Below are positions 1 to 64,000 of a stretch of DNA of 64,000 bases, piece by piece. The first letter of the stretch is position 1. Every line of letters begins with the position of its first letter. The translations under genes were made by a program, and so were the position numbers. The notes beneath the pieces were generated by a model that worked only from the letters and a program-made list of their open reading frames with translations, was not told the origin of the DNA and ran no database searches. This DNA is from Paenibacillus sp. HGH0039 (GTDB taxonomy: Bacteria > Bacillota > Bacilli > Paenibacillales > NBRC-103111). The stretch spans positions 548,794-612,793 of the forward strand of contig NZ_KE150413.1 in assembly GCF_000411255.1 (NCBI RefSeq). Reading direction: 5' to 3'.

Positions 1-1260
1 CACGAGGCCTTCTTCATTGCAAATACGGGACGCAAAGGCCCGGTGCTGATCGATATTCCGAAGGACGTATCGGCACAGACGGCCATGTTCCACCCGGCAA
101 GCGAAGTTAACATCCGCGGTTACAACCCGACGGTTCATCCGAACAAGCTGCAGGTAGAGAAGCTGATCAAGGCGATCGAAGAGGCGGAGCAGCCGCTTAT
201 CATCGCCGGGGGCGGAGTCGTTTACTCCAACGCGTCCAAAGAACTGCTGGAGTTTATCAACAAGACACGGATTCCGGTTACGACGACGCTTCTCGGTCTT
301 GGCGGATTCCCAAGCGCTCACGAATTGTGGGTCGGAATGCCGGGCATGCACGGCACGTACACGGCAAACCAGGCGATCCAGAATGCGGATCTGCTGATCT
401 CGATCGGCTCCCGCTTCGACGACCGGGTGACGATGAAGCTGGACGGCTTCGCGCCGAAAGCGAAAAAAATCGCCCACATCGACATCGACCCCGCCGAAAT
501 CGGCAAGAACGTGAAGACGGACATTCCGGTTGTCGGCGATATCCGCTCCGTGCTGGAATACGCCAATACGAAAGCGAAGCCGGCCAAATCGGAAAACTGG
601 ATCGCGCGGCTTCAGGAGAACAAGCGGAACTTCCCGCTGAAGTATAAAGACTCCGACACGGTGTTGAAGCCGCAGTACGTGATCGAGATGATCAACGAAA
701 CGACCAAAGGCGAAGCGATCGTGACGACGGATGTCGGCCAGCACCAGATGTGGGTAGCCCAGTACTATAAATTCCAGCATCCGCGCTCCTGGATCTCCTC
801 GGGCGGCCTGGGCACGATGGGCTTCGGTTTCCCTTCCGCCATCGGAGCGCAAATGGGCAATCCGGATAAGCTGGTCGTCTCGATCAACGGGGACGGCGGC
901 ATGCAGATGTGTTCCCAGGAACTCGCCATCTGCGCCATCAACAACATTCCGGTCAAAATCGTTGTCATCAATAACCAGGTGCTCGGCATGGTCCGGCAGT
1001 GGCAGGAAATTATTTACGACAACCGGTATAGCCATATCGACCTCGCGGGAAGCCCGGACTTTGTCAAACTGGCGGAAGCTTACGGCGTTAAGGGTCTGCG
1101 GGCCACGAACAAAGAGGAAGCTCAGCGGGCTTGGCAGGAAGCTTTGGATACGCCGGGGCCGGTTCTAATCGATTTCGTGGTTGCCAAGCACGAGAATGTG
1201 TTCCCGATGGTAACGCAAGGCAGCACGATCAGCGAGATGTTGATGGGGGAGGACGACTAA
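1..1260 (+). CDS. ilvB: Acetolactate synthase large subunit, 5'-truncated by window edge
   Basis: Thiamine-diphosphate enzyme that condenses two pyruvates to acetolactate (or pyruvate plus 2-ketobutyrate), the first common step of valine, leucine and isoleucine synthesis; cytoplasmic. The reading frame is open from base 1, so about 420 codons are present and roughly the first quarter of a usual 570-580 residue protein lies outside. The central FAD/TPP-fold domain is followed by the TPP-binding region with the GDGGMQM motif and its closing NN pair near nt 885-975. The next gene, ilvN, starts one base after the stop, so the subunits are translationally linked; the ilvN ribosome site GGGGGAGG lies in the last codons here. 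Any T-box leader would be upstream of the window. Confidence 0.96.
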   Translation, partial: HEAFFIANTGRKGPVLIDIPKDVSAQTAMFHPASEVNIRGYNPTVHPNKLQVEKLIKAIEEAEQPLIIAGGGVVYSNASKELLEFINKTRIPVTTTLLGLGGFPSAHELWVGMPGMHGTYTANQAIQNADLLISIGSRFDDRVTMKLDGFAPKAKKIAHIDIDPAEIGKNVKTDIPVVGDIRSVLEYANTKAKPAKSENWIARLQENKRNFPLKYKDSDTVLKPQYVIEMINETTKGEAIVTTDVGQHQMWVAQYYKFQHPRSWISSGGLGTMGFGFPSAIGAQMGNPDKLVVSINGDGGMQMCSQELAICAINNIPVKIVVINNQVLGMVRQWQEIIYDNRYSHIDLAGSPDFVKLAEAYGVKGLRATNKEEAQRAWQEALDTPGPVLIDFVVAKHENVFPMVTQGSTISEMLMGEDD

Positions 1261-1261
1261 T

Positions 1262-1750
1262 ATGATCACGAAACATACCATATCCATTCTGGTTAACAAT
1301 CAGCCCGGCGTCCTCCAGCGGGTATCCGGCTTGTTCGGCCGCAGAGGATACAACATCGAAAGCATCACTGTGGGAGAGTCCGAAGAAGCCGGACTCTCCC
1401 GGATGGTGATCGTCACCGAAGGCGACGACAATACGCTGGAGCAGATTTCGAAGCAGCTGTACAAATTGATCGATGTGATCAAAGTGATCGATCTCAGCAA
1501 AAATCCGATGGTCGCCCGGGAGCTCGCATTGATCAAGGTCAATTCGGAGCCCGCCCAGCGCCCTGAGATTCTCGGCATCGTGGACACATTCCGGGCCGCT
1601 GTAGTCGATATCGGTCCAAGCTCCCTGATTGTCCAGACAATCGGCGATTCCGAGAAAATCGACGCGATGATTGAACTGCTCCGTCCTTACGGAATACGCG
1701 AGCTTTCCAGAACGGGCGTTACCGCGATGATCCGGGGCGCTATCAAGTAA
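1262..1750 (+). CDS. ilvN: Acetolactate synthase small regulatory subunit
   Basis: Regulatory partner of the preceding large subunit; in this family it binds valine and confers feedback inhibition. At 162 residues it has the normal length. An N-terminal ACT domain is plain (ISILVNNQPGVLQRVSGLF, then RRGYNIESITVG) and the C-terminal ALS small-subunit domain ends in RTGVTAMIRG. It starts ATG one base after the ilvB stop. The name ilvH is used for the same gene in Bacillus. It is followed by a 221 bp spacer carrying an inverted repeat before ilvC. Confidence 0.96.
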   Translation: MITKHTISILVNNQPGVLQRVSGLFGRRGYNIESITVGESEEAGLSRMVIVTEGDDNTLEQISKQLYKLIDVIKVIDLSKNPMVARELALIKVNSEPAQRPEILGIVDTFRAAVVDIGPSSLIVQTIGDSEKIDAMIELLRPYGIRELSRTGVTAMIRGAIK

Positions 1751-1838
1751 AGCGGTTGGATACCGCCGGACTTTTTAACCTTCTACCTTCATTCTTCGTT
1801 CTTTACGGAAATCAGAAAGGCCGATTCGTCGGCTAAGT

Positions 1839-1930
1839 CCCCTTGAATGGGACTTTCAGCCCTTAACTCTTTGCTGCTGCAAATCAGTAATTCATTGACG
1901 GTTGAAAGCTGAAAGGCCCATTCAATGGGG
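1839..1930 (+). promoter_or_regulatory. Long-range inverted repeat upstream of ilvC
   Basis: Bases 1839-1860 (CCCCTTGAATGGGACTTTCA...) and 1908-1930 are near-perfect reverse complements (about 20 of 22 positions pair) separated by a 47 base loop. There is no following T-run, so it does not look like an intrinsic terminator. It ends about 25 bases before the ilvC ribosome site. Inference: a 5' stabilising or processing structure for an ilvC-containing mRNA. Confidence 0.6.
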
Positions 1931-1956
1931 AAATCATACACGGTTATTTAATTTAA

Positions 1957-2964
<1,008 letters not shown>

Positions 2965-3013
2965 GCAGAGCCGAATAGATAGCCAAAACTCAAGCTTCAG
3001 GAGGTGAACGCAA

Positions 3014-4561
3014 GTGAGAAAAATCTATGTGTTTGATACGACGCTCCGGGACGGAGAGCAGTCACCGGGGGTCAATCTCAACATGCAGGAGAAGGTCGAA
3101 ATTGCGCTTCAGCTTGAGAAGCTGGGCGTTGACCGGATCGAGGCCGGGTTCCCGGCCGCTTCTCCGGGAGATCTGGAAGGCGTCGCTTCCGTAGCCCGTG
3201 CTGTGAGAAACGCAACGATTATCGGTCTTTCCCGCTCGCGGGAACAGGATATCGATGCGGCGCGCGAAGCGCTAAGGCACGCTCAGGATCCTTGCCTGCA
3301 TTTGTTCTTGGCCACTTCGCCGATTCACCGCAAGCATAAGCTGCGGATGGAGAAGCAGCAGGTGCTGGAGACGGCTGAAGCCGCTATCCGCTATGCGAAG
3401 AAATATTTCGATAAAATCGAATTTTCCCCGGAAGATGCCGGACGGACCGAGCTCGACTTCCTCTGCGAAGTAACCGAGATGGCGATCCGCGCAGGCGCTA
3501 CGGTGGTGAATATTCCGGATACGGTCGGATTTCTGAATCCGAGCGAGTTCGGGAACATTTTCAAAACGCTGAAAGAAAACGTGCCGGGCATCGAGAAAAT
3601 CCAGCTCAGCGCCCACTGTCACGATGACCTCGGCATGGCTACGGCCAACGCGCTGGCGGCGGTTCTGAACGGTGCCGATCAAATCGAAGGCACCATCAAC
3701 GGGATCGGCGAGCGTGCCGGCAATACGTCGATCGAGGAAGTCGCCATGGCGCTGGAAACCCGCCAGGAGTTTTTCCAGGCGAAGACATCTCTGGTGCTCT
3801 CCGAAATTTACCGCACTAGCCGTCTCGTCAGCAAATTGACGGGGATGGATGTGCCGGGCAACAAAGCGATCGTCGGCGCCAATGCCTTCGCGCATGAATC
3901 GGGCATCCACCAGGATGGCATGCTGAAGGAGAAGACGACGTACGAGATCATGTCCCCGGAGACGATCGGTCTCAAGGAAAGCAAGCTCGTACTCGGCAAG
4001 CATTCCGGCCGCCACGCGTTCCGCGAGAAGCTCATCGATATGGGGTACGACCTCAGCGACGAGCAGGTGAACGCGGCGTTCGCTAAATTCAAGGATCTGG
4101 CCGACAAGAAGAAGAACGTGCTGGATGACGACATCCGCGCTCTTCTCGAAGAGAAGCTGGTCAGCACGCCGGAAGTATATGTGCTGGATTCCCTGCAGGT
4201 ATCGTACAGCAACCAAGCCGTTCCGAACGCTACGGTGCGTATCCATGCCGAGGACGGCAAAGTGCTGGAAGAATCGGCAGACGGCAACGGTTCCGTAGAT
4301 GCCATCTACAACGCAATCGATAAAACGACCGGCGAGGAAGTGGAGCTGGAGGATTACACGATCAAATCGGTTTCCTACGGCAAAGACGCTCTCGGCGAAG
4401 TTCATGTCATTTTGGGCCAAAAAGGTGTTTCCGTACAGGGTCGCGGAATTTCCACGGATATTCTGGAGGCAAGTGCCAAAGCCTATATTGACGCCTTGAA
4501 CCGTCTGATCGAAAAGCGTAAAACACCGACTGCCAAACGCAGCAATGTCACGTTGATTTAA
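3014..4561 (+). CDS. leuA: 2-isopropylmalate synthase
   Basis: Condenses acetyl-CoA with 2-ketoisovalerate, the first committed leucine step. 515 residues, the usual length for the long form. The N-terminal TIM barrel begins with TTLRDGEQSPGV; the metal-binding HCHDDLGMATANALA motif lies about residue 200, and the C-terminal LeuA regulatory domain (about 390-500, leucine feedback site in the family) is complete. It starts GTG with AGGAGGTGAA immediately upstream, 49 bp after ilvC. A strong terminator follows, so leuB is not cotranscribed with it. Confidence 0.96.
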   Translation: MRKIYVFDTTLRDGEQSPGVNLNMQEKVEIALQLEKLGVDRIEAGFPAASPGDLEGVASVARAVRNATIIGLSRSREQDIDAAREALRHAQDPCLHLFLATSPIHRKHKLRMEKQQVLETAEAAIRYAKKYFDKIEFSPEDAGRTELDFLCEVTEMAIRAGATVVNIPDTVGFLNPSEFGNIFKTLKENVPGIEKIQLSAHCHDDLGMATANALAAVLNGADQIEGTINGIGERAGNTSIEEVAMALETRQEFFQAKTSLVLSEIYRTSRLVSKLTGMDVPGNKAIVGANAFAHESGIHQDGMLKEKTTYEIMSPETIGLKESKLVLGKHSGRHAFREKLIDMGYDLSDEQVNAAFAKFKDLADKKKNVLDDDIRALLEEKLVSTPEVYVLDSLQVSYSNQAVPNATVRIHAEDGKVLEESADGNGSVDAIYNAIDKTTGEEVELEDYTIKSVSYGKDALGEVHVILGQKGVSVQGRGISTDILEASAKAYIDALNRLIEKRKTPTAKRSNVTLI

Positions 4562-4568
4562 TACGCAG

Positions 4569-4607
4569 CACCTCACTCCCGCCGGGCGCGGAAGTGAGGT
4601 GTTTTGT
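4569..4607 (+). terminator. Intrinsic terminator after leuA
   Basis: GCACCTCACTTCC-type GC-rich stem (CACCTCACT...AGTGAGGTG) followed by TTTTGTT, right after the leuA stop. Confidence 0.85.
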
Positions 4608-4628
4608 TAACACGAAAGGGGCGGCATC

Positions 4629-5834
4629 ATGAAATATCGGTTCTCAAAAACTTTGGAGGCTTTTTCCTCCTCCGCTGTACGTGAAATTCTCAAGCTTACG
4701 CAGGGCAAGTCCATCATTTCTTTTGCCGGGGGCCTTCCGGCTGAGGAATTTTTTCCGGTAGAAGCCGTCAAAGAAGCGATCGGAAGAGTCATGGAGGGCG
4801 GCAAGTCCGCCCTGCAGTACGGGCTGACGGAAGGCTACACTCCGCTGCGCCAGAGCATCTGCAACCGCATGGCAACGAAAGGCATGCAGGTTACGCCGGA
4901 TGACATGCTGCTGACGACAGGCTCCCAGCAGTCGATTGATCTGCTTACCCGCGTCTATATCGACGAAGGCGACGTCATTCTCGTAGAGCGTCCGACCTAC
5001 CTCGCGGCCATTCAGGTATTCCAGGCGCGCGGCGCCAAAATCGTGTCGGTCCGGAGCGACCGCCACGGAATGGACCTGGAGGATCTCGCCGTCCAAATCA
5101 AGCAGCACCGGCCGAAGATGGTGTATGTGAATCCGAGTTTCTCCAACCCGGCCGGCCGCGTGTGGAGTCTGGAGCGCCGCAAAGGCCTTCTGGCGGCCTG
5201 CCGTCAGAACGATGTGCTCATCCTTGAGGATGATCCGTACGGCGAGCTGAAATTCGGCACGACCGAAATCATGCCGTCCATCTTCTCGCTCGATCAGCAT
5301 CCTGAGGGAAGCTGCGTCGTGTACACGAGCACGTTCTCCAAAATCGTGGCGCCCGCACTGCGCACCGGTTGGGTCATGGGCGACCGCGCCGTTATCCGCA
5401 GCATGGCCCAGGCCAAGCAGGCGGCGGATCTGCACTCGAGCACCCTCGATCAGATGACGCTGTTCCAGCTGATGGAGCAGTTCGACATGGATGCCCATAT
5501 CGGGCTGATCTCGGTCGAGTACGAAAAGCGGATGCGCACGATGGTGCAGGTGCTTCAGGAGAAGAACTGGCCGGGCGTCCACTGGAACGATCCCCAAGGC
5601 GGCATGTTCCTGTGGCTGGAACTTCCGGCGCACATTGACACGCAGGTGCTGCTGGCGGCCGCCGTTCAGCAGGGAGTGGCCTTCGTGCCCGGCGTTTCTT
5701 TCTTCGCCGACGAGCCGGAGCGCAACACCATGCGCCTGAATTACACGCATGCCGGAGAAGCGGAGATCAGGCTGGGCCTCGAACGCCTGGATGCTGTTCT
5801 ACAGCCTCTGCTGGCGGCTGCGCCGAAAGTATAA
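4629..5834 (+). CDS. PLP-dependent aminotransferase, 2-aminoadipate/LysN-like
   Basis: Fold-type I (class I/II) aminotransferase of 401 residues. The N-terminal signature SFAGGLPAEEFFP matches the family that includes 2-aminoadipate aminotransferase (LysN) and MocR-type catalytic domains, but there is no HTH domain here. The PLP Schiff-base lysine sits in STFSKIVAPALRTGW (about residue 238), with the preceding EDDPYGEL and the C-terminal RLNYTHAG arginine region. It starts ATG with AAAGGGG upstream and lies between leuA and leuB with a terminator on each side, so it is its own transcript. The location suggests branched-chain or related 2-oxo acid transamination, but the substrate cannot be read from sequence. 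Confidence 0.85.
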   Translation: MKYRFSKTLEAFSSSAVREILKLTQGKSIISFAGGLPAEEFFPVEAVKEAIGRVMEGGKSALQYGLTEGYTPLRQSICNRMATKGMQVTPDDMLLTTGSQQSIDLLTRVYIDEGDVILVERPTYLAAIQVFQARGAKIVSVRSDRHGMDLEDLAVQIKQHRPKMVYVNPSFSNPAGRVWSLERRKGLLAACRQNDVLILEDDPYGELKFGTTEIMPSIFSLDQHPEGSCVVYTSTFSKIVAPALRTGWVMGDRAVIRSMAQAKQAADLHSSTLDQMTLFQLMEQFDMDAHIGLISVEYEKRMRTMVQVLQEKNWPGVHWNDPQGGMFLWLELPAHIDTQVLLAAAVQQGVAFVPGVSFFADEPERNTMRLNYTHAGEAEIRLGLERLDAVLQPLLAAAPKV

Positions 5835-5852
5835 CGCTTTTAAAGGTTAGTA

Positions 5853-5917
5853 AAAGATCCTGCCTGGTTTTGTCGGAGAACGTTAAGAACTCTGATGGAA
5901 CCGGGAGGGTCTTTTTG
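5853..5917 (+). terminator. Terminator after the aminotransferase gene
   Basis: AAGATCCTGCC...GAACCGGGAGGGTCTT imperfect stem with a roughly 30 base loop and a following TTTTT. The remaining 217 bp before leuB hold only a small ATAGG/CCTAT hairpin and no promoter I can defend. Confidence 0.6.
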
Positions 5918-6134
5918 CGTTCATGAAAAAATGGATGGAGGCAACGGCATCATGAAGTAAAAAAAGGATGGCAGCCTCGTCGAAAAGGTGTTTATAGGTT
6001 TTTCCTATGAAACTGATAGCTTTTATATCTTAGTCATCCGTTACCAAATGTGTTAAAACTGAAAGTAGAGATGCAGTAGGGATCGGATTAGCACGGCCCT
6101 GTCAGCTACGGACAATCCAAAGGAGTGAACGAAC

Positions 6135-7214
6135 ATGTCAGACGTGAAAAAAATCGCCGTCATCGCGGGGGATGGAATCGGCCCGGAAGTCGTTGCGGAA
6201 GCGGAGAAAGTTCTCAAGAAAACCGAGGAGCTTTTCGGTCATCGCTTTGAGACGGAGCACGGCTTGTTCGGCGGCATCGCCATCGACGAGAAAGGCACGC
6301 CGCTGCCGCAGGAAACGCTGGAACTGTGCCAGCGCGCCGACGCGGTGCTGCTCGGAGCCGTAGGCGGTCCGAAGTGGGACAACAATCCGAAGGAGCTTCG
6401 TCCGGAAACGGGCCTCCTCGGTATCCGCAAAGCGCTCGGCTTGTTCTCGAACATCCGCCCGGCTGTCGTGTTCGACTGCCTGAAGGACGCGTCCACTCTC
6501 AAGCCGGAAGTGCTTGACGGTACGGATCTTATCGTGGTCCGCGAGCTGACAGGAGGCATTTACTTCGGCGAGAAATTCCGCCGCGAGACAGAGAACGGAC
6601 AAGAAGCGGTCGATACCTGCGCTTACAACGTAAGCGAAGTGGAACGCATCGCACGCCAGGCGTTCGAAATCGCCCGCACGCGCAGCAAGAAGCTGGCTTC
6701 GGTCGACAAGGCGAACGTGCTGGAGACTTCCCGATTGTGGAGAGAGACGGTCATCCGCATTTCCGCGGATTACCCGGATGTCGAACTTGAGCACGTGCTC
6801 GTCGACAACTGCGCGATGCAGCTTCTGCGCCGTCCTTCCAGCTTCGACGTTATCGTCACCGAGAACATGTTCGGAGACATCCTGAGCGACGAAGCGGCGA
6901 TGCTGACCGGATCGATCGGCATGCTCTCTTCCGCCTCGCTGGGCGAAGGCAGCTTCGGCCTGTACGAGCCGGTACACGGCTCCGCACCGGACATCGCCGG
7001 TCAAGGGATCTCCAACCCGATCGCGACGATCCTCTCGGTAGCGCTGATGTTCCGCCTGACGTTCGGCTACCACGAAGCGGCGAACGCGATCGAGCGTGCC
7101 GTGAAAGAAGTGCTTGATGCGGGCCACCGCACGGGCGATATCGCGGTCGATAAGTCGAAAGCGATCGGCACTAAAGAAATGGGCGACCTGATTGTCGCGG
7201 CCATCCGTAAATAA
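6135..7214 (+). CDS. leuB: 3-isopropylmalate dehydrogenase
   Basis: NAD-dependent oxidative decarboxylation of 3-isopropylmalate in leucine synthesis. 359 residues, normal. N-terminal [19 protein letters not shown], the substrate loop [16 protein letters not shown], the catalytic Tyr in [13 protein letters not shown] and the Asp/Lys region [19 protein letters not shown] with the following [12 protein letters not shown] are all intact. AAAGGAG lies upstream of the ATG. Unlike B. subtilis ilv-leu, leuB stands alone here and is not followed by leuC/leuD; those genes are not in this window. Confidence 0.97.
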
Positions 7215-7231
7215 AAGAATGCCTGATACCG

Positions 7232-7270
7232 ACACGCAGAAGAGAATTTGCTTTCTGCGTGTTTTCTTTT
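7232..7270 (+). terminator. Terminator after leuB
   Basis: ACACGCAGAAG...CTTTCTGCGTGT stem followed by TTTCTTTT. Confidence 0.85.
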
Positions 7271-7402
7271 GTAAAGAAAAGATGTAGGCGTCGGGATGCA
7301 AAATACGCACTATTATAATAGGTAGAGATTCGTTTGAAAACTTCGCGTTAGCGAACAAAAATCAAGAAGCCGAAGGCCGTAATGGCAGCAAATGTTCGCA
7401 CA

Positions 7403-7430
7403 TTGGTCATATTTTTATAATAATTATTAT
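7403..7430 (+). promoter_or_regulatory. Peroxiredoxin promoter with overlapping PerR-type box
   Basis: TTATAATAATTATTA at 7415-7429 matches the B. subtilis PerR box TTATAATnATTATAA at 13 of 14 fixed positions. It overlaps a candidate promoter TTGGTC (7403-7408), 16 bp, TATTAT (7425-7430). A second TATAAT occurs at 7442-7447. The box lies about 90 bp before a peroxiredoxin start, the context expected for peroxide-responsive control. Confidence 0.7.
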
Positions 7431-7519
7431 TTAATAGACTCTATAATCTTGACTTTCTTTTGGGTGGATGATACCATTTTATTATTCGACAAGGAAAAGA
7501 TCAAAGGAGGAATTTTGAC

Positions 7520-8068
7520 ATGGCAGAACGTTTGGTAGGTAAACCGGCTCCGGCTTTCACTATGGAAACTGCACTTGGAGACGGAACGGATTTTGGTACG
7601 GCTTCTCTTTCCGATTACAAAGGCAAATGGTTGGTACTTTTCTTCTATCCTCTTGATTTCACTTTTGTATGCCCGACTGAAATTACGGCGCTCAGTGAAG
7701 CTGCTTCCACTTTCAAGGATCTGAAAACCGAAATCCTCGGTGTTTCCGTGGACAGCAAGCACTCTCACCGTGCATGGATCAACACCGCTCGTGAGGACAA
7801 CGGCCTGGGCAAGTTGAACTTCCCGCTGGCGGCTGACCTGACGAAATCCGTAGCTCGCGACTACGGCGTCCTGATCGAAGAAGAAGGCGTAGCTCTGCGC
7901 GGCCTGTTCATCATCGATCCGGAAGGCGAACTGAAATACCAAGTCGTTAACCACAACGACGTAGGTCGCAGCGTAGAAGAAACTCTTCGCGTCCTGCAAG
8001 CTCTTCAGTCCGGTGGCCTGTGCCCGATGAACTGGAAACCCGGCGACAAAAACCTGTCCGTAAAGTAA
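7520..8068 (+). CDS. Typical 2-Cys peroxiredoxin, YkuU-like
   Basis: Thiol peroxidase reducing hydrogen peroxide and organic peroxides in the cytoplasm. 182 residues. The peroxidatic cysteine is in FYPLDFTFVCPTEI (about residue 52) and the resolving cysteine in GGLCPMNWKPGD near the C-terminus, so it is a two-cysteine enzyme. The C-terminal pattern, including YGVLIEEEGVALRGLFII, resembles B. subtilis YkuU more than AhpC. There is no ahpF-like reductase beside it, so electrons presumably come from thioredoxin. Strong ribosome site AAAGGAGG. Codon usage is of the highly expressed type. A PerR-like box lies upstream and a terminator follows. Confidence 0.93.
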   Translation: MAERLVGKPAPAFTMETALGDGTDFGTASLSDYKGKWLVLFFYPLDFTFVCPTEITALSEAASTFKDLKTEILGVSVDSKHSHRAWINTAREDNGLGKLNFPLAADLTKSVARDYGVLIEEEGVALRGLFIIDPEGELKYQVVNHNDVGRSVEETLRVLQALQSGGLCPMNWKPGDKNLSVK

Positions 8069-8088
8069 GATGACGGACTGATTATAGG

Positions 8089-8133
8089 AGCTCCTCACTT
8101 TCCGCTTAACGGCGGCGGGCGGGGAGCTTTTGT
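8089..8133 (+). terminator. Terminator after peroxiredoxin gene
   Basis: AGCTCCTC...GGGGAGCT stem (8089-8128) followed by TTTTGTT. Confidence 0.7.
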
Positions 8134-8179
8134 TACGATTGAGAAAGCCCTAGCCTTTCAGGAAGAAAGGAGGAGCAGG

Positions 8180-8566
8180 ATGGATATCCCGCAGGAACTG
8201 TTGTATACCCCGAATCATGAGTGGGTCCGGGTAGACGGAAGCCGGGCTACGATCGGATTGACGGATTACGCGCAAATGGAGATCGGAATGATTGTGTTTG
8301 CAGAGCTTCCGGAGGAAGGGGAGGAGCTGCAGGCCGGCGATCTTCTGGGGACAATGGAGTCCGTTACGGCGGAAGCGGATGTGTTTATGCCGTTGTCCGG
8401 AACGATTGTATCCACTAACCGGGAGCTGGTTAAGAACTCCCATTATATCAACCGTTTTCCCTACGGCTCGGGATGGCTTATTCAGATTGAGATGAACAAG
8501 CCGGAAGAGCTTGAGGCTTTATGGAGCGCGAAGAAATATGCCGAAGTGTTTGGAGAGCGGCTGTAG
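8180..8566 (+). CDS. GcvH-like protein lacking the lipoyl-lysine
   Basis: 128 residues with the full biotinyl/lipoyl-like fold of glycine-cleavage H protein: YTPNHEWVRVDGSRATIGLTDYAQ at the start, the ELPEEGEEL turn, PLSGTIVSTNRELV, and PYGSGWLIQIEMNKPEELEAL at the end. In H protein the lipoamide is attached to the Lys of ESVKA; here the same place reads ESVTAEAD (codon ACG, Thr63), so lipoylation at that site is impossible. No gcvT or gcvP lies nearby. It is therefore probably not a working glycine-cleavage carrier; a structural or regulatory role is possible but unknown. Ribosome site AAAGGAGGAG precedes the ATG. Confidence 0.85.
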   Translation: MDIPQELLYTPNHEWVRVDGSRATIGLTDYAQMEIGMIVFAELPEEGEELQAGDLLGTMESVTAEADVFMPLSGTIVSTNRELVKNSHYINRFPYGSGWLIQIEMNKPEELEALWSAKKYAEVFGERL

Positions 8567-8811
8567 ACGCCGCCGGTCATGAGGTGCCGGTATGGTCTTG
8601 ACGCCTTTCGTTCTTTCCGGTGCAGCGGAACGGAGCGTCCAAGCGTGTACAGCGGCGGGGGATAAAAACAGCAGATCTTCACCGCCCGTGGGGGGCCGGA
8701 AACGCTCTTCTAAGCCGCCGATAAGCGTCTGTAAAACCTTTTCGGGTGGAGAGTGGCTTTGCTCTTTTGCAAGGGACCGTGCTGACCGCCTGATAAAAGA
8801 GGAAAGTGCTG
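8567..8811. other. Intergenic stretch without recognised gene
   Basis: About 245 bp between the GcvH-like gene and the convergent glucan operon terminator. I see no convincing coding frame, promoter or repeat in it. Confidence 0.5.
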
Positions 8812-8853
8812 AAAAAAACCGCAGGCCGAATTGGAACGGCTTGCGGTTTTTTT
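8812..8853 (-). terminator. Bidirectional terminator at end of glucan operon
   Basis: CCGCAGGCCG...CGGCTTGCGG stem flanked by an A-run (8812-8818) and a T-run (8847-8853), 16 bp beyond the stop of the minus-strand GH15 gene; it can serve both strands. Confidence 0.85.
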
Positions 8854-8868
8854 CAGGAGCAGGCAGGA

Positions 8869-10833
8869 TTATTTTCCCGCAAGCTGCTCATATTTGCTCA
8901 AGTATTTGACGACGGCGAGAACAAAGGTGGCGTGCGACCAGGTGAGAGGGGCCACGGACACAGGATCGCCGTTATACGGATCGAGCTGCTCGGGAAGAAT
9001 TCCGCTCTCCATCTGATGGTTTACGACCCATTCCAGCGTCTGCCGCGGTGTCTCCAGGTCTGCAAGCGTCTTGGCGCATTCGATTTCCCATTCGGCGATC
9101 CACAGCGTACAGATGATCCAGGGATTGCCTGGCACTTGGTCCACATCCTGCGACCGCTGGAAATAATAATCGTGATGATAGCGGGCTACGCCGCCGACAG
9201 GGGTCTTGATGGACAGGCCGTTCTTGTTGGCCTGCATGGTGCGTACCACGCGGTCGTCGTCCGCCGGCAGAACGCCGAACTCGAATATACCGTAGACCGA
9301 GCTTTCCAGCGTCATATCGCGGACCCAGGTTCCGTCCTTTTGGTACAAACCGCGGGCGAAACGGCCTTCTTTCTCATCCCAGAGATGAGTGAGGATGCCG
9401 TTTTTGATTTTCTCGGCCGTATGGCGGTAGCGGCTGCTGCGTTCCTCATCGCCGAACAGGTTGCAGAAGTTAGCCGCGGCGATCAGTCCTCCGTAAACCG
9501 CGGAAGCGGTGAACGTATAGATGCCGTACCGTTCTTCCCACAGATCATAGCTCGGCTTAGGCAGGCTCAGTTCCTGGTCGATATAAGTGGACATGAAACG
9601 TGCGGCCTTGCGGATCAGATCGCGGTAGAGGGACTGTACCAGCTCCAGATTTCCGTGCTTCTTATAGTCCTGCCAGAGAGCGAACAGCACGAGCGCCGTC
9701 TCGTCTTCCTGAATCGGCAGCTGCTCGCCGCCGTTGTGTACATACGGATGCCAGCTCGATCCGACGGTTCCGTCCGGGTTGTATTTGTGGTGCAAATACC
9801 CCTCGGGAGAAATCACGTTGGCGCAGAAGCGGTAGAACGGCTCCATCATCGCCTGATGGCCGGCCATGGACATGGAGTAGGCGACCAGAGCGCCGTCTCG
9901 AGGCCACATGTAGCTGTAATGGTCACGGTTGCTCTGCATGATGTCCGAATCGTTGGCCGCGATAATCGCGCCGTTCACGTCGGTTTGGGTACGCACAATG
10001 AGGAGACTCTGCTTGAACAAGCGGATAACTTCTTCGCTCAGATCGCCGAACGACCGCTCCGTCTTGTTGACCCAGCGCTGCCAGTAAATCTGAACGCGGT
10101 CGAGCAGCTTGCCGGGATGGCTTTCCTTGACATACTTATCGAGCTTTTTCACGTCCTCAAGCGTGTGGCCCGCACTCAGCCAGTAGTACAGGGTATGATC
10201 GCCGGAAGGCGGCACATACATCCGGAACGAAATGGTGCTGTCGACCGAGCCTTGCGAGATCGGATTGCCCATCAGATGGCCGTCCTCGGCGTCGCGCCAT
10301 GTGCCTTCGGCATTGTAAAAGCGCTTGACCCCGGTCGTATACTGAAAAATGCCGTCCGTTCCCGTACTTCCGTTGAACATGAAGTATTTGTCTTTTTTAT
10401 AATGGAAAACGGTGTGATTGGCCGGGTAATAGGCGGCAGTGTCGCCGACCTCCGTCTCGTTGATTACGAGATCCTGGTTAAAAAATACCCGGACTTCCTT
10501 CACCGCCGAGTGATGGTTGGTGATCTGAATCCGCTTCAGAAAAATATCCTCCCGCTGATGCACGCCGTCTTGAATGCGAAGCGTAACCCCGAGGCCGGGA
10601 TGCGTCGCCTTCACGTCGGTCACTAAGGAGTCTTCCACATAAGCACGCTGAAACTGCCATTCAGGCGCGTCCAACCACGAAAAAGCACCGTCCACCCAAA
10701 TTCCGACACGACAATGATACCCGCCGATATGATTCAGCTGCCCTACATAAGGATAGTACAAATCCCGCATGTAAGAGTGTTCATCCAGATTGATGAGAAA
10801 CTTCCCGTTACCGACAACGAAATGTCTGGGCAA
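8869..10833 (-). CDS. Glycoside hydrolase family 15 (glucoamylase-like)
   Basis: 654-residue GH15 enzyme with the N-terminal beta-sandwich (FVVGNGKFLINLDEHSYMRD onward) and the (alpha/alpha)6 barrel starting near RDHYSYMWPRDGALVAY. The general acid motif DLWEE is at residues 430-434 and the catalytic base is in ILPEQLD (Glu615), followed by the typical PLTWSHATF. Such enzymes release glucose from alpha-1,4/1,6 glucans or short oligosaccharides. No signal peptide, so it acts inside the cell. The start is TTG at 10833 with TAAGGAAG ahead. It is the last gene of the DUF4912 - GH57/GT4 - GH15 minus-strand operon, which suggests trimming of an internal glucan. Confidence 0.88.
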   Translation of the reverse strand: MPRHFVVGNGKFLINLDEHSYMRDLYYPYVGQLNHIGGYHCRVGIWVDGAFSWLDAPEWQFQRAYVEDSLVTDVKATHPGLGVTLRIQDGVHQREDIFLKRIQITNHHSAVKEVRVFFNQDLVINETEVGDTAAYYPANHTVFHYKKDKYFMFNGSTGTDGIFQYTTGVKRFYNAEGTWRDAEDGHLMGNPISQGSVDSTISFRMYVPPSGDHTLYYWLSAGHTLEDVKKLDKYVKESHPGKLLDRVQIYWQRWVNKTERSFGDLSEEVIRLFKQSLLIVRTQTDVNGAIIAANDSDIMQSNRDHYSYMWPRDGALVAYSMSMAGHQAMMEPFYRFCANVISPEGYLHHKYNPDGTVGSSWHPYVHNGGEQLPIQEDETALVLFALWQDYKKHGNLELVQSLYRDLIRKAARFMSTYIDQELSLPKPSYDLWEERYGIYTFTASAVYGGLIAAANFCNLFGDEERSSRYRHTAEKIKNGILTHLWDEKEGRFARGLYQKDGTWVRDMTLESSVYGIFEFGVLPADDDRVVRTMQANKNGLSIKTPVGGVARYHHDYYFQRSQDVDQVPGNPWIICTLWIAEWEIECAKTLADLETPRQTLEWVVNHQMESGILPEQLDPYNGDPVSVAPLTWSHATFVLAVVKYLSKYEQLAGK

Positions 10834-10906
10834 AAAATCACTTCCTTACTGGTTACTGGTAAATCCAGGTTATTCGCCATAAGGTTACCGTTTTCAGAAG
10901 AAGAGG

Positions 10907-13900
10907 TCAACAAGTTTTTGTCGATCTTTGGCAATTTATGGCGCTTTGGTAAACGTTCGTGGTGGCGGTTCCGATTTCCTTCATATTAAAGCATGTGCGT
11001 AATTTAGCGGAGGCGCGCTTCGTAAAAAGAGCCGCAAGCTCCGGATCGACCAGCAGAAGGCAAATCTTCCCGGCCCAAGCCCGGGGATCCGCAGGAGGAA
11101 GCCGGAAACCGTCTACACCGTCTTCGACAAGTCCCGCGAGCCCGCCGGTGTCCGAAGCGACGAGAGGGACGCCCGCTCTCATCGCTTCAAGCGCCACGAT
11201 TCCGAAAGGCTCGTATAGGCTCGGAATGGCGCAGACATCGGCTTCCGCCAAAAGCCGGGCTTTGGCGGCTTCGTCGGCGAAGCCCGTAAAGCGTACGCGG
11301 TCTCCGAAAGGAGAGGCCAGCCCGCCGATAAAAGCCTCCTCCGGTCCCGTTCCGGCAATGATCAGTTCCGTTTCCGGGAACTGCTCCAGGACGTAGGGGA
11401 GCGCTGCCAGAAGCAGCGGAATGTTCTTCTCGGGGACGAGGCGTCCGAGATATAGAATCCGGCGCTTTGCAGACGGCGGGCGCTGCGGATATCCGGAATC
11501 TCCGGCACATGCCGGAACCGGATGCGGCTCCCGGTTGTTTTCCGCATCGGAAGAGGCAGGAAGACCGTTCGGAATGACCGTCACGCCGGATTTTTTACGG
11601 TTGAAAAGCGACGTCACTTCCTCCGCCATCGAATCGCTGCAAACGATAAGTTTGTCGGCCAGCTCTGCCAGGCTGCTTTCGGCGGCGTGAATTTTGCGGG
11701 AGACGGGATCGTCCAGCCGGCCCAGCTTGCGGCCGTGTTCGGTTGCGTGCAGGGTAACGACAAGCGGCAGGCGAAGAGCCTGCCGGCAGTCACGGGCGGC
11801 GTAATACACCAGCCAGTCATGCGCGTGGAGGGTATCGAACCGAAGCTCCTGATTTTCCTCCATCAGACGTTCCACCCGTAAAATCATGGCGATGTTCAAC
11901 CTGAACACCCAGTCGAGAAAAGCCGGGGATTCGGAGCTTTGCAGGACTTCCACGCGATGAACGTGCACTCCGTTCCAAAGACTGTCCGAGGCCTCGTCAT
12001 CCCGGCGGCATGTTATCACATGCACAATATGGCCGTCACGGGCCAGTTGTGACGCAAGGTCTCCGACCGCTCGCCCCAGCCCTCCAATTAGATGAGGCGG
12101 GAATTCCCAGGCCAGCACGAGAACGCGGAGGGAGGCTTTTTTGTCGGTATTCGGAGCAGCGGTGAAGCTGTTTGCGGCAGGCGGTTTTGCCTGTGAACTT
12201 CCGGCGGATGGCTTGCCAGTTTCGCGCTCTTCGGCGGCCGTTTGCTCTTCAGGCGAAAGACCGGCGGGAGCAAAGGCGGGGGCCCGGGACGGTTTTTTAT
12301 CCGCTAGCGTTTCGGAAAGATACCTCGGGAGGTAGGCTCTCCAATTCACATCGGCAAAGATAGGAGCGCTTCTTTCCATTCTATGAAGCAATTCTAGCTT
12401 CCCGGGTGAAAGAACGTCGGGTTGTCTCTCATCTATATCATCCAGTATCGGTAGCAGTTGATAGAAGTTATTCCTATGCTCGTGAAATCTTTCGGCGGCA
12501 TAGCCCGCCATGTCTCCCGATTCGATCATAAACGCCCAATCGCTGCTTTGGGCGAGCATAAGCTCCCGCGCAGCCTGTCGCAAAATTCTGTCGGTGAGAG
12601 CGGTGTGCGAAAGATTTTCGTGATCGCGTCGATTCGGGCCGGAGTCAGGGGAATGGAAGGACAAAGGATCCGAGCTTGAAATGGCGTCATGTTCCGCAGC
12701 GAGGGCTTGGTGAGCCTTTCCTGCTGCGGTGTCTGTCCGGGCGGCTCTTGCGGCGGCCAGCGCCATGGCTTCTTCTGCGGCATGCAGAAGCGGATACATC
12801 CAGTCTGTAGCCGGATTCAGCCAGACTCTGGCATCCCCTCCCCGTCCCCAGCTGGATAGAGCGGGGGCCGTGCCTTTGTCGAAAGCGTAGCGCTCCTCAT
12901 ATAGAGAGGGCGTAAGAAACACGGGCTGCTTCTCCGAATCGGGAAGTGAAGGGCCGCTGTGCGAACCGCTGGCGGCATACCGCCGCCGCTGTTCAAGGTC
13001 GCCTTCGCGCAGCAGGGTTTCCAGCCAGAGGGGGCCTTCGTGCCACCAGTGTCCGAAAAGCTCCAGGTCGAAGGCGCAGACGGCAACCGGCCGGGGCGGC
13101 AGGAGGCGTGCCTCCGAAGCGGAAGCGGCCGGTCGGGAGGCCCCGCCTTCCCCAGCATAACAGCCGGAGGCGCGGGTGTGCTCGGCTTCCGGCGCTGTGC
13201 AGGCAGCCTGCGTTCGCCGTGCGGCGTCTCCCGCAAGGCCCGAAGCCGGGAAAGCCTCCGCAGGCTGGCGTTTGGCGGCAGCGGAGACGGAGGAGGCAAG
13301 CCCGGCTGCCGCCTGGGCGGTCGGCACGGCAGCTTCCCAATCGGCTGCGGAATCAGCGGCATCAACGCCGGCCGCCCCGCGCGCTGTCGCTTCGCTGCCC
13401 CGAGGCACCGCTGCGCCGAGCGATGCGAGGAAATGCCTCGCATGCGCGGCGGCCAGCTCCGCGGCGCGGCCGGCGTCGTACGGGGCTTTGCCTCCGGCTC
13501 CGTCTCCGCCCCCGGCGGCGCCCGTTATGCGACAGTACTTGTAGCCTGTCGCAGCGGGAGTGCCATCCGGCAGCACGTACGGCCGGATGTAAGCTTGCTC
13601 GGCCGGAGTGCCGCGGCCGAGCTCATACCCGATATCGCGGTAATATTCGCGATAATCGGGATGGCCGGGGTAGCCGCTATCCCGGCTCCACACGAGAGCC
13701 GAGGCGGCCGCATCCCGGGTGAAAACCTGGAGGCCGTCCGGTGTGACGTACGGAGCGGCCGATCCCTGCCCGGCCCCGGATTTGCCGTCCGGCGCCTCCA
13801 GGATTGTAAAGCGGAGCCCCAGCCTAAGCAGGATAGGCTCCAGCTTGGGCGTGTACCCGCATTCCGGCAGCCAGATCCCGGAGGGGGCGAAGCCGAAATA

Positions 13901-14434
13901 CCGCCGGAACTCCGTCACGGCGGTATACAGCTGCGCGAACGCGGCTTCCTCCGTTTTGAACAAAGGGAGGAAAGGGTGGGTAGCGGCTGCGGGAATCAGC
14001 TGGATCAGGCCGCGGTCGGCATAAAGGCGCAGCCGCGGGATCATTTTACCGTCTATCTTGTCGAGTAAAGCAAGCATGTCCGCATACCTTCCGGCATAGC
14101 GGTAGGCAAGGGAGGCCGGCCCGGGCTTGTCTGTAAGCCGTTCTTTTTCTTTGCGGCCCAGCTCCACACGCCGTTTCAATATTTCCCGCGTACGTTCCTG
14201 CAGTTCGGGATTCTCCCACATAGACAGAAGCACGGGGCTTACGGACAAGGTCACCGGAGAGCAGACCTTGCCGTTTAGCAGACGATCCATACAATCCACG
14301 AAGGGCAGATAGACGTCGCACATCGCTTCATGAAACCAATATTCTTCTAGAGTGAGACCGCCGTCGGGCCGGTAGACGTAAGGCAAATGCGCGTGAAAAA
14401 CGAGCAGAGCGGGAACGGGCTGGGATATGCTCAC
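10907..14434 (-). CDS. GH57 glucan enzyme fused to GT4 glycosyltransferase
   Basis: 1175 residues in two enzyme halves. Residues about 1-740 are GH57 with the DUF1957 helical region: HAHLPYV motif (about 14-20), nucleophile in GIWLPECGY (Glu191), general acid in AFDLELFGHWW (Asp456), the architecture of GH57 1,4-alpha-glucan branching enzymes. Residues about 775-1175 are a GT4 domain beginning VLVLAWEFPPHLIGGLGRAV and holding EPFGIVALEAM, typical of glycogen-synthase-like transferases. Making and branching a glucan in one chain is plausible inference. A roughly 100-residue Ala-rich segment (about 341-446) interrupts the GH57 domain and a Pro/Ala-rich linker joins the halves. It starts GTG with AGGAAGGAG and overlaps the upstream DUF4912 gene by 4 bp. 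Confidence 0.88.
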   Translation of the reverse strand: MSISQPVPALLVFHAHLPYVYRPDGGLTLEEYWFHEAMCDVYLPFVDCMDRLLNGKVCSPVTLSVSPVLLSMWENPELQERTREILKRRVELGRKEKERLTDKPGPASLAYRYAGRYADMLALLDKIDGKMIPRLRLYADRGLIQLIPAAATHPFLPLFKTEEAAFAQLYTAVTEFRRYFGFAPSGIWLPECGYTPKLEPILLRLGLRFTILEAPDGKSGAGQGSAAPYVTPDGLQVFTRDAAASALVWSRDSGYPGHPDYREYYRDIGYELGRGTPAEQAYIRPYVLPDGTPAATGYKYCRITGAAGGGDGAGGKAPYDAGRAAELAAAHARHFLASLGAAVPRGSEATARGAAGVDAADSAADWEAAVPTAQAAAGLASSVSAAAKRQPAEAFPASGLAGDAARRTQAACTAPEAEHTRASGCYAGEGGASRPAASASEARLLPPRPVAVCAFDLELFGHWWHEGPLWLETLLREGDLEQRRRYAASGSHSGPSLPDSEKQPVFLTPSLYEERYAFDKGTAPALSSWGRGGDARVWLNPATDWMYPLLHAAEEAMALAAARAARTDTAAGKAHQALAAEHDAISSSDPLSFHSPDSGPNRRDHENLSHTALTDRILRQAARELMLAQSSDWAFMIESGDMAGYAAERFHEHRNNFYQLLPILDDIDERQPDVLSPGKLELLHRMERSAPIFADVNWRAYLPRYLSETLADKKPSRAPAFAPAGLSPEEQTAAEERETGKPSAGSSQAKPPAANSFTAAPNTDKKASLRVLVLAWEFPPHLIGGLGRAVGDLASQLARDGHIVHVITCRRDDEASDSLWNGVHVHRVEVLQSSESPAFLDWVFRLNIAMILRVERLMEENQELRFDTLHAHDWLVYYAARDCRQALRLPLVVTLHATEHGRKLGRLDDPVSRKIHAAESSLAELADKLIVCSDSMAEEVTSLFNRKKSGVTVIPNGLPASSDAENNREPHPVPACAGDSGYPQRPPSAKRRILYLGRLVPEKNIPLLLAALPYVLEQFPETELIIAGTGPEEAFIGGLASPFGDRVRFTGFADEAAKARLLAEADVCAIPSLYEPFGIVALEAMRAGVPLVASDTGGLAGLVEDGVDGFRLPPADPRAWAGKICLLLVDPELAALFTKRASAKLRTCFNMKEIGTATTNVYQSAINCQRSTKTC
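13095..13414 (-). other. Alanine-rich low-complexity insertion in the GH57 domain
   Basis: Between HARHFLASL and PVAVCAFDLELFGHWW the family normally needs only a short loop; here there are about 105 residues dominated by Ala, Gly, Ser and Pro encoded by GC-rich codons. The reading frame is kept and both flanking catalytic motifs are intact. Confidence 0.7.
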
Positions 14435-14892
14435 GGCTTTTCTCCTTCCTGTTTGGGCGGCGGATAGATCGTGTAAGTAGAATAGAAGCCAAAATCAACC
14501 GGCAGAAGAGGAAACGGGGGATGATTGTTCTCGCTGTGCCGCCCTTCTTCCGGGAATGGATTTTCGCCGGAACCGTCACCCGTCCTAACGGGAGCGGACC
14601 TCAATAAAGGAAGAAAGCCGTCATTGGCAATCAGCATTCCCAATTCCGCCAGCCATAGACCCTTCCGGCCTTGCGTGCGGATATAGGCGGAACCGGCATT
14701 TTCGGCCGGTGGCATGGTTCGGACCTCATAGACGACAGACTCGCCGGAGCCTTCACCATATCCGCTTATGCGGACGGATACCAGACCTTGTTCGGCTTCG
14801 GTTCCTCCGTACTCGGCGATCATGGAAGCCAGGCGGGATGAAAGCGACCAGTAAACAAACAGAACCGTCTGCTGCTGAATCATAAGATGCAC
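14431..14892 (-). CDS. DUF4912 domain protein
   Basis: 153-residue DUF4912 family protein (MIQQQTVLFVYWSLSSRLASM and the later AGSAYIRTQGRKGLWLAELGML stretch are family-like). The biochemical function is unknown; members are often found beside GH57-type glucan genes, as here. Its stop overlaps the next gene's GTG by 4 bp, so the two are translationally coupled. The GTG used here has no ribosome site; an in-frame CTG at 14946 has GAGAGG exactly 8 bases ahead and would add LHGIRPIHSPLLQPKLGN, so the protein may really start there. Confidence 0.75.
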   Translation of the reverse strand: MHLMIQQQTVLFVYWSLSSRLASMIAEYGGTEAEQGLVSVRISGYGEGSGESVVYEVRTMPPAENAGSAYIRTQGRKGLWLAELGMLIANDGFLPLLRSAPVRTGDGSGENPFPEEGRHSENNHPPFPLLPVDFGFYSTYTIYPPPKQEGEKP

Positions 14893-15000
14893 ATTGCCGA
14901 GCTTGGGCTGCAGCAGCGGGGAATGGATTGGACGGATACCGTGCAGAGTAAATTCCTCTCTTCCTTGCCGGGCGTATGCCGTATCGTTTTGAATGGTTCT

Positions 15001-15029
15001 ATTGTAGCACAGCGGAAGGAAGCTCCCAA
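15001..15029 (-). promoter_or_regulatory. Promoter of the glucan operon
   Basis: On the minus strand TTGGGA (15029-15024), 17 bp, TACAAT (15006-15001), with an extended TG one base before the -10. It lies about 50-100 bp ahead of the DUF4912 start candidates. Confidence 0.6.
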
Positions 15030-15127
15030 TCTTTGAGGGGAGGAAGCCGGAGAATGTAGCGACGGCAGGGTGTCCCGCTTCCCGCTGTCCGGTTACTGCC
15101 GCTTATTTTACCTCCGGTCCGTCATCT

Positions 15128-15343
15128 TCATGTAGGGGTGGTCTGGGGAAGCCGCCGCGATTCCGTCAAGCGCATCAGCGTATCGTAACGGTTCGCCGAG
15201 TCCCAAAGGGCTTGAATGTCTTCCAGGTCGAAACCGGTGTAATTCTCCACCTTTCCCGTGTGGTAATAGACCGAGAATTCACCGGTCTGGCCCTCGAATT
15301 TGGCAAAAGCAATCTGCCGAGAAATGATGGGAATAATCGTCAT
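15128..15343 (-). CDS. Small KTSC-like domain protein
   Basis: 71 residues, cytoplasmic, no signal. The pattern ...ISRQIAFAKFEGQTGEFSVYYHTGKVENYTGFDLEDIQAL... resembles the beta-hairpin plus helix of KTSC domains (associated with lysyl-tRNA synthetase C-termini and small phage or host proteins of unknown function). GGAGGG precedes the ATG. Nothing around it explains its job. The assignment is by visual resemblance only. Confidence 0.6.
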   Translation of the reverse strand: MTIIPIISRQIAFAKFEGQTGEFSVYYHTGKVENYTGFDLEDIQALWDSANRYDTLMRLTESRRLPQTTPT

Positions 15344-15547
15344 TGCACGTCCCTCCGATCTGGTGGTAAAACGGACTCCGGCATGGTTAGCGCAGTTCCC
15401 GGAAGTCCTGTTCCTCTCATTTTATGCGGGCTGTGTTAGAGTTAGAAGCACGGCAAAGCTTGGCCCCGAAAGGGATAAGCTTACAGTTGCGGATTAAAAA
15501 TCGGAGTCCAGCTAGGCCTATTTTGCTAGAAAAAGAGGAATTTTCCT

Positions 15548-15577
15548 TTGTGCCGGTGAATAGGAATGTTGTAAAAT
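15548..15577 (+). promoter_or_regulatory. Candidate promoter for the small Cys-rich protein gene
   Basis: TTGTGC, 18 bp, TAAAAT, about 85 bp before the ATG at 15662. The remaining 200 bp up to the divergent KTSC-like gene show nothing I can name. Confidence 0.4.
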
Positions 15578-15661
15578 AAAGCATCACATGCAAACGACAT
15601 GCGTAAATTCACTTCCGCAGGCCGGGAAGGTCTGCAGGACGATCCTTGGGAGGGAAGTATT

Positions 15662-16087
15662 ATGAGTTTCTGCTGCGGTGCAAGTATGATCGGGTCGAAG
15701 GGGACCCTTAAACATATACGAACAAGCATTCACAATGTTCCGATCCTTTTCTGTCCGGTTTGTCACCGGATCGAGGTTCATCATCTGATAGAAAACGAGT
15801 ACGAGTTATTGGCCGAATACGCGCACGGAGACGGTGCCGCCGAGGTTGATTTCATCGACTATGTGGAAGGCAAGCAGGGACCGGCTATTTATGAGAACTG
15901 CGTGAACCACGAGGATGAGGAACCGATGGAAATTGTCCAGAATCAGATCGACATGGGACTGGATCTGCTTTCGGTCGCTAAGTCTCTCGGGGACAGCGCG
16001 TGGGAGGACCAGCTCAAAAAACGTCTTCAGGTGCTCAGCCGCCGCCGGAGCAAGCTTGTTAAAGGGCGTACGCCTCAAAGTCCTTAA
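15662..16087 (+). CDS. Hypothetical protein with CPxC zinc-finger-like motif
   Basis: 141 residues starting MSFCCGASMIGSKG. Cys-Cys at residues 4-5 and CPVC (about 35-38, followed by HRIEVHH) look like a metal-binding knuckle; the C-terminal half is an acidic then helical segment (VQNQIDMGLDLLSVAKSLGD...LKKRLQVLSRRRSKL). I do not recognise a characterised family. GGGAGGG lies 9 bases before this ATG, whereas an upstream in-frame ATG at 15599 lacks a ribosome site, so I take 15662. Convergent with the following secreted protein. Confidence 0.7.
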   Translation: MSFCCGASMIGSKGTLKHIRTSIHNVPILFCPVCHRIEVHHLIENEYELLAEYAHGDGAAEVDFIDYVEGKQGPAIYENCVNHEDEEPMEIVQNQIDMGLDLLSVAKSLGDSAWEDQLKKRLQVLSRRRSKLVKGRTPQSP

Positions 16088-16130
16088 GCCTCAAAGCAAT
16101 TGCACTTATCATAGATGGTATTCTCATACG

Positions 16131-16165
16131 AAAAAGGCCGGTCAGAGTGTTCTGACCGGCTTTTT
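16131..16165 (+). terminator. Bidirectional terminator between convergent genes
   Basis: AAAAA, GCCGGTCAGA...TCTGACCGGC perfect 10 bp stem, TTTTT. Confidence 0.9.
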
Positions 16166-16235
16166 GGTTTGTGCATAGGCTCTGGGACAACCGGGTGAAA
16201 AGAGGTCCACACAGCTTAATTGATAAGTGGATGAA

Positions 16236-17336
16236 TTATTGGTTAAGAAATTTTCGGTTCAGCCAATGGATACCCGTCGGGGCCGGTTCATCAAGCGGCG
16301 CGATTTCTATAACATCGGGGTTCAGATCGAGTCTGAGTTTGTTTAAGCCTTCCACGGTTGCGGTGCCTTCCAGCTCGGTCAAGTTGAAGTGAATAAATCC
16401 GGCTTGCGGGATTCTTAACAAGGAAGCGGTCTCCACATCGGAGTCAAACCAGCTTACGGTGTACTCTTCTTTGTTGGCTGTAGTTCCGGCCGCATAAATT
16501 TGAGCCAGATTCAACTCGTATTTCTCTTCGAGTTGCTTTAAATGCTGCGCCGTGAAAGGTTTAGTAAACGTAACCGCAAATTGAACTTTCTCGCTGTCGA
16601 AAGAGTTATGCAGCGTCCTGGCAGCTTCCTTTTTGAAGGCCTCCAGGGCTTCCTTGGAATTGATAAGCGCATAACTTTTTACTTTGGTTGCGGAAGGTTC
16701 TTTTTGATGCGGATATTGTTTGAAGAGGTCGTCAAAACCGGACGGCAGGCCCAAGCGGTTATATTTCATATCCAAGGGCTCTGCATTTGTAAAATTTTCC
16801 TTGTGAAGCAGGTCTGCGGGACCGGAAAGATCGTACAGGCTGCCGCCGGGCTGGGAATATCTTTGAAGCGAACTAAGAGAGACGGTGGGATGGTCTTCCA
16901 GTAGGTTCAGCCAGGCCGTATAGAACGTATACGGTTTATTCTGGGTTAGTGAGGAAGTGTCCAGAACGGAAAGTTTTATCTCCTCCCCGTCCGTATACCC
17001 GGCTTTTGTCCGTGTAAATTTGGCTCCCGGCAGGTTGGAGACCATTAATTTGGCGCGGGTGTCTACCGATTCTTGGACCTGCAAATGGAAGGCCGGAAAA
17101 AACTGCCGGTAGCGGTCCGTGTTCTGAAACTTGTCAAGCTGTTCGCCGCTCCACCGTACGTCTGCTTTCGTGTACAGCAGCTTATGTTCGATTTTATAAG
17201 ACTGAAACTTAGCGGTAGACGGTTTATCCCAGTTTTCGGCTTCTCCGGATGCCGGGGCTGCTGAGGCGGCGAAGGTGCTCCCCGAAACAAGCAGGCTTAC
17301 GGCAACGGCGGAAACGAGCCATTTTTTGTGAAACAT
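16236..17336 (-). CDS. Secreted protein of unknown function
   Basis: 366 residues with a clear Sec signal peptide (MFHKKWLVSAVAVSLLVSGS, cleavage near AASAAPA) and no membrane anchor, LPXTG or SLH motif afterwards. I recognise no catalytic family; the middle holds helical charged segments such as LINSKEALEAFKKEAARTLH. The start is placed at ATG 17336 because GGAAAGGAG ends 8 bases upstream of it; a GTG three codons earlier overlaps that ribosome site. It is a single-gene transcript divergent from sigI. Confidence 0.75.
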   Translation of the reverse strand: MFHKKWLVSAVAVSLLVSGSTFAASAAPASGEAENWDKPSTAKFQSYKIEHKLLYTKADVRWSGEQLDKFQNTDRYRQFFPAFHLQVQESVDTRAKLMVSNLPGAKFTRTKAGYTDGEEIKLSVLDTSSLTQNKPYTFYTAWLNLLEDHPTVSLSSLQRYSQPGGSLYDLSGPADLLHKENFTNAEPLDMKYNRLGLPSGFDDLFKQYPHQKEPSATKVKSYALINSKEALEAFKKEAARTLHNSFDSEKVQFAVTFTKPFTAQHLKQLEEKYELNLAQIYAAGTTANKEEYTVSWFDSDVETASLLRIPQAGFIHFNLTELEGTATVEGLNKLRLDLNPDVIEIAPLDEPAPTGIHWLNRKFLNQ

Positions 17337-17493
17337 TTTCTTCACTCCTTTCCACCTGATAATACCATTAATTTACTTATGCTGGAATATAATTATGCTT
17401 TTTCTGCGTTTTTTGAGAAAATGAGTGGTATTCGGCTCTTTTTTCTGAGAAACTCCTGTGAAATCTCTTAACTTTTTCGCCGATATTAAAGCT

Positions 17494-17544
17494 TGTGCTA
17501 TAATAGCAAAGATTGACCCCCCGAAGAAATTGCTGGAAATCGAA
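17494..17544 (+). promoter_or_regulatory. sigI promoter region
   Basis: A TGTGCTATAAT extended -10 ends at 17504. Just downstream CCCCCC (17517-17522) and CGAA (17541-17544), 18 bp apart, resemble the C-rich -35 and CGAA -10 described for SigI-dependent promoters, suggesting autoregulation. The second reading is tentative. Confidence 0.4.
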
Positions 17545-17565
17545 TTGTATAAGTGAGGTGGAACA

Positions 17566-18387
17566 GTGATTCTGGTACTGTTTAAGAAGTTATTCGGCAG
17601 CAAGCGTCAGTCCAGCCACCACCAAAAAAACGCACCGCAACCTGAAGAGGTTGTGAAAAAAATACAGCAGGGAGACCTGCGTCTGCGCAATCAGTTTATC
17701 TCGGATTACCAGCCGTTTGTCATCAAGGTGGCAAGCCGCTTTTGCAAAAGATACATTGATCCTGCCAGAGACGACGAATTTAGTATTGCTTTAGCCGCAT
17801 TTAACGAGGCCATTAATCAGTTCTCCCATGACATGGGGCGTTCGTTTCTCGGTTTTGCCGAGACGGTGATGCGCCGCAGACTGATCGACTATTTGAGAAA
17901 GGAGCAGCGGTTCAAAGGACAGATTCCGTACAGTGCGTTTGACCAGGAAGACGAAGAAGATCATTACGTGAATCCTATCGAGATTCATCAAGCGCTGGAA
18001 CAGTATGAGAAACAGAAGGGAATAGAAGAACGCCGCGGAGAAATTGTGGAATTTAACCGCAATCTTGCCGTTTTCTCCATTCAATTTACCGATTTGGTCG
18101 ATGCCTCTCCCAAGCACGAAGATTCTCGTATCATGCTATTCGGGATCGGCAAGCTCCTCTCCGAAGACCCTGAACTGATGCGTCTTCTGCTTAGCAAAAA
18201 GCAGCTTCCTATTAAGGAACTTCTGGGTAAGGTTAGCGTCTCCCGCAAAACGCTGGAACGTAACCGAAAGTATTTGATTGCCATAGCGCTCATACACACC
18301 GGCTCCTATCCATATCTCAAAGAATATCTGCATATTAAAGAGCAATCAAAGCAAACTTTCCAGGAAAGAAGAGAGGCATATGAGTAA
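17566..18387 (+). CDS. sigI: RNA polymerase sigma factor SigI
   Basis: Alternative sigma factor of the SigI group, linked in Bacillus to heat and cell-wall stress and in cellulolytic clostridia to polysaccharide sensing. 273 residues. Region 2 is recognisable (GDLRLRNQFISDYQPFVIKVASRFCKRYI, then AFNEAINQFSHDMGRSFLGFAETVMRRRLIDYLRKEQR) and the SigI-type C-terminal HTH includes GKVSVSRKTLERNRKYLIAIALI. Start GTG with GTGAGGTGG. The last 8 bp overlap rsgI, so the factor and its antagonist are translationally coupled. Confidence 0.93.
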   Translation: MILVLFKKLFGSKRQSSHHQKNAPQPEEVVKKIQQGDLRLRNQFISDYQPFVIKVASRFCKRYIDPARDDEFSIALAAFNEAINQFSHDMGRSFLGFAETVMRRRLIDYLRKEQRFKGQIPYSAFDQEDEEDHYVNPIEIHQALEQYEKQKGIEERRGEIVEFNRNLAVFSIQFTDLVDASPKHEDSRIMLFGIGKLLSEDPELMRLLLSKKQLPIKELLGKVSVSRKTLERNRKYLIAIALIHTGSYPYLKEYLHIKEQSKQTFQERREAYE

Positions 18388-19684
18388 AGGCATCGTCATG
18401 GAGCTGAAGGGAAACAGCATTATTGTCATGACGGAGGAGGGGCGTTTCGAGCGCATTTCTAAGAAAGGGCGAAACTGCCAAGTCGGACAAGAAATCCGTT
18501 ACAAATCGACACGGGGATTCGGGCGTTCTCAGATTTTGGTGCTGACATCCGGGCTTACGGCTGCCGCGATTATTTGTTTTGTCTTCATCGGCGGCTTGTT
18601 AAACATGGGCAGTCAGGTAAAAGTGGCGGCGTATGTGACGATGGACGTTAACCCGAGCGTAGAGCTTGCGCTCGACGATGAGGAGATCGTACGGGAGGTC
18701 AGAGGGCTCAATCAGGACGGCGCCCGGATGGCCAAGGCGCTTCATGTGGAAGGCAAGCCCCTGACCCAGGCCGCGTCCGTTATTCTGGATTGGCTTGATC
18801 AAGGCCCGCTCGCCAAAGGCGAAGGGGATATTATCATTTCGAGTACGGTTGTAGGCAACGAGCGCAAGGTGAGCGACGTTCTGCTGGCCGACAAAATGGA
18901 GAAGCAGGTAACGGACCATCTGCTCGCGAACCATGCCGACCTGAGTAAATATGCGGTCGCGGCTTTCGCGGCGCCGCCTGAACTGCGGCAGGAAGCGGGT
19001 ACGCATCAGCTGTCCACGGGCAAGTACGCGATTTATTTGAACGCGAAGAGTATGGGGACCGAAATCAGCCTGGATCAGCTGCGTGAGATGTCCATTTACA
19101 CACTGGCCAAGCAGATGGGCGGAATGGGGAAGCTGTATAACCGCACGCAGCCCATCAACAAAGACAACCTTACAAATTGGCTGGCCATGGAAAAGGAAGG
19201 CTCCTGGAACAAGGATAACGTGGCTCTGCCTGGTGAAGAAGAAAAGAATCAGCCGGTTCCCTCCAAGACGCCGGTTCCTACGCCTACGCCTTCGGACAAT
19301 TCTGCAGGAAACACGGCGAATACGGGCGGCAAGGCCTCCGGAACCAAAGTGACGCCTGTACCTACACCGACCCCGAAGAAGGAGAATACCTACACCGGCA
19401 GCGGCAACGCGGACAACGCACGGGAAGAATGGCTTCGTCAGAAGGTGGAGCGGGAATACAAGCGCGCTCAGGAAGAGTTGAAGAGGAAACAGGAAGCGCA
19501 GAAGGAAAAAGAAGAAAAAGAAAGAAAAGCACGGGAGAAAGAACGCGAGAAGCAGAAAGAAAAAGAAAAGAAAGACAAGAATCACGAGAAGGACGACGAC
19601 AGGGATGATCGTGATTCCTGGAAGGGCGGACATTCTTTCCGGATTCCATTCAAGGAGGGCCCGGTTTATTATCACATCGGCTGA
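18380..19684 (+). CDS. rsgI: Anti-sigma-I factor RsgI
   Basis: 434-residue membrane-spanning antagonist of SigI. Residues 1-41 form the cytoplasmic RsgI N-terminal domain (GIVMELKGNSIIVMTEEG); one membrane helix spans about 51-74; the extracytoplasmic part opens with AAYVTMDVNPSVELALDD, containing the Asn91-Pro92 pair at which RsgI proteins are reported to self-cleave. After about residue 285 comes a Pro/Thr-rich linker (TPVPTPTPS twice) and a Lys/Glu-rich coiled stretch of some 70 residues, with no carbohydrate-binding module as found in clostridial RsgI. The sensing signal is therefore unknown. Confidence 0.92.
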   Translation: MSKGIVMELKGNSIIVMTEEGRFERISKKGRNCQVGQEIRYKSTRGFGRSQILVLTSGLTAAAIICFVFIGGLLNMGSQVKVAAYVTMDVNPSVELALDDEEIVREVRGLNQDGARMAKALHVEGKPLTQAASVILDWLDQGPLAKGEGDIIISSTVVGNERKVSDVLLADKMEKQVTDHLLANHADLSKYAVAAFAAPPELRQEAGTHQLSTGKYAIYLNAKSMGTEISLDQLREMSIYTLAKQMGGMGKLYNRTQPINKDNLTNWLAMEKEGSWNKDNVALPGEEEKNQPVPSKTPVPTPTPSDNSAGNTANTGGKASGTKVTPVPTPTPKKENTYTGSGNADNAREEWLRQKVEREYKRAQEELKRKQEAQKEKEEKERKAREKEREKQKEKEKKDKNHEKDDDRDDRDSWKGGHSFRIPFKEGPVYYHIG

Positions 19685-19751
19685 GCGGGCGCCCGTTCAA
19701 CGCTTGAACGAATAAGCAGACCATCTGCAAAAAAGGCTCTAATAAGAAAAG

Positions 19752-19779
19752 ATAACCCCGCCGACCGCGGGGTTATTTA
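19752..19779 (+). terminator. Terminator after sigI-rsgI
   Basis: ATAACCCCG...CGGGGTTAT perfect stem followed by TT. Confidence 0.75.
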
Positions 19780-19954
19780 GCTCGCACATCCAGGCAGAAA
19801 GTGGATTTCGGCAGAGGCAGACGCTGCCGTTTTTAAGGCGGGATTTTACATTTTCCTCTTTTTACGCTCCAAATCGTATCGTAATTTTAACCTTCCTATG
19901 TTACAATGAGTGAGATTCCGATAATTAGCAAATTCGCGAGGAAATGTAAGAAAA

Positions 19955-19982
19955 TGACGAAAAAACCTTGATTTTTGACGAA
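19955..19982 (+). promoter_or_regulatory. Two tandem Spo0A-type boxes before the sensor kinase
   Basis: TGACGAA occurs at 19955-19961 and again at 19976-19982, 21 bp apart (two helical turns, same face). Both fit the 0A-box TGNCGAA. A partial third, TGTCGTC, follows at 19986. They sit about 50-80 bp upstream of a sporulation-kinase-like gene. Confidence 0.6.
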
Positions 19983-20034
19983 AAGTGTCGTCGTGCCGGG
20001 TACACAACCCCACGCATAATCTAGGAGGAGTCAC

Positions 20035-21393
20035 ATGCCGGATATCCGAACGATGTATCTGCAAGTTTTGCAAGTATTGATGCAAAGCGGACCGGAGGAA
20101 GCCCGCTCATATTCCAGCACCCTTAAGCCGCTTATCTCCTCTATGCTGCCGGAAGAGGTGACTCTTCTGCATGATAGATGCATGCGGGAGTTAACCGGCC
20201 CTGCCAGACCTGAAGATGCTCTGCTGTATTATCAGCAATCGTTCCAAATACTTAATGAAGCGATATCCTTTTGCACGTCTCAATCCGAGCAGTCCGGTAA
20301 AGAACCGTCAAGACGCTTTACCGGCAGATTGATGCAGGACTCTTCCTACCAGTCGTCCAACAGCAAGTATGAGAATGTGCTCCAGCATATGGACAGCGGG
20401 ATAGCGTTATTCGACCAGGAAGGCTTTCTTTCGTTTGCCAACGTAAAGCTCGGCCAATTCCTGGGTCTGCCCCGCAAAAGCATGATCGGACGCACGTTCT
20501 ACGAGCTGGTCAGGCTGCGGAAGCTTTCGAGGGGCATGCGTAAACTTCTGATCAAGCTTCACCGCGAGATGTTCGTGTACCGGCTGCCCTTTCAGGAAGT
20601 TCTGGACGAGAAGGGCCAGCACTTTCTGGTGACGGCCAAGTACGATGAGGAGCTGGACGGGGACATTCTCATTTCCGTCAAGGACGTGACCGACTTCAAG
20701 CGGATCGAGCAATCCGTCTATTATAACGACAAGCTGGCCATGCTGGGCAAAATCGCGGCTTCCATCGCTCACGAAATCCGTAATCCGCTTACCTCGATCC
20801 GCGGGTTTATTCAGCTTTTGCAGCCTGAACTGCTTCGTCTGGGCAAACAGGATTACGCCGATATTATTTTAAGTGAAATCGACCGCGCCAACGATATCAT
20901 TTTTGAATTTCTGAATTCGTCCAAGCCTACGGCTCCGGTGAAGCAGAAGATCCAGATCGCCTCGCTTATTAAGGAAGTCGTGCTGTTGTTCGAGAGCGAG
21001 GCTTTGTTAAAAGGCTGCGATATCCAGTTAAGCGAATCCGACCCGAATTTATACGTATGGGTGGACGTGAAGCAGATCAAGCAGGTGCTGCTCAACATTG
21101 TTAAAAATGCCATAGAAGTGATGTCCGACGGACAGAAAGAGCATGGGCTTATTCGCATCCGGACGATTAAAGTGGATCATCAAGTATGGATTTACATAGA
21201 AGACAACGGCAGAGGAATGGATCAGAAAACGCTTTCAAAGCTGTTCGATCCGTTTTTTACGACGAAAGAAGACGGAACCGGCCTGGGGCTTTCCGTTTGC
21301 TACCGCATCATCAAAAACCATGGCGGCGTCATTCATGTGGAAAGCGAGGTTGGGGAGGGGACAAGCTTCCGGATTCAGCTCCCTTTAAACTGA
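20035..21393 (+). CDS. Soluble PAS-domain sensor histidine kinase, sporulation-kinase-like
   Basis: 452 residues with no membrane helix. An N-terminal helical region of about 100 residues is followed by a PAS domain (about 115-225, MDSGIALFDQEGFLSFANVKLGQFLGL), HisKA with the phospho-acceptor His246 in AASIAHEIRNPLTSIRGF, and a HATPase domain with N box NIVKNAIEVM, G1 YIEDNGRGM and G2 GTGLGLSVC. No response regulator is adjacent, as is usual for Kin-type kinases that feed the Spo0F/Spo0B phosphorelay. Tandem 0A boxes upstream support a link to sporulation. Start ATG with TAGGAGGAG. Confidence 0.88.
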   Translation: MPDIRTMYLQVLQVLMQSGPEEARSYSSTLKPLISSMLPEEVTLLHDRCMRELTGPARPEDALLYYQQSFQILNEAISFCTSQSEQSGKEPSRRFTGRLMQDSSYQSSNSKYENVLQHMDSGIALFDQEGFLSFANVKLGQFLGLPRKSMIGRTFYELVRLRKLSRGMRKLLIKLHREMFVYRLPFQEVLDEKGQHFLVTAKYDEELDGDILISVKDVTDFKRIEQSVYYNDKLAMLGKIAASIAHEIRNPLTSIRGFIQLLQPELLRLGKQDYADIILSEIDRANDIIFEFLNSSKPTAPVKQKIQIASLIKEVVLLFESEALLKGCDIQLSESDPNLYVWVDVKQIKQVLLNIVKNAIEVMSDGQKEHGLIRIRTIKVDHQVWIYIEDNGRGMDQKTLSKLFDPFFTTKEDGTGLGLSVCYRIIKNHGGVIHVESEVGEGTSFRIQLPLN

Positions 21394-21562
21394 CGCTACG
21401 GTGTATTACAATAGAAAAGAATACCATATGCTCCCCGCTGACGATGTTGCTGATCAACTCGCCGGCCTGAGGGAGTTTTGACTATTTAGAACGGGAATAC
21501 TGCAAACGCGGACCGAAGGGAAAGACTTGCCGCCAAAGGCATGAGAGGGGCTGAATTCTTAG

Positions 21563-23305
21563 ATGAGAGCGGACTATACAACAAATACGAAAATTTCTGT
21601 CACGGAAAGCGGCGGATGGGCCTCGGCGGAGGCGGATGCCCTGCTGTTCTTCACGACTGAGGGGGAAGACCCGGGGAGCCTGCCGGATCTGCCGGCGGAG
21701 CTCCGGGCTGAGTTGGACCGGTTGAAGCGGACCGGACGCTTCAAAGGAGGCGCCGGTGAAGTAACCGTGCTTCCGGCATACGGGCGCCTGGCCGCGCCGT
21801 ACGTGATCGCCGCCGGTCTCGGTGCGGCGCCGGCGGGCCGCGACACGCTGCGGCTTGCCGCGGTACAAGCGGCCCGCGAAGCACAGCGTCTCGGGCTGGG
21901 CCGCCTGGCCGTGCTGTTGCCGGAGGGAGCCTTCCCGGCTGAGCCCCCGCGCGGCGGGACGTACGCGGCTCCGCTTGCGGCGCAGGGCGCAGGCGGAGCC
22001 GGCGCCGCGGGAGGCGCTTCGGTGAAGTCCGCAAGCGCAAGCGGTGACGGCGTGCAAGCGGAGCCGCAGGGCGAGAGCGGAGCGGATGCACGGACGGCGG
22101 CAGAGGCGCGGCCTGCATCACAGAGCGCGAGCGCGGCAGACGCGGAGCCTGCGGGCGCTACTTCTTCCGCCACGACGGTGTTCACCGTGGCGGAAGGGCT
22201 GCTGCTCGGCGCGTACCGCATCGCGACGTACGCGCGGGAGGCGAAGCCGCGGCAGGAATTGGCCGCGGCGCAGCTGTTCGTTCAGCGGGACGCGCTGAAC
22301 GGGGAAGCGCTGCAGGCGGCGGTGGCCGCCGCCGAAGCGTATGCGGTCGCGACGAACTATGCGCGCGACCTGACGAACCTGCCCGGCAATCTGCTGCTTC
22401 CTTCCGATCTGGCGGAGGAAGCGGAGAAGCTGGCCGGGCAGTTCGGAATCGCCTGCGAGGTGCTGGATGAGCAGGCGATTGTGGAGCGCGGCATGGGAGC
22501 GCTCGCGGCCGTCGGCCTCGGCAGCGCGAACCCGCCGCGCATGATTACGCTGAGCTACGACGGCGATCCGTCGTCGGGTGAGGTGCTGGGGCTTGTCGGC
22601 AAAGGCGTCACCTTTGACACCGGCGGCATTTCCATCAAGCCTGCGGGAGGCATGGAAGAGATGATCAGCGACATGGGCGGAGCGGCGGTGCTGCTCGGGC
22701 TGCTGATCGTGGTGGGCCGGCTGAAGCCGCGCATCAACCTGCGGATTGTCATACCGGCCGCCGAGAATATGCCGTCCGGAACGGCGATGCGCCCGGGAGA
22801 TGTTATCACGACCTTAAGCGGGCGCACAGTCGAAGTGCTGAATACGGATGCGGAAGGGCGGCTCATTCTTGCGGACGGCGTCACGTATGCGATTGAGAAA
22901 GGGGCGACCCGTCTGATCGATATCGCTACGCTGACAGGCGCGGTTCTCGTCTCTTTCGCCGATGTTGCCACAAGCGCCCAGACGAACGACGATGCTTTCC
23001 TCGCTTCCGTTCTGCAAGCCTCGATACAAGCGGGAGAAAAGGTGTGGCAGCTCCCGAATTTTCCGGAATACCGGGAAATGCTGCGCAGCACGGTCGCCGA
23101 TATCAAAAATGCCGCCGCTCATAAGTGGGCGGGAGCGATTATGGGCGGCTCGTTTATCGAGGCGTTCATCGAAGATAAGCCGTGGATTCATCTGGATACG
23201 GGCGGTACGGCGTGGCTTTGGGGAGATCGGGGTGTCGATCCGAAGGGCGGCACCGGCGCCATGGTGCGTACGCTGGCCGAATATATTTGCGGCGCCGGAG
23301 TGTAA
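21563..23305 (+). CDS. pepA: Leucyl (cytosol) aminopeptidase, M17, with Ala-rich insertion
   Basis: Dinuclear-metal exopeptidase removing N-terminal residues. The catalytic domain is complete: LVGKGVTFDTGGISIKP (metal ligands, lysine), EMISDMGGAAVLLG, and the M17 signature NTDAEGRLILADG. At 580 residues it is about 80 longer than usual; the excess is one Ala/Gly/Ser-rich, GC-rich block at about residues 130-202, between LGRLAVLLPEGA and FTVAEGLLLGAYR in the N-terminal domain. Reading frame and both flanks are intact. Start ATG; GAGAGGGG lies upstream. A bidirectional terminator follows. Confidence 0.93.
   Translation: MRADYTTNTKISVTESGGWASAEADALLFFTTEGEDPGSLPDLPAELRAELDRLKRTGRFKGGAGEVTVLPAYGRLAAPYVIAAGLGAAPAGRDTLRLAAVQAAREAQRLGLGRLAVLLPEGAFPAEPPRGGTYAAPLAAQGAGGAGAAGGASVKSASASGDGVQAEPQGESGADARTAAEARPASQSASAADAEPAGATSSATTVFTVAEGLLLGAYRIATYAREAKPRQELAAAQLFVQRDALNGEALQAAVAAAEAYAVATNYARDLTNLPGNLLLPSDLAEEAEKLAGQFGIACEVLDEQAIVERGMGALAAVGLGSANPPRMITLSYDGDPSSGEVLGLVGKGVTFDTGGISIKPAGGMEEMISDMGGAAVLLGLLIVVGRLKPRINLRIVIPAAENMPSGTAMRPGDVITTLSGRTVEVLNTDAEGRLILADGVTYAIEKGATRLIDIATLTGAVLVSFADVATSAQTNDDAFLASVLQASIQAGEKVWQLPNFPEYREMLRSTVADIKNAAAHKWAGAIMGGSFIEAFIEDKPWIHLDTGGTAWLWGDRGVDPKGGTGAMVRTLAEYICGAGV
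21960..22170 (+). other. Alanine-rich low-complexity insertion in PepA
   Basis: About 70 codons dominated by GCG, GCC, GGC and AGC, encoding AAQGAGGAGAAGGASV... and DARTAAEARPASQSASAAD..., placed in the non-catalytic N-terminal domain. Similar blocks sit in the GH57/GT4 and GlcF proteins of this window. Confidence 0.7.
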
Positions 23306-23493
23306 GCCACTCCCTTCGATACATTCTGCACGGGCGGAACAGACGGCTTGTCCGTCGAAATGGCGAGGTGCACGGTCCGGGTTCGGCAGGTCTTAGATCA
23401 TACAGCATTCCGCACCGGACAAGCTCAAGGGCTGTAATATGGCCTAGCATGGCGCTGGTCACGTTGGTCAACCCGGTCAGGAAATTTATAAAG

Positions 23494-23531
23494 AAAAGAC
23501 CCGGTCCTTATACGAGGACCGGGTCTTTCGG
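23494..23531 (+). terminator. Bidirectional terminator between pepA and the stress-protein gene
   Basis: AAAGACCCGGTCCT...AGGACCGGGTCTTT stem, T-rich on both strands. The 188 bp before it, after pepA, hold no recognisable feature. Confidence 0.85.
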
Positions 23532-23574
23532 TTTTATTTGAATAGGGAACGTGTCCGATCGGCTTGGCGCGGTC

Positions 23575-24174
23575 TTACAGACGGCGCGAACGGTCAATGT
23601 CATCATTCGGCGCATTGTAAGGCAGACCCGAATTGACATCGTAGGCCGGGGTATCCGTATCGCGGAACACCTGATCGTCGTAAGTGGATGCGTTCAGGGA
23701 GCGGTTCGTACGGAAGGTGTCGTAAACGTGAGCGTCGCGTTCGGCATCGGAATCGACGAGGACGAGGATTTTGCCGTCATTGACATAGTTGTCGTACTGC
23801 CGGGCTTCATCCTCCGGGATGCCCATGCCTACCAGGCCGCCCACGATACCGCCTGCGCCCGCTCCGACAGCGGCACCCGTCAATGTAGCGGCAATTGGTC
23901 CCGCCGCGATGAAGGGGCCGACGCCTGGAATGGCCAGCGCGCCGATTCCGGCCAACAGGCCGGTCACACCGCCGAGAACGCCGCCTGTAGCTGCGCCCGT
24001 GGCTACGCCTTCAGGCGCTTTCGTTCCGGTTTCATCTAAAATATCGGCTGAATCTTGTTTATCCTTGGCAATAACGGAGATATCGTCGGCATGGAAACCT
24101 TGCTGTTTAAGACCATCGATCGCTTGAATAGCTTCTCTTTCTGTATCGAAAACACCAACAATTTTCTTATCCAT
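23575..24174 (-). CDS. General stress protein, YflT/GsP17M-like with glycine zipper
   Basis: 199 residues. The first 60 residues match the heat-induced stress protein YflT domain (KKIVGVFDTEREAIQAIDGLK, DDISVIAKD). The middle (about 60-125) is a Gly/Ala-rich glycine-zipper hairpin (GAATGGVLGGVTGLLAGIGA, later GAAVGAGAGGIVGGLVGMG) able to insert in or span a membrane, then an EDEARQYDNYVNDGKILVLVDSD strand and an acidic, disordered tail. The precise function is unknown. ATG with TTGAGGAGG. The promoter upstream has the form of sigma-B. Confidence 0.85.
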   Translation of the reverse strand: MDKKIVGVFDTEREAIQAIDGLKQQGFHADDISVIAKDKQDSADILDETGTKAPEGVATGAATGGVLGGVTGLLAGIGALAIPGVGPFIAAGPIAATLTGAAVGAGAGGIVGGLVGMGIPEDEARQYDNYVNDGKILVLVDSDAERDAHVYDTFRTNRSLNASTYDDQVFRDTDTPAYDVNSGLPYNAPNDDIDRSRRL

Positions 24175-24247
24175 TTTGAACTACCTCCTCAAGTTTCGTA
24201 CAGGATTCTCTCATTTCGCTTAGCTTTCTTCCGGTTACAGCATATCC

Positions 24248-24273
24248 TTACCCCGCAGGCACCGCCGGTAAAC
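24248..24273 (-). promoter_or_regulatory. Sigma-B-type promoter of the YflT-like gene
   Basis: Minus strand GTTTAC (24273-24268), 14 bp, GGGTAA (24253-24248), close to the sigma-B pattern GTTTAA-N12-15-GGGTAT, 74 bp before the start of a general-stress gene. Whether this organism has SigB cannot be seen here. Confidence 0.5.
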
Positions 24274-24388
24274 GGGTTTCGGACAACTTACGGACGTTTC
24301 CAGATATTAACGGATCCCGCGAATAACCGTGATGAAGCGCGAACAACGTTTCCCTTTAAGGAAGCGATTTTTAAAATGTAAAAACTAT

Positions 24389-24416
24389 TTGACATTCCTG
24401 TCCGTTCTTTTATAAT
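24389..24416 (+). promoter_or_regulatory. Strong SigA-type promoter
   Basis: TTGACA, 16 bp, TATAAT, 80 bp before the small membrane protein gene. TATTTGACATT is repeated about 47 bp downstream. Confidence 0.7.
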
Positions 24417-24495
24417 GAAGGTATGTAAAATATATTTGACATTTTAAATAAAATCACAAAAGAGCTTTTTCATCATGGACCGGGAGGAAAAGGGT

Positions 24496-24711
24496 ATGAA
24501 ACTGAACCTGCGTAAAGCGGATGAAATGGAACGATATCAGACGGAGAAGTCGGCGAAGATTGCTTTTATTTTTTATACGGCGGCGCTGCTTGTCTGGGGG
24601 CTTTATAATTTTTTCAGCACGGGGAAGACGGGATGGGAGTTTACGATTCTGCTTCTAGGCAATGCGATTTTTCTGTGGTCCCGCGTGGTGTACCGGCGGA
24701 AAATGCAGTAA
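24496..24711 (+). CDS. Small two-helix membrane protein
   Basis: 71 residues starting MKLNLRKADEMERYQ; two hydrophobic helices (IAFIFYTAALLVWGLYNFF and FTILLLGNAIFLWSRVVY) separated by a short STGKTGWE loop; a basic C-terminal tail. No family recognised. ATG 24496 is preferred because CGGGAGGAAA precedes it; an upstream ATG at 24475 lacks a site. Good promoter and terminator make it a single-gene transcript. Confidence 0.7.
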   Translation: MKLNLRKADEMERYQTEKSAKIAFIFYTAALLVWGLYNFFSTGKTGWEFTILLLGNAIFLWSRVVYRRKMQ

Positions 24712-24831
24712 GAGGCTGCCGGCGGAGCCTGAAGAGACGCGCAAGCGCGCAGGCGAGTATGTGAGGACAAGATGGGCCTGAAAAGGTTAAAGGAAGGGGC
24801 CGGGTCGATTAATTTGCCTCTGGTCCCGGAC

Positions 24832-24865
24832 ATAAAAAGATGACCTTGGGGGGCCATCTTTTTAT
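24832..24865 (+). terminator. Terminator
   Basis: AAAAAGATGGCC-type stem (AAAAAGATGACC...GGCCATCTTTTT) with T-run, 120 bp after the small membrane protein gene. Confidence 0.8.
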
Positions 24866-25037
24866 TGCAGAAAAGAAAGCGATTTCAAAAGCGTATTCGG
24901 TCCTAAAGGTTTTTAAGGACACTTGGTTTGTTTAGCGTTCCGTTTAAGAGAGGACTTTGCTGCTTCTATCGCGAAAAATACTGCATACCATGTGGGGATA
25001 AAATGCACATCCAAACAATGAGGGGGAGCATAGGAGA

Positions 25038-26072
25038 ATGAAATGGTCTTTTTGGAAAAAAAGCGCACTGGTCGCCGGAACCGCGCTCGTGCTGGTCACG
25101 GCTGCGTCGCCCGCAAGCGCTCACTGGCTTTACGAGGATATTGACGGGGTTCCTTGGGCGCAGGAGAGTTTAATCAGCACGTCTCAAATGCGCGTGATTG
25201 ACGGGGTGTCCGAGAAAACGTTCGATCCGGGTGCGAAGGTAACGGGCATCCAGTTCGTGAAGATGGCCGTGATGGCGAGCGATCCGTCTTACGAACCCGA
25301 TCTGGGCAGCTATGCAGCCTGGTACGGAGCTTATTTAAATAAAGCGCAAGCGGAGATCGGTCTTGTGGACGAAGCTTTCTCGAAAACGATGCTCGATCCG
25401 GCTTCCCGCCTCGAAATCGTGCGTGTGGTGAGCAAGCTGATTCAGCCGGAATGGAGGTTTAAATCGGTTCCGGACGAGGACGCCGTGGCGCTCTGCGTAA
25501 AAGAAGGCATCCTGCAGGGGCGTGCCGAAGGTGATCTGGCCTTGGAGGCTCCCGTTACCCGTGCGGAAGCGGCCGTCCTGATCGACCGTGTCATGGAGAA
25601 AACGGGCAAGTACGGCAAGCGCTTCGACAAGCCGGTTGTCGGTGTGGAAGGCGGGGCATTTGTCCTGAACGGACTGCATCTGGGGCAGAAGGCGGAGGAA
25701 GTTTCCGCTATTCTCGGAACTCCGTTCCTGAAAGGGCAGGATGAACTGGACGGGGATGCTGTGGAAGAGTATAAAAACTTCTATGTCGCTTACTATGAGG
25801 GCAAGACATCGAGGATTATGTATAAAGCGGTAGATGAGAAGCTTAAGTCCGGCGATGTCGAGCTTCCGGGCGCGGCCGTTTTCAAAGGCTTCGACACTAC
25901 TTATTATTACCTGGAGCAGACGGAGGAAATCCTGATGGCGAAGGATCAGTTCATGTACCTGGGCTTCGCGGACGGCAATTTCTATTTCCACGTCGATAAC
26001 GGCGGCATCCAGCCGTATAACGAGGCGGCGCGCAAGCTGAACGATTTGTTCGAAAAGCACCAAAACCAATAA
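25038..26072 (+). CDS. Secreted S-layer-homology (SLH) protein
   Basis: 344 residues with signal peptide (KKSALVAGTALVLVTAASPASA), then SLH-like repeats over about residues 30-195 (for example YEDIDGVPWAQESLISTSQMRVIDGVSEKTFDPGAKVTGIQFVKM, and VALCVKEGILQGR...APVTRAEAAVLIDRVM), which bind secondary cell-wall polymer. The C-terminal 140 residues (from VLNGLHLGQKAEEVSAILGTP) look like a small alpha/beta domain of the SmpA/CAP-associated type; its ligand is unknown. Probably a cell-surface protein. AGGGGGAG ahead of ATG. Confidence 0.8.
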   Translation: MKWSFWKKSALVAGTALVLVTAASPASAHWLYEDIDGVPWAQESLISTSQMRVIDGVSEKTFDPGAKVTGIQFVKMAVMASDPSYEPDLGSYAAWYGAYLNKAQAEIGLVDEAFSKTMLDPASRLEIVRVVSKLIQPEWRFKSVPDEDAVALCVKEGILQGRAEGDLALEAPVTRAEAAVLIDRVMEKTGKYGKRFDKPVVGVEGGAFVLNGLHLGQKAEEVSAILGTPFLKGQDELDGDAVEEYKNFYVAYYEGKTSRIMYKAVDEKLKSGDVELPGAAVFKGFDTTYYYLEQTEEILMAKDQFMYLGFADGNFYFHVDNGGIQPYNEAARKLNDLFEKHQNQ

Positions 26073-26123
26073 TAACGGAATGCGTCCCTTGTACCTTGGG
26101 GTTGAGCGCGGAACGGAAATCTT

Positions 26124-26153
26124 AAAAGCCCGGGCAAAGTCTCGGGCTTTTTT
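26124..26153 (+). terminator. Terminator after SLH gene
   Basis: AAAAGCCCG...CGGGCTTTT stem followed by TTT. Confidence 0.85.
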
Positions 26154-26530
26154 ACGTGCTGCCGGGCAATGCGTTTTTGTGAGCAAGGGGAACCGAACGG
26201 GAAAAAGGACGAAAATTTTCTGCACGGATGATTGTTTATGGAGATTGAGGCTAAACATTTTGTTCTCTTTTGTCGATATTAGAAGAGGGTATTCCAACAA
26301 TTGGGTAAACCGCCAGTCAAGCGTTAATGAAACGCTTAATCGGAAGTTACCGTTTCTGCCGGGCGAACGCCATTGACCTAAAAGGAGGATCACATTTTCC
26401 AGGTACCGACAAGGACGTCGAAATTACAGTTCGGGTTCGGCACGAAAAGAAGGTCAGCTTTTTGAACAGTTGCGGAAGGAATGTTTGTCTAAGCAGGTTT
26501 CCGCGAAGCTGTCCAACAAGAACAAAGACT
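26154..26530. other. Gene-free leader region before the Big_2 protein
   Basis: About 380 bp with no convincing coding frame. It contains an AAGCGTT/AACGCTT short inverted repeat (about 26314-26332) and an isolated AAAGGAGG (about 26382) not followed by a gene, so it may be a structured 5' leader; no known riboswitch class was recognised. Confidence 0.4.
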
Positions 26531-26540
26531 AGGAGATGAA

Positions 26541-29126
26541 ATGATGCGGGCAATGAGGATTTTGGCTTTATTCCTTACCTTAACTCTGGTATCGAGCAGC
26601 TTCGGCGCAATGAGCGCGATGGCGTTGGAAGTTACCAGCCTGGTGCTGAACAAAAACGAACTTTCGCTGGAGGTAGGCGGCACCGCTTCCCTTACGGCAA
26701 CCGCGGTCTACGACAGCGGCGCGACCGAGAACGTAACGGTTAAAACCGACTGGACCTCAGGTTCTCCGGAAATCGCATCCGTGTATGCGGGATCGGTTAC
26801 GGCGAAGAAAGAAGGCAAAGCCGTCATTACGGCCACCCATAAAGGGAAAACGGTTATCGTCAACGTGACGGTAAGCAAGCATGTCCGTTCTCTCATTAAA
26901 GACGTACAAACGATTGATTTGCGCAAAGGCAAATCCGAACAAATTAAACTGACGGCCTACTATGACGACGGTACGAACGAAGACGTAACGAAGAAGGCCG
27001 AATGGAACATCGACAACGGTTCCGTGGCTACGGTAGTCAACGGTCTCGTCACAGGTCAAAGCTCGGGTACGGCGATCGTATCCGCGAAATATAACAACCA
27101 GACCGTTTCCGTACCGGTCAGCATCGAAATCGCGAAGCGGGTAGATCCCGATAAATCGCAGATCTCCATGCTTCTGAAAGACTCGGAAGCGATCACGTTA
27201 ATCGCGACTTATCCCGACGGTACTTCCGAGGATGTTTCGGACATCGCCGAGTGGGAATCCGACAACCCGAATGTGGCGGATGTCCTGAAAGGCAAAGTTA
27301 CCGGGTATGGACCGGGTAAAGCTACGATCAAGGCAAGCTACGGCACGAAGTCGGCGTCTATCAAGGTAGACGTGGACAATGCCATCAAGCTGGACTTGGG
27401 CAAGGAAACGGTTCTGCTGAAGAAAAACGGCACGGAGCAGCTGAACCTGAAAGCGACTTATGCCGACGGGAGCTCCGATGATATTACGGCTCGCGCGGAC
27501 TGGACTTCCAGCGACGAGAATATCGTCAGCGTCGTCAAAGGCAAGCTGTTCGCGAATGCTACGGGCGAAGTGACCGTTACGGCCAAGTACGGCACGAAAA
27601 CCGTTTCGGTCGTCGTAGACGTGGATGTTCCGAAGCGTCTGGAAGCCGAGAAGGAGCCGTTGTTCCTGCAAACCGGCAAAGAGGAGCAGATCGTCCTATG
27701 GGCGACCTATGCCGACGATACGAAGGAAGACGTGGCGGATGAAGCCAAATGGACGGTCGACAACGAAGCGGTTGTCAGCGTGACGGACGGCAAAGTGACC
27801 GCACGTAAAGCCGGAGAAGCCAACGTAACCGCGACTTACGGCGGCAAAACCGTTACTGTTAAAGTGTCGGTCGATATTCCGAACACGATCAAAGCAAGCG
27901 TGAAAACCGTTAACTTCCAAGTAGGGAGCTACGAGAAGGTAACGCTGAACGCGATCTACAGCGACGGCAAGGTGGAAGACGTAACGGAGAAAGCCGACTG
28001 GACCTCCAGCGCCGCGGACATCGCGGAAGTACGCAAAGGCGTGATTACCGGCGTAGGTACAGGTGCCGCCACAGTGACGGCTAAGTACGGTACGAGAACG
28101 GCTGTCGTTCAAGTGTCCGTAGGTGTATTGAAAACGTTGACCACCGGCAGCAAGACCACCATTTCATTGAAAAAGGCCGGTACTCAGGTGCTGGACCTGA
28201 CGGCGACATATTCGGACGGCACCAAAGAAGATGTGACGAAAGAAGCGGCCTGGACGAGCTCCAATGAGAAAGCGGCGACCGTAGATGCCGGTCTGGTAAC
28301 GGGTGTCGCTTCCGGCGAGTCTACCATTACGGCCACTTTCAATAACAAGACGGTTACATTCAAGGTTCAAGTCGATATGGCGGACAAACTGACGGCGAAT
28401 CCGTCGTTCCTGAATTTCGATCTCGGCGAGAACAAACTGATCACCCTTACGAGCACGGACGGAAGCGGAACGCCGAAAGACGTGACGAAAGAGGCGGAGT
28501 GGACCTCCAGCAGCGCGGCAGTCGCGACGGTGGATAACGGTCTCGTGACTCCGGTCTCCCGCGGCAAAACGACGATCACCGCGAAGTACGGCGGCAAGAC
28601 GGTTACAATTCCGGTCGAAATCGGCGTCGTTTCTACTCTCGAAGTGGACAAGCGTTTCGTGACGACCAAATCCGGATCGAGCGTTCAAATCAAAGTAACG
28701 GCGACTCTTTCGGACGGAAGCAAGAAAGACGTTACTTCGAGCGTCCTCTGGAAGTCCAGCAACTACAAAATTGCGGATGTGAGCGCAGGGAAAGTGACGG
28801 GCGTCAGCGCGGGAAGCACGACGGTTTCCGCAACGTTCGGCGGCAAGAGCATTTCGATTCCCGTCGATGTGGACAAATTGAAATACTTGCAGACCGACAA
28901 AGTTACCGTGGAGCTGAAAGCGGGAGCTACGGCGAACGTGAAGGCTACGGCAACGTTCGAGGATCTGTCCGAGCAGGACGCTACGGTCCAGGCGTTGTGG
29001 AAATCTTCCAACATCCGTGTAGCGGATGTGAAAGACGGTATCATCCGGGCAACCGGCAAAGGGAAGGCCACGATTACGGTTACGTATGCGAAGAAATCGA
29101 CCAAAGTCTACGTGACGGTCAACTAA
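26541..29126 (+). CDS. Secreted protein of ten tandem Big_2-like Ig repeats
   Basis: 861 residues: a signal peptide of about 28 residues (MRILALFLTLTLVSSSFGA) and then ten bacterial Ig-like (Big_2) units of about 82-84 residues each, filling the whole protein. Each unit has the form DGT.EDVT..A.WTS....A.V..G.VT....G.ATITA.YGGKTVTVPV. No LPXTG, SLH, choline-binding or transmembrane anchor is present and no enzyme domain, so it is an extracellular, possibly matrix or surface-associated, filament-like protein. TAGGAGATGA upstream of ATG ATG. The nucleotide repeats are diverged, so the array is old. Confidence 0.88.
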   Translation: MMRAMRILALFLTLTLVSSSFGAMSAMALEVTSLVLNKNELSLEVGGTASLTATAVYDSGATENVTVKTDWTSGSPEIASVYAGSVTAKKEGKAVITATHKGKTVIVNVTVSKHVRSLIKDVQTIDLRKGKSEQIKLTAYYDDGTNEDVTKKAEWNIDNGSVATVVNGLVTGQSSGTAIVSAKYNNQTVSVPVSIEIAKRVDPDKSQISMLLKDSEAITLIATYPDGTSEDVSDIAEWESDNPNVADVLKGKVTGYGPGKATIKASYGTKSASIKVDVDNAIKLDLGKETVLLKKNGTEQLNLKATYADGSSDDITARADWTSSDENIVSVVKGKLFANATGEVTVTAKYGTKTVSVVVDVDVPKRLEAEKEPLFLQTGKEEQIVLWATYADDTKEDVADEAKWTVDNEAVVSVTDGKVTARKAGEANVTATYGGKTVTVKVSVDIPNTIKASVKTVNFQVGSYEKVTLNAIYSDGKVEDVTEKADWTSSAADIAEVRKGVITGVGTGAATVTAKYGTRTAVVQVSVGVLKTLTTGSKTTISLKKAGTQVLDLTATYSDGTKEDVTKEAAWTSSNEKAATVDAGLVTGVASGESTITATFNNKTVTFKVQVDMADKLTANPSFLNFDLGENKLITLTSTDGSGTPKDVTKEAEWTSSSAAVATVDNGLVTPVSRGKTTITAKYGGKTVTIPVEIGVVSTLEVDKRFVTTKSGSSVQIKVTATLSDGSKKDVTSSVLWKSSNYKIADVSAGKVTGVSAGSTTVSATFGGKSISIPVDVDKLKYLQTDKVTVELKAGATANVKATATFEDLSEQDATVQALWKSSNIRVADVKDGIIRATGKGKATITVTYAKKSTKVYVTVN

Positions 29127-29138
29127 TAGCATGTATAC

Positions 29139-29170
29139 AAAAAGGACCTGCAGCCGCAGGTCCTTTTTTT
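29139..29170 (+). terminator. Terminator after Big_2 gene
   Basis: AAAAAGGACCTGC...GCAGGTCCTTTTT stem with T-run. Confidence 0.9.
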
Positions 29171-29282
29171 CATATTATCGCAAGGCTTTTGGGAGGATTT
29201 ACAAGGGAATCCACTCGTATGAACAACCGGAACGGGGTGAAAATAGCCTTGTTAACAAGCCGGGAAATGAGGTGACTAGCAC

Positions 29283-29489
29283 ATGGATCAAAAGCATCTG
29301 GCACCGCATGAAACGATGGAAATTCACGAAATGCTAAATTTTAAGACGGTTGCCCTGACTAAATCTAAATTTATGCAAGGGATTGTTTTCGATAGGGATT
29401 TGAAAGCGCTGATGGAAAAAGACGTCCAGCAATCCGTCCAGGCCATTCAACAACTGCAGGGGCTTTATGCCAAAGCACCTGTGCAGTAA
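29283..29489 (+). CDS. Small spore-coat-associated protein, YraG-like
   Basis: 68 residues, soluble and helical (HLAPHETMEIHEMLNFKTVALTKSKFMQG...). It is paralogous to the 67-residue gene at 31078 (shared HETxEIHE...K..CLTK/ALTK...DxxLKxxxxxDVQ pattern). In B. subtilis the equivalent YraG/YraE proteins accompany CotF-like proteins around adhB and are made in sporulation. First gene of a five-gene run; ATG with GAGGTG. Confidence 0.75.
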   Translation: MDQKHLAPHETMEIHEMLNFKTVALTKSKFMQGIVFDRDLKALMEKDVQQSVQAIQQLQGLYAKAPVQ

Positions 29490-29524
29490 ACCATTTAGCG
29501 CGGCTGCGCATGGAGGAGCTTACC

Positions 29525-29887
29525 ATGAATAATGATTATCTGGACCCCGTTAATTCCAGAGGAATGCCAAATCAGGCGGATGCGATGTTTGCGCTCGATT
29601 TTCTGCTTACGGTCAAGAACGGGGTAAGAAACTGCGCTTTCGCGTTATCGGAGACGGCCACACCTGAAGTGCGCAAGATGTTGATGGGCCAGCTTGAGCA
29701 GGCCATACAGCTTCACGAGGAAATCAGCAAGCTGATGATCGATAAGAAGTGGCTGCATCCGTACAATGTAAGCGAACAATTCCAGTTGGACCTGACTTCC
29801 GCACAGATGACCGTACAAATAGCGGGTATGAAATTATTTCCCGAAGATACGGCGCGCCTCGGCTTGTTTGCGGACCTGGAACATTAA
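29525..29887 (+). CDS. CotF-family spore coat protein, YraF-like
   Basis: 120 residues from MNNDYLDPVNSRGMPNQAD. The coat-F domain is the helix pair FALDFLLTVKNGVRNCAFAL...ATPEVRKMLMGQLEQAIQLHEEISKLMIDKKWLHPYN. ATG 29525 follows GGAGGAGC by 6-7 bases and is preferred to the in-frame ATG at 29510 that overlaps the ribosome site. Length and order agree with B. subtilis YraF. Confidence 0.82.
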   Translation: MNNDYLDPVNSRGMPNQADAMFALDFLLTVKNGVRNCAFALSETATPEVRKMLMGQLEQAIQLHEEISKLMIDKKWLHPYNVSEQFQLDLTSAQMTVQIAGMKLFPEDTARLGLFADLEH

Positions 29888-29906
29888 TGGAGGAGGATAT
29901 CGGATT

Positions 29907-31043
29907 ATGAAAGCAGTCACCTACCAGGGCATTAAAAATGTTCAGGTCAAAGAAGTGAAAGATCCGCGGATCGAGAAAGCGGACGACATTATCGTCAAAC
30001 TGACCAGCACGGCCATCTGCGGCTCCGATCTTCATTTGATTCACGGGATGATCCCGAACTTTCCGCAGGATTACATAATCGGCCACGAGCCGATGGGAGT
30101 CGTGGAAGAAGTCGGTCCCGAGGTTACGAAGCTGAAAAAAGGCGACAGGGTTATTGTCCCGTTCAACGTGGCGTGCGGATCGTGCTGGTACTGTAATCAC
30201 GAGCTGGAAAGCCAGTGCGACAATTCCAATCCGCACGGGGACATGGGCGCGTACTTCGGCTATTCGGAGACGGCTGGAGGATATGCTGGCGGACAAGCGG
30301 AATACATGCGCGTTCCTTACGGCAACTTTACACCGTTTAAAGTGCCCGAAAGCAGCGAACTTCCAGACGAGAAGCTGGCACCGCTTGCGGACGCCATGTC
30401 GACCGCTTACTGGAGTGTGGACAACTCCGGCGTAAAAAGCGGGGACACGGTCATTATCCTGGGATGCGGACCCGTGGGACTGCTTGCCCAGAAGGCCGCC
30501 TGGCTCAAGGGCGCCAAGCGGGTTATTGCCGTCGATTATGTGGACTACCGGCTGGAGCATGCGAAACGGACGAATAAAGTAGAAATCGTCAATTTCGAGA
30601 AAGAAGAAAACATCGGCAATCACTTGAAAGAGATTACTCAGGGCGGGGCCGACGTGGTGATCGACGCGGTTGGAATGGACGGAAAAATGACGCCCCTGGA
30701 ATTTCTGGCGACGGGGTTGAAGCTTCAGGGCGGAGCCATGGGCTCGCTTGTAATCGCGACCCAAGCCGTCCGTAAAGGCGGAACGATCCAGATTACCGGC
30801 GTATACGGAGCCCGATATAACGGATTTCCTCTCGGCGATATTTTCCAGCGGAACGTCAATCTCCGCACCGGACAGGCGCCGGTCATTCATTATATGCCGT
30901 ATCTCTATAATCTGATTGAAGAAGGCAAACTGGACCCGTCGGATGTGTTCACCCATATCCTTCCGTTATCGGAAGCGAAGAAGGGGTACGAGGTCTTCGA
31001 TACGAAGACGGACGGCTGCATTAAAGTTCTTCTGAAACCGTAG
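29907..31043 (+). CDS. adhB: Zinc-dependent alcohol dehydrogenase, AdhB-like
   Basis: 378 residues, the same length as B. subtilis AdhB. GroES-like N-domain with catalytic-zinc ligands in [11 protein letters not shown] and GHEPMG, structural-zinc cysteines [15 protein letters not shown], and a Rossmann domain with [13 protein letters not shown]. The subgroup resembles glutathione-independent formaldehyde-type dehydrogenases. The start is ATG 29907 with GGAGGAGG. It lies between two CotF/YraE-type pairs, so it is likely a spore-associated dehydrogenase; the substrate is not known. Confidence 0.87.
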
Positions 31044-31077
31044 TTTTGGGTTTATTTTCCGTCCGGAGGTGAAGACA

Positions 31078-31281
31078 ATGACCCCTACGAAATTGGCTCT
31101 GCACGAGACCCTGGATTTGCATGAAATCACCGCCTTCAAAAACGTGTGTCTGACTAAAGCGAAAACCATGCAGGCGCTTGTTTCCGACGATGCCTTGAAA
31201 TCCATCCTGCAGCAGGATGTCCAGGTATCGAGCCGCCAGCTCCAGGAGCTCGATCAGCTGCTGTCCCGAACATCCCATTAG
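31078..31281 (+). CDS. Small spore-coat-associated protein, YraE-like
   Basis: 67 residues from MTPTKLALHETLDLHEITAF; paralogue of the gene at 29283. GGAGGTG lies 7 bases ahead of ATG 31078, while a GTG at 31069 would overlap that site. Member of the yraGF-adhB-yraED-like operon. Confidence 0.75.
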   Translation: MTPTKLALHETLDLHEITAFKNVCLTKAKTMQALVSDDALKSILQQDVQVSSRQLQELDQLLSRTSH

Positions 31282-31292
31282 GAGGCGTACAA

Positions 31293-31589
31293 GTGAATCC
31301 CATACTGGAGTATTTAACGGGCATGCATGTCATGACCGATCAGGTAATTGCACAGGATTTCCTTATTTCCGCAAAGTCCGGCATTCAAAATTACGCGGTG
31401 GCGATTACGGAGACATCGACTCCGGAAGTCAAAGCGGTTCTGCACAAACATTTGCGGGAAGCGGTTCACACGCATGAGCGGATTACGAATTACATGATTG
31501 AGCAGGGATATTATCATCCCTATGATCCGGTGGAGCAAATAAAGCTGGACCGCCAAAACGTACAGGCGACTTTAAATATTCCTTCCTGA
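31293..31589 (+). CDS. CotF-family spore coat protein, YraD-like
   Basis: 98 residues, GTG start with GGAGG. Coat-F helices (ISAKSGIQNYAVAITETSTPEVKAVLHKHLREAVHTHERITNYMIEQGYYHPYDP) match the domain in the gene at 29525. Last gene of the sporulation operon; a strong bidirectional terminator follows. Confidence 0.82.
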   Translation: MNPILEYLTGMHVMTDQVIAQDFLISAKSGIQNYAVAITETSTPEVKAVLHKHLREAVHTHERITNYMIEQGYYHPYDPVEQIKLDRQNVQATLNIPS

Positions 31590-31600
31590 CAGGTATAAGA

Positions 31601-31642
31601 AAAAGACCAGGCTCTCCTCACCGAAGAGCCTGGTCTTTTTTT
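31601..31642 (+). terminator. Bidirectional terminator
   Basis: AAAAGACCAGGCTCT...AGAGCCTGGTCTTTT 15 bp stem with T-runs on both strands; serves the coat operon and the convergent SDR gene. Confidence 0.92.
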
Positions 31643-31646
31643 GCGA

Positions 31647-32366
31647 TCAAGTCAGCAGATGGCCGCCTTCGACATGGAGGACGGTGCCGGTTACGAAGCT
31701 GTTGTGGAGCAGATACAGCACGCTCTCGGCCACGTCCCGGGACCGGCCGACCCGCTTGGCCGGCAGTCTGGTGGCCACGGATTCGTAGAAAGCGCTGCGG
31801 GCCGCGTCATCCATGCCGGCACGGGAAGGCGTATCAATGATGCCGGGCGAGACGACATTGACCCGCAGCGGAGCCAGCTCCAGGGCAAGCGTCTGGCCGA
31901 GCGAAGCGACGGCGGCATTCACGGCACCGAGGCTTGCGGAGCCGGCCATCGGTTTGAAGGCAACGACGCCGGAGAAGAGAGTGATGGAGCCGCCTTCCGC
32001 AAGGAGAGGAGCGGCATACTTCGCCGCGTGGTACTGCCCCCAGAATTTGCTGTCAAACAGCTGCCGGGCTTTGGCCGTTTCGGTGGCAAGGAAGGGGCCG
32101 GACCAAGTCTGCGCCGCGGTGACGACCAGATGATCCAGGCGCTTGACGTCGCGCGTCATAAATTCCTTGACGGCCTGCTCGTCGGCCATGTCCAGCTCAT
32201 AGGCCGAAACGGAGGACCCGAGCGTATTCCGGGCTTGTCGGAGCTTGTCCGCCGATCGGCTGGCGATCACAACCTCGGCCCCCTGCTCCAGGGCCAAAGC
32301 CGCGGTCTCCAGCCCGATTCCGGAGCTGCCTCCGATAATCACGATTTTTTTTCCTGCGAGTGTCAT
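31647..32366 (-). CDS. SDR-family protein without the catalytic Tyr-Lys
   Basis: 239 residues with a classical short-chain dehydrogenase Rossmann fold: GGSSGIGLETA cofactor loop, NADP-type ASRS after the second strand, LDHLVVTAA in place of NNAG, and the PGIIDTP loop. The active site normally reads YxxxK before the AAL helix; here the aligned text is SASLGAVNAAVASL, so Tyr is Leu and Lys is Asn. A subfamily of SDRs with this loss exists; whether it is catalytic is unclear. ATG with GAGGAAATTTAAC upstream. Divergent from an HxlR regulator, which probably controls it. Confidence 0.82.
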   Translation of the reverse strand: MTLAGKKIVIIGGSSGIGLETAALALEQGAEVVIASRSADKLRQARNTLGSSVSAYELDMADEQAVKEFMTRDVKRLDHLVVTAAQTWSGPFLATETAKARQLFDSKFWGQYHAAKYAAPLLAEGGSITLFSGVVAFKPMAGSASLGAVNAAVASLGQTLALELAPLRVNVVSPGIIDTPSRAGMDDAARSAFYESVATRLPAKRVGRSRDVAESVLYLLHNSFVTGTVLHVEGGHLLT

Positions 32367-32479
32367 GTTAAATTTCCTCCTCGATTTGAGTTCGCCATGA
32401 TGGACCGTTTCTGCCGTAACCAGGATAGGTAGATTGGCAAAGGGCGGCCGGTGATGATTATTCTAAATCCAAAAATTCA

Positions 32480-32521
32480 TTTAGGGAAGTAGTGATATTT
32501 AATTCACCTTATTTCCCTAAA
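32480..32521 (+). promoter_or_regulatory. Nested palindromic operator in the SDR/HxlR intergenic region
   Basis: Perfect 9 bp arms TTTAGGGAA (32480-32488) and TTCCCTAAA (32513-32521) flank an inner GTGATATTTAATTCAC dyad (32492-32507). Midway between divergent promoters, as expected for an HxlR-type autoregulator. Confidence 0.65.
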
Positions 32522-32577
32522 GTAACTATTGTGATATAGTTGGTTCCATTCACGCAATAAAAACGGGAGGTCTATCG

Positions 32578-32907
32578 GTGGAAGAAGTTAAATTAAGCAA
32601 GGGCGCCCCCGGTACGAAGTGTCCGATCGAGGCGGCCTTGGGGATAATCGGCAGCAAATGGACCTTTCTTATTATCCGGGATTTGCTGATCGACGGAACG
32701 GTGAGATTCGGAGAACTGCTGAAATCTTTGGAGGGCATCAGCCCCAAAACGTTATCCGTTCGTCTGAGGGAGCTGGAAGAGAGCGGAATAGTCGTGAGAA
32801 CCGTGTATCCCGAAGTGCCGCCCCGCGTGGAATACACGTTAACCGACAAGGGAAAACAGCTGGAGTCCATCTTCATCGAGCTGAAAGTGTGGGGCTTGAA
32901 ACTGTAG
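32578..32907 (+). CDS. HxlR-family winged-helix regulator
   Basis: 109 residues, GTG start with CGGGAGG. Typical HxlR features: CPIEAALGIIGSKWTFLIIRDLL at the N-terminus (redox-active-type Cys in the first helix), FGELLKSLEGISPKTLSVRLRELEESGIV recognition region, and the wing YPEVPPRVEYTLTDKG. Members respond to aldehydes, quinones or disulfide stress. It presumably regulates the divergent SDR gene through the nested dyads between them. Confidence 0.9.
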   Translation: MEEVKLSKGAPGTKCPIEAALGIIGSKWTFLIIRDLLIDGTVRFGELLKSLEGISPKTLSVRLRELEESGIVVRTVYPEVPPRVEYTLTDKGKQLESIFIELKVWGLKL

Positions 32908-33084
32908 TGGGGCATAGCAAGTGGTTGTTTTACTTTCGGCTAAAAGCTGCCGTCTCTCTGAAGCCAACTAGTCATGGAGGAACCATAGATAGCGTCCTTC
33001 TCACTGCCGTACAGCCAACAAAAAAATCCCCGTTCTTAGCCGGTAGGGAAAGCGACGAACCGGGCGAACGGGGATACGTAACGG

Positions 33085-34587
33085 TTATATCGGATCCGGA
33101 GGGGAGCATGTATTATTTTTGTACGAATGCTTCTCGATATACATTTCTTTATCTGCGGCTTCGATAACTTCGGCGGCGGACATGTCCGTGCCGGGCCCGA
33201 CAGCAAAGAAACCGTGGCTGACCGAAACAGGAAAAGGACTATCCGGCTCCCGGCTAAGAATGAGCAGATCTTCGCGGATGCGGCTCCAGATGAGGTCGGC
33301 GGCGTCCGGCCGGGTATGGAACACCAGGACGAATTCATCTCCTCCGTAGCGGAACAGATAATCTTCCGGCTCCAGGTTTCTCTGCAGTACTTCGCACGCC
33401 TTGTTAATGAGCGAGTCTCCTTCGGCGTGACCGTAGCGGTCGTTGACTTCCTTCAAATTGTTGATATCGACGAAGCAGACGACCAGCTCGCCGCCCTGCT
33501 CTCTGCACTGGACAAGTTCCTGCTGGAGAAGGGCCATCCCATGGCCTCTGTTCAGGACACCGGTCAGGGCGTCGAGGGACGCGTAGCGCGCGAGCTCGGC
33601 CTCGGCTTTTTTTAGCTCCGTAATATCCGTAATCCCCGCGAGTACGCACGTTTCGTTGTCGTATATAATGAGCTCATAGTTGATCATGACCCATTTCTGG
33701 GAATGAGGCGAGACGGACAGCTGGCAGATACGGTTCTTGATGCTGTCCTTTTGCAGCAGCTCATGGAGGATCTCATCCTTGTCCGCGCTGCTTGGATAAG
33801 TAATGGAGGCGTCGGCAGGCGTGCCGCTGTCCAGCGGAATTTGAAAAAAATGCGCGGCTTCGGCGTTCAGCTGCACGACGGTATTGTCCCGGATACGGGA
33901 CAGGACGAGCGGATAAGGATTCACGGCGAACAGCTTCCGGAAATGAATCTCGTTTTCCCGAAGCTTCCGGGTGTTGATAAAATCTTTTTTTCTCAGGTTA
34001 TACAAGGTAAGGACGATAAAGCAAGCGATAACCGCCGTCCCCGTCGTATTGATTTGCTTGGTCAGCAGATCGAATTTGTCTTTGTTTGCCATAGAAAGAA
34101 GGACTAGGAACACCGGATGGTTAATTAATAGAATAACCAAAAAATTCTTAGGGTGTATGGGAAGGATTATGGCCGCACTCAGCAGAATGATGATATAGGC
34201 GTCTACGTTTCCGGTCAGGCTTTGGCTGTTGATCGAAGAGAGCATGCCGATAAATAGGTAGAGGGCCGTGTAGGCAGTTACAAGGAGGGGCGGCCAGATC
34301 GTCCGTGAAGCGGCTGTCTGATTCCGGAGCAGACGGTACAGGATGAGGAACAGAACCGAGATCAGCGTACTCAGCAAATGTATGCCGATGGAGCCGTATC
34401 TGTAAGCCTCGTCGGGAACGTCCAGGTAAAGGAAAAAATCCGCGTAGAAGTAATAAGGATAGACGGCAATCAGCAGTATGGAAACCAGTTTGATCCGGTG
34501 AAACAAATGTCCGTGATGGGACTGGGTGAACAGCAGCGAATCACCGGTCTGTTTGGAGGGAAAGATCAATTCTCGCAAAGTACTCAT
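33085..34587 (-). CDS. Membrane-bound diguanylate cyclase (PAS-GGDEF)
   Basis: 500 residues: about six membrane helices in residues 30-205, a PAS-type domain (about 220-330, HFRKLFAVNPYPLVLSRI...), and a C-terminal GGDEF domain with LDALTGVLNRGHGMALL and an intact active site RYGGDEFVLVF. It makes cyclic di-GMP from GTP. I see no RxxD inhibitory site five residues before GGDEF (RNLE instead). The ATG at 34587 has only AAAGG directly adjacent, so the start is slightly uncertain. Divergent from the SigA-like gene. Confidence 0.88.
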   Translation of the reverse strand: MSTLRELIFPSKQTGDSLLFTQSHHGHLFHRIKLVSILLIAVYPYYFYADFFLYLDVPDEAYRYGSIGIHLLSTLISVLFLILYRLLRNQTAASRTIWPPLLVTAYTALYLFIGMLSSINSQSLTGNVDAYIIILLSAAIILPIHPKNFLVILLINHPVFLVLLSMANKDKFDLLTKQINTTGTAVIACFIVLTLYNLRKKDFINTRKLRENEIHFRKLFAVNPYPLVLSRIRDNTVVQLNAEAAHFFQIPLDSGTPADASITYPSSADKDEILHELLQKDSIKNRICQLSVSPHSQKWVMINYELIIYDNETCVLAGITDITELKKAEAELARYASLDALTGVLNRGHGMALLQQELVQCREQGGELVVCFVDINNLKEVNDRYGHAEGDSLINKACEVLQRNLEPEDYLFRYGGDEFVLVFHTRPDAADLIWSRIREDLLILSREPDSPFPVSVSHGFFAVGPGTDMSAAEVIEAADKEMYIEKHSYKNNTCSPPDPI

Positions 34588-34613
34588 CCTTTATCTGCTA
34601 TACAATATGAATC

Positions 34614-34745
34614 ATTTTATCACAAAAAGCGGAAAGGCCGATTCTTTTTTCGGCGGATTTACGAGAAGAAAAAAATAGAAAAACCCTTTTCCACGGAAAG
34701 TGAAAAAGGGCTTGAATTTTAAAGAAAGTTGTGATAAAATCACAA
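34614..34745. promoter_or_regulatory. Divergent control region with repeated TTGTGATAAAAT and a hairpin
   Basis: TTGTGATAAAAT appears on the minus strand at 34614-34625 and on the plus strand at 34729-34740; the latter is part of the dyad TTGTGATAAAATCACAA (34729-34745). Between them lies a CCCTTTTCCAC...GTGAAAAAGGG hairpin (about 34684-34710) with A/T runs. On the minus strand TTGTGA, 17 bp, TATAGC can serve as the cyclase promoter. Confidence 0.45.
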
Positions 34746-34920
34746 GTACTTATTTTTAAGTTAGATATTTAGAATATATCATAATTTCATCTTGGTGTCA
34801 ATACTCATAATTATAGCGGTTGCAGTTGCGGTCATTACCCGGGGCTTTGGCGGGTGCAGACGAAGAGAACGACAATGCACTGGACGTGATTCCGGTTTCG
34901 GGAAGCAGGGGGCTGAGCAT

Positions 34921-35895
34921 ATGACAAAAGATCAACAAACAGGAACAGAGGCAGGACAATTCCAACCGGTACTAGATCCGTTTATGAAACCGGGGAAAGA
35001 CGACTCCCGGGAGGCGGAGCAGGGCGGGCAGCAGGATGACCTATCTTTGCCGCATGGCATCCGCATGGATGATCCCGTACGTATGTACCTGAAAGAAATC
35101 GGACGTGTAGGGCTTCTTTCGGCTGAGGAGGAAGTCAATATCGCCAAACGGATCGAGCAGGGCGACGAGGAAGCGAAGCGTATTCTGGCGGAAGCGAATC
35201 TGCGTCTGGTCGTCAGCATCGCCAGAAGATACGCGGGCCGCGGCATGCTGTTCCTTGATCTGATCCAGGAAGGCAATATGGGACTGATGAAGGCCGTCGA
35301 GAAGTTCGACTATACCAAAGGATATAAATTCAGTACTTATGCGACCTGGTGGATCCGTCAGGCCATCACCCGCTCCATCGCCGACCAGGCGCGCACGATC
35401 CGTATTCCCGTTCATATGGTGGAAACGATCAACAAGCTGAGCCGCGTATCGCGCGAACTCCTTCAGGATCTCGGACGGGAGCCCGCTCCCGAGGAAATCG
35501 CCAAAGAGATGGAGCTCAGCGTAGAGAAAGTCCGCGAGATTATGAAGATCGCCCAGGAGCCGGTGTCGCTTGAAACCCCTGTCGGCGAAGAAAGCGACAC
35601 GAACCTGGGAGATTTCATCGAGGACCAGGACGCGATGGCTCCGGCCGACGCCGCCGCGTTCGAGCTGCTGAAGGTGCAGCTGGAGGACGTGCTCGACACG
35701 CTGAGCGAGCGGGAGGAGAACGTGCTGCGCCTGCGCTTCGGGCTCGACGACGGGCGTACCCGCACGCTGGAAGAGGTCGGCCAGGTATTCGGCGTCACCC
35801 GCGAAAGAATCCGCCAGATCGAGGCGAAGGCTCTGCGTAAGCTTAGACACCCGAGCCGCAGCAAACGGTTGAAGGATTTTCTGGACGAATCATAA
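34921..35895 (+). CDS. SigA-like sigma-70 factor lacking region 1.1
   Basis: 324 residues. Regions 1.2 to 4.2 are essentially those of the primary sigma factor: [78 protein letters not shown], and [20 protein letters not shown]. The roughly 75-residue region 1.1 of housekeeping SigA is replaced by about 45 Gln/Gly/Asp-rich residues. The gene stands alone, not in a dnaG-rpoD operon, so it is most likely a second, group-2-like copy; it should read SigA-type promoters. Start at ATG 34921; an upstream in-frame GTG at 34792 gives an unlikely hydrophobic extension. Confidence 0.85.
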
Positions 35896-35916
35896 GAGCA
35901 GGGGGAGATGAAAGGC

Positions 35917-36156
35917 ATGACTGCAGGGTTTGTCATCCGCTGTCTGAACTGCGGAGAAGAACATAAAGTGGTGCCCGGCCAGCGTGCTTACCGGGACGAG
36001 CGCATCGTGTTCGGCACGGACAATTACGGCGCCGATCAGATTTCCTGCGAATGCGGGAACGCTCTGGAGGAGCACAGCGAATACAAGGGCGAAGCGTTTC
36101 ACAGCGAGTTCGTCGTGAAATGGCGGGATTTATCCGGCAAGGAACCGGTCAACTGA
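35917..36156 (+). CDS. Small zinc-ribbon protein
   Basis: 79 residues with a CLNC...CEC four-cysteine knuckle (CLNCGEEH near residue 9 and SCECGNAL near 47), consistent with one structural zinc. No other domain. It follows the sigma-factor gene by 21 bp and may be cotranscribed. ATG 35917 is favoured because GGGGGAG lies 9 bases before it; ATG 35908 abuts that site. Function unknown. Confidence 0.65.
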   Translation: MTAGFVIRCLNCGEEHKVVPGQRAYRDERIVFGTDNYGADQISCECGNALEEHSEYKGEAFHSEFVVKWRDLSGKEPVN

Positions 36157-36213
36157 CCGGGTAACATCCGATTGCACGTTCAACAATGGCATTGAATAGA
36201 GCCGTTCCGGCAG

Positions 36214-36277
36214 GGCACTTTCCCGGTCCAGGTACTCGCGCGAGGCGCGGTATCTCACCGGCGGAAGTGCCTTTTGT
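36214..36277 (+). terminator. Terminator
   Basis: GGCACTTTCCCGG...CCGGCGGAAGTGCC imperfect long stem followed by TTTTG, between the zinc-ribbon gene and nrnB. Confidence 0.65.
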
Positions 36278-36391
36278 TGTTGAAGCGAAAGAAAGAGGGT
36301 TGCATAGTCCGGCCGTTCTGTGGAAAAATTAGCAGGGATTAAAGCCCGCCCGGCGAAGGACGGGAAATTAACGGCAAGGAGGCGGAGTCCG

Positions 36392-37582
36392 ATGATTCAT
36401 TTGTATACACATAACGACCTGGACGGAGTGGGCTGCGGCATTCTCGCCAAATGCGCGTTCGGTGAAGAAGCGGAGGTCCGGTACAACTCCGTGGAAGGAC
36501 TGAACGTCCAGGTCCAGAAGTTTCTGGAACTTGCCCGGCAGGGAAAGGTCAAGCACGAGTACCTCTACATTACAGACTTGTCCGTTAACGAACAGAACGA
36601 GCAGGAGCTGAACGAATACGCGCAATCCGGCGGCAAAATCAGCATGATCGACCACCATAAGACGGCGCTGCACTTCAATGCGTATCCATGGGCGGCGGTT
36701 ACCGTGGCGTATCCCGATGGGAGGCTCGCTTCCGCGACGTCCCTGTTCTACGAGCACCTGATGCGGAACGGGTTTTTGAAAGCGACTCCTGCGCTGGATG
36801 AATTCGTCGAGCTGGTCCGCCAGTACGACACTTGGGAATGGGAGGCGAACGGCAACGCGCAGGCCAAGCGGCTGAACGATCTGTTCTACCTCGTGTCCAT
36901 TGACGAATTCGAGGAGAAAATGGTGCCCCGACTCCTGGGAAGCGAACCGTTCGCTTTCGATGATTTCGAAGAAAAAATTCTGGATATGGAAGAGAGTAAA
37001 ATCGAGCGCTATATCCGGAGAAAACGCCGAGAAATCGTCCAGACCTTCATTCACGATTACTGCGTAGGCATTGTCCACGCGGAATCGTATCATTCCGAAC
37101 TGGGCAACGAGCTGGGCAAGGAGTACCCGCATCTGGACTACATCGCGATTCTGAATATGGGCGGCAAGCGCGTCAGCTTCCGGACCATCCACGATCACGT
37201 GGATGTTTCCCAGGTGGCCGGACGCTACGGCGGCGGCGGTCATGCGAAGGCTTCCGGCTGCTCGCTGACCGACGAGGTTTACCCGGCCTATGTGGCCGAG
37301 CCGTTCTCCGTCGAGCCGATCCGCACGGACGCTTTCCGCAACTACTACAACGTGAAAAACAGCAGCTTCGGAACGCTGTATGAAGGGCGCAGCGACACGC
37401 GCTTCTTCCTCTATCCCTTCGACGGAAAGTGGAAGATGGAGAGTAACGGCGAAGAAGTCGACGCTTCGTACGAAACGTACGAGGAAGCCGAGCGTTTTAT
37501 TAAACGGCATTATGCCGCGTGGCTGGTCCGGGATGAAGTGTTCGTGAAATTTCTGATGAGGCATTTCAGAAAAGAAACTTGA
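36392..37582 (+). CDS. nrnB: DHH-family nanoRNase, NrnB-like
   Basis: 396 residues. N-terminal DHH domain: HNDLDGVGCGIL (about 6-17), DLSVNEQ and the name-giving IDHHKTA (about 103-109); C-terminal DHHA1 domain with GRYGGGGHAKASG (about 274-286). Length and both motifs match B. subtilis NrnB (YngD), a 3'-5' enzyme degrading very short RNA or pApA-type products. ATG 36392 has AAGGAGG upstream and is preferred over a 24-residue longer form. Another DHH-type phosphoesterase function is possible. Confidence 0.85.
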   Translation: MIHLYTHNDLDGVGCGILAKCAFGEEAEVRYNSVEGLNVQVQKFLELARQGKVKHEYLYITDLSVNEQNEQELNEYAQSGGKISMIDHHKTALHFNAYPWAAVTVAYPDGRLASATSLFYEHLMRNGFLKATPALDEFVELVRQYDTWEWEANGNAQAKRLNDLFYLVSIDEFEEKMVPRLLGSEPFAFDDFEEKILDMEESKIERYIRRKRREIVQTFIHDYCVGIVHAESYHSELGNELGKEYPHLDYIAILNMGGKRVSFRTIHDHVDVSQVAGRYGGGGHAKASGCSLTDEVYPAYVAEPFSVEPIRTDAFRNYYNVKNSSFGTLYEGRSDTRFFLYPFDGKWKMESNGEEVDASYETYEEAERFIKRHYAAWLVRDEVFVKFLMRHFRKET

Positions 37583-37614
37583 GCCGTGCGGCCGGGCAGA
37601 AGGCTGCTGAAGAC

Positions 37615-37648
37615 GACAAAGTGCATACCCCGCGGTATGCACTTTGTC
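37615..37648 (+). terminator. Strong hairpin after nrnB
   Basis: GACAAAGTGCATACC...GGTATGCACTTTGTC perfect 15 bp stem with a 4 base loop; no good T-run, so terminator function is only likely. Confidence 0.55.
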
Positions 37649-37683
37649 AAATTTATGGGGATAACATCGGCTTCCTATTTAAA

Positions 37684-37731
37684 CAAACGGGACAGTCCCT
37701 CCAAGCTTTAGGCTTATAAGGGCTGTCCTAT
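37684..37731 (-). terminator. Terminator of the monooxygenase gene
   Basis: Minus strand GGACAGCCCTT...GAGGGACTGTCC stem (one bulge) followed by CGTTTGTTT, just beyond the stop at 37752. Confidence 0.6.
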
Positions 37732-37751
37732 GTTTTAATCAGTATGGGATG

Positions 37752-39056
37752 TTAAATACCCAAATGTGCCCTCAGAGTCGAGCCTGCATATTCGCTTCTG
37801 AACAAGCCTCTTTCAACCAACTGCGGCATAAGTTTTTCAAAAAATAGTTCCATAGATTGTTCTGAACCGCCCGGAAGAGCTATAAATCCGTCAATCGCTC
37901 CAGCCTCAAACCGCTCCCTAATATCGTTCAACACGTCCTCAACCGTTCCAACGGAAACCCAGTGAGCGGATCCGACGACCTCCGGCCTTGCCAGCACTTC
38001 TTCCACTGTAGGCTGATGGTTTGTAATATACCGGCGCAACAGCTCGGCATGTGTCCGGCTGCGGACTGGCTGATCCGGATCGGGAAGCATAGCGGCAGTT
38101 ACGCGATGATCCAAAGCAAAGCCGCTTAAATCAAGGCCAAGCACGGATTTGAGCGATACATGTCTGCGCTCCGTACTCAAATGTGCGTGTGCGGCCTTAT
38201 GTAATTCATGCGCCTCCTCGCGAGTTTCAGCCAAGAAAAAATATAATCCGGGCAAAACTCTGATGGCGTCCGGATTGCGTCCATGCTCCTGGGCTCTTCT
38301 TCTCAAATCATTTCGCAATTCCACTCCGGACTCAAGATCCGGCATCGCCGCAAAAATAGCATCCGCTACGGAAGAGGCGAAGTTTCGTCCTATATCTGAC
38401 GCGCCTGCTTGAAATAAAGGAATGGATCCCGATTTATGGGCAGGCAAAGTAAGCGGTCCCCGGACACTGAAAAACTCACCCGAATGATGAATGGAGGAAA
38501 TTTTGTCCTTATCGGAAAATAGGCCTGACTCGCGGTCCATCACAATTGCTTCATGCGGAAAACTTTCCCAGAGCTTTCGTACGACATCCGTAAATTCCAT
38601 GGCTTTCGCATATCTTTCTTGCGGTGAAGGCATGGGTGAATCACCGAAATTTTCTGCGCCTTCAATCGAAGTCACGATATTCCAGCCGGCGCGACCGTTG
38701 CTGAGCCAGTGCAGCGACTGAAGCTGCCGTGCGACAACATACGGCGGATTGAAAGTGGTGGAAACCGTTGTAACCAATCCAATCCGCTTGGTTTCACGAG
38801 CAATCGCCGCAAACATCATGGTAGGGTCGGGGCTGCCGAAATTAGCGGAATCGCCCAGCATCTGCGGGCTAACATAAAGATAATCCGCTTTGAAAAGGAA
38901 GTCGAGCTTTGCCTTCTCCGCCATCTTTGCCAAATCAATATAGTAGTCAATGGAATCCATTTTTTCCACACCGCTGTCTGGACGCCTCCAGCCGTCTCCT
39001 TTCATCCAAGTCGCAGATAAGGACAATCCAATACATAATTGTCTGTTAGTGGTCAA
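37752..39056 (-). CDS. LLM-class flavin monooxygenase, NtaA/SnaA/DszA-like
   Basis: 434 residues. FMNH2-dependent luciferase-like TIM barrel of the nitrilotriacetate monooxygenase subgroup: LGLSLSATWMKGDGWR start, FLFKADYLYVSP, ISTTFNPPYVVARQLQSLHWLSNGRAGWNIVTS, PLFQAGASDIGR. Subgroup members oxidise aminopolycarboxylates, sulfonates, dibenzothiophene sulfone or unknown compounds; it needs a partner flavin reductase, none adjacent. The TTG start at 39056 is chosen because GAAAGG lies 9 bases ahead; an in-frame TTG at 39095 lacks a site. A Fur-type box lies in the promoter and an AraC gene upstream. Local GC is lower than the neighbours. Confidence 0.82.
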   Translation of the reverse strand: MTTNRQLCIGLSLSATWMKGDGWRRPDSGVEKMDSIDYYIDLAKMAEKAKLDFLFKADYLYVSPQMLGDSANFGSPDPTMMFAAIARETKRIGLVTTVSTTFNPPYVVARQLQSLHWLSNGRAGWNIVTSIEGAENFGDSPMPSPQERYAKAMEFTDVVRKLWESFPHEAIVMDRESGLFSDKDKISSIHHSGEFFSVRGPLTLPAHKSGSIPLFQAGASDIGRNFASSVADAIFAAMPDLESGVELRNDLRRRAQEHGRNPDAIRVLPGLYFFLAETREEAHELHKAAHAHLSTERRHVSLKSVLGLDLSGFALDHRVTAAMLPDPDQPVRSRTHAELLRRYITNHQPTVEEVLARPEVVGSAHWVSVGTVEDVLNDIRERFEAGAIDGFIALPGGSEQSMELFFEKLMPQLVERGLFRSEYAGSTLRAHLGI

Positions 39057-39099
39057 TTCTATCAACCTTTCTATATCATAAAAATAGTTTCGCAATAGT

Positions 39100-39118
39100 A
39101 ATAATGATTCTCATTATC
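39100..39118 (-). promoter_or_regulatory. Fur-type box before the monooxygenase gene
   Basis: AATAATGATTCTCATTATC matches the 19 bp Fur consensus GATAATGATAATCATTATC at 16 positions. It overlaps TTGATA-17-TATTGC read on the minus strand, so iron-loaded Fur would block transcription. Confidence 0.65.
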
Positions 39119-39209
39119 AATGTATAGTGTAGCAAGGACTACAGAAAATGCAAATACACAAATCGCGAATGCTATATGTATGATTATCTAATTCAGGCTT
39201 GCCGTGCGG

Positions 39210-40037
39210 TTATTTATGATTCTCTATTTTATGTGTGTATGCGGAGGGAGACACACCGAATTTCTTTTTAAATACTCTGCTGAAATAGAGCTGATTGGCA
39301 TAACCGACACTGACGGCAATATCGCGGATGGGAAAATGGCCTGCTTTAAGCAATTCACTCGCTCTTTCCATACGATAATGAATGACATAATCGATGGGAC
39401 GCAGCCCCGTATATTTGTGAAAGAAGTAGGAGAAGCGTTTGGGACTCATTGCATGCAGCTCAGCTAACTCGCTGAGTGTCAACGGATTCATATAATGCCC
39501 GTTAATGTATGCAACGGCCTCCTCTATCACTCTTTTATTTGGAAAATGGCCGTTCTCCCGATACCTGCAACCTACCAGAACTTGATGCACGATGCTTAAG
39601 AATAATTCCTTGACGCGAAGTTTTCCTATCCCTCCAAGGGTATGGACATTCTGATGGAGCATGATCAGTAACTGTATCACTCTCGGATTTACTCCAGGTT
39701 CAAGCTTGAAATGAGAGCCGCATTCATGACCTCTATTTCCATCACCTAATTTGTCCAATCGATAAAAAAGTAAAGAGTACTCGAGCTCTGATTGTCCTAT
39801 AACTCGGGAGTCCAGCCGCATGCCTGGAGCCGCATGGAATACCGATCCCGGAAGTAATTCGTAGGCCGTTCCGTTCACACACATTTTAGCTTCTCCGCGA
39901 ATGATAAAAAGAAATCCGTGGCTTACGGTCCTAAAGTCGCTCAATATACTTTCCGGCTGGATGACTAAACGGTAGGCACTTTCTATATCGCAGGAACAGC
40001 TGGCATATATCTCGGCTAATTTATCCAAATCTATCAT
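39210..40037 (-). CDS. AraC-family transcriptional regulator
   Basis: 275 residues. N-terminal cupin-like sensor (residues about 25-130: GFLFIIRGEAKMCVNGTAYELLPGSVFHAAPG) and C-terminal double HTH (about 175-270: PLTLSELAELHAMSPKRFSYFFHKYTGLRPIDYVIHYRMERASELL, then YANQLYFSRVFKKKFGVSPSAY). Same strand and just upstream of the Fur-boxed monooxygenase, so probably its activator or a siderophore/ligand sensor. Lower GC than flanking genes. ATG with GCAGGTG. Confidence 0.87.
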   Translation of the reverse strand: MIDLDKLAEIYASCSCDIESAYRLVIQPESILSDFRTVSHGFLFIIRGEAKMCVNGTAYELLPGSVFHAAPGMRLDSRVIGQSELEYSLLFYRLDKLGDGNRGHECGSHFKLEPGVNPRVIQLLIMLHQNVHTLGGIGKLRVKELFLSIVHQVLVGCRYRENGHFPNKRVIEEAVAYINGHYMNPLTLSELAELHAMSPKRFSYFFHKYTGLRPIDYVIHYRMERASELLKAGHFPIRDIAVSVGYANQLYFSRVFKKKFGVSPSAYTHKIENHK

Positions 40038-40369
40038 TGTGCTACACCTGCTTCCTATCTGGTCTATTGGCTTTCCTAAAGGTTCATGTCATTTATAATT
40101 TATCCCATTTTACAAAATAAAAGAACAGCTTCCCGGAGGAAGGGGACCGCTGCCGCAAAGGATGTATACGATTAATTCAGCTATTTGAATCGGCTGTCTC
40201 TCCTGTTCGAATGAAATCTGTTGTGCCGTTAAAGGTGAACGGCCTTAAGGAGATTACGGTGCGGGCATCGGGGGTAAGGTGTACACATAACGGGCGGGAA
40301 AACTTCCGTGAATGGCGCTTTCCGCCGAGGGAGCCGCCCCGTAAACGTTTTTCGGAAGGGGAGAGGGCA
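40038..40369. other. Intergenic region without recognised gene
   Basis: About 330 bp between divergent AraC and uronate-dehydrogenase-like genes. An open frame continues upstream of the latter to 40211, but it lacks a ribosome site and any family-like sequence. Nothing else recognised. Confidence 0.5.
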
Positions 40370-41161
40370 GTGAGAAGGAAAATTCTCATCACGGGAGCGT
40401 CGGGAAGAATCGGCAGCGCGCTGCTGGACGGGCTGGGGAGCCTGGACCGTTACGACATCACGGCGGCCGATCTGGAAGCCGATGAGGAGGCCGGAGTCGT
40501 CCGGTTGGATGTGACGGATGCGGACCGGTTGGAGGAACTGACGAAAGGCGTGGATACGATTCTGCACATTGCCTGGGCTAAGGACGACGAGGATTTCTTG
40601 GGGAAAGTGCTGCCGATCAACGTGGCGGGCGCTTACCGGGTTTATGAAGCCGCCCGCAAGAACGGAGTGAAGCGGGTCATTTTCGCCAGCTCCAATCATG
40701 CGACGGGGTTTTACAAGGTCGGGGAGGACGTGGAGGTTACGGACCCTTACCGGCCGGATAGCTTTTACGGACTCAGCAAGTGTACTATCGAACTGCTCGG
40801 GCGCTTGTATGCGGATAAGTACGGGATTTCTTCCTTCAATATGCGGATCGGCAATTTTCCCGGCGATGACCGTCCTCATTCCGAACGTTCGGCTCACATC
40901 TGGATTTCGTCCCGGGACATGGTGCAGCTTGCCGAGCGCTGCATAGAAGCGGACGCGTCGATGAAGTACCTCGTCCTCTACGGAACGTCGGCGAATACAG
41001 GCAATTATTACGATATCGGCTATTTAAAAGAACTGATCGGCTATGCTCCGCAGGACGATTCCGCCGTTCTGATGGAGGAAGCCCGGCAGCGGCGCGAGAA
41101 CATCAAGGAAGACGAAACTCCGTATCAGGGGGGAAGCTTCGTGGATAAGAAGCCTTCCTAG
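40370..41161 (+). CDS. NAD-dependent sugar dehydrogenase, uronate-dehydrogenase-like
   Basis: 263 residues. Extended SDR: ILITGASGRIGSALL cofactor loop; catalytic Ser in VIFASSNHATGFY and Tyr-Lys in DSFYGLSKCTIELL (YxxxK). The ASSNHATG and YGLSKC elements and total length resemble bacterial uronate dehydrogenase, which oxidises glucuronate/galacturonate to the lactone; an epimerase function is the alternative. The GTG start follows GGGGAGAGGG. It is a single-gene unit with its own terminator, so no pathway context helps. Confidence 0.75.
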   Translation: MRRKILITGASGRIGSALLDGLGSLDRYDITAADLEADEEAGVVRLDVTDADRLEELTKGVDTILHIAWAKDDEDFLGKVLPINVAGAYRVYEAARKNGVKRVIFASSNHATGFYKVGEDVEVTDPYRPDSFYGLSKCTIELLGRLYADKYGISSFNMRIGNFPGDDRPHSERSAHIWISSRDMVQLAERCIEADASMKYLVLYGTSANTGNYYDIGYLKELIGYAPQDDSAVLMEEARQRRENIKEDETPYQGGSFVDKKPS

Positions 41162-41249
41162 GAATCTCGCGGGAGTTATACGTTTACGTGTAACTTCCGT
41201 TGTATCCGGAGCCGGACCCGGCTCTCGGCACGCAGGCAAGCATAAACGT

Positions 41250-41281
41250 AACCCCCGGTATAGAGAATACCGGGGGTTTTT
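41250..41281 (+). terminator. Terminator after uronate-dehydrogenase-like gene
   Basis: AACCCCCGGTAT...ATACCGGGGGTT 12 bp stem, TTTTT. Confidence 0.9.
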
Positions 41282-41339
41282 GGTTTTGAAGCGTGCCGGC
41301 ACCGATGGCGGCGGAGGGGATGGCGTTTTTCGGGCACTC

Positions 41340-41888
41340 TCAGATCCCGAAATGCCCGATCACCACGCCGCCGTAGACGAACGCGGCAATGATCACGAAC
41401 GCCGGATGGATTTTGCGCCTTTGCATGGCCCAGTAGGCGACGGCGGCAATGCCGAGCGACTGCCAGATGCCGATGGATTGGATGGAGCCTTCCGCCATCT
41501 GCCAGGTCAGCACGACCATCATGACGGCGATGACGGGCTGGACGAGCAGCGTCATGCCTTTCACGACGGAGGACTGCCGGTGCTTCTGAAGCAGCTTCAG
41601 AAGCACGATCAGAGCGACCGCCGAAGGAACGACAGTCGCGGCTATGGCGACGGCCAGCCCGAACCAGCCGGCGGCGTCGTAGCCGACGTAAGCGGCGATC
41701 TTCGTCGCGATCGGCCCGGGCAGCGTGTTGCCCAGCGCAAGGATGTTGGAGAACTGGCGGTCGTCCGCCCAGTGATAATGCGTGACAACCTCCTGATACA
41801 CGAGGGGAATGGAGGAGGGCCCTCCTCCGTAACCGAGGACGTTGGCGACGAAAAAACCGATGAACAGGTTCAGCCATTCTTCCATCAT
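41340..41888 (-). CDS. Chromate transporter, short-chain half (ChrA/YwrA-like)
   Basis: 182 residues, about five to six membrane helices, one CHR domain: FVANVLGYGGGPSSIPLVYQEVV and LPGPIATKIAAYVGYDAAG are family hallmarks. Short-chain CHR proteins work as heterodimers with a second half, here encoded immediately upstream with a 4 bp overlap. The pair exports chromate (or related oxyanions) in B. subtilis (YwrA/YwrB). ATG start. Confidence 0.87.
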   Translation of the reverse strand: MMEEWLNLFIGFFVANVLGYGGGPSSIPLVYQEVVTHYHWADDRQFSNILALGNTLPGPIATKIAAYVGYDAAGWFGLAVAIAATVVPSAVALIVLLKLLQKHRQSSVVKGMTLLVQPVIAVMMVVLTWQMAEGSIQSIGIWQSLGIAAVAYWAMQRRKIHPAFVIIAAFVYGGVVIGHFGI

Positions 41889-42508
41889 GAACCGTCCTCT
41901 TTTCCGTCATCCGGTGTGCCGCTTTTGCCCAGCTTGCCCCGCAGCCGGCGGACGGCTTTGTAATGAAACGCGCCGTAGGCCAGGAAAGCGATGATCACAA
42001 TCGCCGCGTGGATATGGATGACCTCAAGCATCACCAGCGACAGCGCGAAAAATCCGAAGCCCGCCGGCTTGCCGAGCCCTTTGACGGCCCGTTCGGCGAA
42101 CTCGTAGGCCATCAGGCCGATCATCACGGCCACGACCGGGACGACGGCGGCGATCATCCCTTGCACGACGGTTGAGCTGCTCAAGTAGCCGACCACGGAA
42201 AGCAGCGCGATCATCGCCACCGACGAAGGCAGAATATGCGCGATGACGGCGACGATAGCGCCGGGTGTGCCTTTCTGCCGGTAGCCGAGATAGGCGGCGA
42301 TCTTCGTCGCGATCGGACCCGGGAGGGCGTTGGCGAGCGCCAGAATTTCGCCGAACTCCTCGTCTTCCATCCAGCCGTAATGATTGACGGCCTCATAGCG
42401 GATCAGCGGAATGACGGACGGACCTCCGCCGTAGCCGAGAATGCCGGTTTTGACCATTGCCGAGGTCAGTTCGTAGTAGGGCTTTCGCCCGCGGGAAGCC
42501 TGTTCCAT
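41885..42508 (-). CDS. Chromate transporter, short-chain half (ChrB/YwrB-like)
   Basis: 207 residues with the same CHR fold as its partner: GILGYGGGPSVIPLIRYEAV, ALPGPIATKIAAYLGYRQKG. The opposite-topology partner follows with ATGA overlap, and the upstream regulator gene ends one base before this ATG, so the three form one operon equivalent to B. subtilis chrS-ywrB-ywrA. Confidence 0.87.
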   Translation of the reverse strand: MEQASRGRKPYYELTSAMVKTGILGYGGGPSVIPLIRYEAVNHYGWMEDEEFGEILALANALPGPIATKIAAYLGYRQKGTPGAIVAVIAHILPSSVAMIALLSVVGYLSSSTVVQGMIAAVVPVVAVMIGLMAYEFAERAVKGLGKPAGFGFFALSLVMLEVIHIHAAIVIIAFLAYGAFHYKAVRRLRGKLGKSGTPDDGKEDGS

Positions 42509-42509
42509 C

Positions 42510-42992
42510 TTACAACCTCATTCCCATGCGGCTTTTGAACCGGGTAATCAGCACCTGGCAGTCCACACTCGTAATGCCCGGCAGCGGGTACAGCTTTTCT
42601 TTGAGGAACAGCTCCATCTCCTGATGATTCGTAAAAAGCCCATGCATATGCAGCTTGCTCGGACCCGTCATGTGATAGAGACTCGTCACCGAAGGCTCTT
42701 CCGCCAGCCGGTCGGCCACTTGGTGCAGAAACTTGGGCTCTACCTCCACGTTAAAAAAAGCGGAGACCCCGATCCCGATTTTCTCGGGATTGATGACCGC
42801 GGTAAATCTTTCGATTACTCCCGTATCCATCAGAGCTTGTATCCGTCCCTGGACGGCCACACGCGATAACCCGATATCTTTGGCCAGGTCGGTATAGGAA
42901 ATGCGGCCGTTGGCGTTCAAGGCCCGGATAATTTTGCGGTCGGTTTCGTCGATTCCCACGGATTTGGTTCCCGGCGGCTCTTGGGTGTTCAT
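42510..42992 (-). CDS. Lrp/AsnC-family regulator, ChrS/YwrC-like
   Basis: 160 residues: AsnC-type HTH at the N-terminus ([40 protein letters not shown]) and a C-terminal RAM domain ([17 protein letters not shown]...). First gene of the chromate operon, in the same position as B. subtilis ChrS, so presumably a chromate-responsive local regulator. AAAAGGAGG ahead of ATG. Upstream TTCGTTA occurs twice, 37 bp apart (43019, 43056), in an AT-rich stretch that could be its binding region. Confidence 0.88.
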
Positions 42993-43150
42993 TTTCGGAT
43001 TGCCTCCTTTTATTTCTATTCGTTAACATATTGTCGGATAAAAAAGTGAAAATATTTCGTTATGTAAGAATATATACGTATTTTCTTTCGTTTTCAAATT
43101 ATTTTACGGAAAATTGTGGCGTCCGCATGGAAATAAGCCGGTTTATTCCC

Positions 43151-43212
43151 GGCACGACGGAGCTTCCGGGTTCGGAAATTTCGGGTACGGAGCTCTTGGG
43201 TCCGGAAATCCG
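43151..43212 (+). repeat. 15-bp tandem repeat, three full units and one partial
   Basis: Units GGGTTCGGAAATTTC, GGGTACGGAGCTCTT and GGGTCCGGAAATCCG follow one another (43168-43212), with a degenerate unit before them. In one frame they read GSEIS-GTELL-GPEIR, but no gene with a ribosome site contains them. Confidence 0.65.
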
Positions 43213-43388
43213 GCATCTCGTTCCGGCCCCTGGAGTTATGCTTTGACCATTCCGGAGCGGACGAGGAGCTTCCTCTTAGCCCTCTTGCGGGTATTGAAGA
43301 AGGGGGCGTGAGGCTGCGGAGGATAGAGAAGAACAAGCCGCCGTCCGGTTAGTTTGACCGGAAAGAGGCCGCCGCATGAAAGGGCAGG

Positions 43389-43458
43389 CCGAAAAGACCC
43401 GACCGAAAAGAGCTGACCTAAAAGAGCCGACCGAAAAGACCCGACCGAAAAGACCCGG
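43389..43458 (+). repeat. 14-bp tandem repeat, five units
   Basis: Five consecutive 14-mers of the form CCGAAAAGACCCGA (variants CCGAAAAGAGCTGA, CCTAAAAGAGCCGA). The period is not a multiple of three, so it is non-coding; the last unit runs into the transporter terminator. Apart from these repeats the 490 bp gap from 42993 holds no gene I can support. Confidence 0.75.
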
Positions 43459-43474
43459 CAGCAAAACCGGGTCT
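43446..43474 (-). terminator. Terminator of the peptidase-ABC exporter gene
   Basis: Minus strand AGACCCGGTTTTGCTGCCGG-type stem (AGACCCGG...CCGGGTCT) followed by TTTTCGG, about 15 bp past the stop. Confidence 0.7.
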
Positions 43475-43487
43475 CCCGCGCTCTTTC

Positions 43488-45674
43488 TTACAAAGCGGCC
43501 TGCGCTTCCGCAAACTGGCTGTTCCACAAAGCGCTGTAAGCGCCGCCCCGCCGCATAAGCTCGTCATGGCTGCCGGCCTCGACGATACGGCCTTTGTCCA
43601 TGACGCAGATCCTGTCGCAGTGCCGCACTCCGCTCAGTCGGTGAGAGATCATCACTGTCGTGATGCCGAGGCCGGCGACCAGCGAGGTAACGGCCTTCTC
43701 CGTCACGGCGTCCAGGCTGCTTGTCGCTTCGTCCATCAGAAGCAGGTGGGGCTTCTTCATGAGCGCCCTCGCTACCGAAAGCCGCTGGCGCTGGCCTCCC
43801 GACAAGTTGGAGCCGTTCTCCTCCAGCACCGTCTCGTAATGCTGGGGAAGCGAGGCGATAAAATCGTGAATTTGCGCCTGCTTGCAGACTTCCGCAACTT
43901 CTTCCAGGGATGGCTTGGGATCGAGTCCCAGACACAAGTTGTCGTAAACCGTGCCGTGGTAGAAAAACGTTTCCTGCGGCACATACGCGATCCGGCTGCG
44001 AAGGACACCGGCGGGAATATCGCGCAGATCGTGTCCGTTGATCTCGATGCTTCCCTGCTCGGCTTCGAAAAATTTCATCATCAGCTTCAGGAGGCTCGTT
44101 TTGCCGGAGCCGCTCGGTCCGACCAGAGCCGTCGAGGAACCCTCGCGTATCGTGAGATTTATATCGTCTAAGGTAAGGGGCCTGCTTCCGTAGCGGTAAG
44201 AGAGATGGCGGATCAGCAGATCTCCCCGCAGGTCCAAGGCGTCCCTGGAGACGGCAGCTTCATCCGGCGAAAGCTCTTTTTCCGCCGCCAGATCCATATA
44301 TTCACCCAGCCTGGAAGCGGCGACATAAGCCGACTGGAGTACGGGCTGAAGGTCGATCAGCCGCTGAAGCGGGCTTAGAAAATAGGCCAGGAGCACGTTA
44401 AAGGTAATGAGCTGGCCGGCCGTGATCTCCCCTTCCAGCACCTGACGGGCGCCGATCCACAGCAGGACGACTCCGCTGATAAGCTGGAGGGCCGTTTTCA
44501 ACGCCGACTGGACGTTGTTCATCAGACCGTACTTAAACGCCGTAGCCAGAAAAGCTTCGTATTTCGCCCTTGCGGTCTCTTTTACCTCCCTTTGTGCGGT
44601 GGAGGCTTTGACGGTCTCGATGCCTTTAATGGATTCGATGACATAGGAAGTCAGCTCGGCATTCTCGTTCATCATCTTCCTGTTATACCGGTCAAAAAAT
44701 CCGCGGAAGCCTCCCATAATCAACACATACACCGGGACGAGCAGCAGCGTAAGGCCGAAGAGGAGCGGATTCTGGTTATAAAGGACGGCAGCCGCTATCA
44801 GCAGCGTCAGGGAATCGACCGCGATATGAAGAGAGGCTTCGGAGAGCGCGTCTCGGACGTTGGAGGCGTCGGTCAGTCTGGAGGTGATTTCCCCTGTTTT
44901 GCGCGAACTGAAAAAGCTCATCGGCAGCGAAATGACGTGATTGTAATATTGAAGCACAAGACCGCGGTCGATCCGCTGGGCGAGATACAGGAACAGATGA
45001 TTTCTCGCGAAGTCAAGCAGGGTCTGGACCGCATAGAGGACAATAATGCCGACCGAAACGAGCGTGAGCGTGCCTTGCAGCTTTTCGGCCATAATCGTAT
45101 CGAGCAGAATTTGAAAATAAAAAGCGCCGGCCATGCCGATCGCCGTTACGAGAAGCGAGGCGGCAAGAATCGGCAGGAGAAGCTTCCGGTTGCTGCGGAG
45201 CAGGGGGAAGAAACGCTTCGCAGCGCCCGTCACCCGGCTGCCGGGTTCGAAGCTTTCGCCGGGCGTCAGCAGAATAAGCACGCCGGTCCACAGGTTCAGG
45301 AATTCTTCTGTTTTGTATGTCCGCATTCCTTCGGCCGGATCGGCTGCAAGGACCTTATCCCCGGTAATCTTGTATATCACGATATAATGCTGAACTTCTT
45401 TGTCGATCACATGCGCGATAGCCGGAAGTTCGAACCCGGCGAACAGAGCCGGGGCGTCGCCTTTTAACGCTTCGGCGGTGAAGCCGAGCTTCTCGGCCCC
45501 CTGCACGATGCCGTAGGCGTTCGTCCCCGTATGATCCGTGCCGCAAGCTTCGCGGATCAGGGAGAGCGGCATTTTCAGGCCGTAATAACGGGCCACGGCA
45601 GCCAGGCAGGCGGGGGCGCAATCTTTCCGGTCGTGCTGCCGGATACAAACCGGTTTTCGGCTCAAGCTCAACAT
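43488..45674 (-). CDS. C39-peptidase ABC exporter (bacteriocin processing, SunT/PCAT type)
   Basis: 728 residues in three parts. Residues 1-135: C39 cysteine peptidase with Gln13, Cys19 (RQHDRKDCAPACLA), His96 (VQHYIVIYK) and Asp112 (AADP), which cuts double-glycine leaders. About 155-430: six-helix ABC membrane domain. About 480-728: ATPase with Walker A GPSGSGKTSLLKLM, signature LSGGQRQRLSVARAL, Walker B LLMDEATSSLD. It removes the leader while exporting the peptide. The start is ATG 45674, seven bases from AGGAAGGC. Divergent from the precursor gene 178 bp away and next to a SunS-like transferase. All catalytic residues are present, so it should be functional. Confidence 0.93.
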   Translation of the reverse strand: MLSLSRKPVCIRQHDRKDCAPACLAAVARYYGLKMPLSLIREACGTDHTGTNAYGIVQGAEKLGFTAEALKGDAPALFAGFELPAIAHVIDKEVQHYIVIYKITGDKVLAADPAEGMRTYKTEEFLNLWTGVLILLTPGESFEPGSRVTGAAKRFFPLLRSNRKLLLPILAASLLVTAIGMAGAFYFQILLDTIMAEKLQGTLTLVSVGIIVLYAVQTLLDFARNHLFLYLAQRIDRGLVLQYYNHVISLPMSFFSSRKTGEITSRLTDASNVRDALSEASLHIAVDSLTLLIAAAVLYNQNPLLFGLTLLLVPVYVLIMGGFRGFFDRYNRKMMNENAELTSYVIESIKGIETVKASTAQREVKETARAKYEAFLATAFKYGLMNNVQSALKTALQLISGVVLLWIGARQVLEGEITAGQLITFNVLLAYFLSPLQRLIDLQPVLQSAYVAASRLGEYMDLAAEKELSPDEAAVSRDALDLRGDLLIRHLSYRYGSRPLTLDDINLTIREGSSTALVGPSGSGKTSLLKLMMKFFEAEQGSIEINGHDLRDIPAGVLRSRIAYVPQETFFYHGTVYDNLCLGLDPKPSLEEVAEVCKQAQIHDFIASLPQHYETVLEENGSNLSGGQRQRLSVARALMKKPHLLLMDEATSSLDAVTEKAVTSLVAGLGITTVMISHRLSGVRHCDRICVMDKGRIVEAGSHDELMRRGGAYSALWNSQFAEAQAAL

Positions 45675-45680
45675 CATCAC

Positions 45681-45858
45681 GCCTTCCTACAGCAGGTTAT
45701 TACCTTTAAATAACCCGTTAGAGAGAGATTAATAACAAGTTTTAATAGTTAAAATCGCTAAATGAATGGATAATATATCCAAATCACGATTAAATTTTGG
45801 AGCTCCGGGTTAAATAAAGTCGAGGTTATTCAACCTACTTCGGAAAGGAGAACTTACA
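45681..45858. promoter_or_regulatory. Divergent AT-rich promoter region of exporter and precursor
   Basis: TTTAAATAACCCG (45705-45717) and CGGGTTAAATAAA (45806-45818) form an inverted pair, one near each gene, 88 bp apart; AGGTTATTCAACCT (45823-45836) is a small hairpin just before the precursor ribosome site. No -35/-10 pair can be fixed with confidence. Confidence 0.5.
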
Positions 45859-46080
45859 ATGAAAACACTCAAAAGTAACCACTCTTTCACCAAGCTGGAT
45901 GAAACCGAAATGATGAATGTCAACGGCGGCGACTGGAGAGACCATGCGCGCTGGACGGCTGACTTCCTGCGGGGCCTCTTCTCTAATCCGCTCGGCTGCG
46001 GACTCGGCGATGTGACCGGAGGCAACAGCAAACCGGCCAAGGGCTGCTCGCCTTATCCGGCCAAAAACAGCAATTGCTAA
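45859..46080 (+). CDS. Double-glycine bacteriocin precursor (candidate glycocin)
   Basis: 73 residues. Residues 1-24 form a leader with the canonical C39 recognition pattern (FTKLDETEMMNVNGG) ending in Gly-Gly; cleavage would free a 49-residue core starting DWRDHARWTADFLRGLF. The core has three cysteines (core positions 23, 39 and 49, the last one terminal), several Ser/Thr and a Gly/Pro/Lys-rich second half (GDVTGGNSKPAKGC). There are no CX6C pairs as in sublancin or glycocin F. AAAGGAG lies upstream of the ATG and a terminator downstream. The exporter divergent from it and the SunS-like enzyme after it make export, processing and glycosylation likely. No immunity gene recognised. Confidence 0.85.
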   Translation: MKTLKSNHSFTKLDETEMMNVNGGDWRDHARWTADFLRGLFSNPLGCGLGDVTGGNSKPAKGCSPYPAKNSNC

Positions 46081-46095
46081 TCAGGAAACGGGGCG

Positions 46096-46120
46096 GGGCC
46101 GGTTTAACCGGCCCTGTTTT
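46096..46120 (+). terminator. Terminator between precursor and glycosyltransferase
   Basis: GGGCCGGTTTAACCGGCCC compact hairpin followed by TGTTTT. It would give a short, abundant precursor mRNA with reduced read-through into the downstream enzyme gene, a usual arrangement for peptide precursors. Confidence 0.8.
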
Positions 46121-46182
46121 CATTTCGATAGCCAGGGAAATAATAGAAGCGTAAGGGTTCAATAGCGCAGAGGGGTGAGTGG

Positions 46183-47703
46183 ATGGTTAACGCGGATCGG
46201 GATTGGCTGAACAAGTACAGGTATAATCTCCCTTTCTTTGAAAACATACATAAGGAGCTGCTTCGTTCCGCGGAAGAGTCCCGGAACCCGGGGCCGGAGC
46301 AAGCATTCGGAGAGGCACGCGCCCAAGCGGAGCCGGGGACGCCGCTCCCGTCCTCCGAGTCTGTCCACTCCGCGCAACCGTTAAGCGCGGACGGACGAAT
46401 GGAGAACCTGCTCCGCCGGGTCGAAGAGCGGATTACCCTGCTGGAAAAGGTGCGGGAATGCTCGGATGAGCTGGTCTCGCTCATCGGAGAAGAGCCGTCC
46501 GGCATGCGGGAAGAAATAGCGGCGCTGAGCGGCAGCGAATACGGAGAGCTGCTCGAGGATCTGCTCCGGTCCGGCCGGGCGTCGATATCAGTCGTCATTC
46601 CCGTCTTCAATGAAGAACGGTGCATCGCGCGCTGTCTGGACAGTGTGCAGGGGGTGGCCGACGAGATTATCGTCCTCGATACGGGCTCGACGGACGGCAC
46701 GGTCGACGTGATCTGCAGCGGCTATCCCCACGTCCGGATCGAGTTAACGGAGTGGAAGGACGATTTTGCCGAAATCCGCAACCGGCTGAACGGCTTGGCG
46801 ACCGGAGACTGGATCTTCCACGTGGATGCGGACGAAGCTTTGATCGGCGACGGGGCGGAGCTTAGAGCTTTTTTGCGGCTGTTCTATGATTGTCCGGCCG
46901 AGGCGCTTGTCGTCTCGCCCGGAATCGTCAATCACGACGGTCAGGAGTTGACGCTGACCCGCAGAATTTACCGCCGGGAAGACGGGCTTCGCTACTACGG
47001 CGTCATTCATGAGGACCTCCGGAGGGAGATGGACGAAAGAGGCGGGGATCTGCGGCATCTTATGACGAGTTTCACGCTATCCCACGACGGGTACGAGCCG
47101 AAGGTGATCCAGGCGAAGAACAAGCACGAGCGGAATATCCGGCTGGAAGAGCAGATGGTGGCGAGAGAGCCGGATAACATCCGGTGGCATTATTTTCTGG
47201 CGCGAGAGAAGCAGGAAGCGGGATATCCCGACCATGAAGTCGTGGAGGGAATCCGCAAAGGACTCCGGCTCAGAGGAACGCGTACCGAGCCGGACCATTT
47301 TCATCTGCGCAGCCTGCTGCTACTGGCCGGTATACTGGACAGACAGCCTCAATATAACGAGCCGCTGAATGCCCTGGCGGAGGAAATCAACGCACTTTAT
47401 CCCGATTGCACCGACGGGCTGTACTATCTGCTTCTGCATGAGTATACGGATGGAACGGGGAATCTGGTGACCCGGGCCGAATCGGGGCTGAACCAGTTGA
47501 AACAACTGGAGCATCCGTATTCCCTGCTGCATCCCAGAAGCGATCATGTCACGCGGCTGATCGGGGAGATATTTATGGCGGCCGGGCAGTACAAGCGGGC
47601 GTTCCATCTCTACTCCCTGATCTCCGACGAAAGAATCCTCCAAGACCTCCGGGAGAGGCTGGGCGGCCTTCAGGAGGAGATAGCCGCATTTTTGGAAGGA
47701 TGA
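46183..47703 (+). CDS. SunS-like GT2 peptide glycosyltransferase with TPR-like C-terminus
   Basis: 506 residues. Residues 1-135 are a variable N-terminal part with a coiled segment; 136-300 a GT2 GT-A domain (SISVVIPVFNEERCIARCLDSV, EIIVLDTGSTDGTVD) with the metal-binding DxD in FHVDADEA (about residues 213-215); then VIHEDL and LSHDGYEPKVIQAKNKHERNIRLEEQMVAREPDNIRWHYFLAREK, followed by TPR-like helices. The order IVLDxxSTDxTVDII..., VHEE, HNGYxP...KxxRNIxLxEExLRxEPxNxKWxFFxGRE is that of SunS, which S-glycosylates sublancin. Position after a double-glycine precursor supports peptide glycosylation. The alternative is a general surface-glycan GT2. ATG with AGGGGTGAGTGG. Confidence 0.82.
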   Translation: MVNADRDWLNKYRYNLPFFENIHKELLRSAEESRNPGPEQAFGEARAQAEPGTPLPSSESVHSAQPLSADGRMENLLRRVEERITLLEKVRECSDELVSLIGEEPSGMREEIAALSGSEYGELLEDLLRSGRASISVVIPVFNEERCIARCLDSVQGVADEIIVLDTGSTDGTVDVICSGYPHVRIELTEWKDDFAEIRNRLNGLATGDWIFHVDADEALIGDGAELRAFLRLFYDCPAEALVVSPGIVNHDGQELTLTRRIYRREDGLRYYGVIHEDLRREMDERGGDLRHLMTSFTLSHDGYEPKVIQAKNKHERNIRLEEQMVAREPDNIRWHYFLAREKQEAGYPDHEVVEGIRKGLRLRGTRTEPDHFHLRSLLLLAGILDRQPQYNEPLNALAEEINALYPDCTDGLYYLLLHEYTDGTGNLVTRAESGLNQLKQLEHPYSLLHPRSDHVTRLIGEIFMAAGQYKRAFHLYSLISDERILQDLRERLGGLQEEIAAFLEG

Positions 47704-47716
47704 TACGAACAGCCGT

Positions 47717-47772
47717 ATAAAAAAGGGTTCTGCGCCGAGGTCAAGCTGCCGGCACGGAGGCCTTTTTTTCTA
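47717..47772 (+). terminator. Probable terminator after the SunS-like gene
   Basis: AAAAAAGG...CCTTTTTTT outer arms with a GCCG...CGGC inner pair and a T-run. Confidence 0.5.
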
Positions 47773-47883
47773 TAACGAATCTTACTCTTGTAGGTAGGCT
47801 CCCCCCTCTGGGATAATGGAATTATGAGGAGTACCGGGAAACAGACGGAGCTTATCTTACGATGAAAAAGAGAGGGGAACCGC

Positions 47884-49335
47884 ATGATGGTTATATTTGC
47901 GGAAGCAACCATTGCCGGGCTGCAGCATGCCATGGAGCAGGGAGAATGCACATCGTTCCAACTGGTCCGGTATTATATGGAACGGATCGCGGCGTTCGAT
48001 CAGCAGGGGCCCGGCATTAATTCAGTCCTGGAGCTGAATCCGGACGCCCTGCATCTGGCGGAGGCGGCAGACGCCCAAAGGCGGCTCGGACAAGTCCGCG
48101 GACCGCTCCACGGCATTCCCGTCTTGCTCAAGGACAACATTCAGACGGCGGATAACATGCATACTAGCGCGGGTTCCATTGCGCTCAAGGATCATTATGC
48201 CGGGGAAGACGCCTTCCTTGTCAAAAAGCTGAGGGAAGCCGGTGCGATCATCCTCGGCAAAGCGAACATGACGGAGTGGGCCAATTTCATGGCCGATGAT
48301 ATGATTTCCGGTTACAGCTCCCGCGGAGGCCAGGTGCTGAACCCGTACGGAGCGGATCTGTACGCCGGCGGATCGAGCACGGGAAGCGGCGCCTCCGTCG
48401 CTATCGACGTCACGACGGTTGCCGTCGGAACCGAGACGTCGGGCTCCATTCTCAGCCCGGCGATCCACAACTCCGTCGTCGGCATCAAGCCGACGCTGGG
48501 CCGCATTTCGCGAAGCGGGATCATTCCGCTCGCGCACAGCCAGGACACCGCCGGACCGATGGCCCGGACGGTGGCGGACGCCGCCGCGCTGCTTGGCGTG
48601 CTCTGCGGGTACGACCCGCAGGATGCGGCGACAGGCAGCGCGGCCGGCTTGGAAGAGCCCGATTTTACCGTCCATCTGGACAAGAACGGCTTGAAGGGCG
48701 CGCGGATCGGCGTTCCGCGCAGCGAGCACCTGGACCCGCTCACGGACGAAGAGCGGGAGCTTTTCGAAAGCCTGCTGGATGAAATCCGGGGGGCGGGCGC
48801 GGTCATCGTCGATCCGGTGGAAATTCCTTCGCTGGAAGAGCTGTCCGGTCACTGTTCGAAGGTGTTCTACTACGAGTTTAAGGCGGGTATCAACGCGTAT
48901 CTGGGCAGGCTTCCTGACGGACTGCCGGTGCATACGCTGGAGGAGCTGATCGCCTTTAACGAGGCTCACGCGGACGAAGCGCTGAAGTACGGGCAGCAGG
49001 TGCTGATCCGGTCGGAAGCCACTTCGGGCAAGCTGACCGAACCCGAGTATCTGCTTCACCGGCTGGCCGATCTGCGCTTGTCCCGGACGGAAGGGATCGA
49101 CTGCGCGATGCAGAGGCATCAGCTCGATGCGCTGCTGTTCCCGAACACGGCGGGCGACGAGATCGCGGCCAAAGCCGGTTATCCTTCGATCGCGGTGCCG
49201 GGCGGGTACTTGCGGAGCGGGATGCCTTTCGGCGTGATGTTCACGGGGGGAGCTTTCGCGGAGCCCGTGCTCATCAAGCTGGCTTACGCCTTCGAGCAGC
49301 TTCGCCCGCGCAGGAAGCCGCCGGTGCTGGGTTAG
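47884..49335 (+). CDS. Amidase-signature family hydrolase
   Basis: 483 residues. The amidase-signature Ser-Ser-Lys triad is visible: Lys in GIPVLLKDNIQT (about residue 82), the cis-Ser in YAGGSSTGSGASVAI (about 160) and the nucleophile Ser in GTETSGSILSPA (about 182). GatA-like fold but no gatC/gatB neighbours, so a free amide or peptide-amide hydrolase rather than the tRNA amidotransferase. ATG with GAGGGGAACC. Its nearness to the bacteriocin-like genes is probably chance. Confidence 0.85.
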   Translation: MMVIFAEATIAGLQHAMEQGECTSFQLVRYYMERIAAFDQQGPGINSVLELNPDALHLAEAADAQRRLGQVRGPLHGIPVLLKDNIQTADNMHTSAGSIALKDHYAGEDAFLVKKLREAGAIILGKANMTEWANFMADDMISGYSSRGGQVLNPYGADLYAGGSSTGSGASVAIDVTTVAVGTETSGSILSPAIHNSVVGIKPTLGRISRSGIIPLAHSQDTAGPMARTVADAAALLGVLCGYDPQDAATGSAAGLEEPDFTVHLDKNGLKGARIGVPRSEHLDPLTDEERELFESLLDEIRGAGAVIVDPVEIPSLEELSGHCSKVFYYEFKAGINAYLGRLPDGLPVHTLEELIAFNEAHADEALKYGQQVLIRSEATSGKLTEPEYLLHRLADLRLSRTEGIDCAMQRHQLDALLFPNTAGDEIAAKAGYPSIAVPGGYLRSGMPFGVMFTGGAFAEPVLIKLAYAFEQLRPRRKPPVLG

Positions 49336-49546
49336 CGTCAGCGGAGGAGGAGACCGCCGGAGCCCGGCCGACCGGTTCGGGCGGTTCATGTTATCAAAAA
49401 ACCGGAGGGCTGATCGCCTTCAGGCGGTGCCGTACCGCGCCGGGAACTCATCGCGGGTATGAAAAGACCCCGCTGAGCCCAATAAACTGCCGGGCTTCCG
49501 GCCGCGCGAAGCTCCCAGCGCGGTACTCGGCGAATAATGCAAACAA

Positions 49547-49574
49547 AACCCCCGCGGGTTAATCCGCGGGGGTT
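49547..49574 (-). terminator. Terminator overlapping the stop codon of the GT2-TPR gene
   Basis: AACCCCCGCGG...CCGCGGGGGTT perfect stem with T-run on the minus strand; the TAA stop (49559-49561) falls in the loop. Confidence 0.75.
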
Positions 49575-50653
49575 CCTTCTTTTCCGGCCAGCACGCCTTC
49601 GAGATAAATCTTGTTGGCTAGAGCTTGGCGGTCGCCGGGACGGTACTCCAGCACCGTCTCGTTGTGCCGGTGCGCCAGCTCGTGCTCGCCGAGCCGGTCG
49701 TAGCAGACGCACAGCTGCAGATGCGGGAGCCAGGTCGAGCAAGCGACATGAGTCAGCGCCCACGAATCGGTATGCTTGCCCGCCTGCAAAGCGGCCTCGT
49801 ACCAGTAGGCGGCAGTGCGGCAGTCCTTTTTTCGTAAAAAGACGTAACCCAGCCGGCAGCAAAATTCAGCGCGGGGGCTTGCGTAGAGGAATGAGCGGAA
49901 CACGCTGTCCAGCTCCCGCTTCTCGTCCCCGAGCGCATGGAAACAGTCCGCGAGCCTGCCGCATGCGGAGATGTTGTCCTCGATCCAGCCGTTCCCCGTC
50001 CCGAGAAACTCCTGGTAATAATGGATGGCCCGGTTATACATCCGGTGGTCTTTCAATTCATTGGCGAAATAAAACAAGTCCCTCGGCGAGAACGTTTCTC
50101 CCTGGGCCAGCCGGTTTTCGTAAATGCGCAAATTGCGGCCGCTGTCGTGGTGCAGAGCCCGGTGGGTGACGGCGATATCCGTCGTCCGGACACTCCCGCG
50201 GACTTCCAGATATTCGTGCACGGGCCCGTGCCAGAGAAAGCCGCAGCTTCTCTTGACGAGGCGGTTGCGCCGGATGCTGGCGGATACTTGGCCGAATTCG
50301 TCAAAAGCGAGGTTGTAAACCATATTAACCGCGTCAACGGAAGGTTCCAGGGTTTTCTTGAGCGCGGCGAGTTTGATCCGGTCCGGTTCCTCGAATACGT
50401 CGTCCGCGTCCAGCCAGAGGATGTACTCTTTTTCGGCCAGGCTGAACGAATAATTGCGGGCGGCGGCAAAATCGTCGATCCACCGGAAATGATGGACCCG
50501 GTCCGTATACTCCCGCACGATGGGGACCGTCCGGTCCGTGGAGCCCGTATCCACGATGACGATCTCGTCCACGAGATCCGCCACGGACGCAAGACAGCGC
50601 CCGATATGGTCTTCTTCGTTCTTCACGATCATGCAAAGGCTGATGGTAGGCAC
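49559..50653 (-). CDS. GT2 glycosyltransferase with C-terminal TPR helices
   Basis: 364 residues. GT-A domain from the N-terminus (TISLCMIVKNEEDHIGRCLASV, EIVIVDTGSTDRTV) with DxD in YILWLDADDVFEEP, the conserved FLWHGPVHEYLEV, then TPR-like helical repeats (about 215-350). The same general architecture as the SunS-like enzyme 2 kb away, but with a shorter N-terminus. Such TPR-GT2 proteins are common in Paenibacillus-type genomes and glycosylate unknown acceptors. GTG start with GGGAGGG. Its stop codon lies inside a terminator hairpin. Confidence 0.82.
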   Translation of the reverse strand: MPTISLCMIVKNEEDHIGRCLASVADLVDEIVIVDTGSTDRTVPIVREYTDRVHHFRWIDDFAAARNYSFSLAEKEYILWLDADDVFEEPDRIKLAALKKTLEPSVDAVNMVYNLAFDEFGQVSASIRRNRLVKRSCGFLWHGPVHEYLEVRGSVRTTDIAVTHRALHHDSGRNLRIYENRLAQGETFSPRDLFYFANELKDHRMYNRAIHYYQEFLGTGNGWIEDNISACGRLADCFHALGDEKRELDSVFRSFLYASPRAEFCCRLGYVFLRKKDCRTAAYWYEAALQAGKHTDSWALTHVACSTWLPHLQLCVCYDRLGEHELAHRHNETVLEYRPGDRQALANKIYLEGVLAGKEGTPAD

Positions 50654-51036
50654 GACAATCCCTCCCGAAGGTTGCTTGTAGCATCCTATTCAGCTTGCGG
50701 AAGGGTGTGACGGGCTGTCCGCCTGCCGGGGCACGCGCTGCCGCCGGGCGGAGAGAACCCGCGGGTGCGAAGTGAGCCGTGACAGGCTGCGGACGGGACT
50801 TGAACCTGTGGCTTTCGGGTTAGGAGCGTGACGAGCTGCCGGCCGTGACGTACATAATCCGATGAAAAATCGTGAATTGCGGGCAAGGTCGTCGGGCAGC
50901 TAAAAGGCTGGACGACACGAGCCGGCAACCTGCCTGCACCGTAGTCGCGTGACGATCGCGAAGAGGGTTTGCCTTGCAAGCGAGTAACTGCATGCTCAAC
51001 AAGAAAGCGGCGCAAGGGCGCCGTCCAGCCGTGACG
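50654..51036. other. Gene-free region with repeats and a tRNA-like fragment
   Basis: 383 bp without a credible gene. GTGAC(G/A)(G/A)GCTG occurs at 50707, 50779 and 50828, and GTGACG again near 50844, 50949 and 51030. On the minus strand about 50788-50838 contains CTCCTAA (like an anticodon loop with CCT) and GGTTCAAGTCC (a perfect tRNA T-loop/B-box), but the anticodon stem does not pair, so no tRNA is called. Confidence 0.45.
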
Positions 51037-51768
51037 TTACCGGGACGTAACATCGGCGCCTTTCTCCCCGAGCACCTGCTCCACTTTGGTGATGTGCTGC
51101 TCCATTCGCGCCGAGGCTTCTTGCGGCTGCCGGGAGCGGATGGCGTCGAAAATGGCCTGATGCTCGCGCAGCAGGCGCTCCGCCGATGAACGCTCGGCGT
51201 AAAACCAGAGCGCTCGCGTGTCTTTCATGCTGTCGTGCAGCTTCTGCGAAAGCGACGCCATCAGATCGGCCAGCACGGGATTGTGCGTGGCGGCGGCGAT
51301 CTGTTCATGGAAGCGAACATCCGCCTGCTCGCTCAGCGCTTCGTCGCCGAGATGCTCCTCCATGCTGCGGAGGGTGCCCGAGAGCGCGGCGAGATCGGCC
51401 TCCGTCCGGCTGCCGGCGGCAAGAGAGGCGCAGCCGGTCTCCAGCACCCGCCGGACCTCGAGGATGTGCCGCAGCGATTCGGCCCGGCCGACCCATTCCG
51501 GGCGCAGCAGGCCCGGGTGCGGGGGCTCGGAGGGAAGCGCCTTGACGAAGGTGCCGCCGCCCTGCCGGATATCGAGCAGGCCCATGGCCTTGAGGACGCT
51601 CAGCGCTTCGCGAATCGTGGAACGGCCCACGCCGTACTGTGCGGCAAGGTCCACGACGGAAGAGAGGCGGTCGCCGACGGCGAGCCGTCCTTCCTCCAAC
51701 TGCTTCCGGAGATCGTTCAACACCCATTCATGACTTTTAAGCGGCCGTCCGTTCGTATTTACATCCAT
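51037..51768 (-). CDS. GntR/FadR-family regulator, LutR/LldR-like
   Basis: 243 residues: N-terminal winged HTH (LRKQLEEGRLAVGDRLSSVVDLAAQYGVGRSTIREALSVLKAMGLLDIRQGGGTFV) and C-terminal FCD ligand domain (about 85-225; DVRFHEQIAAATHNPVL and the EHQAIFDAI metal/ligand positions). Divergent from glcD-glcF, with the palindrome GTCATCAGATGAC between them. It probably represses the glycolate/lactate oxidase genes until the substrate acid is present. ATG start. Confidence 0.88.
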   Translation of the reverse strand: MDVNTNGRPLKSHEWVLNDLRKQLEEGRLAVGDRLSSVVDLAAQYGVGRSTIREALSVLKAMGLLDIRQGGGTFVKALPSEPPHPGLLRPEWVGRAESLRHILEVRRVLETGCASLAAGSRTEADLAALSGTLRSMEEHLGDEALSEQADVRFHEQIAAATHNPVLADLMASLSQKLHDSMKDTRALWFYAERSSAERLLREHQAIFDAIRSRQPQEASARMEQHITKVEQVLGEKGADVTSR

Positions 51769-51847
51769 CTGTTAAGCCCCCGTATTAAAAATTTTATTTT
51801 CCGGCTTCCGGTTGATTTATTTTAGTGTATACTTAATTGTAAAGAAA

Positions 51848-51860
51848 GTCATCAGATGAC
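51848..51860 (+). promoter_or_regulatory. LutR/GntR-type operator before glcDF
   Basis: GTCATCAGATGAC is a perfect 13 bp palindrome containing TCATC-N1-GATGA, the pattern reported for B. subtilis LutR. It lies 15 bp downstream of a TATACT (51828-51833), a position that would block transcription. Confidence 0.65.
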
Positions 51861-51972
51861 CTGATCTATTAATGAAATTTACTTCAACTTTTAAATGGCT
51901 TCATTAAAAGCAGTCGTATGGAAATGAAGACGTTTTCAGGAGCAGACCGATTTTATAAAAGGGGTGCTGAAT

Positions 51973-53388
51973 TTGCTGAACGAACAAGTCAGACAAAAAT
52001 TGATCGCCATTGCGGGCGCGGAAGGGTTCAAAGACGATCCCCAGTCGCTCGTGACCCATTCCTACGATGGGACGCCGATGCTCCAGTCGCTGCCCGACGG
52101 CGTCATTTATCCGGCAGATACCGCGCAGGTGTCGGCCATTATGAAGGTGCTGAGCGAACACCGGGTACCGATTATCAGCCGCGGATCGGGTACGAATTTG
52201 TGCGGGGGAACCGTGCCTGTGCAGGGCGGGGTTGTGATGGTGATGCACCGGATGAACCGCATTCTGGAGGTCGATCTGGAAAATTTAACGGCGGTCGTAC
52301 AGCCGGGCTTGAATACGAAACAGTTTATCACTCATGTGGAGTCTTTGGGACTTTTTTACCCGCCGGACCCGAGTTCCATGTCGATCTCCACGATCGGCGG
52401 CAACATTGCCGAGTGCTCGGGCGGGCTGCGCGGGCTGAAATACGGGACAACGAAGGATTACGTTATCGGTCTGGAGGCTGTGCTTCCGAGCGGGGAAATT
52501 ATCCGCACCGGCGGTAAGCTGATGAAAGACGTGGCCGGGTATGACCTTACGAAGCTGCTCGTCGGATCGGAAGGAACGCTGGCCGTCATTACGGAAGCGA
52601 CCTTGAAGCTCATTCCGCCGCCGAAGGCGAAAAAGACGATGCTGGCGATGTACAAAGATTTGTACGGCGCGGCGCGCACCGTTTCGAAAATTATCGAGAA
52701 CCGGATCATCCCGGCCACGCTTGAATTTCTCGACAATCCGACCATCCGGGTGGTCGATGATTTCGCCAAGCTGGGGCTGCCTCTCGATATGGAAGCGATT
52801 CTGCTGATCGAGCAGGATGGCGATCCCGCCACGGTGGAGCGGGATATCGAGATGATCGAGAACATCTGCCGCGGCGAAAACGCGGACCGCATCGCCGTCG
52901 CGGCGGACGAAGAGGAAGCGCTGAAGCTGCTGACGGCAAGGCGCAGCGCCTTTACCGCGCTTGCAAGGCTGCGTCCGACGACGATCTTGGAGGATGCGAC
53001 CGTGCCCCGCTCCAAAATCGCCGACATGGTGATGGAGATTAACCGGATCGCCAAGAAGCATGACGTAACCATCTGCACGTTCGGCCATGCGGGCGACGGA
53101 AACCTTCACCCGACGGCGACGACGGACGCGCGCGATCCGGAGGAGGTTCACCGGGTGGAGGCCGCTTTCGAGGAAATCTTTGAAGCGGCAATCCGGCTCG
53201 GGGGAACGATTACCGGGGAACACGGAGTCGGTCTCGTCAAAGCCCCTTTCCTGGAGTGGAAGGTAGGCGCGGCGGGCATTGAGGTCATGAAGGGGATCAA
53301 GCAGGCGTTCGATCCGCTTAATCTGCTCAATCCCGGCAAAGTTTTCGCCAAAGAATCACGTAAAAGGGTGGTGATCGACCGTGGCTGA
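51973..53388 (+). CDS. glcD: FAD-linked glycolate/D-lactate oxidase subunit GlcD
   Basis: 471 residues. FAD-binding PCMH domain (VPIISRGSGTNLCGGTVPV and PPDPSSMSISTIGGNIAECSGG, LKYGTTKDYVIGLE) and C-terminal oxidase domain with the substrate-site GHAGDGNLHPT (about 370) and GEHGVG. It oxidises 2-hydroxyacids (glycolate, D-lactate) to 2-oxoacids, passing electrons to GlcF. The TTG at 51973 is chosen since AAAGGGGTG ends 8 bases before it; the in-frame GTG at 51964 overlaps that site. Overlaps glcF by 8 bp. Confidence 0.9.
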   Translation: MLNEQVRQKLIAIAGAEGFKDDPQSLVTHSYDGTPMLQSLPDGVIYPADTAQVSAIMKVLSEHRVPIISRGSGTNLCGGTVPVQGGVVMVMHRMNRILEVDLENLTAVVQPGLNTKQFITHVESLGLFYPPDPSSMSISTIGGNIAECSGGLRGLKYGTTKDYVIGLEAVLPSGEIIRTGGKLMKDVAGYDLTKLLVGSEGTLAVITEATLKLIPPPKAKKTMLAMYKDLYGAARTVSKIIENRIIPATLEFLDNPTIRVVDDFAKLGLPLDMEAILLIEQDGDPATVERDIEMIENICRGENADRIAVAADEEEALKLLTARRSAFTALARLRPTTILEDATVPRSKIADMVMEINRIAKKHDVTICTFGHAGDGNLHPTATTDARDPEEVHRVEAAFEEIFEAAIRLGGTITGEHGVGLVKAPFLEWKVGAAGIEVMKGIKQAFDPLNLLNPGKVFAKESRKRVVIDRG

Positions 53389-55066
53389 GAAAGCAGCATG
53401 CACCACGAGCAATCCGCTGGCACAAAAGCTGAAGCTCCGCCTGGACGAGGACCAGTTGACGAACTGCATGCGCTGCGGCTTCTGCCTGCCGGCCTGCCCG
53501 ACGTTCCGCGAAACGGGCATCGAGGCGGAGTCCCCGCGCGGCCGCATCGCGCTCATGAAGGCGGTCGCGGACGGGATTATGGCGCCGGACGCCGCCTTCG
53601 AAGAGCAGATGAACCACTGCCTCGGCTGCCGGGCCTGTGAGCCGGCCTGCCCCGCTGACGTGAAGTACGGGCAGCTTATCGAGCAGGCGCGCGATGCGAT
53701 CGAGGATCACACGGACAGTCACCGCGGCTGGGTGAAGCTTGCCCGCCGCACGGCGTTTAAGGCGGTATTCCCGAAGCAGAACCGGATGAAGCTGCTGGGC
53801 GGCGCGCTGGGATTCTATCAGCGTTCGGGGCTGCAGAAAATTACGCGGGGCAGCGGCATCATGAAGCTGTTCCCTGACCACATGAGAGAAATGGAACAGA
53901 TTTTGCCGGAGTCGTCCTCGCGGGGCGTGATCGAGCGGATCGGCGGCCGTCATGCGGCTGTCGGGGCCAAGATCGCGACCGTCGGGCTTTTCCGCGGCTG
54001 CCTGATGGACGTGATGTTCACGGAAACGAACGTCCATACGGTTGAGCTGCTGACGCAAGCGGGCTTCGAAGTGGTCATCCCCGACACGCAGAACTGCTGC
54101 GGCGCGCTTCACGCGCACAGCGGCGAGGCGGACGGGGCACGCTCGCTGGCCCGCGGCAACATCCGCGCCTTCCGGGAAGCCGGCGTGGATTATATCGTCT
54201 CCAACGCGGGCGGCTGCGGAGCCATCCTGACGGAGTACGACCATCTGCTGCATGAGGACGCCCAGTGGAAGGACGACGCGGCGTGGTTTGCCGCCCGCGT
54301 TAAGGATGTCAGCGACCTGCTCGTCAATTTCGGCCGGGTGCCGAAATTCGCCGAGCAGGGCTGGGCTATCGCGGCGGGCGGCCTGGGTGCTGCCGCGGCG
54401 GGAGCCTGCGCCGCCGGAGCGAGTGCGGCGCAGGCTGCAACCACGGCGAGGCAGGCGGGAGCCTCTGCCGCCTTTGCGGGCACGCCTGCAAAGGCAGCGG
54501 CCGAAGCCGACGCACCAGGCGCCGCTGGAGCTGAGCCGGGCGGTCCGGCATCCGCCGGAGGCGGCACGACCGCCGCTCCGGCGGACATCGGCGCCGAGCT
54601 CGCGGCCATCGACGACGCGTCCGCGCAGGCGGAAACGGCGGCGGCCTGCACGGGCAGCGCGGACGCGCTTGCACAGGCGCAGCCGCCTGCGGGACTTGCC
54701 ACGGCAGCGCCTTCCGTGCGCATCACGTACCAGGACTCCTGCCATCTGCGCAATGTGATGCGCTCTTCCGACGCTCCGCGCAAGCTTATGCGGCAGGTGG
54801 CGGGCGTCGAGTACGTGGAGATGTTCGAAGCCGACCGCTGCTGCGGATCAGCGGGCATCTATAATCTGACCCAGCCGGAAATGGCCAATCAGATATTGGA
54901 TCACAAAATGGTCCATGCCAACGCCACGGATGCCCGCTATCTGCTGACGAGTAATCCCGGCTGCCTGCTTCAAATGAAGCTGGGCAACGAGCGTCACGGG
55001 GACGGCAGCATGAAGGTCATGCATGTCGTTGATTTTCTCCATGAGCGGCTGCTCGGGGACAGGTAA
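53381..55066 (+). CDS. glcF: Glycolate oxidase iron-sulfur subunit GlcF with Ala-rich insertion
   Basis: 561 residues, over 100 longer than the usual 430-450. Two [4Fe-4S] ferredoxin motifs, CMRCGFCLPACP (about 27-38) and CLGCRACEPACP (about 81-92), and two cysteine-rich CCG domains (NCCGALHAHSG about 238; RCCGSAGIYN about 486). It carries electrons from GlcD towards the quinone pool. Residues about 328-442, between VPKFAEQGW and SVRITYQDSCHLRN, are an Ala/Gly-rich low-complexity insertion in the second CCG domain. GTG start within the glcD end. A terminator follows. Confidence 0.9.
   Translation: MAEKAACTTSNPLAQKLKLRLDEDQLTNCMRCGFCLPACPTFRETGIEAESPRGRIALMKAVADGIMAPDAAFEEQMNHCLGCRACEPACPADVKYGQLIEQARDAIEDHTDSHRGWVKLARRTAFKAVFPKQNRMKLLGGALGFYQRSGLQKITRGSGIMKLFPDHMREMEQILPESSSRGVIERIGGRHAAVGAKIATVGLFRGCLMDVMFTETNVHTVELLTQAGFEVVIPDTQNCCGALHAHSGEADGARSLARGNIRAFREAGVDYIVSNAGGCGAILTEYDHLLHEDAQWKDDAAWFAARVKDVSDLLVNFGRVPKFAEQGWAIAAGGLGAAAAGACAAGASAAQAATTARQAGASAAFAGTPAKAAAEADAPGAAGAEPGGPASAGGGTTAAPADIGAELAAIDDASAQAETAAACTGSADALAQAQPPAGLATAAPSVRITYQDSCHLRNVMRSSDAPRKLMRQVAGVEYVEMFEADRCCGSAGIYNLTQPEMANQILDHKMVHANATDARYLLTSNPGCLLQMKLGNERHGDGSMKVMHVVDFLHERLLGDR
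54370..54705 (+). other. Alanine-rich low-complexity insertion in GlcF
   Basis: About 112 codons, mostly GCG/GCC/GCA, GGC and GAG, coding GLGAAAAGACAAGASAAQAA... and similar. In-frame, flanked by conserved cluster-binding sequence. The third such block in this window. Confidence 0.7.
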
Positions 55067-55083
55067 GGCCGTCTGCAATTTTT

Positions 55084-55120
55084 AAACCCTTCGCTTGTAA
55101 AGAAGGGTTTTTCTTTTTTT
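55084..55120 (+). terminator. Terminator after glcDF
   Basis: AAACCCTTC...GAAGGGTTT stem followed by TTCTTTTTTT. Confidence 0.85.
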
Positions 55121-55238
55121 TCTACTGCGATTCGTTACCTGTTATCTTTGCCGAAATGCCGTCGGCACGCTTACTTATTAATGACGTGAATGATACAATG
55201 AACCCAACATCATGAATTACTGAGGGGAGAAATACAGG

Positions 55239-55451
55239 TTGGCATACACCCGCGGGAACTGCCGACTTAGGCTGCTGCTTCAAAGGGCCGGGATGAAACA
55301 GGCTGAATTGGCACGGAGGACGGGCTATTCGAGGCATCAAATCTCCAACTGGGTCAACGATCGGGAGAAGATGTCTTTCGATGCGGCCGCCACAGTCGCT
55401 TTCACTCTTGACTGCCATATGGAGGAGCTTTACGAATTCCATGAAGGATGA
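55239..55451 (+). CDS. Small Xre-family HTH regulator
   Basis: 70 residues consisting only of a Cro/C1-type HTH: RLRLLLQRAGMKQAELARRTGYSRHQISNWVNDREKMSFDAAATVAFTLDCHMEELYE. TTG start with GAGGGGAG upstream. A TACAAT -10 (55194-55199) lies 40 bp ahead. Such single-domain regulators are often from phage or toxin systems; no partner is adjacent. Target unknown. Confidence 0.75.
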   Translation: MAYTRGNCRLRLLLQRAGMKQAELARRTGYSRHQISNWVNDREKMSFDAAATVAFTLDCHMEELYEFHEG

Positions 55452-55656
55452 GCCTATGTCGGCTCTTCTCCGGTTATTTTGTATAGACATAACTATACAA
55501 ATCGTGTATGATCAGAGTGTTATGAATCCCATTTATTGTAAAGTATCGGTGAATTAAGGCTTCATCTCAACCGGCATTTTTATGAAGGGTCAAACGGCTT
55601 GGCCCCTCAACCTCAACTTTACCAAAATAGATTTGAAAACTGGAGGCTTGAAAGAA

Positions 55657-55893
55657 TTGGAGAAAGCGTTTCAAGTGTGTGTCCTGCTTTTTAATCAAGC
55701 TAATGAATATCAGCTAACGGCAAAACTCTACGATTCCCTGGGATATAAAGGACAAGCCAAAAGGTACGCTCATAAAGCGGAAGCGTTTAATGAATCGGCT
55801 TATATCGTCCGGAGTTGTTTAGGGATCTCCTTTACGGATGTGATCGAAGCCGTATCTGCCGCCGAAGCTTGCCCGGAAAATAAGGAAAGTTAA
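55657..55893 (+). CDS. Hypothetical helical protein
   Basis: 78 residues if started at TTG 55657, which has GGAGG 10 bases ahead (an upstream ATG at 55582 has no ribosome site). Helical, with EKAFQVCVLLFNQANEYQLTAKLYDSLGYKGQAKRYAHKAEAFNESAYIV resembling one TPR-like pair. No family recognised. Confidence 0.5.
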   Translation: MEKAFQVCVLLFNQANEYQLTAKLYDSLGYKGQAKRYAHKAEAFNESAYIVRSCLGISFTDVIEAVSAAEACPENKES

Positions 55894-55944
55894 AAACATA
55901 ACAAATATTTACAAAAGAATCATATAACGATTTCTAAAATATGG

Positions 55945-55973
55945 TTGACAAGGAAATTGAAAGCGCTTATAGT
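55945..55973 (+). promoter_or_regulatory. GH8 promoter with overlapping catabolite-response element
   Basis: TTGACA (55945-55950), exactly 17 bp, TATAGT (55968-55973). TGAAAGCGCTTATA (55958-55971) fits the CcpA cre consensus TGWAANCGNTNWCA with one mismatch and covers the spacer and -10, so glucose repression is likely. Confidence 0.75.
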
Positions 55974-56076
55974 TTTACTTAAGATCAAAACGCCGCAGCT
56001 GCCGCATTACTCTGAAAATCGCAATTTCGTTCACGAATTTGTTGGGTCAGGTAAGGACAGCTGTTTTTTTACGGCC

Positions 56077-56100
56077 AAAAGTTAAAGCGCTTTAACTTTT
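56077..56100 (+). promoter_or_regulatory. Perfect 24-bp palindrome between promoter and GH8 gene
   Basis: Core GTTAAAGCGCTTTAAC with AAAA and TTTT on the two sides, perfectly symmetric over 24 bases with no loop, centred 115 bp downstream of the promoter. A central GC step within AAGCGCTT is typical of LacI-family operators, so it may be a second CcpA or a specific repressor site acting as a roadblock. Confidence 0.65.
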
Positions 56101-56222
56101 ATGTACCGGACTGTGGAGTGTGGTCTGGCCGATGCGTGCCGGGAGGTGGTGGCCCGCGCGAAAGGGCGGGGATGTTGCTGGTCCGATTCATACGCAGTGC
56201 AAATCAGAGAGGAGAATGAACG

Positions 56223-57569
56223 ATGAAGAAAACATTACTGGGATTCACCGCATCCGCTTGTTTGTTATGCAGTCTGGTGGCCGCTCCGGTTATGGCGGGA
56301 GCTCAAGGTATACCGGCCGCATCCGCTTCGGAAGATACCCTGGTACAAAGTCAGGCTGTTAACGCAGTCGCGGCAGCCGCCCTAAAACCGTTCCCTCAGC
56401 ATGTCTCGTATACGTCCGGCACGATCAAACCGAACAATTATACCCAGGCCCAGCTCGATCAGCAGGTCAAAACGAAATATGACGAATGGAAATCGAGATA
56501 CCTCGTCAAGCATCCGAAGATTTCAAACCAGTACTACGTATTTTATAATAAAGAAAAAATCGTAACGAAACCGAAGGACGTTGTTTCCTGCTCGGAAGGC
56601 CACGGATACGGCATGCTGATCACCGCCTATATGGCGGGTCACGATGCCGACGCCCAGACGTATTTCGACGGGCTTTACCGCTTCTATAAAGCTCACCCGA
56701 GTTCGATCGATCCGGCTCTGATGGCGTGGCAGCAGGCGAAGGATTCGTCGGGCAACATCGTGGACACCTCGGGCAGCGACGCGGCTACGGACGGCGATAT
56801 GGATATCGCGTACGCGCTGCTGCTTGCCGACAAGCAGTGGGGCAGCTCGGGAACGGTCAACTACAAGAGCGAAGCCGTGAAAATTATCAATGCCATCATG
56901 AAGCGTGAAGTGCACGCGAAGTATTTCCATCTCAAGATGGGCGATTGGGCCTCCGACAGCGATCCCGAATACGGTCCGGGCACACGCGCGTCCGATTTTA
57001 TGATGAATCATCTTAAGGCGTTTAAGGCCGCCACGGGCAATGCCAACTGGGATAAAGTGTCGGACACGACTTACAACGTGATCAATACGGTGTTCAAAAA
57101 TAACTCCCCGAATACGGGGCTGCTTCCTGACTTCATCGTACGCAAATCGGACGGCACTTACGCGCCGGCGCCGGAAGGTTATCTGGAGGAGCCGACCGAT
57201 AACGACTACAGCTGGAACTCCTGCCGGACGCCTTGGCGGATCGCGACGGACTACCTCATAAGCGGGGATACCCGGGCGCTAAGCCAGGTCCGCAAAATGA
57301 ACAGCTGGATCCAGTCCGCAACCGGAGGCAACCCGGCCAAGATCGCTTCGGGCTACGAGCTCAGCGGCAAGGTGATCGAAGCGGATCACGCGATCGCGTT
57401 CACCGCGCCTTTTGCCGTCAGTGCGATGGTGGATTCGTCCAACCAGGCGTGGCTGAACAAGGTGTGGAGCGACATCGTGAACTCGCCGACCTCCGACAGC
57501 TATTATTACGACAACAGCATCCGCGTCCTCAGCATGATTATGGTATCCGGCAACTGGTGGACGCCTTAA
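56223..57569 (+). CDS. Secreted GH8 glycoside hydrolase (chitosanase/endoglucanase)
   Basis: 448 residues with a signal peptide (KKTLLGFTASACLLCSLVAAPVMA). The GH8 (alpha/alpha)6 domain covers the rest: general acid in VSCSEGHGYGMLI (Glu about 122), the DAATDGDMDIAYAL motif, and a Glu pair in YLEEPTDNDYSWNSCRTPWR that suits the GH8b subgroup (chitosanase, lichenase or bifunctional cellulase). It degrades chitosan or beta-glucan outside the cell; chitosanase is my first choice from the subgroup signature. GGAGAATG ahead of ATG; cre-controlled promoter; strong terminator. Confidence 0.88.
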   Translation: MKKTLLGFTASACLLCSLVAAPVMAGAQGIPAASASEDTLVQSQAVNAVAAAALKPFPQHVSYTSGTIKPNNYTQAQLDQQVKTKYDEWKSRYLVKHPKISNQYYVFYNKEKIVTKPKDVVSCSEGHGYGMLITAYMAGHDADAQTYFDGLYRFYKAHPSSIDPALMAWQQAKDSSGNIVDTSGSDAATDGDMDIAYALLLADKQWGSSGTVNYKSEAVKIINAIMKREVHAKYFHLKMGDWASDSDPEYGPGTRASDFMMNHLKAFKAATGNANWDKVSDTTYNVINTVFKNNSPNTGLLPDFIVRKSDGTYAPAPEGYLEEPTDNDYSWNSCRTPWRIATDYLISGDTRALSQVRKMNSWIQSATGGNPAKIASGYELSGKVIEADHAIAFTAPFAVSAMVDSSNQAWLNKVWSDIVNSPTSDSYYYDNSIRVLSMIMVSGNWWTP

Positions 57570-57580
57570 ACGATCGAAGT

Positions 57581-57611
57581 AAGATGCCCGTTTCCGGGCA
57601 TCTTTTTTTTT
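57581..57611 (+). terminator. Terminator after GH8 gene
   Basis: AAGATGCCCG-TTTC-CGGGCATCTT and a T-run. Confidence 0.93.
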
Positions 57612-57719
57612 TATCCGTTTTTTCAGTAGGGGAGAATATCCGACGGAAAAGAAACTTTTTGTGAGAAAACGAAGTCTGTAAGGATGTGGAAATAAGTGAA
57701 CAAATAAGGAGGGCCGTGT

Positions 57720-58217
57720 ATGCTCCGAAACATCCTTCTAGTTATTTTCTTGCTTGGCTGCTTGCCGGGATGTATAGAAAGTCCGGAACAGTCAAAAGGG
57801 ACTTTTATCGGATATGTGGTGCAAAAGGACACGAAGGCGAATCGGGCGCTGCTTGTGAGCGATACGGAAAGTGGCTTATTAGGTAACGAAAAAGTTTATG
57901 ATGCGGATTGGATAGCGGGAATTGCGGATCAGGTTAACGTAGGTGAGAAAGTTACGGTTGAAACTATAGGAGTTATCATGACGTCCTATCCGGGACAAAC
58001 AAGCGGAACCTTCCTCTCTAAGGAAAAACCGGGGAAGCCTGAAGGCGCGGTTCTGGAGCCTGAGGAGGTGCTGCGAAGGGCATTTCATCAGGAAGAGACC
58101 CGTATCCCGACTGTGAAGAAGATCTCTCTGGACAACGAAAAGAAAGTTTGGCATGTGACTTTGTATGACAATATCTTATTTAAGGATATCGAGGTTGTTG
58201 TCCAAGATCGGGAATAG
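57720..58217 (+). CDS. Small lipoprotein, DUF3221-like
   Basis: 165 residues. Lipoprotein signal with lipobox LPGC (Cys18). The domain beginning GTFIGYVVQKDTKANRALLVSDT resembles DUF3221-type OB-like domains of Bacillus lipoproteins; the last 40 residues (RIPTVKKISLDNEKKVWHVTLYDN) form a second small strand-rich part. Function unknown. AAGGAGGG six bases before ATG. Seventeen bp before the VanZ-like gene, so cotranscribed. Confidence 0.7.
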   Translation: MLRNILLVIFLLGCLPGCIESPEQSKGTFIGYVVQKDTKANRALLVSDTESGLLGNEKVYDADWIAGIADQVNVGEKVTVETIGVIMTSYPGQTSGTFLSKEKPGKPEGAVLEPEEVLRRAFHQEETRIPTVKKISLDNEKKVWHVTLYDNILFKDIEVVVQDRE

Positions 58218-58233
58218 TTTGGAGGAAGTTTGT

Positions 58234-58788
58234 ATGCAATGGGATTTTGACGCTTCGACTGCAGTGCTGGCTCTCCTTGTGCTGATCGTTTTACTCGTTC
58301 GGCTGAAAACCAAGCATAACCGGAGCTATTTATATTTGCTTCTTTATGCTATTTTTTATCTTTATATCGTGAATGTAATCCGCTACACCCTTTTTCCGGT
58401 GCCCTTGTTTATTCAAGAGGATAGCATGTTCCGGCTCTCTTACGACCTTAATCCGACCGGCTTCATCCGCTGGGACGACGCGCAAATTTACAACAATATT
58501 TTGCTTTCGGTTCCGTTCGGGTTCGGGCTGCCTTTTCTCCGGAAGGTGAGTTTTAAACGTATGCTTCTGGCTGGAGTCATGTTCGGCTTGGCAATCGAGG
58601 GCGCCCAGTTGGTTCTTTCCCTGCTTATCCGTGCCGGATACCGGACTGTAGATGTGAACGATGTGCTGCTGAATTTTATCGGCGTTATGGTCGGGTACGG
58701 ATGTTACCGTTTGTTTGCGGCCATAGTCCGCGGGATCAGTCGGGATAAGAAGAGAGGGCTCGCGGCTTTGCTGGACACCGCCGTATAA
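58234..58788 (+). CDS. VanZ-family membrane protein
   Basis: 184 residues with four to five membrane helices and VanZ-like elements (NPTGFIRWDDAQIYNNILLSVPFGFGLPFL, then VMFGLAIEGAQLVLSL, TVDVNDVLLNFIGVMVGYGCYRLF). VanZ-like proteins are associated with lipoglycopeptide tolerance in some hosts but mostly uncharacterised. ATG 58234 has TGGAGG ahead and is favoured over a 23-residue longer form overlapping the lipoprotein gene. Confidence 0.83.
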   Translation: MQWDFDASTAVLALLVLIVLLVRLKTKHNRSYLYLLLYAIFYLYIVNVIRYTLFPVPLFIQEDSMFRLSYDLNPTGFIRWDDAQIYNNILLSVPFGFGLPFLRKVSFKRMLLAGVMFGLAIEGAQLVLSLLIRAGYRTVDVNDVLLNFIGVMVGYGCYRLFAAIVRGISRDKKRGLAALLDTAV

Positions 58789-58826
58789 ACTTTATGAAAC
58801 TTTTAGCTAACAAGGCTCAAAACGTA

Positions 58827-58855
58827 TTGGAAACGGTAACCTAACCCTTTATGAT
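58827..58855 (+). promoter_or_regulatory. Promoter of the excalibur protein gene
   Basis: TTGGAA, 17 bp, TATGAT; 43 bp before the ATG at 58899. An AACCTA...TAGGTT dyad overlaps the -10. Confidence 0.5.
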
Positions 58856-58898
58856 AGGTTTGTAACGTGAAAATTTCGTTCATAAGGGGATAACGAGG

Positions 58899-59165
58899 AT
58901 GAAGAAAAAATTAGCGGCGGTACTTGCGGCAGCTTTGTTTGTGGCCCTGCCTCTCGGTTTGAGCGATCACGCGGCGGCGAAAGCGGCCAAGACTTACAAA
59001 AATTGCACCGAACTCAACAAAGACTATAAAGGCGGTGTCGCCCGTTCGGATTCAACCAAGAATAAAGGCGGCAAAACCAAGTACAAGCCTTACGCTTCAA
59101 AAGAACTCTACGACGCGAACAAGAAGCTCGACCGGGACAAAGACCAGATTGCCTGCGAGCGCTGA
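58899..59165 (+). CDS. Secreted excalibur calcium-binding domain protein
   Basis: 88 residues: signal peptide (KKKLAAVLAAALFVALPLGL) and one excalibur domain with KTYKNCTELNKDYKGGVA at the start and the EF-hand-like LDRDKDQIACE at the end, two cysteines placed to form a disulfide. Binds calcium at or near the cell surface in related proteins. TAACGAGG ahead of ATG. Confidence 0.85.
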   Translation: MKKKLAAVLAAALFVALPLGLSDHAAAKAAKTYKNCTELNKDYKGGVARSDSTKNKGGKTKYKPYASKELYDANKKLDRDKDQIACER

Positions 59166-59172
59166 TGAAGTG

Positions 59173-59202
59173 GAACCTTTCCGCCGGGAAGGGTTCTTTT
59201 TT
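59173..59202 (+). terminator. Terminator after excalibur gene
   Basis: GAACCTTTCC...GGAAGGGTTC followed by TTTTTT. Confidence 0.85.
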
Positions 59203-59413
59203 ATTGGATACGAGCCGGTCTTACGGTAAATGCGAATTAGTGCACGAAATCGCTCGCAAACGAATATCTGGTTAAGAATTCTTCAGCTTGCCGCCGGGGC
59301 GGCACAATTCGGTGCTATTTGGAGTACGCGTCCCGCTCTCTGTCCAAAACGCCCCGGAATAGGGTAAAATCAGAGAGACAACCGGTAAAGCCGGAAGAAC
59401 GGGGGACCCGATT

Positions 59414-59773
59414 TTGAAAGTAGAAATGGATCTTTACAACGATTGGATTGAAACGGTGAAGGAAATATTCCGCGGTTCGGGAGCGCCTCTGCCGCAGGAT
59501 TGGAGTGCCGAAGAGGTCGGCCGCGAGTATTACCTCCAGACTTCGTCGTCCGAAGAGGAAGCGGAGGAGCGCCGGAAGGCAAACGAGCAGAGGCTGACGG
59601 ATATGCAGCGGACGCTGCTGGACAATATGGAGACGGTGGTCGTGCCCGATATCCGCGAAAAAACGGGCTATGGCGGCAGTCAATTCCGCTTCCGCTGGAT
59701 TTATTCGCAAGGGGAGCATATCGTGGAAGAATGCTCGCAGTACCGCATCCCGCTGGGGCCTTCGCCGGAGTAG
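59414..59773 (+). CDS. Hypothetical soluble protein
   Basis: 119 residues, acidic, helical first half (DLYNDWIETVKEIFRG, EEEAEERRKANEQRLTDMQRTLLDNM) and a strand-rich end (GGSQFRFRWIYSQGEHIVEECSQYRIPLGP). No family recognised. TTG start 8 bases after GGGGGA. Confidence 0.6.
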   Translation: MKVEMDLYNDWIETVKEIFRGSGAPLPQDWSAEEVGREYYLQTSSSEEEAEERRKANEQRLTDMQRTLLDNMETVVVPDIREKTGYGGSQFRFRWIYSQGEHIVEECSQYRIPLGPSPE

Positions 59774-59828
59774 GCGCCTGTGTTATTTATGCAGGCAAAA
59801 AAGTTCCGGACCCATATTCCGAATGTGC

Positions 59829-59857
59829 TTGACACCTCTTTCGAAGAGGTGTATATT
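59829..59857 (+). promoter_or_regulatory. Promoter of the MarR gene with palindrome in the spacer
   Basis: TTGACA (59829-59834), 17 bp, TATATT (59852-59857). The spacer is almost entirely a 21 bp perfect dyad: ACACCTCTT (59832-59840), TCG, AAGAGGTGT (59844-59852). Confidence 0.7.
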
Positions 59858-59858
59858 T

Positions 59859-59874
59859 ATCTTAAATTAAAGAT
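59859..59874 (+). promoter_or_regulatory. MhqR-like operator upstream of the MarR gene
   Basis: ATCTTAAATTAAAGAT is nearly palindromic and directly follows the -10; a half site AAATTTGAGATA follows (59880-59891). The same motif recurs before pirin. The shape resembles the MhqR box ATCTCGAATTCGAGAT of B. subtilis. Confidence 0.65.
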
Positions 59875-59913
59875 ATTTAAATTTGAGATATCAACGGAAC
59901 GGCGGTGAACCGC

Positions 59914-60378
59914 ATGCAAGAACAGGACAGCACTTTGGTAAATGAAGAAACCGACTTGGCGCTTAAATTGTTTGTCGTCCTTTCGAAAGCTCAGAAGGTC
60001 ATTATGGATCGCTCGGTCAAAGATATGAAAAGACACGGCTTGTCTCCTTCGGAGTTCGCCATACTGGAGCTTTTGTACCATAAAGGAAAATTTCCGCTTC
60101 AGCAGATCGGAGACAAAATTTTGGTGACCAGCGGAAGCATCACCTACAATATCGACAAGCTGGAGAAGAAAGAACTTCTGAGACGCGTCTCGTGTCCGAG
60201 TGACCGCCGGGTGACTTATGCGGAGATTACGGAGCAGGGTACGGCGCTGTTTAACGATATTTTTCCCGAGCATGCCGAGGTTGTAAAAGCGAGCATGGGC
60301 GGATTGACGGCCGAAGAGAAGAAGCTGGCGATCGGATTGATCAAAAAGCTGGGCACGGCGGCTCAAAAGCAGAGCTGA
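59914..60378 (+). CDS. MarR-family regulator, MhqR-like
   Basis: 154 residues. Winged-helix MarR fold: LSPSEFAILELLYHKGKFPLQQIGDKILVTSGSITYNIDKLEKKELLRRVSCPSDRRVTYAEITEQG, with the DRR wing. B. subtilis MhqR represses mhqNOP, mhqED and azoR2 and is released by quinone-like electrophiles; the neighbours here (MhqN, MhqO, MhqD types) support the same role. ATG 59914 is used because GGCGGTGA lies ahead; a GTG at 59905 overlaps it. Likely autoregulated through the adjacent dyads. Confidence 0.85.
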   Translation: MQEQDSTLVNEETDLALKLFVVLSKAQKVIMDRSVKDMKRHGLSPSEFAILELLYHKGKFPLQQIGDKILVTSGSITYNIDKLEKKELLRRVSCPSDRRVTYAEITEQGTALFNDIFPEHAEVVKASMGGLTAEEKKLAIGLIKKLGTAAQKQS

Positions 60379-60394
60379 AAAATTTTTTGGCAAC

Positions 60395-60412
60395 TATCTT
60401 AAAATTAAGATA
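60395..60412 (+). promoter_or_regulatory. MhqR-like operator upstream of pirin
   Basis: TATCTTAAAATTAAGATA, 8 bp perfect arms, followed by half site AAATTTAAGAT (60417-60427); the same arrangement as in front of the regulator. Confidence 0.68.
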
Positions 60413-60465
60413 ATCAAATTTAAGATTTCATGTGGAGATAATTTGGATGAGGGGGAGCGGTTCTC

Positions 60466-61197
60466 ATGATCAAAGTACATGGAGCGCTGGCGCGCATTAC
60501 GAGAAATCACGGCTGGCTGTATACGAGCCACAGTTTTTCATTCGGCGGATATTTCGATCCGGGCAATACGGAATTCGGGCCGCTGAGGGTGTTCAATGAT
60601 GACCGGGTGCAGCCGTTGACGGGCTTCGGTTTCCATAAGCACGAGGAAATGGAGATTGTGACGGTGGTGCTCCGGGGAGAGCTTCAGCACGAAGACACGC
60701 TGGGCAACAAAACCGTCATGCGTGCGGGAGAGGTCCAACGGATGACCGCAGGGACCGGCATCGAGCATTCCGAGACGAATCCTTCGGCTTCGGAAGAAGT
60801 GGAGCTGCTCCAGCTCTGGTTTACCCCGGCTGAGGAAGGGCTGGCCCCTTCCTATGAGCAGGCTTCCTACGACCTGGGCACCCGGCGCAACGAATGGGTC
60901 CCCGTCGTAACGGGGAGGCAGCGGGAAACCGCCGAAGGTGCTGACGGTGGCGGGGTGAAGCCGGCCCGCATTCATCAGGATCTGACGCTCTACCTGGCCG
61001 AGCTGGAGCCGGGACATACGCTGACTTTCAGCCAGAAGCCGGGAAGACGGATGTACGTCTTCGTCATCGAAGGCTCCGCCGCGGCGGACGGCGCTTACAA
61101 GCTCTCCCGCAGGGACGCGGCGCGCATTACGGAGCAGGAGGGGCTCGACCTGCATACGGAGACGGGAGCCCGTCTCATGCTGATCGACCTGCCGTAA
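60466..61197 (+). CDS. Pirin-family bicupin protein
   Basis: 243 residues. N-terminal cupin with the pirin metal ligands (GFHKHEEMEIVTVVLRGELQHED, and GIEHSETNPS: His, His, His, Glu) and a C-terminal cupin-like domain. Bacterial pirins of the YhhW/YhaK type show quercetin 2,3-dioxygenase activity. Together with the operator and the quinone genes downstream, it probably handles phenolic or quinone compounds. GGGGGAGCGG upstream of ATG. Confidence 0.88.
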   Translation: MIKVHGALARITRNHGWLYTSHSFSFGGYFDPGNTEFGPLRVFNDDRVQPLTGFGFHKHEEMEIVTVVLRGELQHEDTLGNKTVMRAGEVQRMTAGTGIEHSETNPSASEEVELLQLWFTPAEEGLAPSYEQASYDLGTRRNEWVPVVTGRQRETAEGADGGGVKPARIHQDLTLYLAELEPGHTLTFSQKPGRRMYVFVIEGSAAADGAYKLSRRDAARITEQEGLDLHTETGARLMLIDLP

Positions 61198-61326
61198 GGA
61201 TTTTTTGTCCGACACGATACCCGCAAAATAAGTCCCGGCGCGACCGACATACATTTCCCGCAAGCATCCGCTTGACGGTTGATATAGACGCAAACCTACC
61301 CCTGCCGAAATAGAGGAGAGATTTTC

Positions 61327-61953
61327 ATGAATGATTTCGAAACGGTATTAAAAGAACGCAGATCGGCCACCAAATTCGTTCAAGGTGTCGAGCTGCCGGA
61401 TCAGGAACTGGATGCGATTTTCAGCCTGGTCAAATATACGCCGTCGGCTTTTAATTTGCAGCACGCGCATTACGTGGTCGTGAAAGATCCCGCGGTAAAG
61501 GAGCGGGTGTATGAGGCCGCTAACAAGCAATACAAGGTAAAAATGGCGTCGGCGGCGATTCTGGTGCTCGGTCATAGGGACGCCCATCACGAGGCCGGTA
61601 AGATCAACGAAGGGCTGCTGAATCTGGGCGTGATCACCAAGCAGGAATATGATCAGACGATCCAAGCGGTCACGGCGTTCTACGAGGATAGAGGCGAAGC
61701 GTTCAAACACGACGAAGCGATCCGCAACGCGAGCTTGTCGGCGATGACCTTCATGCTGGCCGCCAAAGACAGAGGGTGGGACACCTGCCCGATGATCGGT
61801 TTCGATCCGGACGCGATGCGCGAGGCGCTGAACATCCCGGACCGGTATGTACCGGCCCTGCTCATTACGATAGGCAAGGAAGACGTTTCCGGCCAAAGGC
61901 CGCGCGGCTACCGCAAGCCGGTCGGCGAATTCGTAAGCAGGGACTCATTCTGA
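61327..61953 (+). CDS. mhqN: Nitroreductase-family FMN oxidoreductase, MhqN-like
   Basis: 208 residues. Nitroreductase fold starting FETVLKERRSATKF (the RRSxR/K FMN-phosphate motif), then YTPSAFNLQHAHYVVV (SxxNxQ site), and WDTCPMIGFDPDAMREAL with VPALLITIGK. Family members reduce quinones and nitroaromatics with NAD(P)H. Length, motif spacing and gene neighbourhood match B. subtilis MhqN (YdfN). GAGGAGAG upstream of ATG. Confidence 0.87.
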   Translation: MNDFETVLKERRSATKFVQGVELPDQELDAIFSLVKYTPSAFNLQHAHYVVVKDPAVKERVYEAANKQYKVKMASAAILVLGHRDAHHEAGKINEGLLNLGVITKQEYDQTIQAVTAFYEDRGEAFKHDEAIRNASLSAMTFMLAAKDRGWDTCPMIGFDPDAMREALNIPDRYVPALLITIGKEDVSGQRPRGYRKPVGEFVSRDSF

Positions 61954-62017
61954 GAAGCTCCCGACTAATTTTCTCCTGTAAAGCCAACCTATATTAAAAC
62001 CGAAGAGGTGCTGAATC

Positions 62018-62968
62018 ATGACGAAAAAAACAGCAGGCATTCATCATATAACCGCTTTTGTAAAAGACGCGCAGGCGAACGTTGATTTTTACGCGGGTGT
62101 GCTCGGTCTTAGACTCGTGAAAAAAACGATCAACTTCGACGCGCCGGAAGTGTATCATCTGTATTTTGGAAATGAATCGGGAAGCCCGGGCACGGCTATT
62201 ACATTCTTCCCTTGGGCAACGTCGCGCAAAGGCCGCATCGGGGGCGGTCAGGTCGGCATCGTGACCTTTGCGGTTCCGCAGGGAGCGCTGCCTTTCTGGA
62301 AAGAGCGGCTGCAGAAGCTGGATATTCCTTACCGGGAGACGAAGCGTTTCTCGGAAACGTATATCCAATTCCAGGATAAAGACGGCCTGGAGCTTGAGCT
62401 GGTGGAACGGGCGGAAGGGACGGAAAGCAAATGGTCGTTCGGGGGCGTGCTTGCCGACAAAGCGATCAAGGGCTTCGGCGGCGCAGTGCTGTACAGCCTG
62501 AACCCGGAAAGTACGATGCACACCGTTGAGCATGTCATGGGGCTGACAAGAACCGCCGAGGAAGAGGGCCTGGTCCGTTTCGTATCGGAAGGCGACATCG
62601 GCAACGTGGTGGATATCAAAAAGGACGTGGTGCCTCAAGGCGCCGGCGGAGCAGGCACGGTCCATCATATCGCATGGCGGGCCAAAGACTTCGAAGACCA
62701 CGAGGACTGGAGAGATCATGTCCAGACGAACGGATTCGAGCCTACGCCGGTAATCGACCGCCAGTATTTTAACGCGATTTACTTCCGTGAGGCGGGCGGA
62801 ATCTTGTTCGAAATCGCGACGGATCCTCCGGGTTTCACGCGCGACGAACCGTTCGAGGCACTGGGCGAAGAGCTTGTGCTGCCTGAATGGTATGAACCTC
62901 ACCGGGCGACTATTCAGAAGGGACTTCCTCCTATCGAAGTCCGTGTATTGGAGGCGGATAAACAATGA
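62018..62968 (+). CDS. mhqO: Ring-cleaving dioxygenase, MhqO/MhqE-like
   Basis: 316 residues in two VOC/glyoxalase halves. The first begins GIHHITAFVKDAQANVDFYAGVLGLRLVKKTINFD; the second has GTVHHIAWRAKDFEDHEDWRD; the metal ligands are His in GIHHIT, His in VHHIAW and Glu in GGILFEIATDPPGF. It is thought to open hydroquinone-type rings with oxygen. The stop overlaps the next start by 4 bp, so it is coupled with the MhqD-like hydrolase. Confidence 0.9.
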   Translation: MTKKTAGIHHITAFVKDAQANVDFYAGVLGLRLVKKTINFDAPEVYHLYFGNESGSPGTAITFFPWATSRKGRIGGGQVGIVTFAVPQGALPFWKERLQKLDIPYRETKRFSETYIQFQDKDGLELELVERAEGTESKWSFGGVLADKAIKGFGGAVLYSLNPESTMHTVEHVMGLTRTAEEEGLVRFVSEGDIGNVVDIKKDVVPQGAGGAGTVHHIAWRAKDFEDHEDWRDHVQTNGFEPTPVIDRQYFNAIYFREAGGILFEIATDPPGFTRDEPFEALGEELVLPEWYEPHRATIQKGLPPIEVRVLEADKQ

Positions 62969-63582
62969 CGATGAAACATGTATACCGCGAAGGAAGCAAT
63001 CCGGCGGCGCCTGTCCTGGTCCTTTTCCACGGGACGGGAGGAACCGAGCATGATCTGCTTCCGCTGGCAGAGCGCATCTCGCCGGAATCTTCCGTGCTGA
63101 GTGTCAGGGGCAACGTGCTCGAAAACGGGATGCCGCGCTTTTTCCGCAGGCTGGCAGAGGGCATATTCGACGAAGAAGATCTCATATTCCGCACGGAGGA
63201 GCTCTACGCGTTTCTGAACGAAGCGGCTGAGCAGTACGGATTCGACCGGGGCAATCTCGTTGCCGTCGGCTACTCCAACGGGGCGAACATTGCGGGCAGC
63301 TTGCTTTTCCATTACAAGCAGGTTTTGAAAGGGGCGATCCTTCATCACCCGATGGTGCCCCGCAGAGGAATTGAGCTGCCGGATTCCGAGGATCTGCCCG
63401 TTTTTATCGGGGCGGGCAAGAACGATCCGCTCTGCACGCCGGGCGAGACGGAAGAGCTCAAGAATCTGCTGGAATCGGCGGGCGCCGAAGTGGACATTCA
63501 CTGGGAGAATTACGGGCACCAGCTGACGGGATCGGAAGTCAATGCCGCAGCACAGTGGTTTGCGGATCATTTTAAGGGCTGA
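62965..63582 (+). CDS. mhqD: Carboxylesterase/phospholipase-type hydrolase, MhqD-like
   Basis: 205 residues. Alpha/beta hydrolase of the phospholipase/carboxylesterase (Abhydrolase_2) family: oxyanion FHGTGGTEHDLLPLAE, nucleophile AVGYSNGANIAGS (Ser about 112), Asp in GAGKNDPLC and His in YGHQLT. In B. subtilis mhqD is cotranscribed with a ring-cleaving dioxygenase gene, as here, and hydrolyses downstream products. ATGA overlap with mhqO. Confidence 0.9.
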   Translation: MTMKHVYREGSNPAAPVLVLFHGTGGTEHDLLPLAERISPESSVLSVRGNVLENGMPRFFRRLAEGIFDEEDLIFRTEELYAFLNEAAEQYGFDRGNLVAVGYSNGANIAGSLLFHYKQVLKGAILHHPMVPRRGIELPDSEDLPVFIGAGKNDPLCTPGETEELKNLLESAGAEVDIHWENYGHQLTGSEVNAAAQWFADHFKG

Positions 63583-63736
63583 GGCTGCGTGCGAGGCACG
63601 GGTATCCAACGGATCAGGGTCGCGGCGTAACCGAAGAATCCTGCAGGGCGGGAAGCGCCGCCTAATGGAACTGCCTCGCCGGAGTCACAGTACCCAGCCC
63701 CAGAAGCAGAGGCGGGCGGGAAAGGAGAGAGCGAAT

Positions 63737-64000
63737 ATGATTGAGATCGATCCAGAAAGCCAGAGCGAACGCGAGACGTATAAGCTGCTGATCGGGAGCA
63801 TTATTCCCCGGCCGGTCGCGTTCGTGACGACGCTGTCCAAAGAAGGCGTCGTCAACGCGGCGCCGTTCAGTTACTTCAACATCGTGGCGGCGAACCCGCC
63901 GTTGATTTCCGTCTCCGTCCAGCGGAAGAACGGAGAGCCGAAGGATACGGCGCGTAACGCACACGATCTGGGCGCGTTCGTCGTTCACATCAGCGATGAA
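63737..64000 (+). CDS. Flavin reductase family protein, 3'-truncated by window edge
   Basis: 88 codons are visible and the frame is open to the last base. The start MIEIDPESQSERETYKLLIGSIIPRPVAFVTTLSKEGVVNAAPFSYFNIVAANPPLISVSV is the FMN-binding split-barrel of flavin-reductase-like (DIM6/NTAB) proteins. AAAGGAGAG lies ahead of the ATG. Same strand as and 154 bp after the mhqD-like gene, so it may be part of the electrophile-response block, supplying reduced flavin. Confidence 0.85.
   Translation, partial: MIEIDPESQSERETYKLLIGSIIPRPVAFVTTLSKEGVVNAAPFSYFNIVAANPPLISVSVQRKNGEPKDTARNAHDLGAFVVHISDE

Follow-up and report, generated by a model that had tools for sequence, protein, structure and literature searches.

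The 64,000-nucleotide stretch of DNA analyzed here, termed the window, comes from a soil Paenibacillus and carries a compact set of three genes: an exporter and, divergent from it, a small precursor peptide followed by a glycosyltransferase. All three open reading frames are present at the positions given by an earlier reading made from the letters alone (hereafter, the sequence-only reading). The features of the locus are as follows.

43488-45680, minus strand: exporter (matches to TIGR01193, Peptidase_C39, ABC_membrane and ABC_tran)
45681-45858, no strand: intergenic region separating the divergent exporter and precursor genes (sequence inspection)
45859-46080, plus strand: precursor, 73 amino acids, double-glycine type (open reading frame, conserved in relatives)
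45859-45930, plus strand: precursor leader, 24 amino acids, ending LDETEMMNVNGG (open reading frame, alignment, sub-threshold bacteriocin leader matches)
45931-46077, plus strand: precursor core, 49 amino acids, with Cys47, Cys63 and Cys73 in precursor numbering (alignment, dN/dS, AlphaFold2)
45997-45999, plus strand: codon of Cys47 in an invariant G-C-G-L-G loop, the predicted S-glycosylation site (alignment, rule of PMC6405829)
46091-46119, plus strand: 13-bp stem-loop in the gap between precursor and transferase (shuffled-sequence folding of the gap)
46183-47703, plus strand: SunS-like GT2 peptide glycosyltransferase, 506 amino acids (TIGR04195 at 206 bits, 7msk/7msn, trees)

The exporter is a C39-peptidase-containing ABC exporter (PCAT) of 730 amino acids that scores 680 bits against TIGR01193 (cut-off 524) and contains the Pfam domains Peptidase_C39, ABC_membrane and ABC_tran; an adjoining peptidase-containing ABC exporter is a broad feature of the glycocin class. 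Its motifs are complete, as had been claimed, with what we take to be the Cys/His/Asp residues, Walker A and B and LSGGQ all readable by eye in the translation. The protein is predicted to cleave the precursor behind its double glycine and to secrete the core. The exporters of the related loci L016, L017 and L053 are 96%, 94% and 64% identical to that of the window, and the nearest one compared outside the module's own genomes, at locus L077, is 40% identical. Both of the only two PADLOC matches (mad3 and mad8) fell on the exporter.

A credible precursor was found by precursor search in 5 of the 392 genomes of the order, spanning two genera, and the divergent three-gene layout is kept in all five. 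The sequence-only reading had considered that homologues of the precursor and exporter might consistently lack the transferase; instead, both enzymes adjoin the precursor in 5/5. A further precursor match in genome G034 (E 0.001; L052/L084) was attributed to chance and left out of the five, as it covers core residues only, has no leader and overlaps an open reading frame named permease-like by eye. The precursor search of plasmids gave no match, and viral contigs scanned with the precursor and transferase alignments held no relative. Within the genus, strong matches occur in three of five genomes. The module genes have full-length frames in the window, L016, L017 and L053. In genome G027, the exporter and transferase are both frame-broken, each split over more than one frame; with 90% completeness and 5% contamination given for this assembly, the breaks may be sequence errors.

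On the window side, the neighbors identified by Pfam scan are chromate transporters, an Lrp/AsnC regulator, an amidase and a GntR regulator. The Lrp and amidase genes flank the module in the window, L016 and L017 and have no match in the 19-kb stretches of L053 and L054; thus, the three genes stay together and their surroundings differ between genera. Genomes G002 and G003 have amidase matches (54 and 57%) of unclear orthology, and their short loci gave no Lrp match.

The transferase belongs to the Pfam GT2 family and consists of an N-terminal part (residues 1 to about 128) that changes fast as judged from dN/dS by part, a GT-A domain and a C-terminal helical part. It scores 206 bits against the SunS model TIGR04195, under the equivalog cut-off of 350 that is missed also by the transferases of ASM1 (166) and of locus L075 (186), which we take to be enterocin F4-9-like, its record saying hypothetical protein. 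Two other Paenibacillaceae GT2 enzymes reach 153 and 138 bits and those of L080 and L077 reach 142 and 125; bit scores alone do not separate the transferase classes. The window match runs from profile position 46 to 417 of 421, and those of the same two Paenibacillaceae GT2 enzymes end at 332 and 310. By sequence, the closest solved structures are 7msk (181 bits; named ThuS in Foldseek output) and SunS 7msn (148 bits). The AlphaFold2 model of the transferase, made from four rows, is poor (mean pLDDT 57, pTM 0.41); the six top Foldseek hits were nevertheless ThuS/SunS chains (E from 2e-16 to 1.3e-12, followed by 3.7e-5), a ranking given little weight because TM-scores were about 0.3. A second GT2 of the window (49559-50653, minus strand) reaches only 76 bits against TIGR04195.

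Two trees place the window transferase among those of glycocin loci (SunS, glycocin F/ASM1 and enterocin F4-9 types) and not with the other Paenibacillaceae GT2 enzymes; a grouping with surface-glycan GT2 enzymes far from SunS was what the sequence-only reading had named as counting against its proposal. A transferase of this lineage beside a precursor is a broad feature of the glycocin class and is present here, with the limit that the deep forks of tree 2 are weak. In tree 1, seven transferases of glycocin or C39-exporter loci, four of the window clade and the SFB-turkey enzyme form a 12-row set (support 100/97), and 18 other Paenibacillaceae GT2 enzymes, six of which were taken into tree 2, form a set of their own (100/99). 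None of the 18 contexts of the latter (12-15 kb) contains an exporter match at E<=1e-10. The SFB-turkey transferase is the closest outside enzyme by path in both trees, and no exporter or precursor was seen in its 12.9-kb locus; a clade of glycocin and window transferases minus SFB-turkey is rejected (AU p 0.024, tree 1). The neighbor of the window clade inside the glycocin set differs between the trees, and in tree 2 the SunS branch is adjacent to the Paenibacillaceae set, although weakly supported there (81/83). A class-wide search with the transferase alignment, in which at most three candidates were scored per genome, matched eight genomes out of 398 at E<=1e-45, one of them that of the window; contexts taken from six of the other seven contain an exporter relative in two cases (L098 and L101) and a precursor in L098 only.

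The 73-residue peptide with a double-glycine leader is confirmed at 45859-46080. It is conserved in five genomes of two genera and its core has dN/dS values of 0.00, 0.05 and 0.14, indicating strong purifying selection, and it is therefore not a chance open reading frame. A double-glycine-type leader on a small precursor is likewise broadly typical of glycocins; bacteriocin leader models match the precursor below threshold only (best 15.6 bits against 21.5). In the precursor alignment, whose four rows represent three distinct sequences, Cys47, Cys63 and Cys73 and the block G46-G54 are invariant. The AlphaFold2 model of the precursor is of low confidence (mean pLDDT 53), and its predicted helix at residues 26-42 alone was used, cautiously; the core is predicted to form an amphipathic helix followed by the invariant G-C-G loop.

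This core was described from the outset as unusual, and it is, having three cysteines and a GCGL motif as against the five cysteines and GCGG or GCGS of the sublancin type. As described in PMC6405829 and PMC12457901, glycocins have five or more core cysteines with two nested disulfides, and according to PMC6405829 the sugar-bearing cysteine of sublancin-type glycocins sits in Gly-Cys-Gly-Gly/Ser. Here, G-C-G-L-G follows the predicted helix, differing at the fourth residue. As the core has three cysteines, it has no nested disulfide pair, and one of the three stays unpaired, free for a sugar. Glycocins need not have an odd number of cysteines, as is seen from orniglycocin with its eight, two of them glycosylated (PMC12457901). 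Since a G-C-G after a predicted helix agrees with the sublancin-type rule (PMC6405829) up to the third residue, Cys47 is the predicted site, and S-glycosylation probably occurs there. Shuffling tests of two window-family cores against ten comparison cores (20 comparisons) found no significant similarity to SunA, either for the window core (p 0.066) or for g15 (p 0.054); the lowest values, 0.015 for window/L077, 0.051 for g15/enterocin F4-9-like and 0.054 for g15/SunA, do not survive correction.

The transferase starts 102 nt downstream of the precursor, and the stem-loop lies within this gap. Whole-gap stability z-scores against shuffles are -1.6 in the window, -3.4 in L016, -3.6 in L017 and -4.8 in L053; the window gap is weakly structured (11/200 shuffles equally stable), and the three relatives are clearly structured. 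The stem-loop was not flagged by a consensus promoter/terminator scan, which gave no more than chance. A stem_loop feature follows sunA in the SPBc2 record, and the stem-loop seen here is possibly a partial terminator keeping the precursor above the enzyme. In the other gap, between exporter and precursor, GGTTATT...AACC-like repeats were seen by eye in the window, L016 and L017.

The sequence-only reading had found neither a thiol-disulfide oxidoreductase gene nor a recognizable immunity gene, and both observations held. A Pfam scan of the nearest neighbors (five of the window, four of L053) revealed no thiol-disulfide oxidoreductase; elsewhere, the genome encodes one DsbB homologue and has no match to a BdbD-type Thioredoxin_4 protein. 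No open reading frame of at least 25 amino acids in the window's four gaps matches L053, and an unlinked immunity gene is possible.

The proposal of a glycocin-type locus therefore stands in part: the transferase lineage and three-gene co-occurrence speak for it, and the missing five cysteines, oxidoreductase and immunity gene and the score under the TIGR04195 cut-off speak against it. With a probability of roughly 0.6, the product of the locus is a small peptide, glycosylated and exported along a reduced version of the glycocin-type route. Along this route, the stem-loop may hold precursor transcripts in excess of transferase transcripts. The SunS-like transferase would recognize the amphipathic helix and put one sugar on Cys47, following the rule published for SunS, PalS and ThuS. 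Cys63 and Cys73 would form the sole disulfide through the cell's general machinery, and the C39 exporter, going by its family, would cleave the leader after GG and secrete the 49-residue core. Glycosylation, the identity of the sugar and antibacterial activity are what we infer, and the product would most likely be used as a narrow-range antibacterial peptide. More tentatively, the peptide may represent a separate S-glycosylated exported class with one helix, one glycosylated Gly-Cys-Gly loop and one C-terminal disulfide. In such a class, the sugar loop would occur independently of the fold with two helices and nested disulfides, and a minimal set of three genes, none of them for immunity, would suffice to make the peptide, whose tight conservation would suggest a fixed molecular target or signaling.

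The same machinery could instead act as in enterocin F4-9 and O-glycosylate Thr53, Ser57 or residues close to the C-terminus; the cysteines would then be paired, or some of them free. The L075 transferase and the window clade share a 7-row set in tree 1 (98/95), Thr53, Ser57 and Ser64 are invariant across the four aligned precursors, and enterocin F4-9 carries O-GlcNAc at Ser37 and Thr46 (PMC8620827). However, the odd cysteine number and the invariant G-C-G loop behind the predicted helix point away from O-linkage, which we consider unlikely. A glycosylated signaling or developmental peptide, not a killing peptide, is a live rival of rather low probability: the precursor hardly varies (100% and 96% identical to the window in L016 and L017, as against 91% and 80% for the transferase), core dN/dS is 0.00-0.14, and the short open reading frames unmatched in L053 yield no immunity candidate. 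Yet no receptor or kinase occurs among the scanned neighbors, and the patchy presence of the module in the genus and the order would be expected of an optional weapon more than of a core signal.

The leader's weak fit to class II bacteriocin models, and the frequency of GT2 relatives in the family (58/104 genomes at E<=1e-30), would suit a class II bacteriocin that has an exporter but carries no modification, with a surface-glycan or spore enzyme lying next to it by chance. This is improbable, given that transferase, precursor and exporter occur together in two genera despite different surroundings and that the transferase groups with those of glycocin-type loci in both trees. A non-functional relic, as the broken G027 genes might suggest, is very improbable indeed: those breaks are possibly sequence errors, and the window, L016, L017 and L053 have full-length frames under purifying selection.

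S-glycosylation of peptides is rare. If the locus does follow a pared-down glycocin-type route, its natural substrate, with three cysteines, a single helix and a single G-C-G loop, would reveal the minimal requirements of a SunS-type enzyme and tell whether such peptides can be made or used without nested disulfides. Modules without oxidoreductase and immunity genes would be easily missed by mining guided by complete clusters. Ten glycocins had been experimentally identified in Bacillota as of 2022 (PMC9576775), and nine putative clusters, some in Paenibacillus sp., were uncharacterized (PMC5100339). No publication on the locus was found in the literature on glycocins, Paenibacillus bacteriocins and SunS/ThuS, with most subscription papers outside coverage. 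Singh and Rao (2021) reportedly describe glycocin clusters beyond Firmicutes, and the locus may already be in their tables.

With the sublancin type (SunA/SunS/SunT; also pallidocin and thurandacin), the window locus has in common a GG-type leader, a C39 exporter, a SunS-family transferase, a Gly-Cys-Gly loop behind a predicted helix, an odd cysteine number and a stem-loop after the precursor gene. In contrast, its motif is GCGL and not GCGG/S, its exporter is divergent and not on the same strand, its transferase has 506 residues and SunS 422, and no counterpart of bdbA/bdbB or sunI was seen at the locus. Glycocin F/ASM1 share the GG leader, exporter, related transferase and a cysteine as final residue, but have a thioredoxin-family gene pair and a LytTR regulator, neither of which lies beside the window module. 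The L075 locus of E. faecalis HRH46 again has a GG leader, an exporter, a related transferase and a core ending in Cys, whereas its four cysteines (O-glycosylated type), two thioredoxin-family genes and 100-residue hypothetical gene set it apart. That gene may be an immunity gene; EnfI has 98 residues (PMC8620827). The plasmid loci of E. faecalis (pEfsC74/pUAMSEL2), Edwardsiella and Photobacterium also combine a transferase with a C39 exporter and an N-terminal stretch followed by one Cys-to-Cys loop, but have an HlyD-type or accessory secretion protein, a small extra protein and transferases on another branch. The window and L077 both read GC..GD...G...P over 14 residues, a likeness not significant over 20 comparisons (p 0.015 for the window, 0.107 for g15). 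Core cysteines number five in SunA and ASM1, four in the enterocin F4-9-like peptide, three in the window and two in the plasmid loci.

The three open reading frames proposed by the sequence-only reading, an exporter, a precursor and a transferase, are present as it described. They lie in a genome of 6.36 Mb, close to those of Paenibacillus chitinolyticus NBRC 15660 (L016) and Paenibacillus sp. UNC499MF (L017).

43488-45680, minus strand: exporter
45859-46080, plus strand: precursor
46183-47703, plus strand: transferase

The exporter, composed of C39 peptidase, membrane and ATPase domains, scores 680 bits against TIGR01193, above the cut-off of 524. In the 73-residue precursor, the leader takes up 24 residues and closes with NVNGG, and the remaining 49 form a core that contains three cysteines. 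The transferase belongs to the GT2 family; its top NCBIfam model is SunS, TIGR04195 (206 bits, below the cut-off of 350; profile positions 46-417), and the solved structures nearest to it by sequence are ThuS (7msk, 181 bits) and SunS (7msn, 148 bits), over about 360-370 residues. Degenerate short direct repeats resembling ACCCGACCGAAAAGA were seen by eye 3ʹ of the exporter (43370-43460).

A search for the precursor gave matches in 6 of 104 genomes of the family (E<=0.01) and in at least 6 of 392 of the order (E<=0.001), with at most the best 15 first-look candidates scored per genome in the order search. One of the six in both searches, in genome G034, was set aside; it is partial, lacks the leader and overlaps a permease-like ORF. 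The five credible genomes comprise three of five in the window's genus, a count of strong matches from a search that also listed weak ones, and two of another genus. The synteny by which the sequence-only reading proposed to judge the locus is kept in all five, with exporter and precursor divergently oriented and the transferase 3ʹ of the precursor. Both exporter and transferase are frame-disrupted in G027, a genome whose stated completeness is 90% and contamination 5%. Transferase matches at E<=1e-30 occur in 58 of the 104 family genomes, and 18 contexts of 12-15 kb each, from 53 other family genomes with such a match, served as a control. A search with the window exporter (E<=1e-10) found a relative in none of these 18, in both module genomes and in all seven reference loci with an annotated exporter (L073-L078, L080). 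L016 and L017 retain the Lrp/AsnC and amidase genes that flank the window module, but no match to either was found in the module stretches of the other genus (L053, L054).

A stem-loop separates precursor and transferase in the window, L016, L017 and L053, at a position matching the stem_loop annotated after sunA. Compared with shuffles, the window gap taken whole has a z score of -1.6, and those of L016, L017 and L053 range from -3.4 to -4.8; a consensus terminator scan did not flag the stem-loop. Comparison of the window with L016, L017 and L053, the last qualified by near-saturated synonymous distances, gave dN/dS values of 0.00, 0.05 and 0.14 for the core, 0.13, 0.10 and 0.18 for the exporter, and 0.21, 0.30 and 0.26 for the transferase, whose least constrained part is its first 128 residues (0.37, 0.74 and 0.46). 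Across four aligned precursors, of which the two g15 rows are identical to each other, none of the three cysteines varies, nor does any residue of the block GCGLGDVTG.

In a 34-row tree, four window-clade transferases join seven transferases of glycocin or C39-exporter loci and one of a Candidatus Arthromitus locus (SFB-turkey) in a 12-row set (support 100/97), apart from a set of 18 other Paenibacillaceae GT2 enzymes (100/99). No precursor was seen at one of the seven loci, L078. Within the 12 rows, the window clade groups with SunS, the enterocin F4-9-like enzyme and SFB-turkey (98/95); glycocin and window enzymes as a group without SFB-turkey were rejected (AU p 0.024). In a 24-row tree, with six transferases added and six of the 18 Paenibacillaceae enzymes included, nine glycocin-type enzymes, SFB-turkey and the enterocin F4-9-like enzyme remain with the window clade, and the six Paenibacillaceae enzymes again stand apart (100/100); the SunS branch, however, lies beside those six, with weak deep forks (81/83). 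Together the trees therefore support membership of the window transferase in the glycocin lineage, but not any one nearest neighbour. TIGR04195 scores fall from the window (206) through the enterocin F4-9-like enzyme (186) to ASM1 (166); two other Paenibacillaceae enzymes reach 153 and 138, like L080 (142) and above L077 (125), and the bits therefore do not separate the classes. The matches of these two end at profile positions 332 and 310, whereas that of the window reaches 417. A second GT2 in the window (49559-50653, minus strand), with a TPR-like C-terminus and 76 bits to TIGR04195, falls outside the glycocin set and is likely unrelated.

Other loci were met during the searches. The SFB-turkey transferase (L018 7872-9278, 203 bits to TIGR04195) adjoins what appear by eye to be sugar-nucleotide genes and a 984-residue DUF4214 protein; neither exporter nor precursor was seen at this locus, and the enzyme may be a different kind of protein glycosyltransferase. 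Two-cysteine peptides with GG, GS or GA leaders occur on plasmids of E. faecalis (L077 3059-3259, L104 4503-4703), Edwardsiella tarda (L080 3642-3854) and Photobacterium (L105 2200-2400), beside SunS-lineage transferases, C39 exporters with HlyD-type or accessory partners, and a small protein whose N-terminus looks similar by eye. These are possibly glycosylated microcin-like peptides, and Singh and Rao 2021 may cover them. The same E. faecalis plasmid region carries a second two-cysteine GG-leader peptide beside an S41-family peptidase gene (L104 2350-2562, L077 772-984), and this is perhaps a two-peptide system. A Bacilli locus, L098, looks like a further sublancin-type glycocin, with a sublancin-like precursor bearing TIGCGG (3322-3513), a C39 exporter relative and a SunS-equivalog transferase (6211-7470, 478 bits).

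The sequence-only reading had noted the absence of a thiol-disulfide oxidoreductase and of a recognisable immunity gene. No oxidoreductase gene was seen among the nearest neighbours scanned, and a search of the rest of the genome for DsbB and Thioredoxin_4 (BdbD-type) returned one DsbB homologue and no Thioredoxin_4 match. No immunity candidate emerged; L053 has nothing matching the short ORFs in the window gaps, and in L017 the ORFs of the exporter-side gap are either missing or poorly conserved.

Given the machinery and its conserved linkage, a putative exported, glycosylated peptide is the best explanation of the locus. A low-confidence structure model predicts a helix at precursor residues 26-42, followed by the invariant G-C-G-L-G; the amphipathicity of the helix is reached by 1.7% and 3.7% of shuffles for two choices of stretch. 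The three core cysteines would fit one S-linked sugar and one disulfide. Direct similarity of two window-family cores to SunA was not significant in a shuffle test (p 0.066 and 0.054). SunA has five cysteines, the ASM1 core five and the enterocin F4-9-like core four. According to PMC12457901, earlier characterised glycocins all have five and new ones seven and eight; the three of the window core lie outside this range. We therefore call the putative peptide, which may kill or signal, one that would work like a glycocin yet belongs to neither the sublancin nor the glycocin F type, because it fails the structural description of known glycocins.
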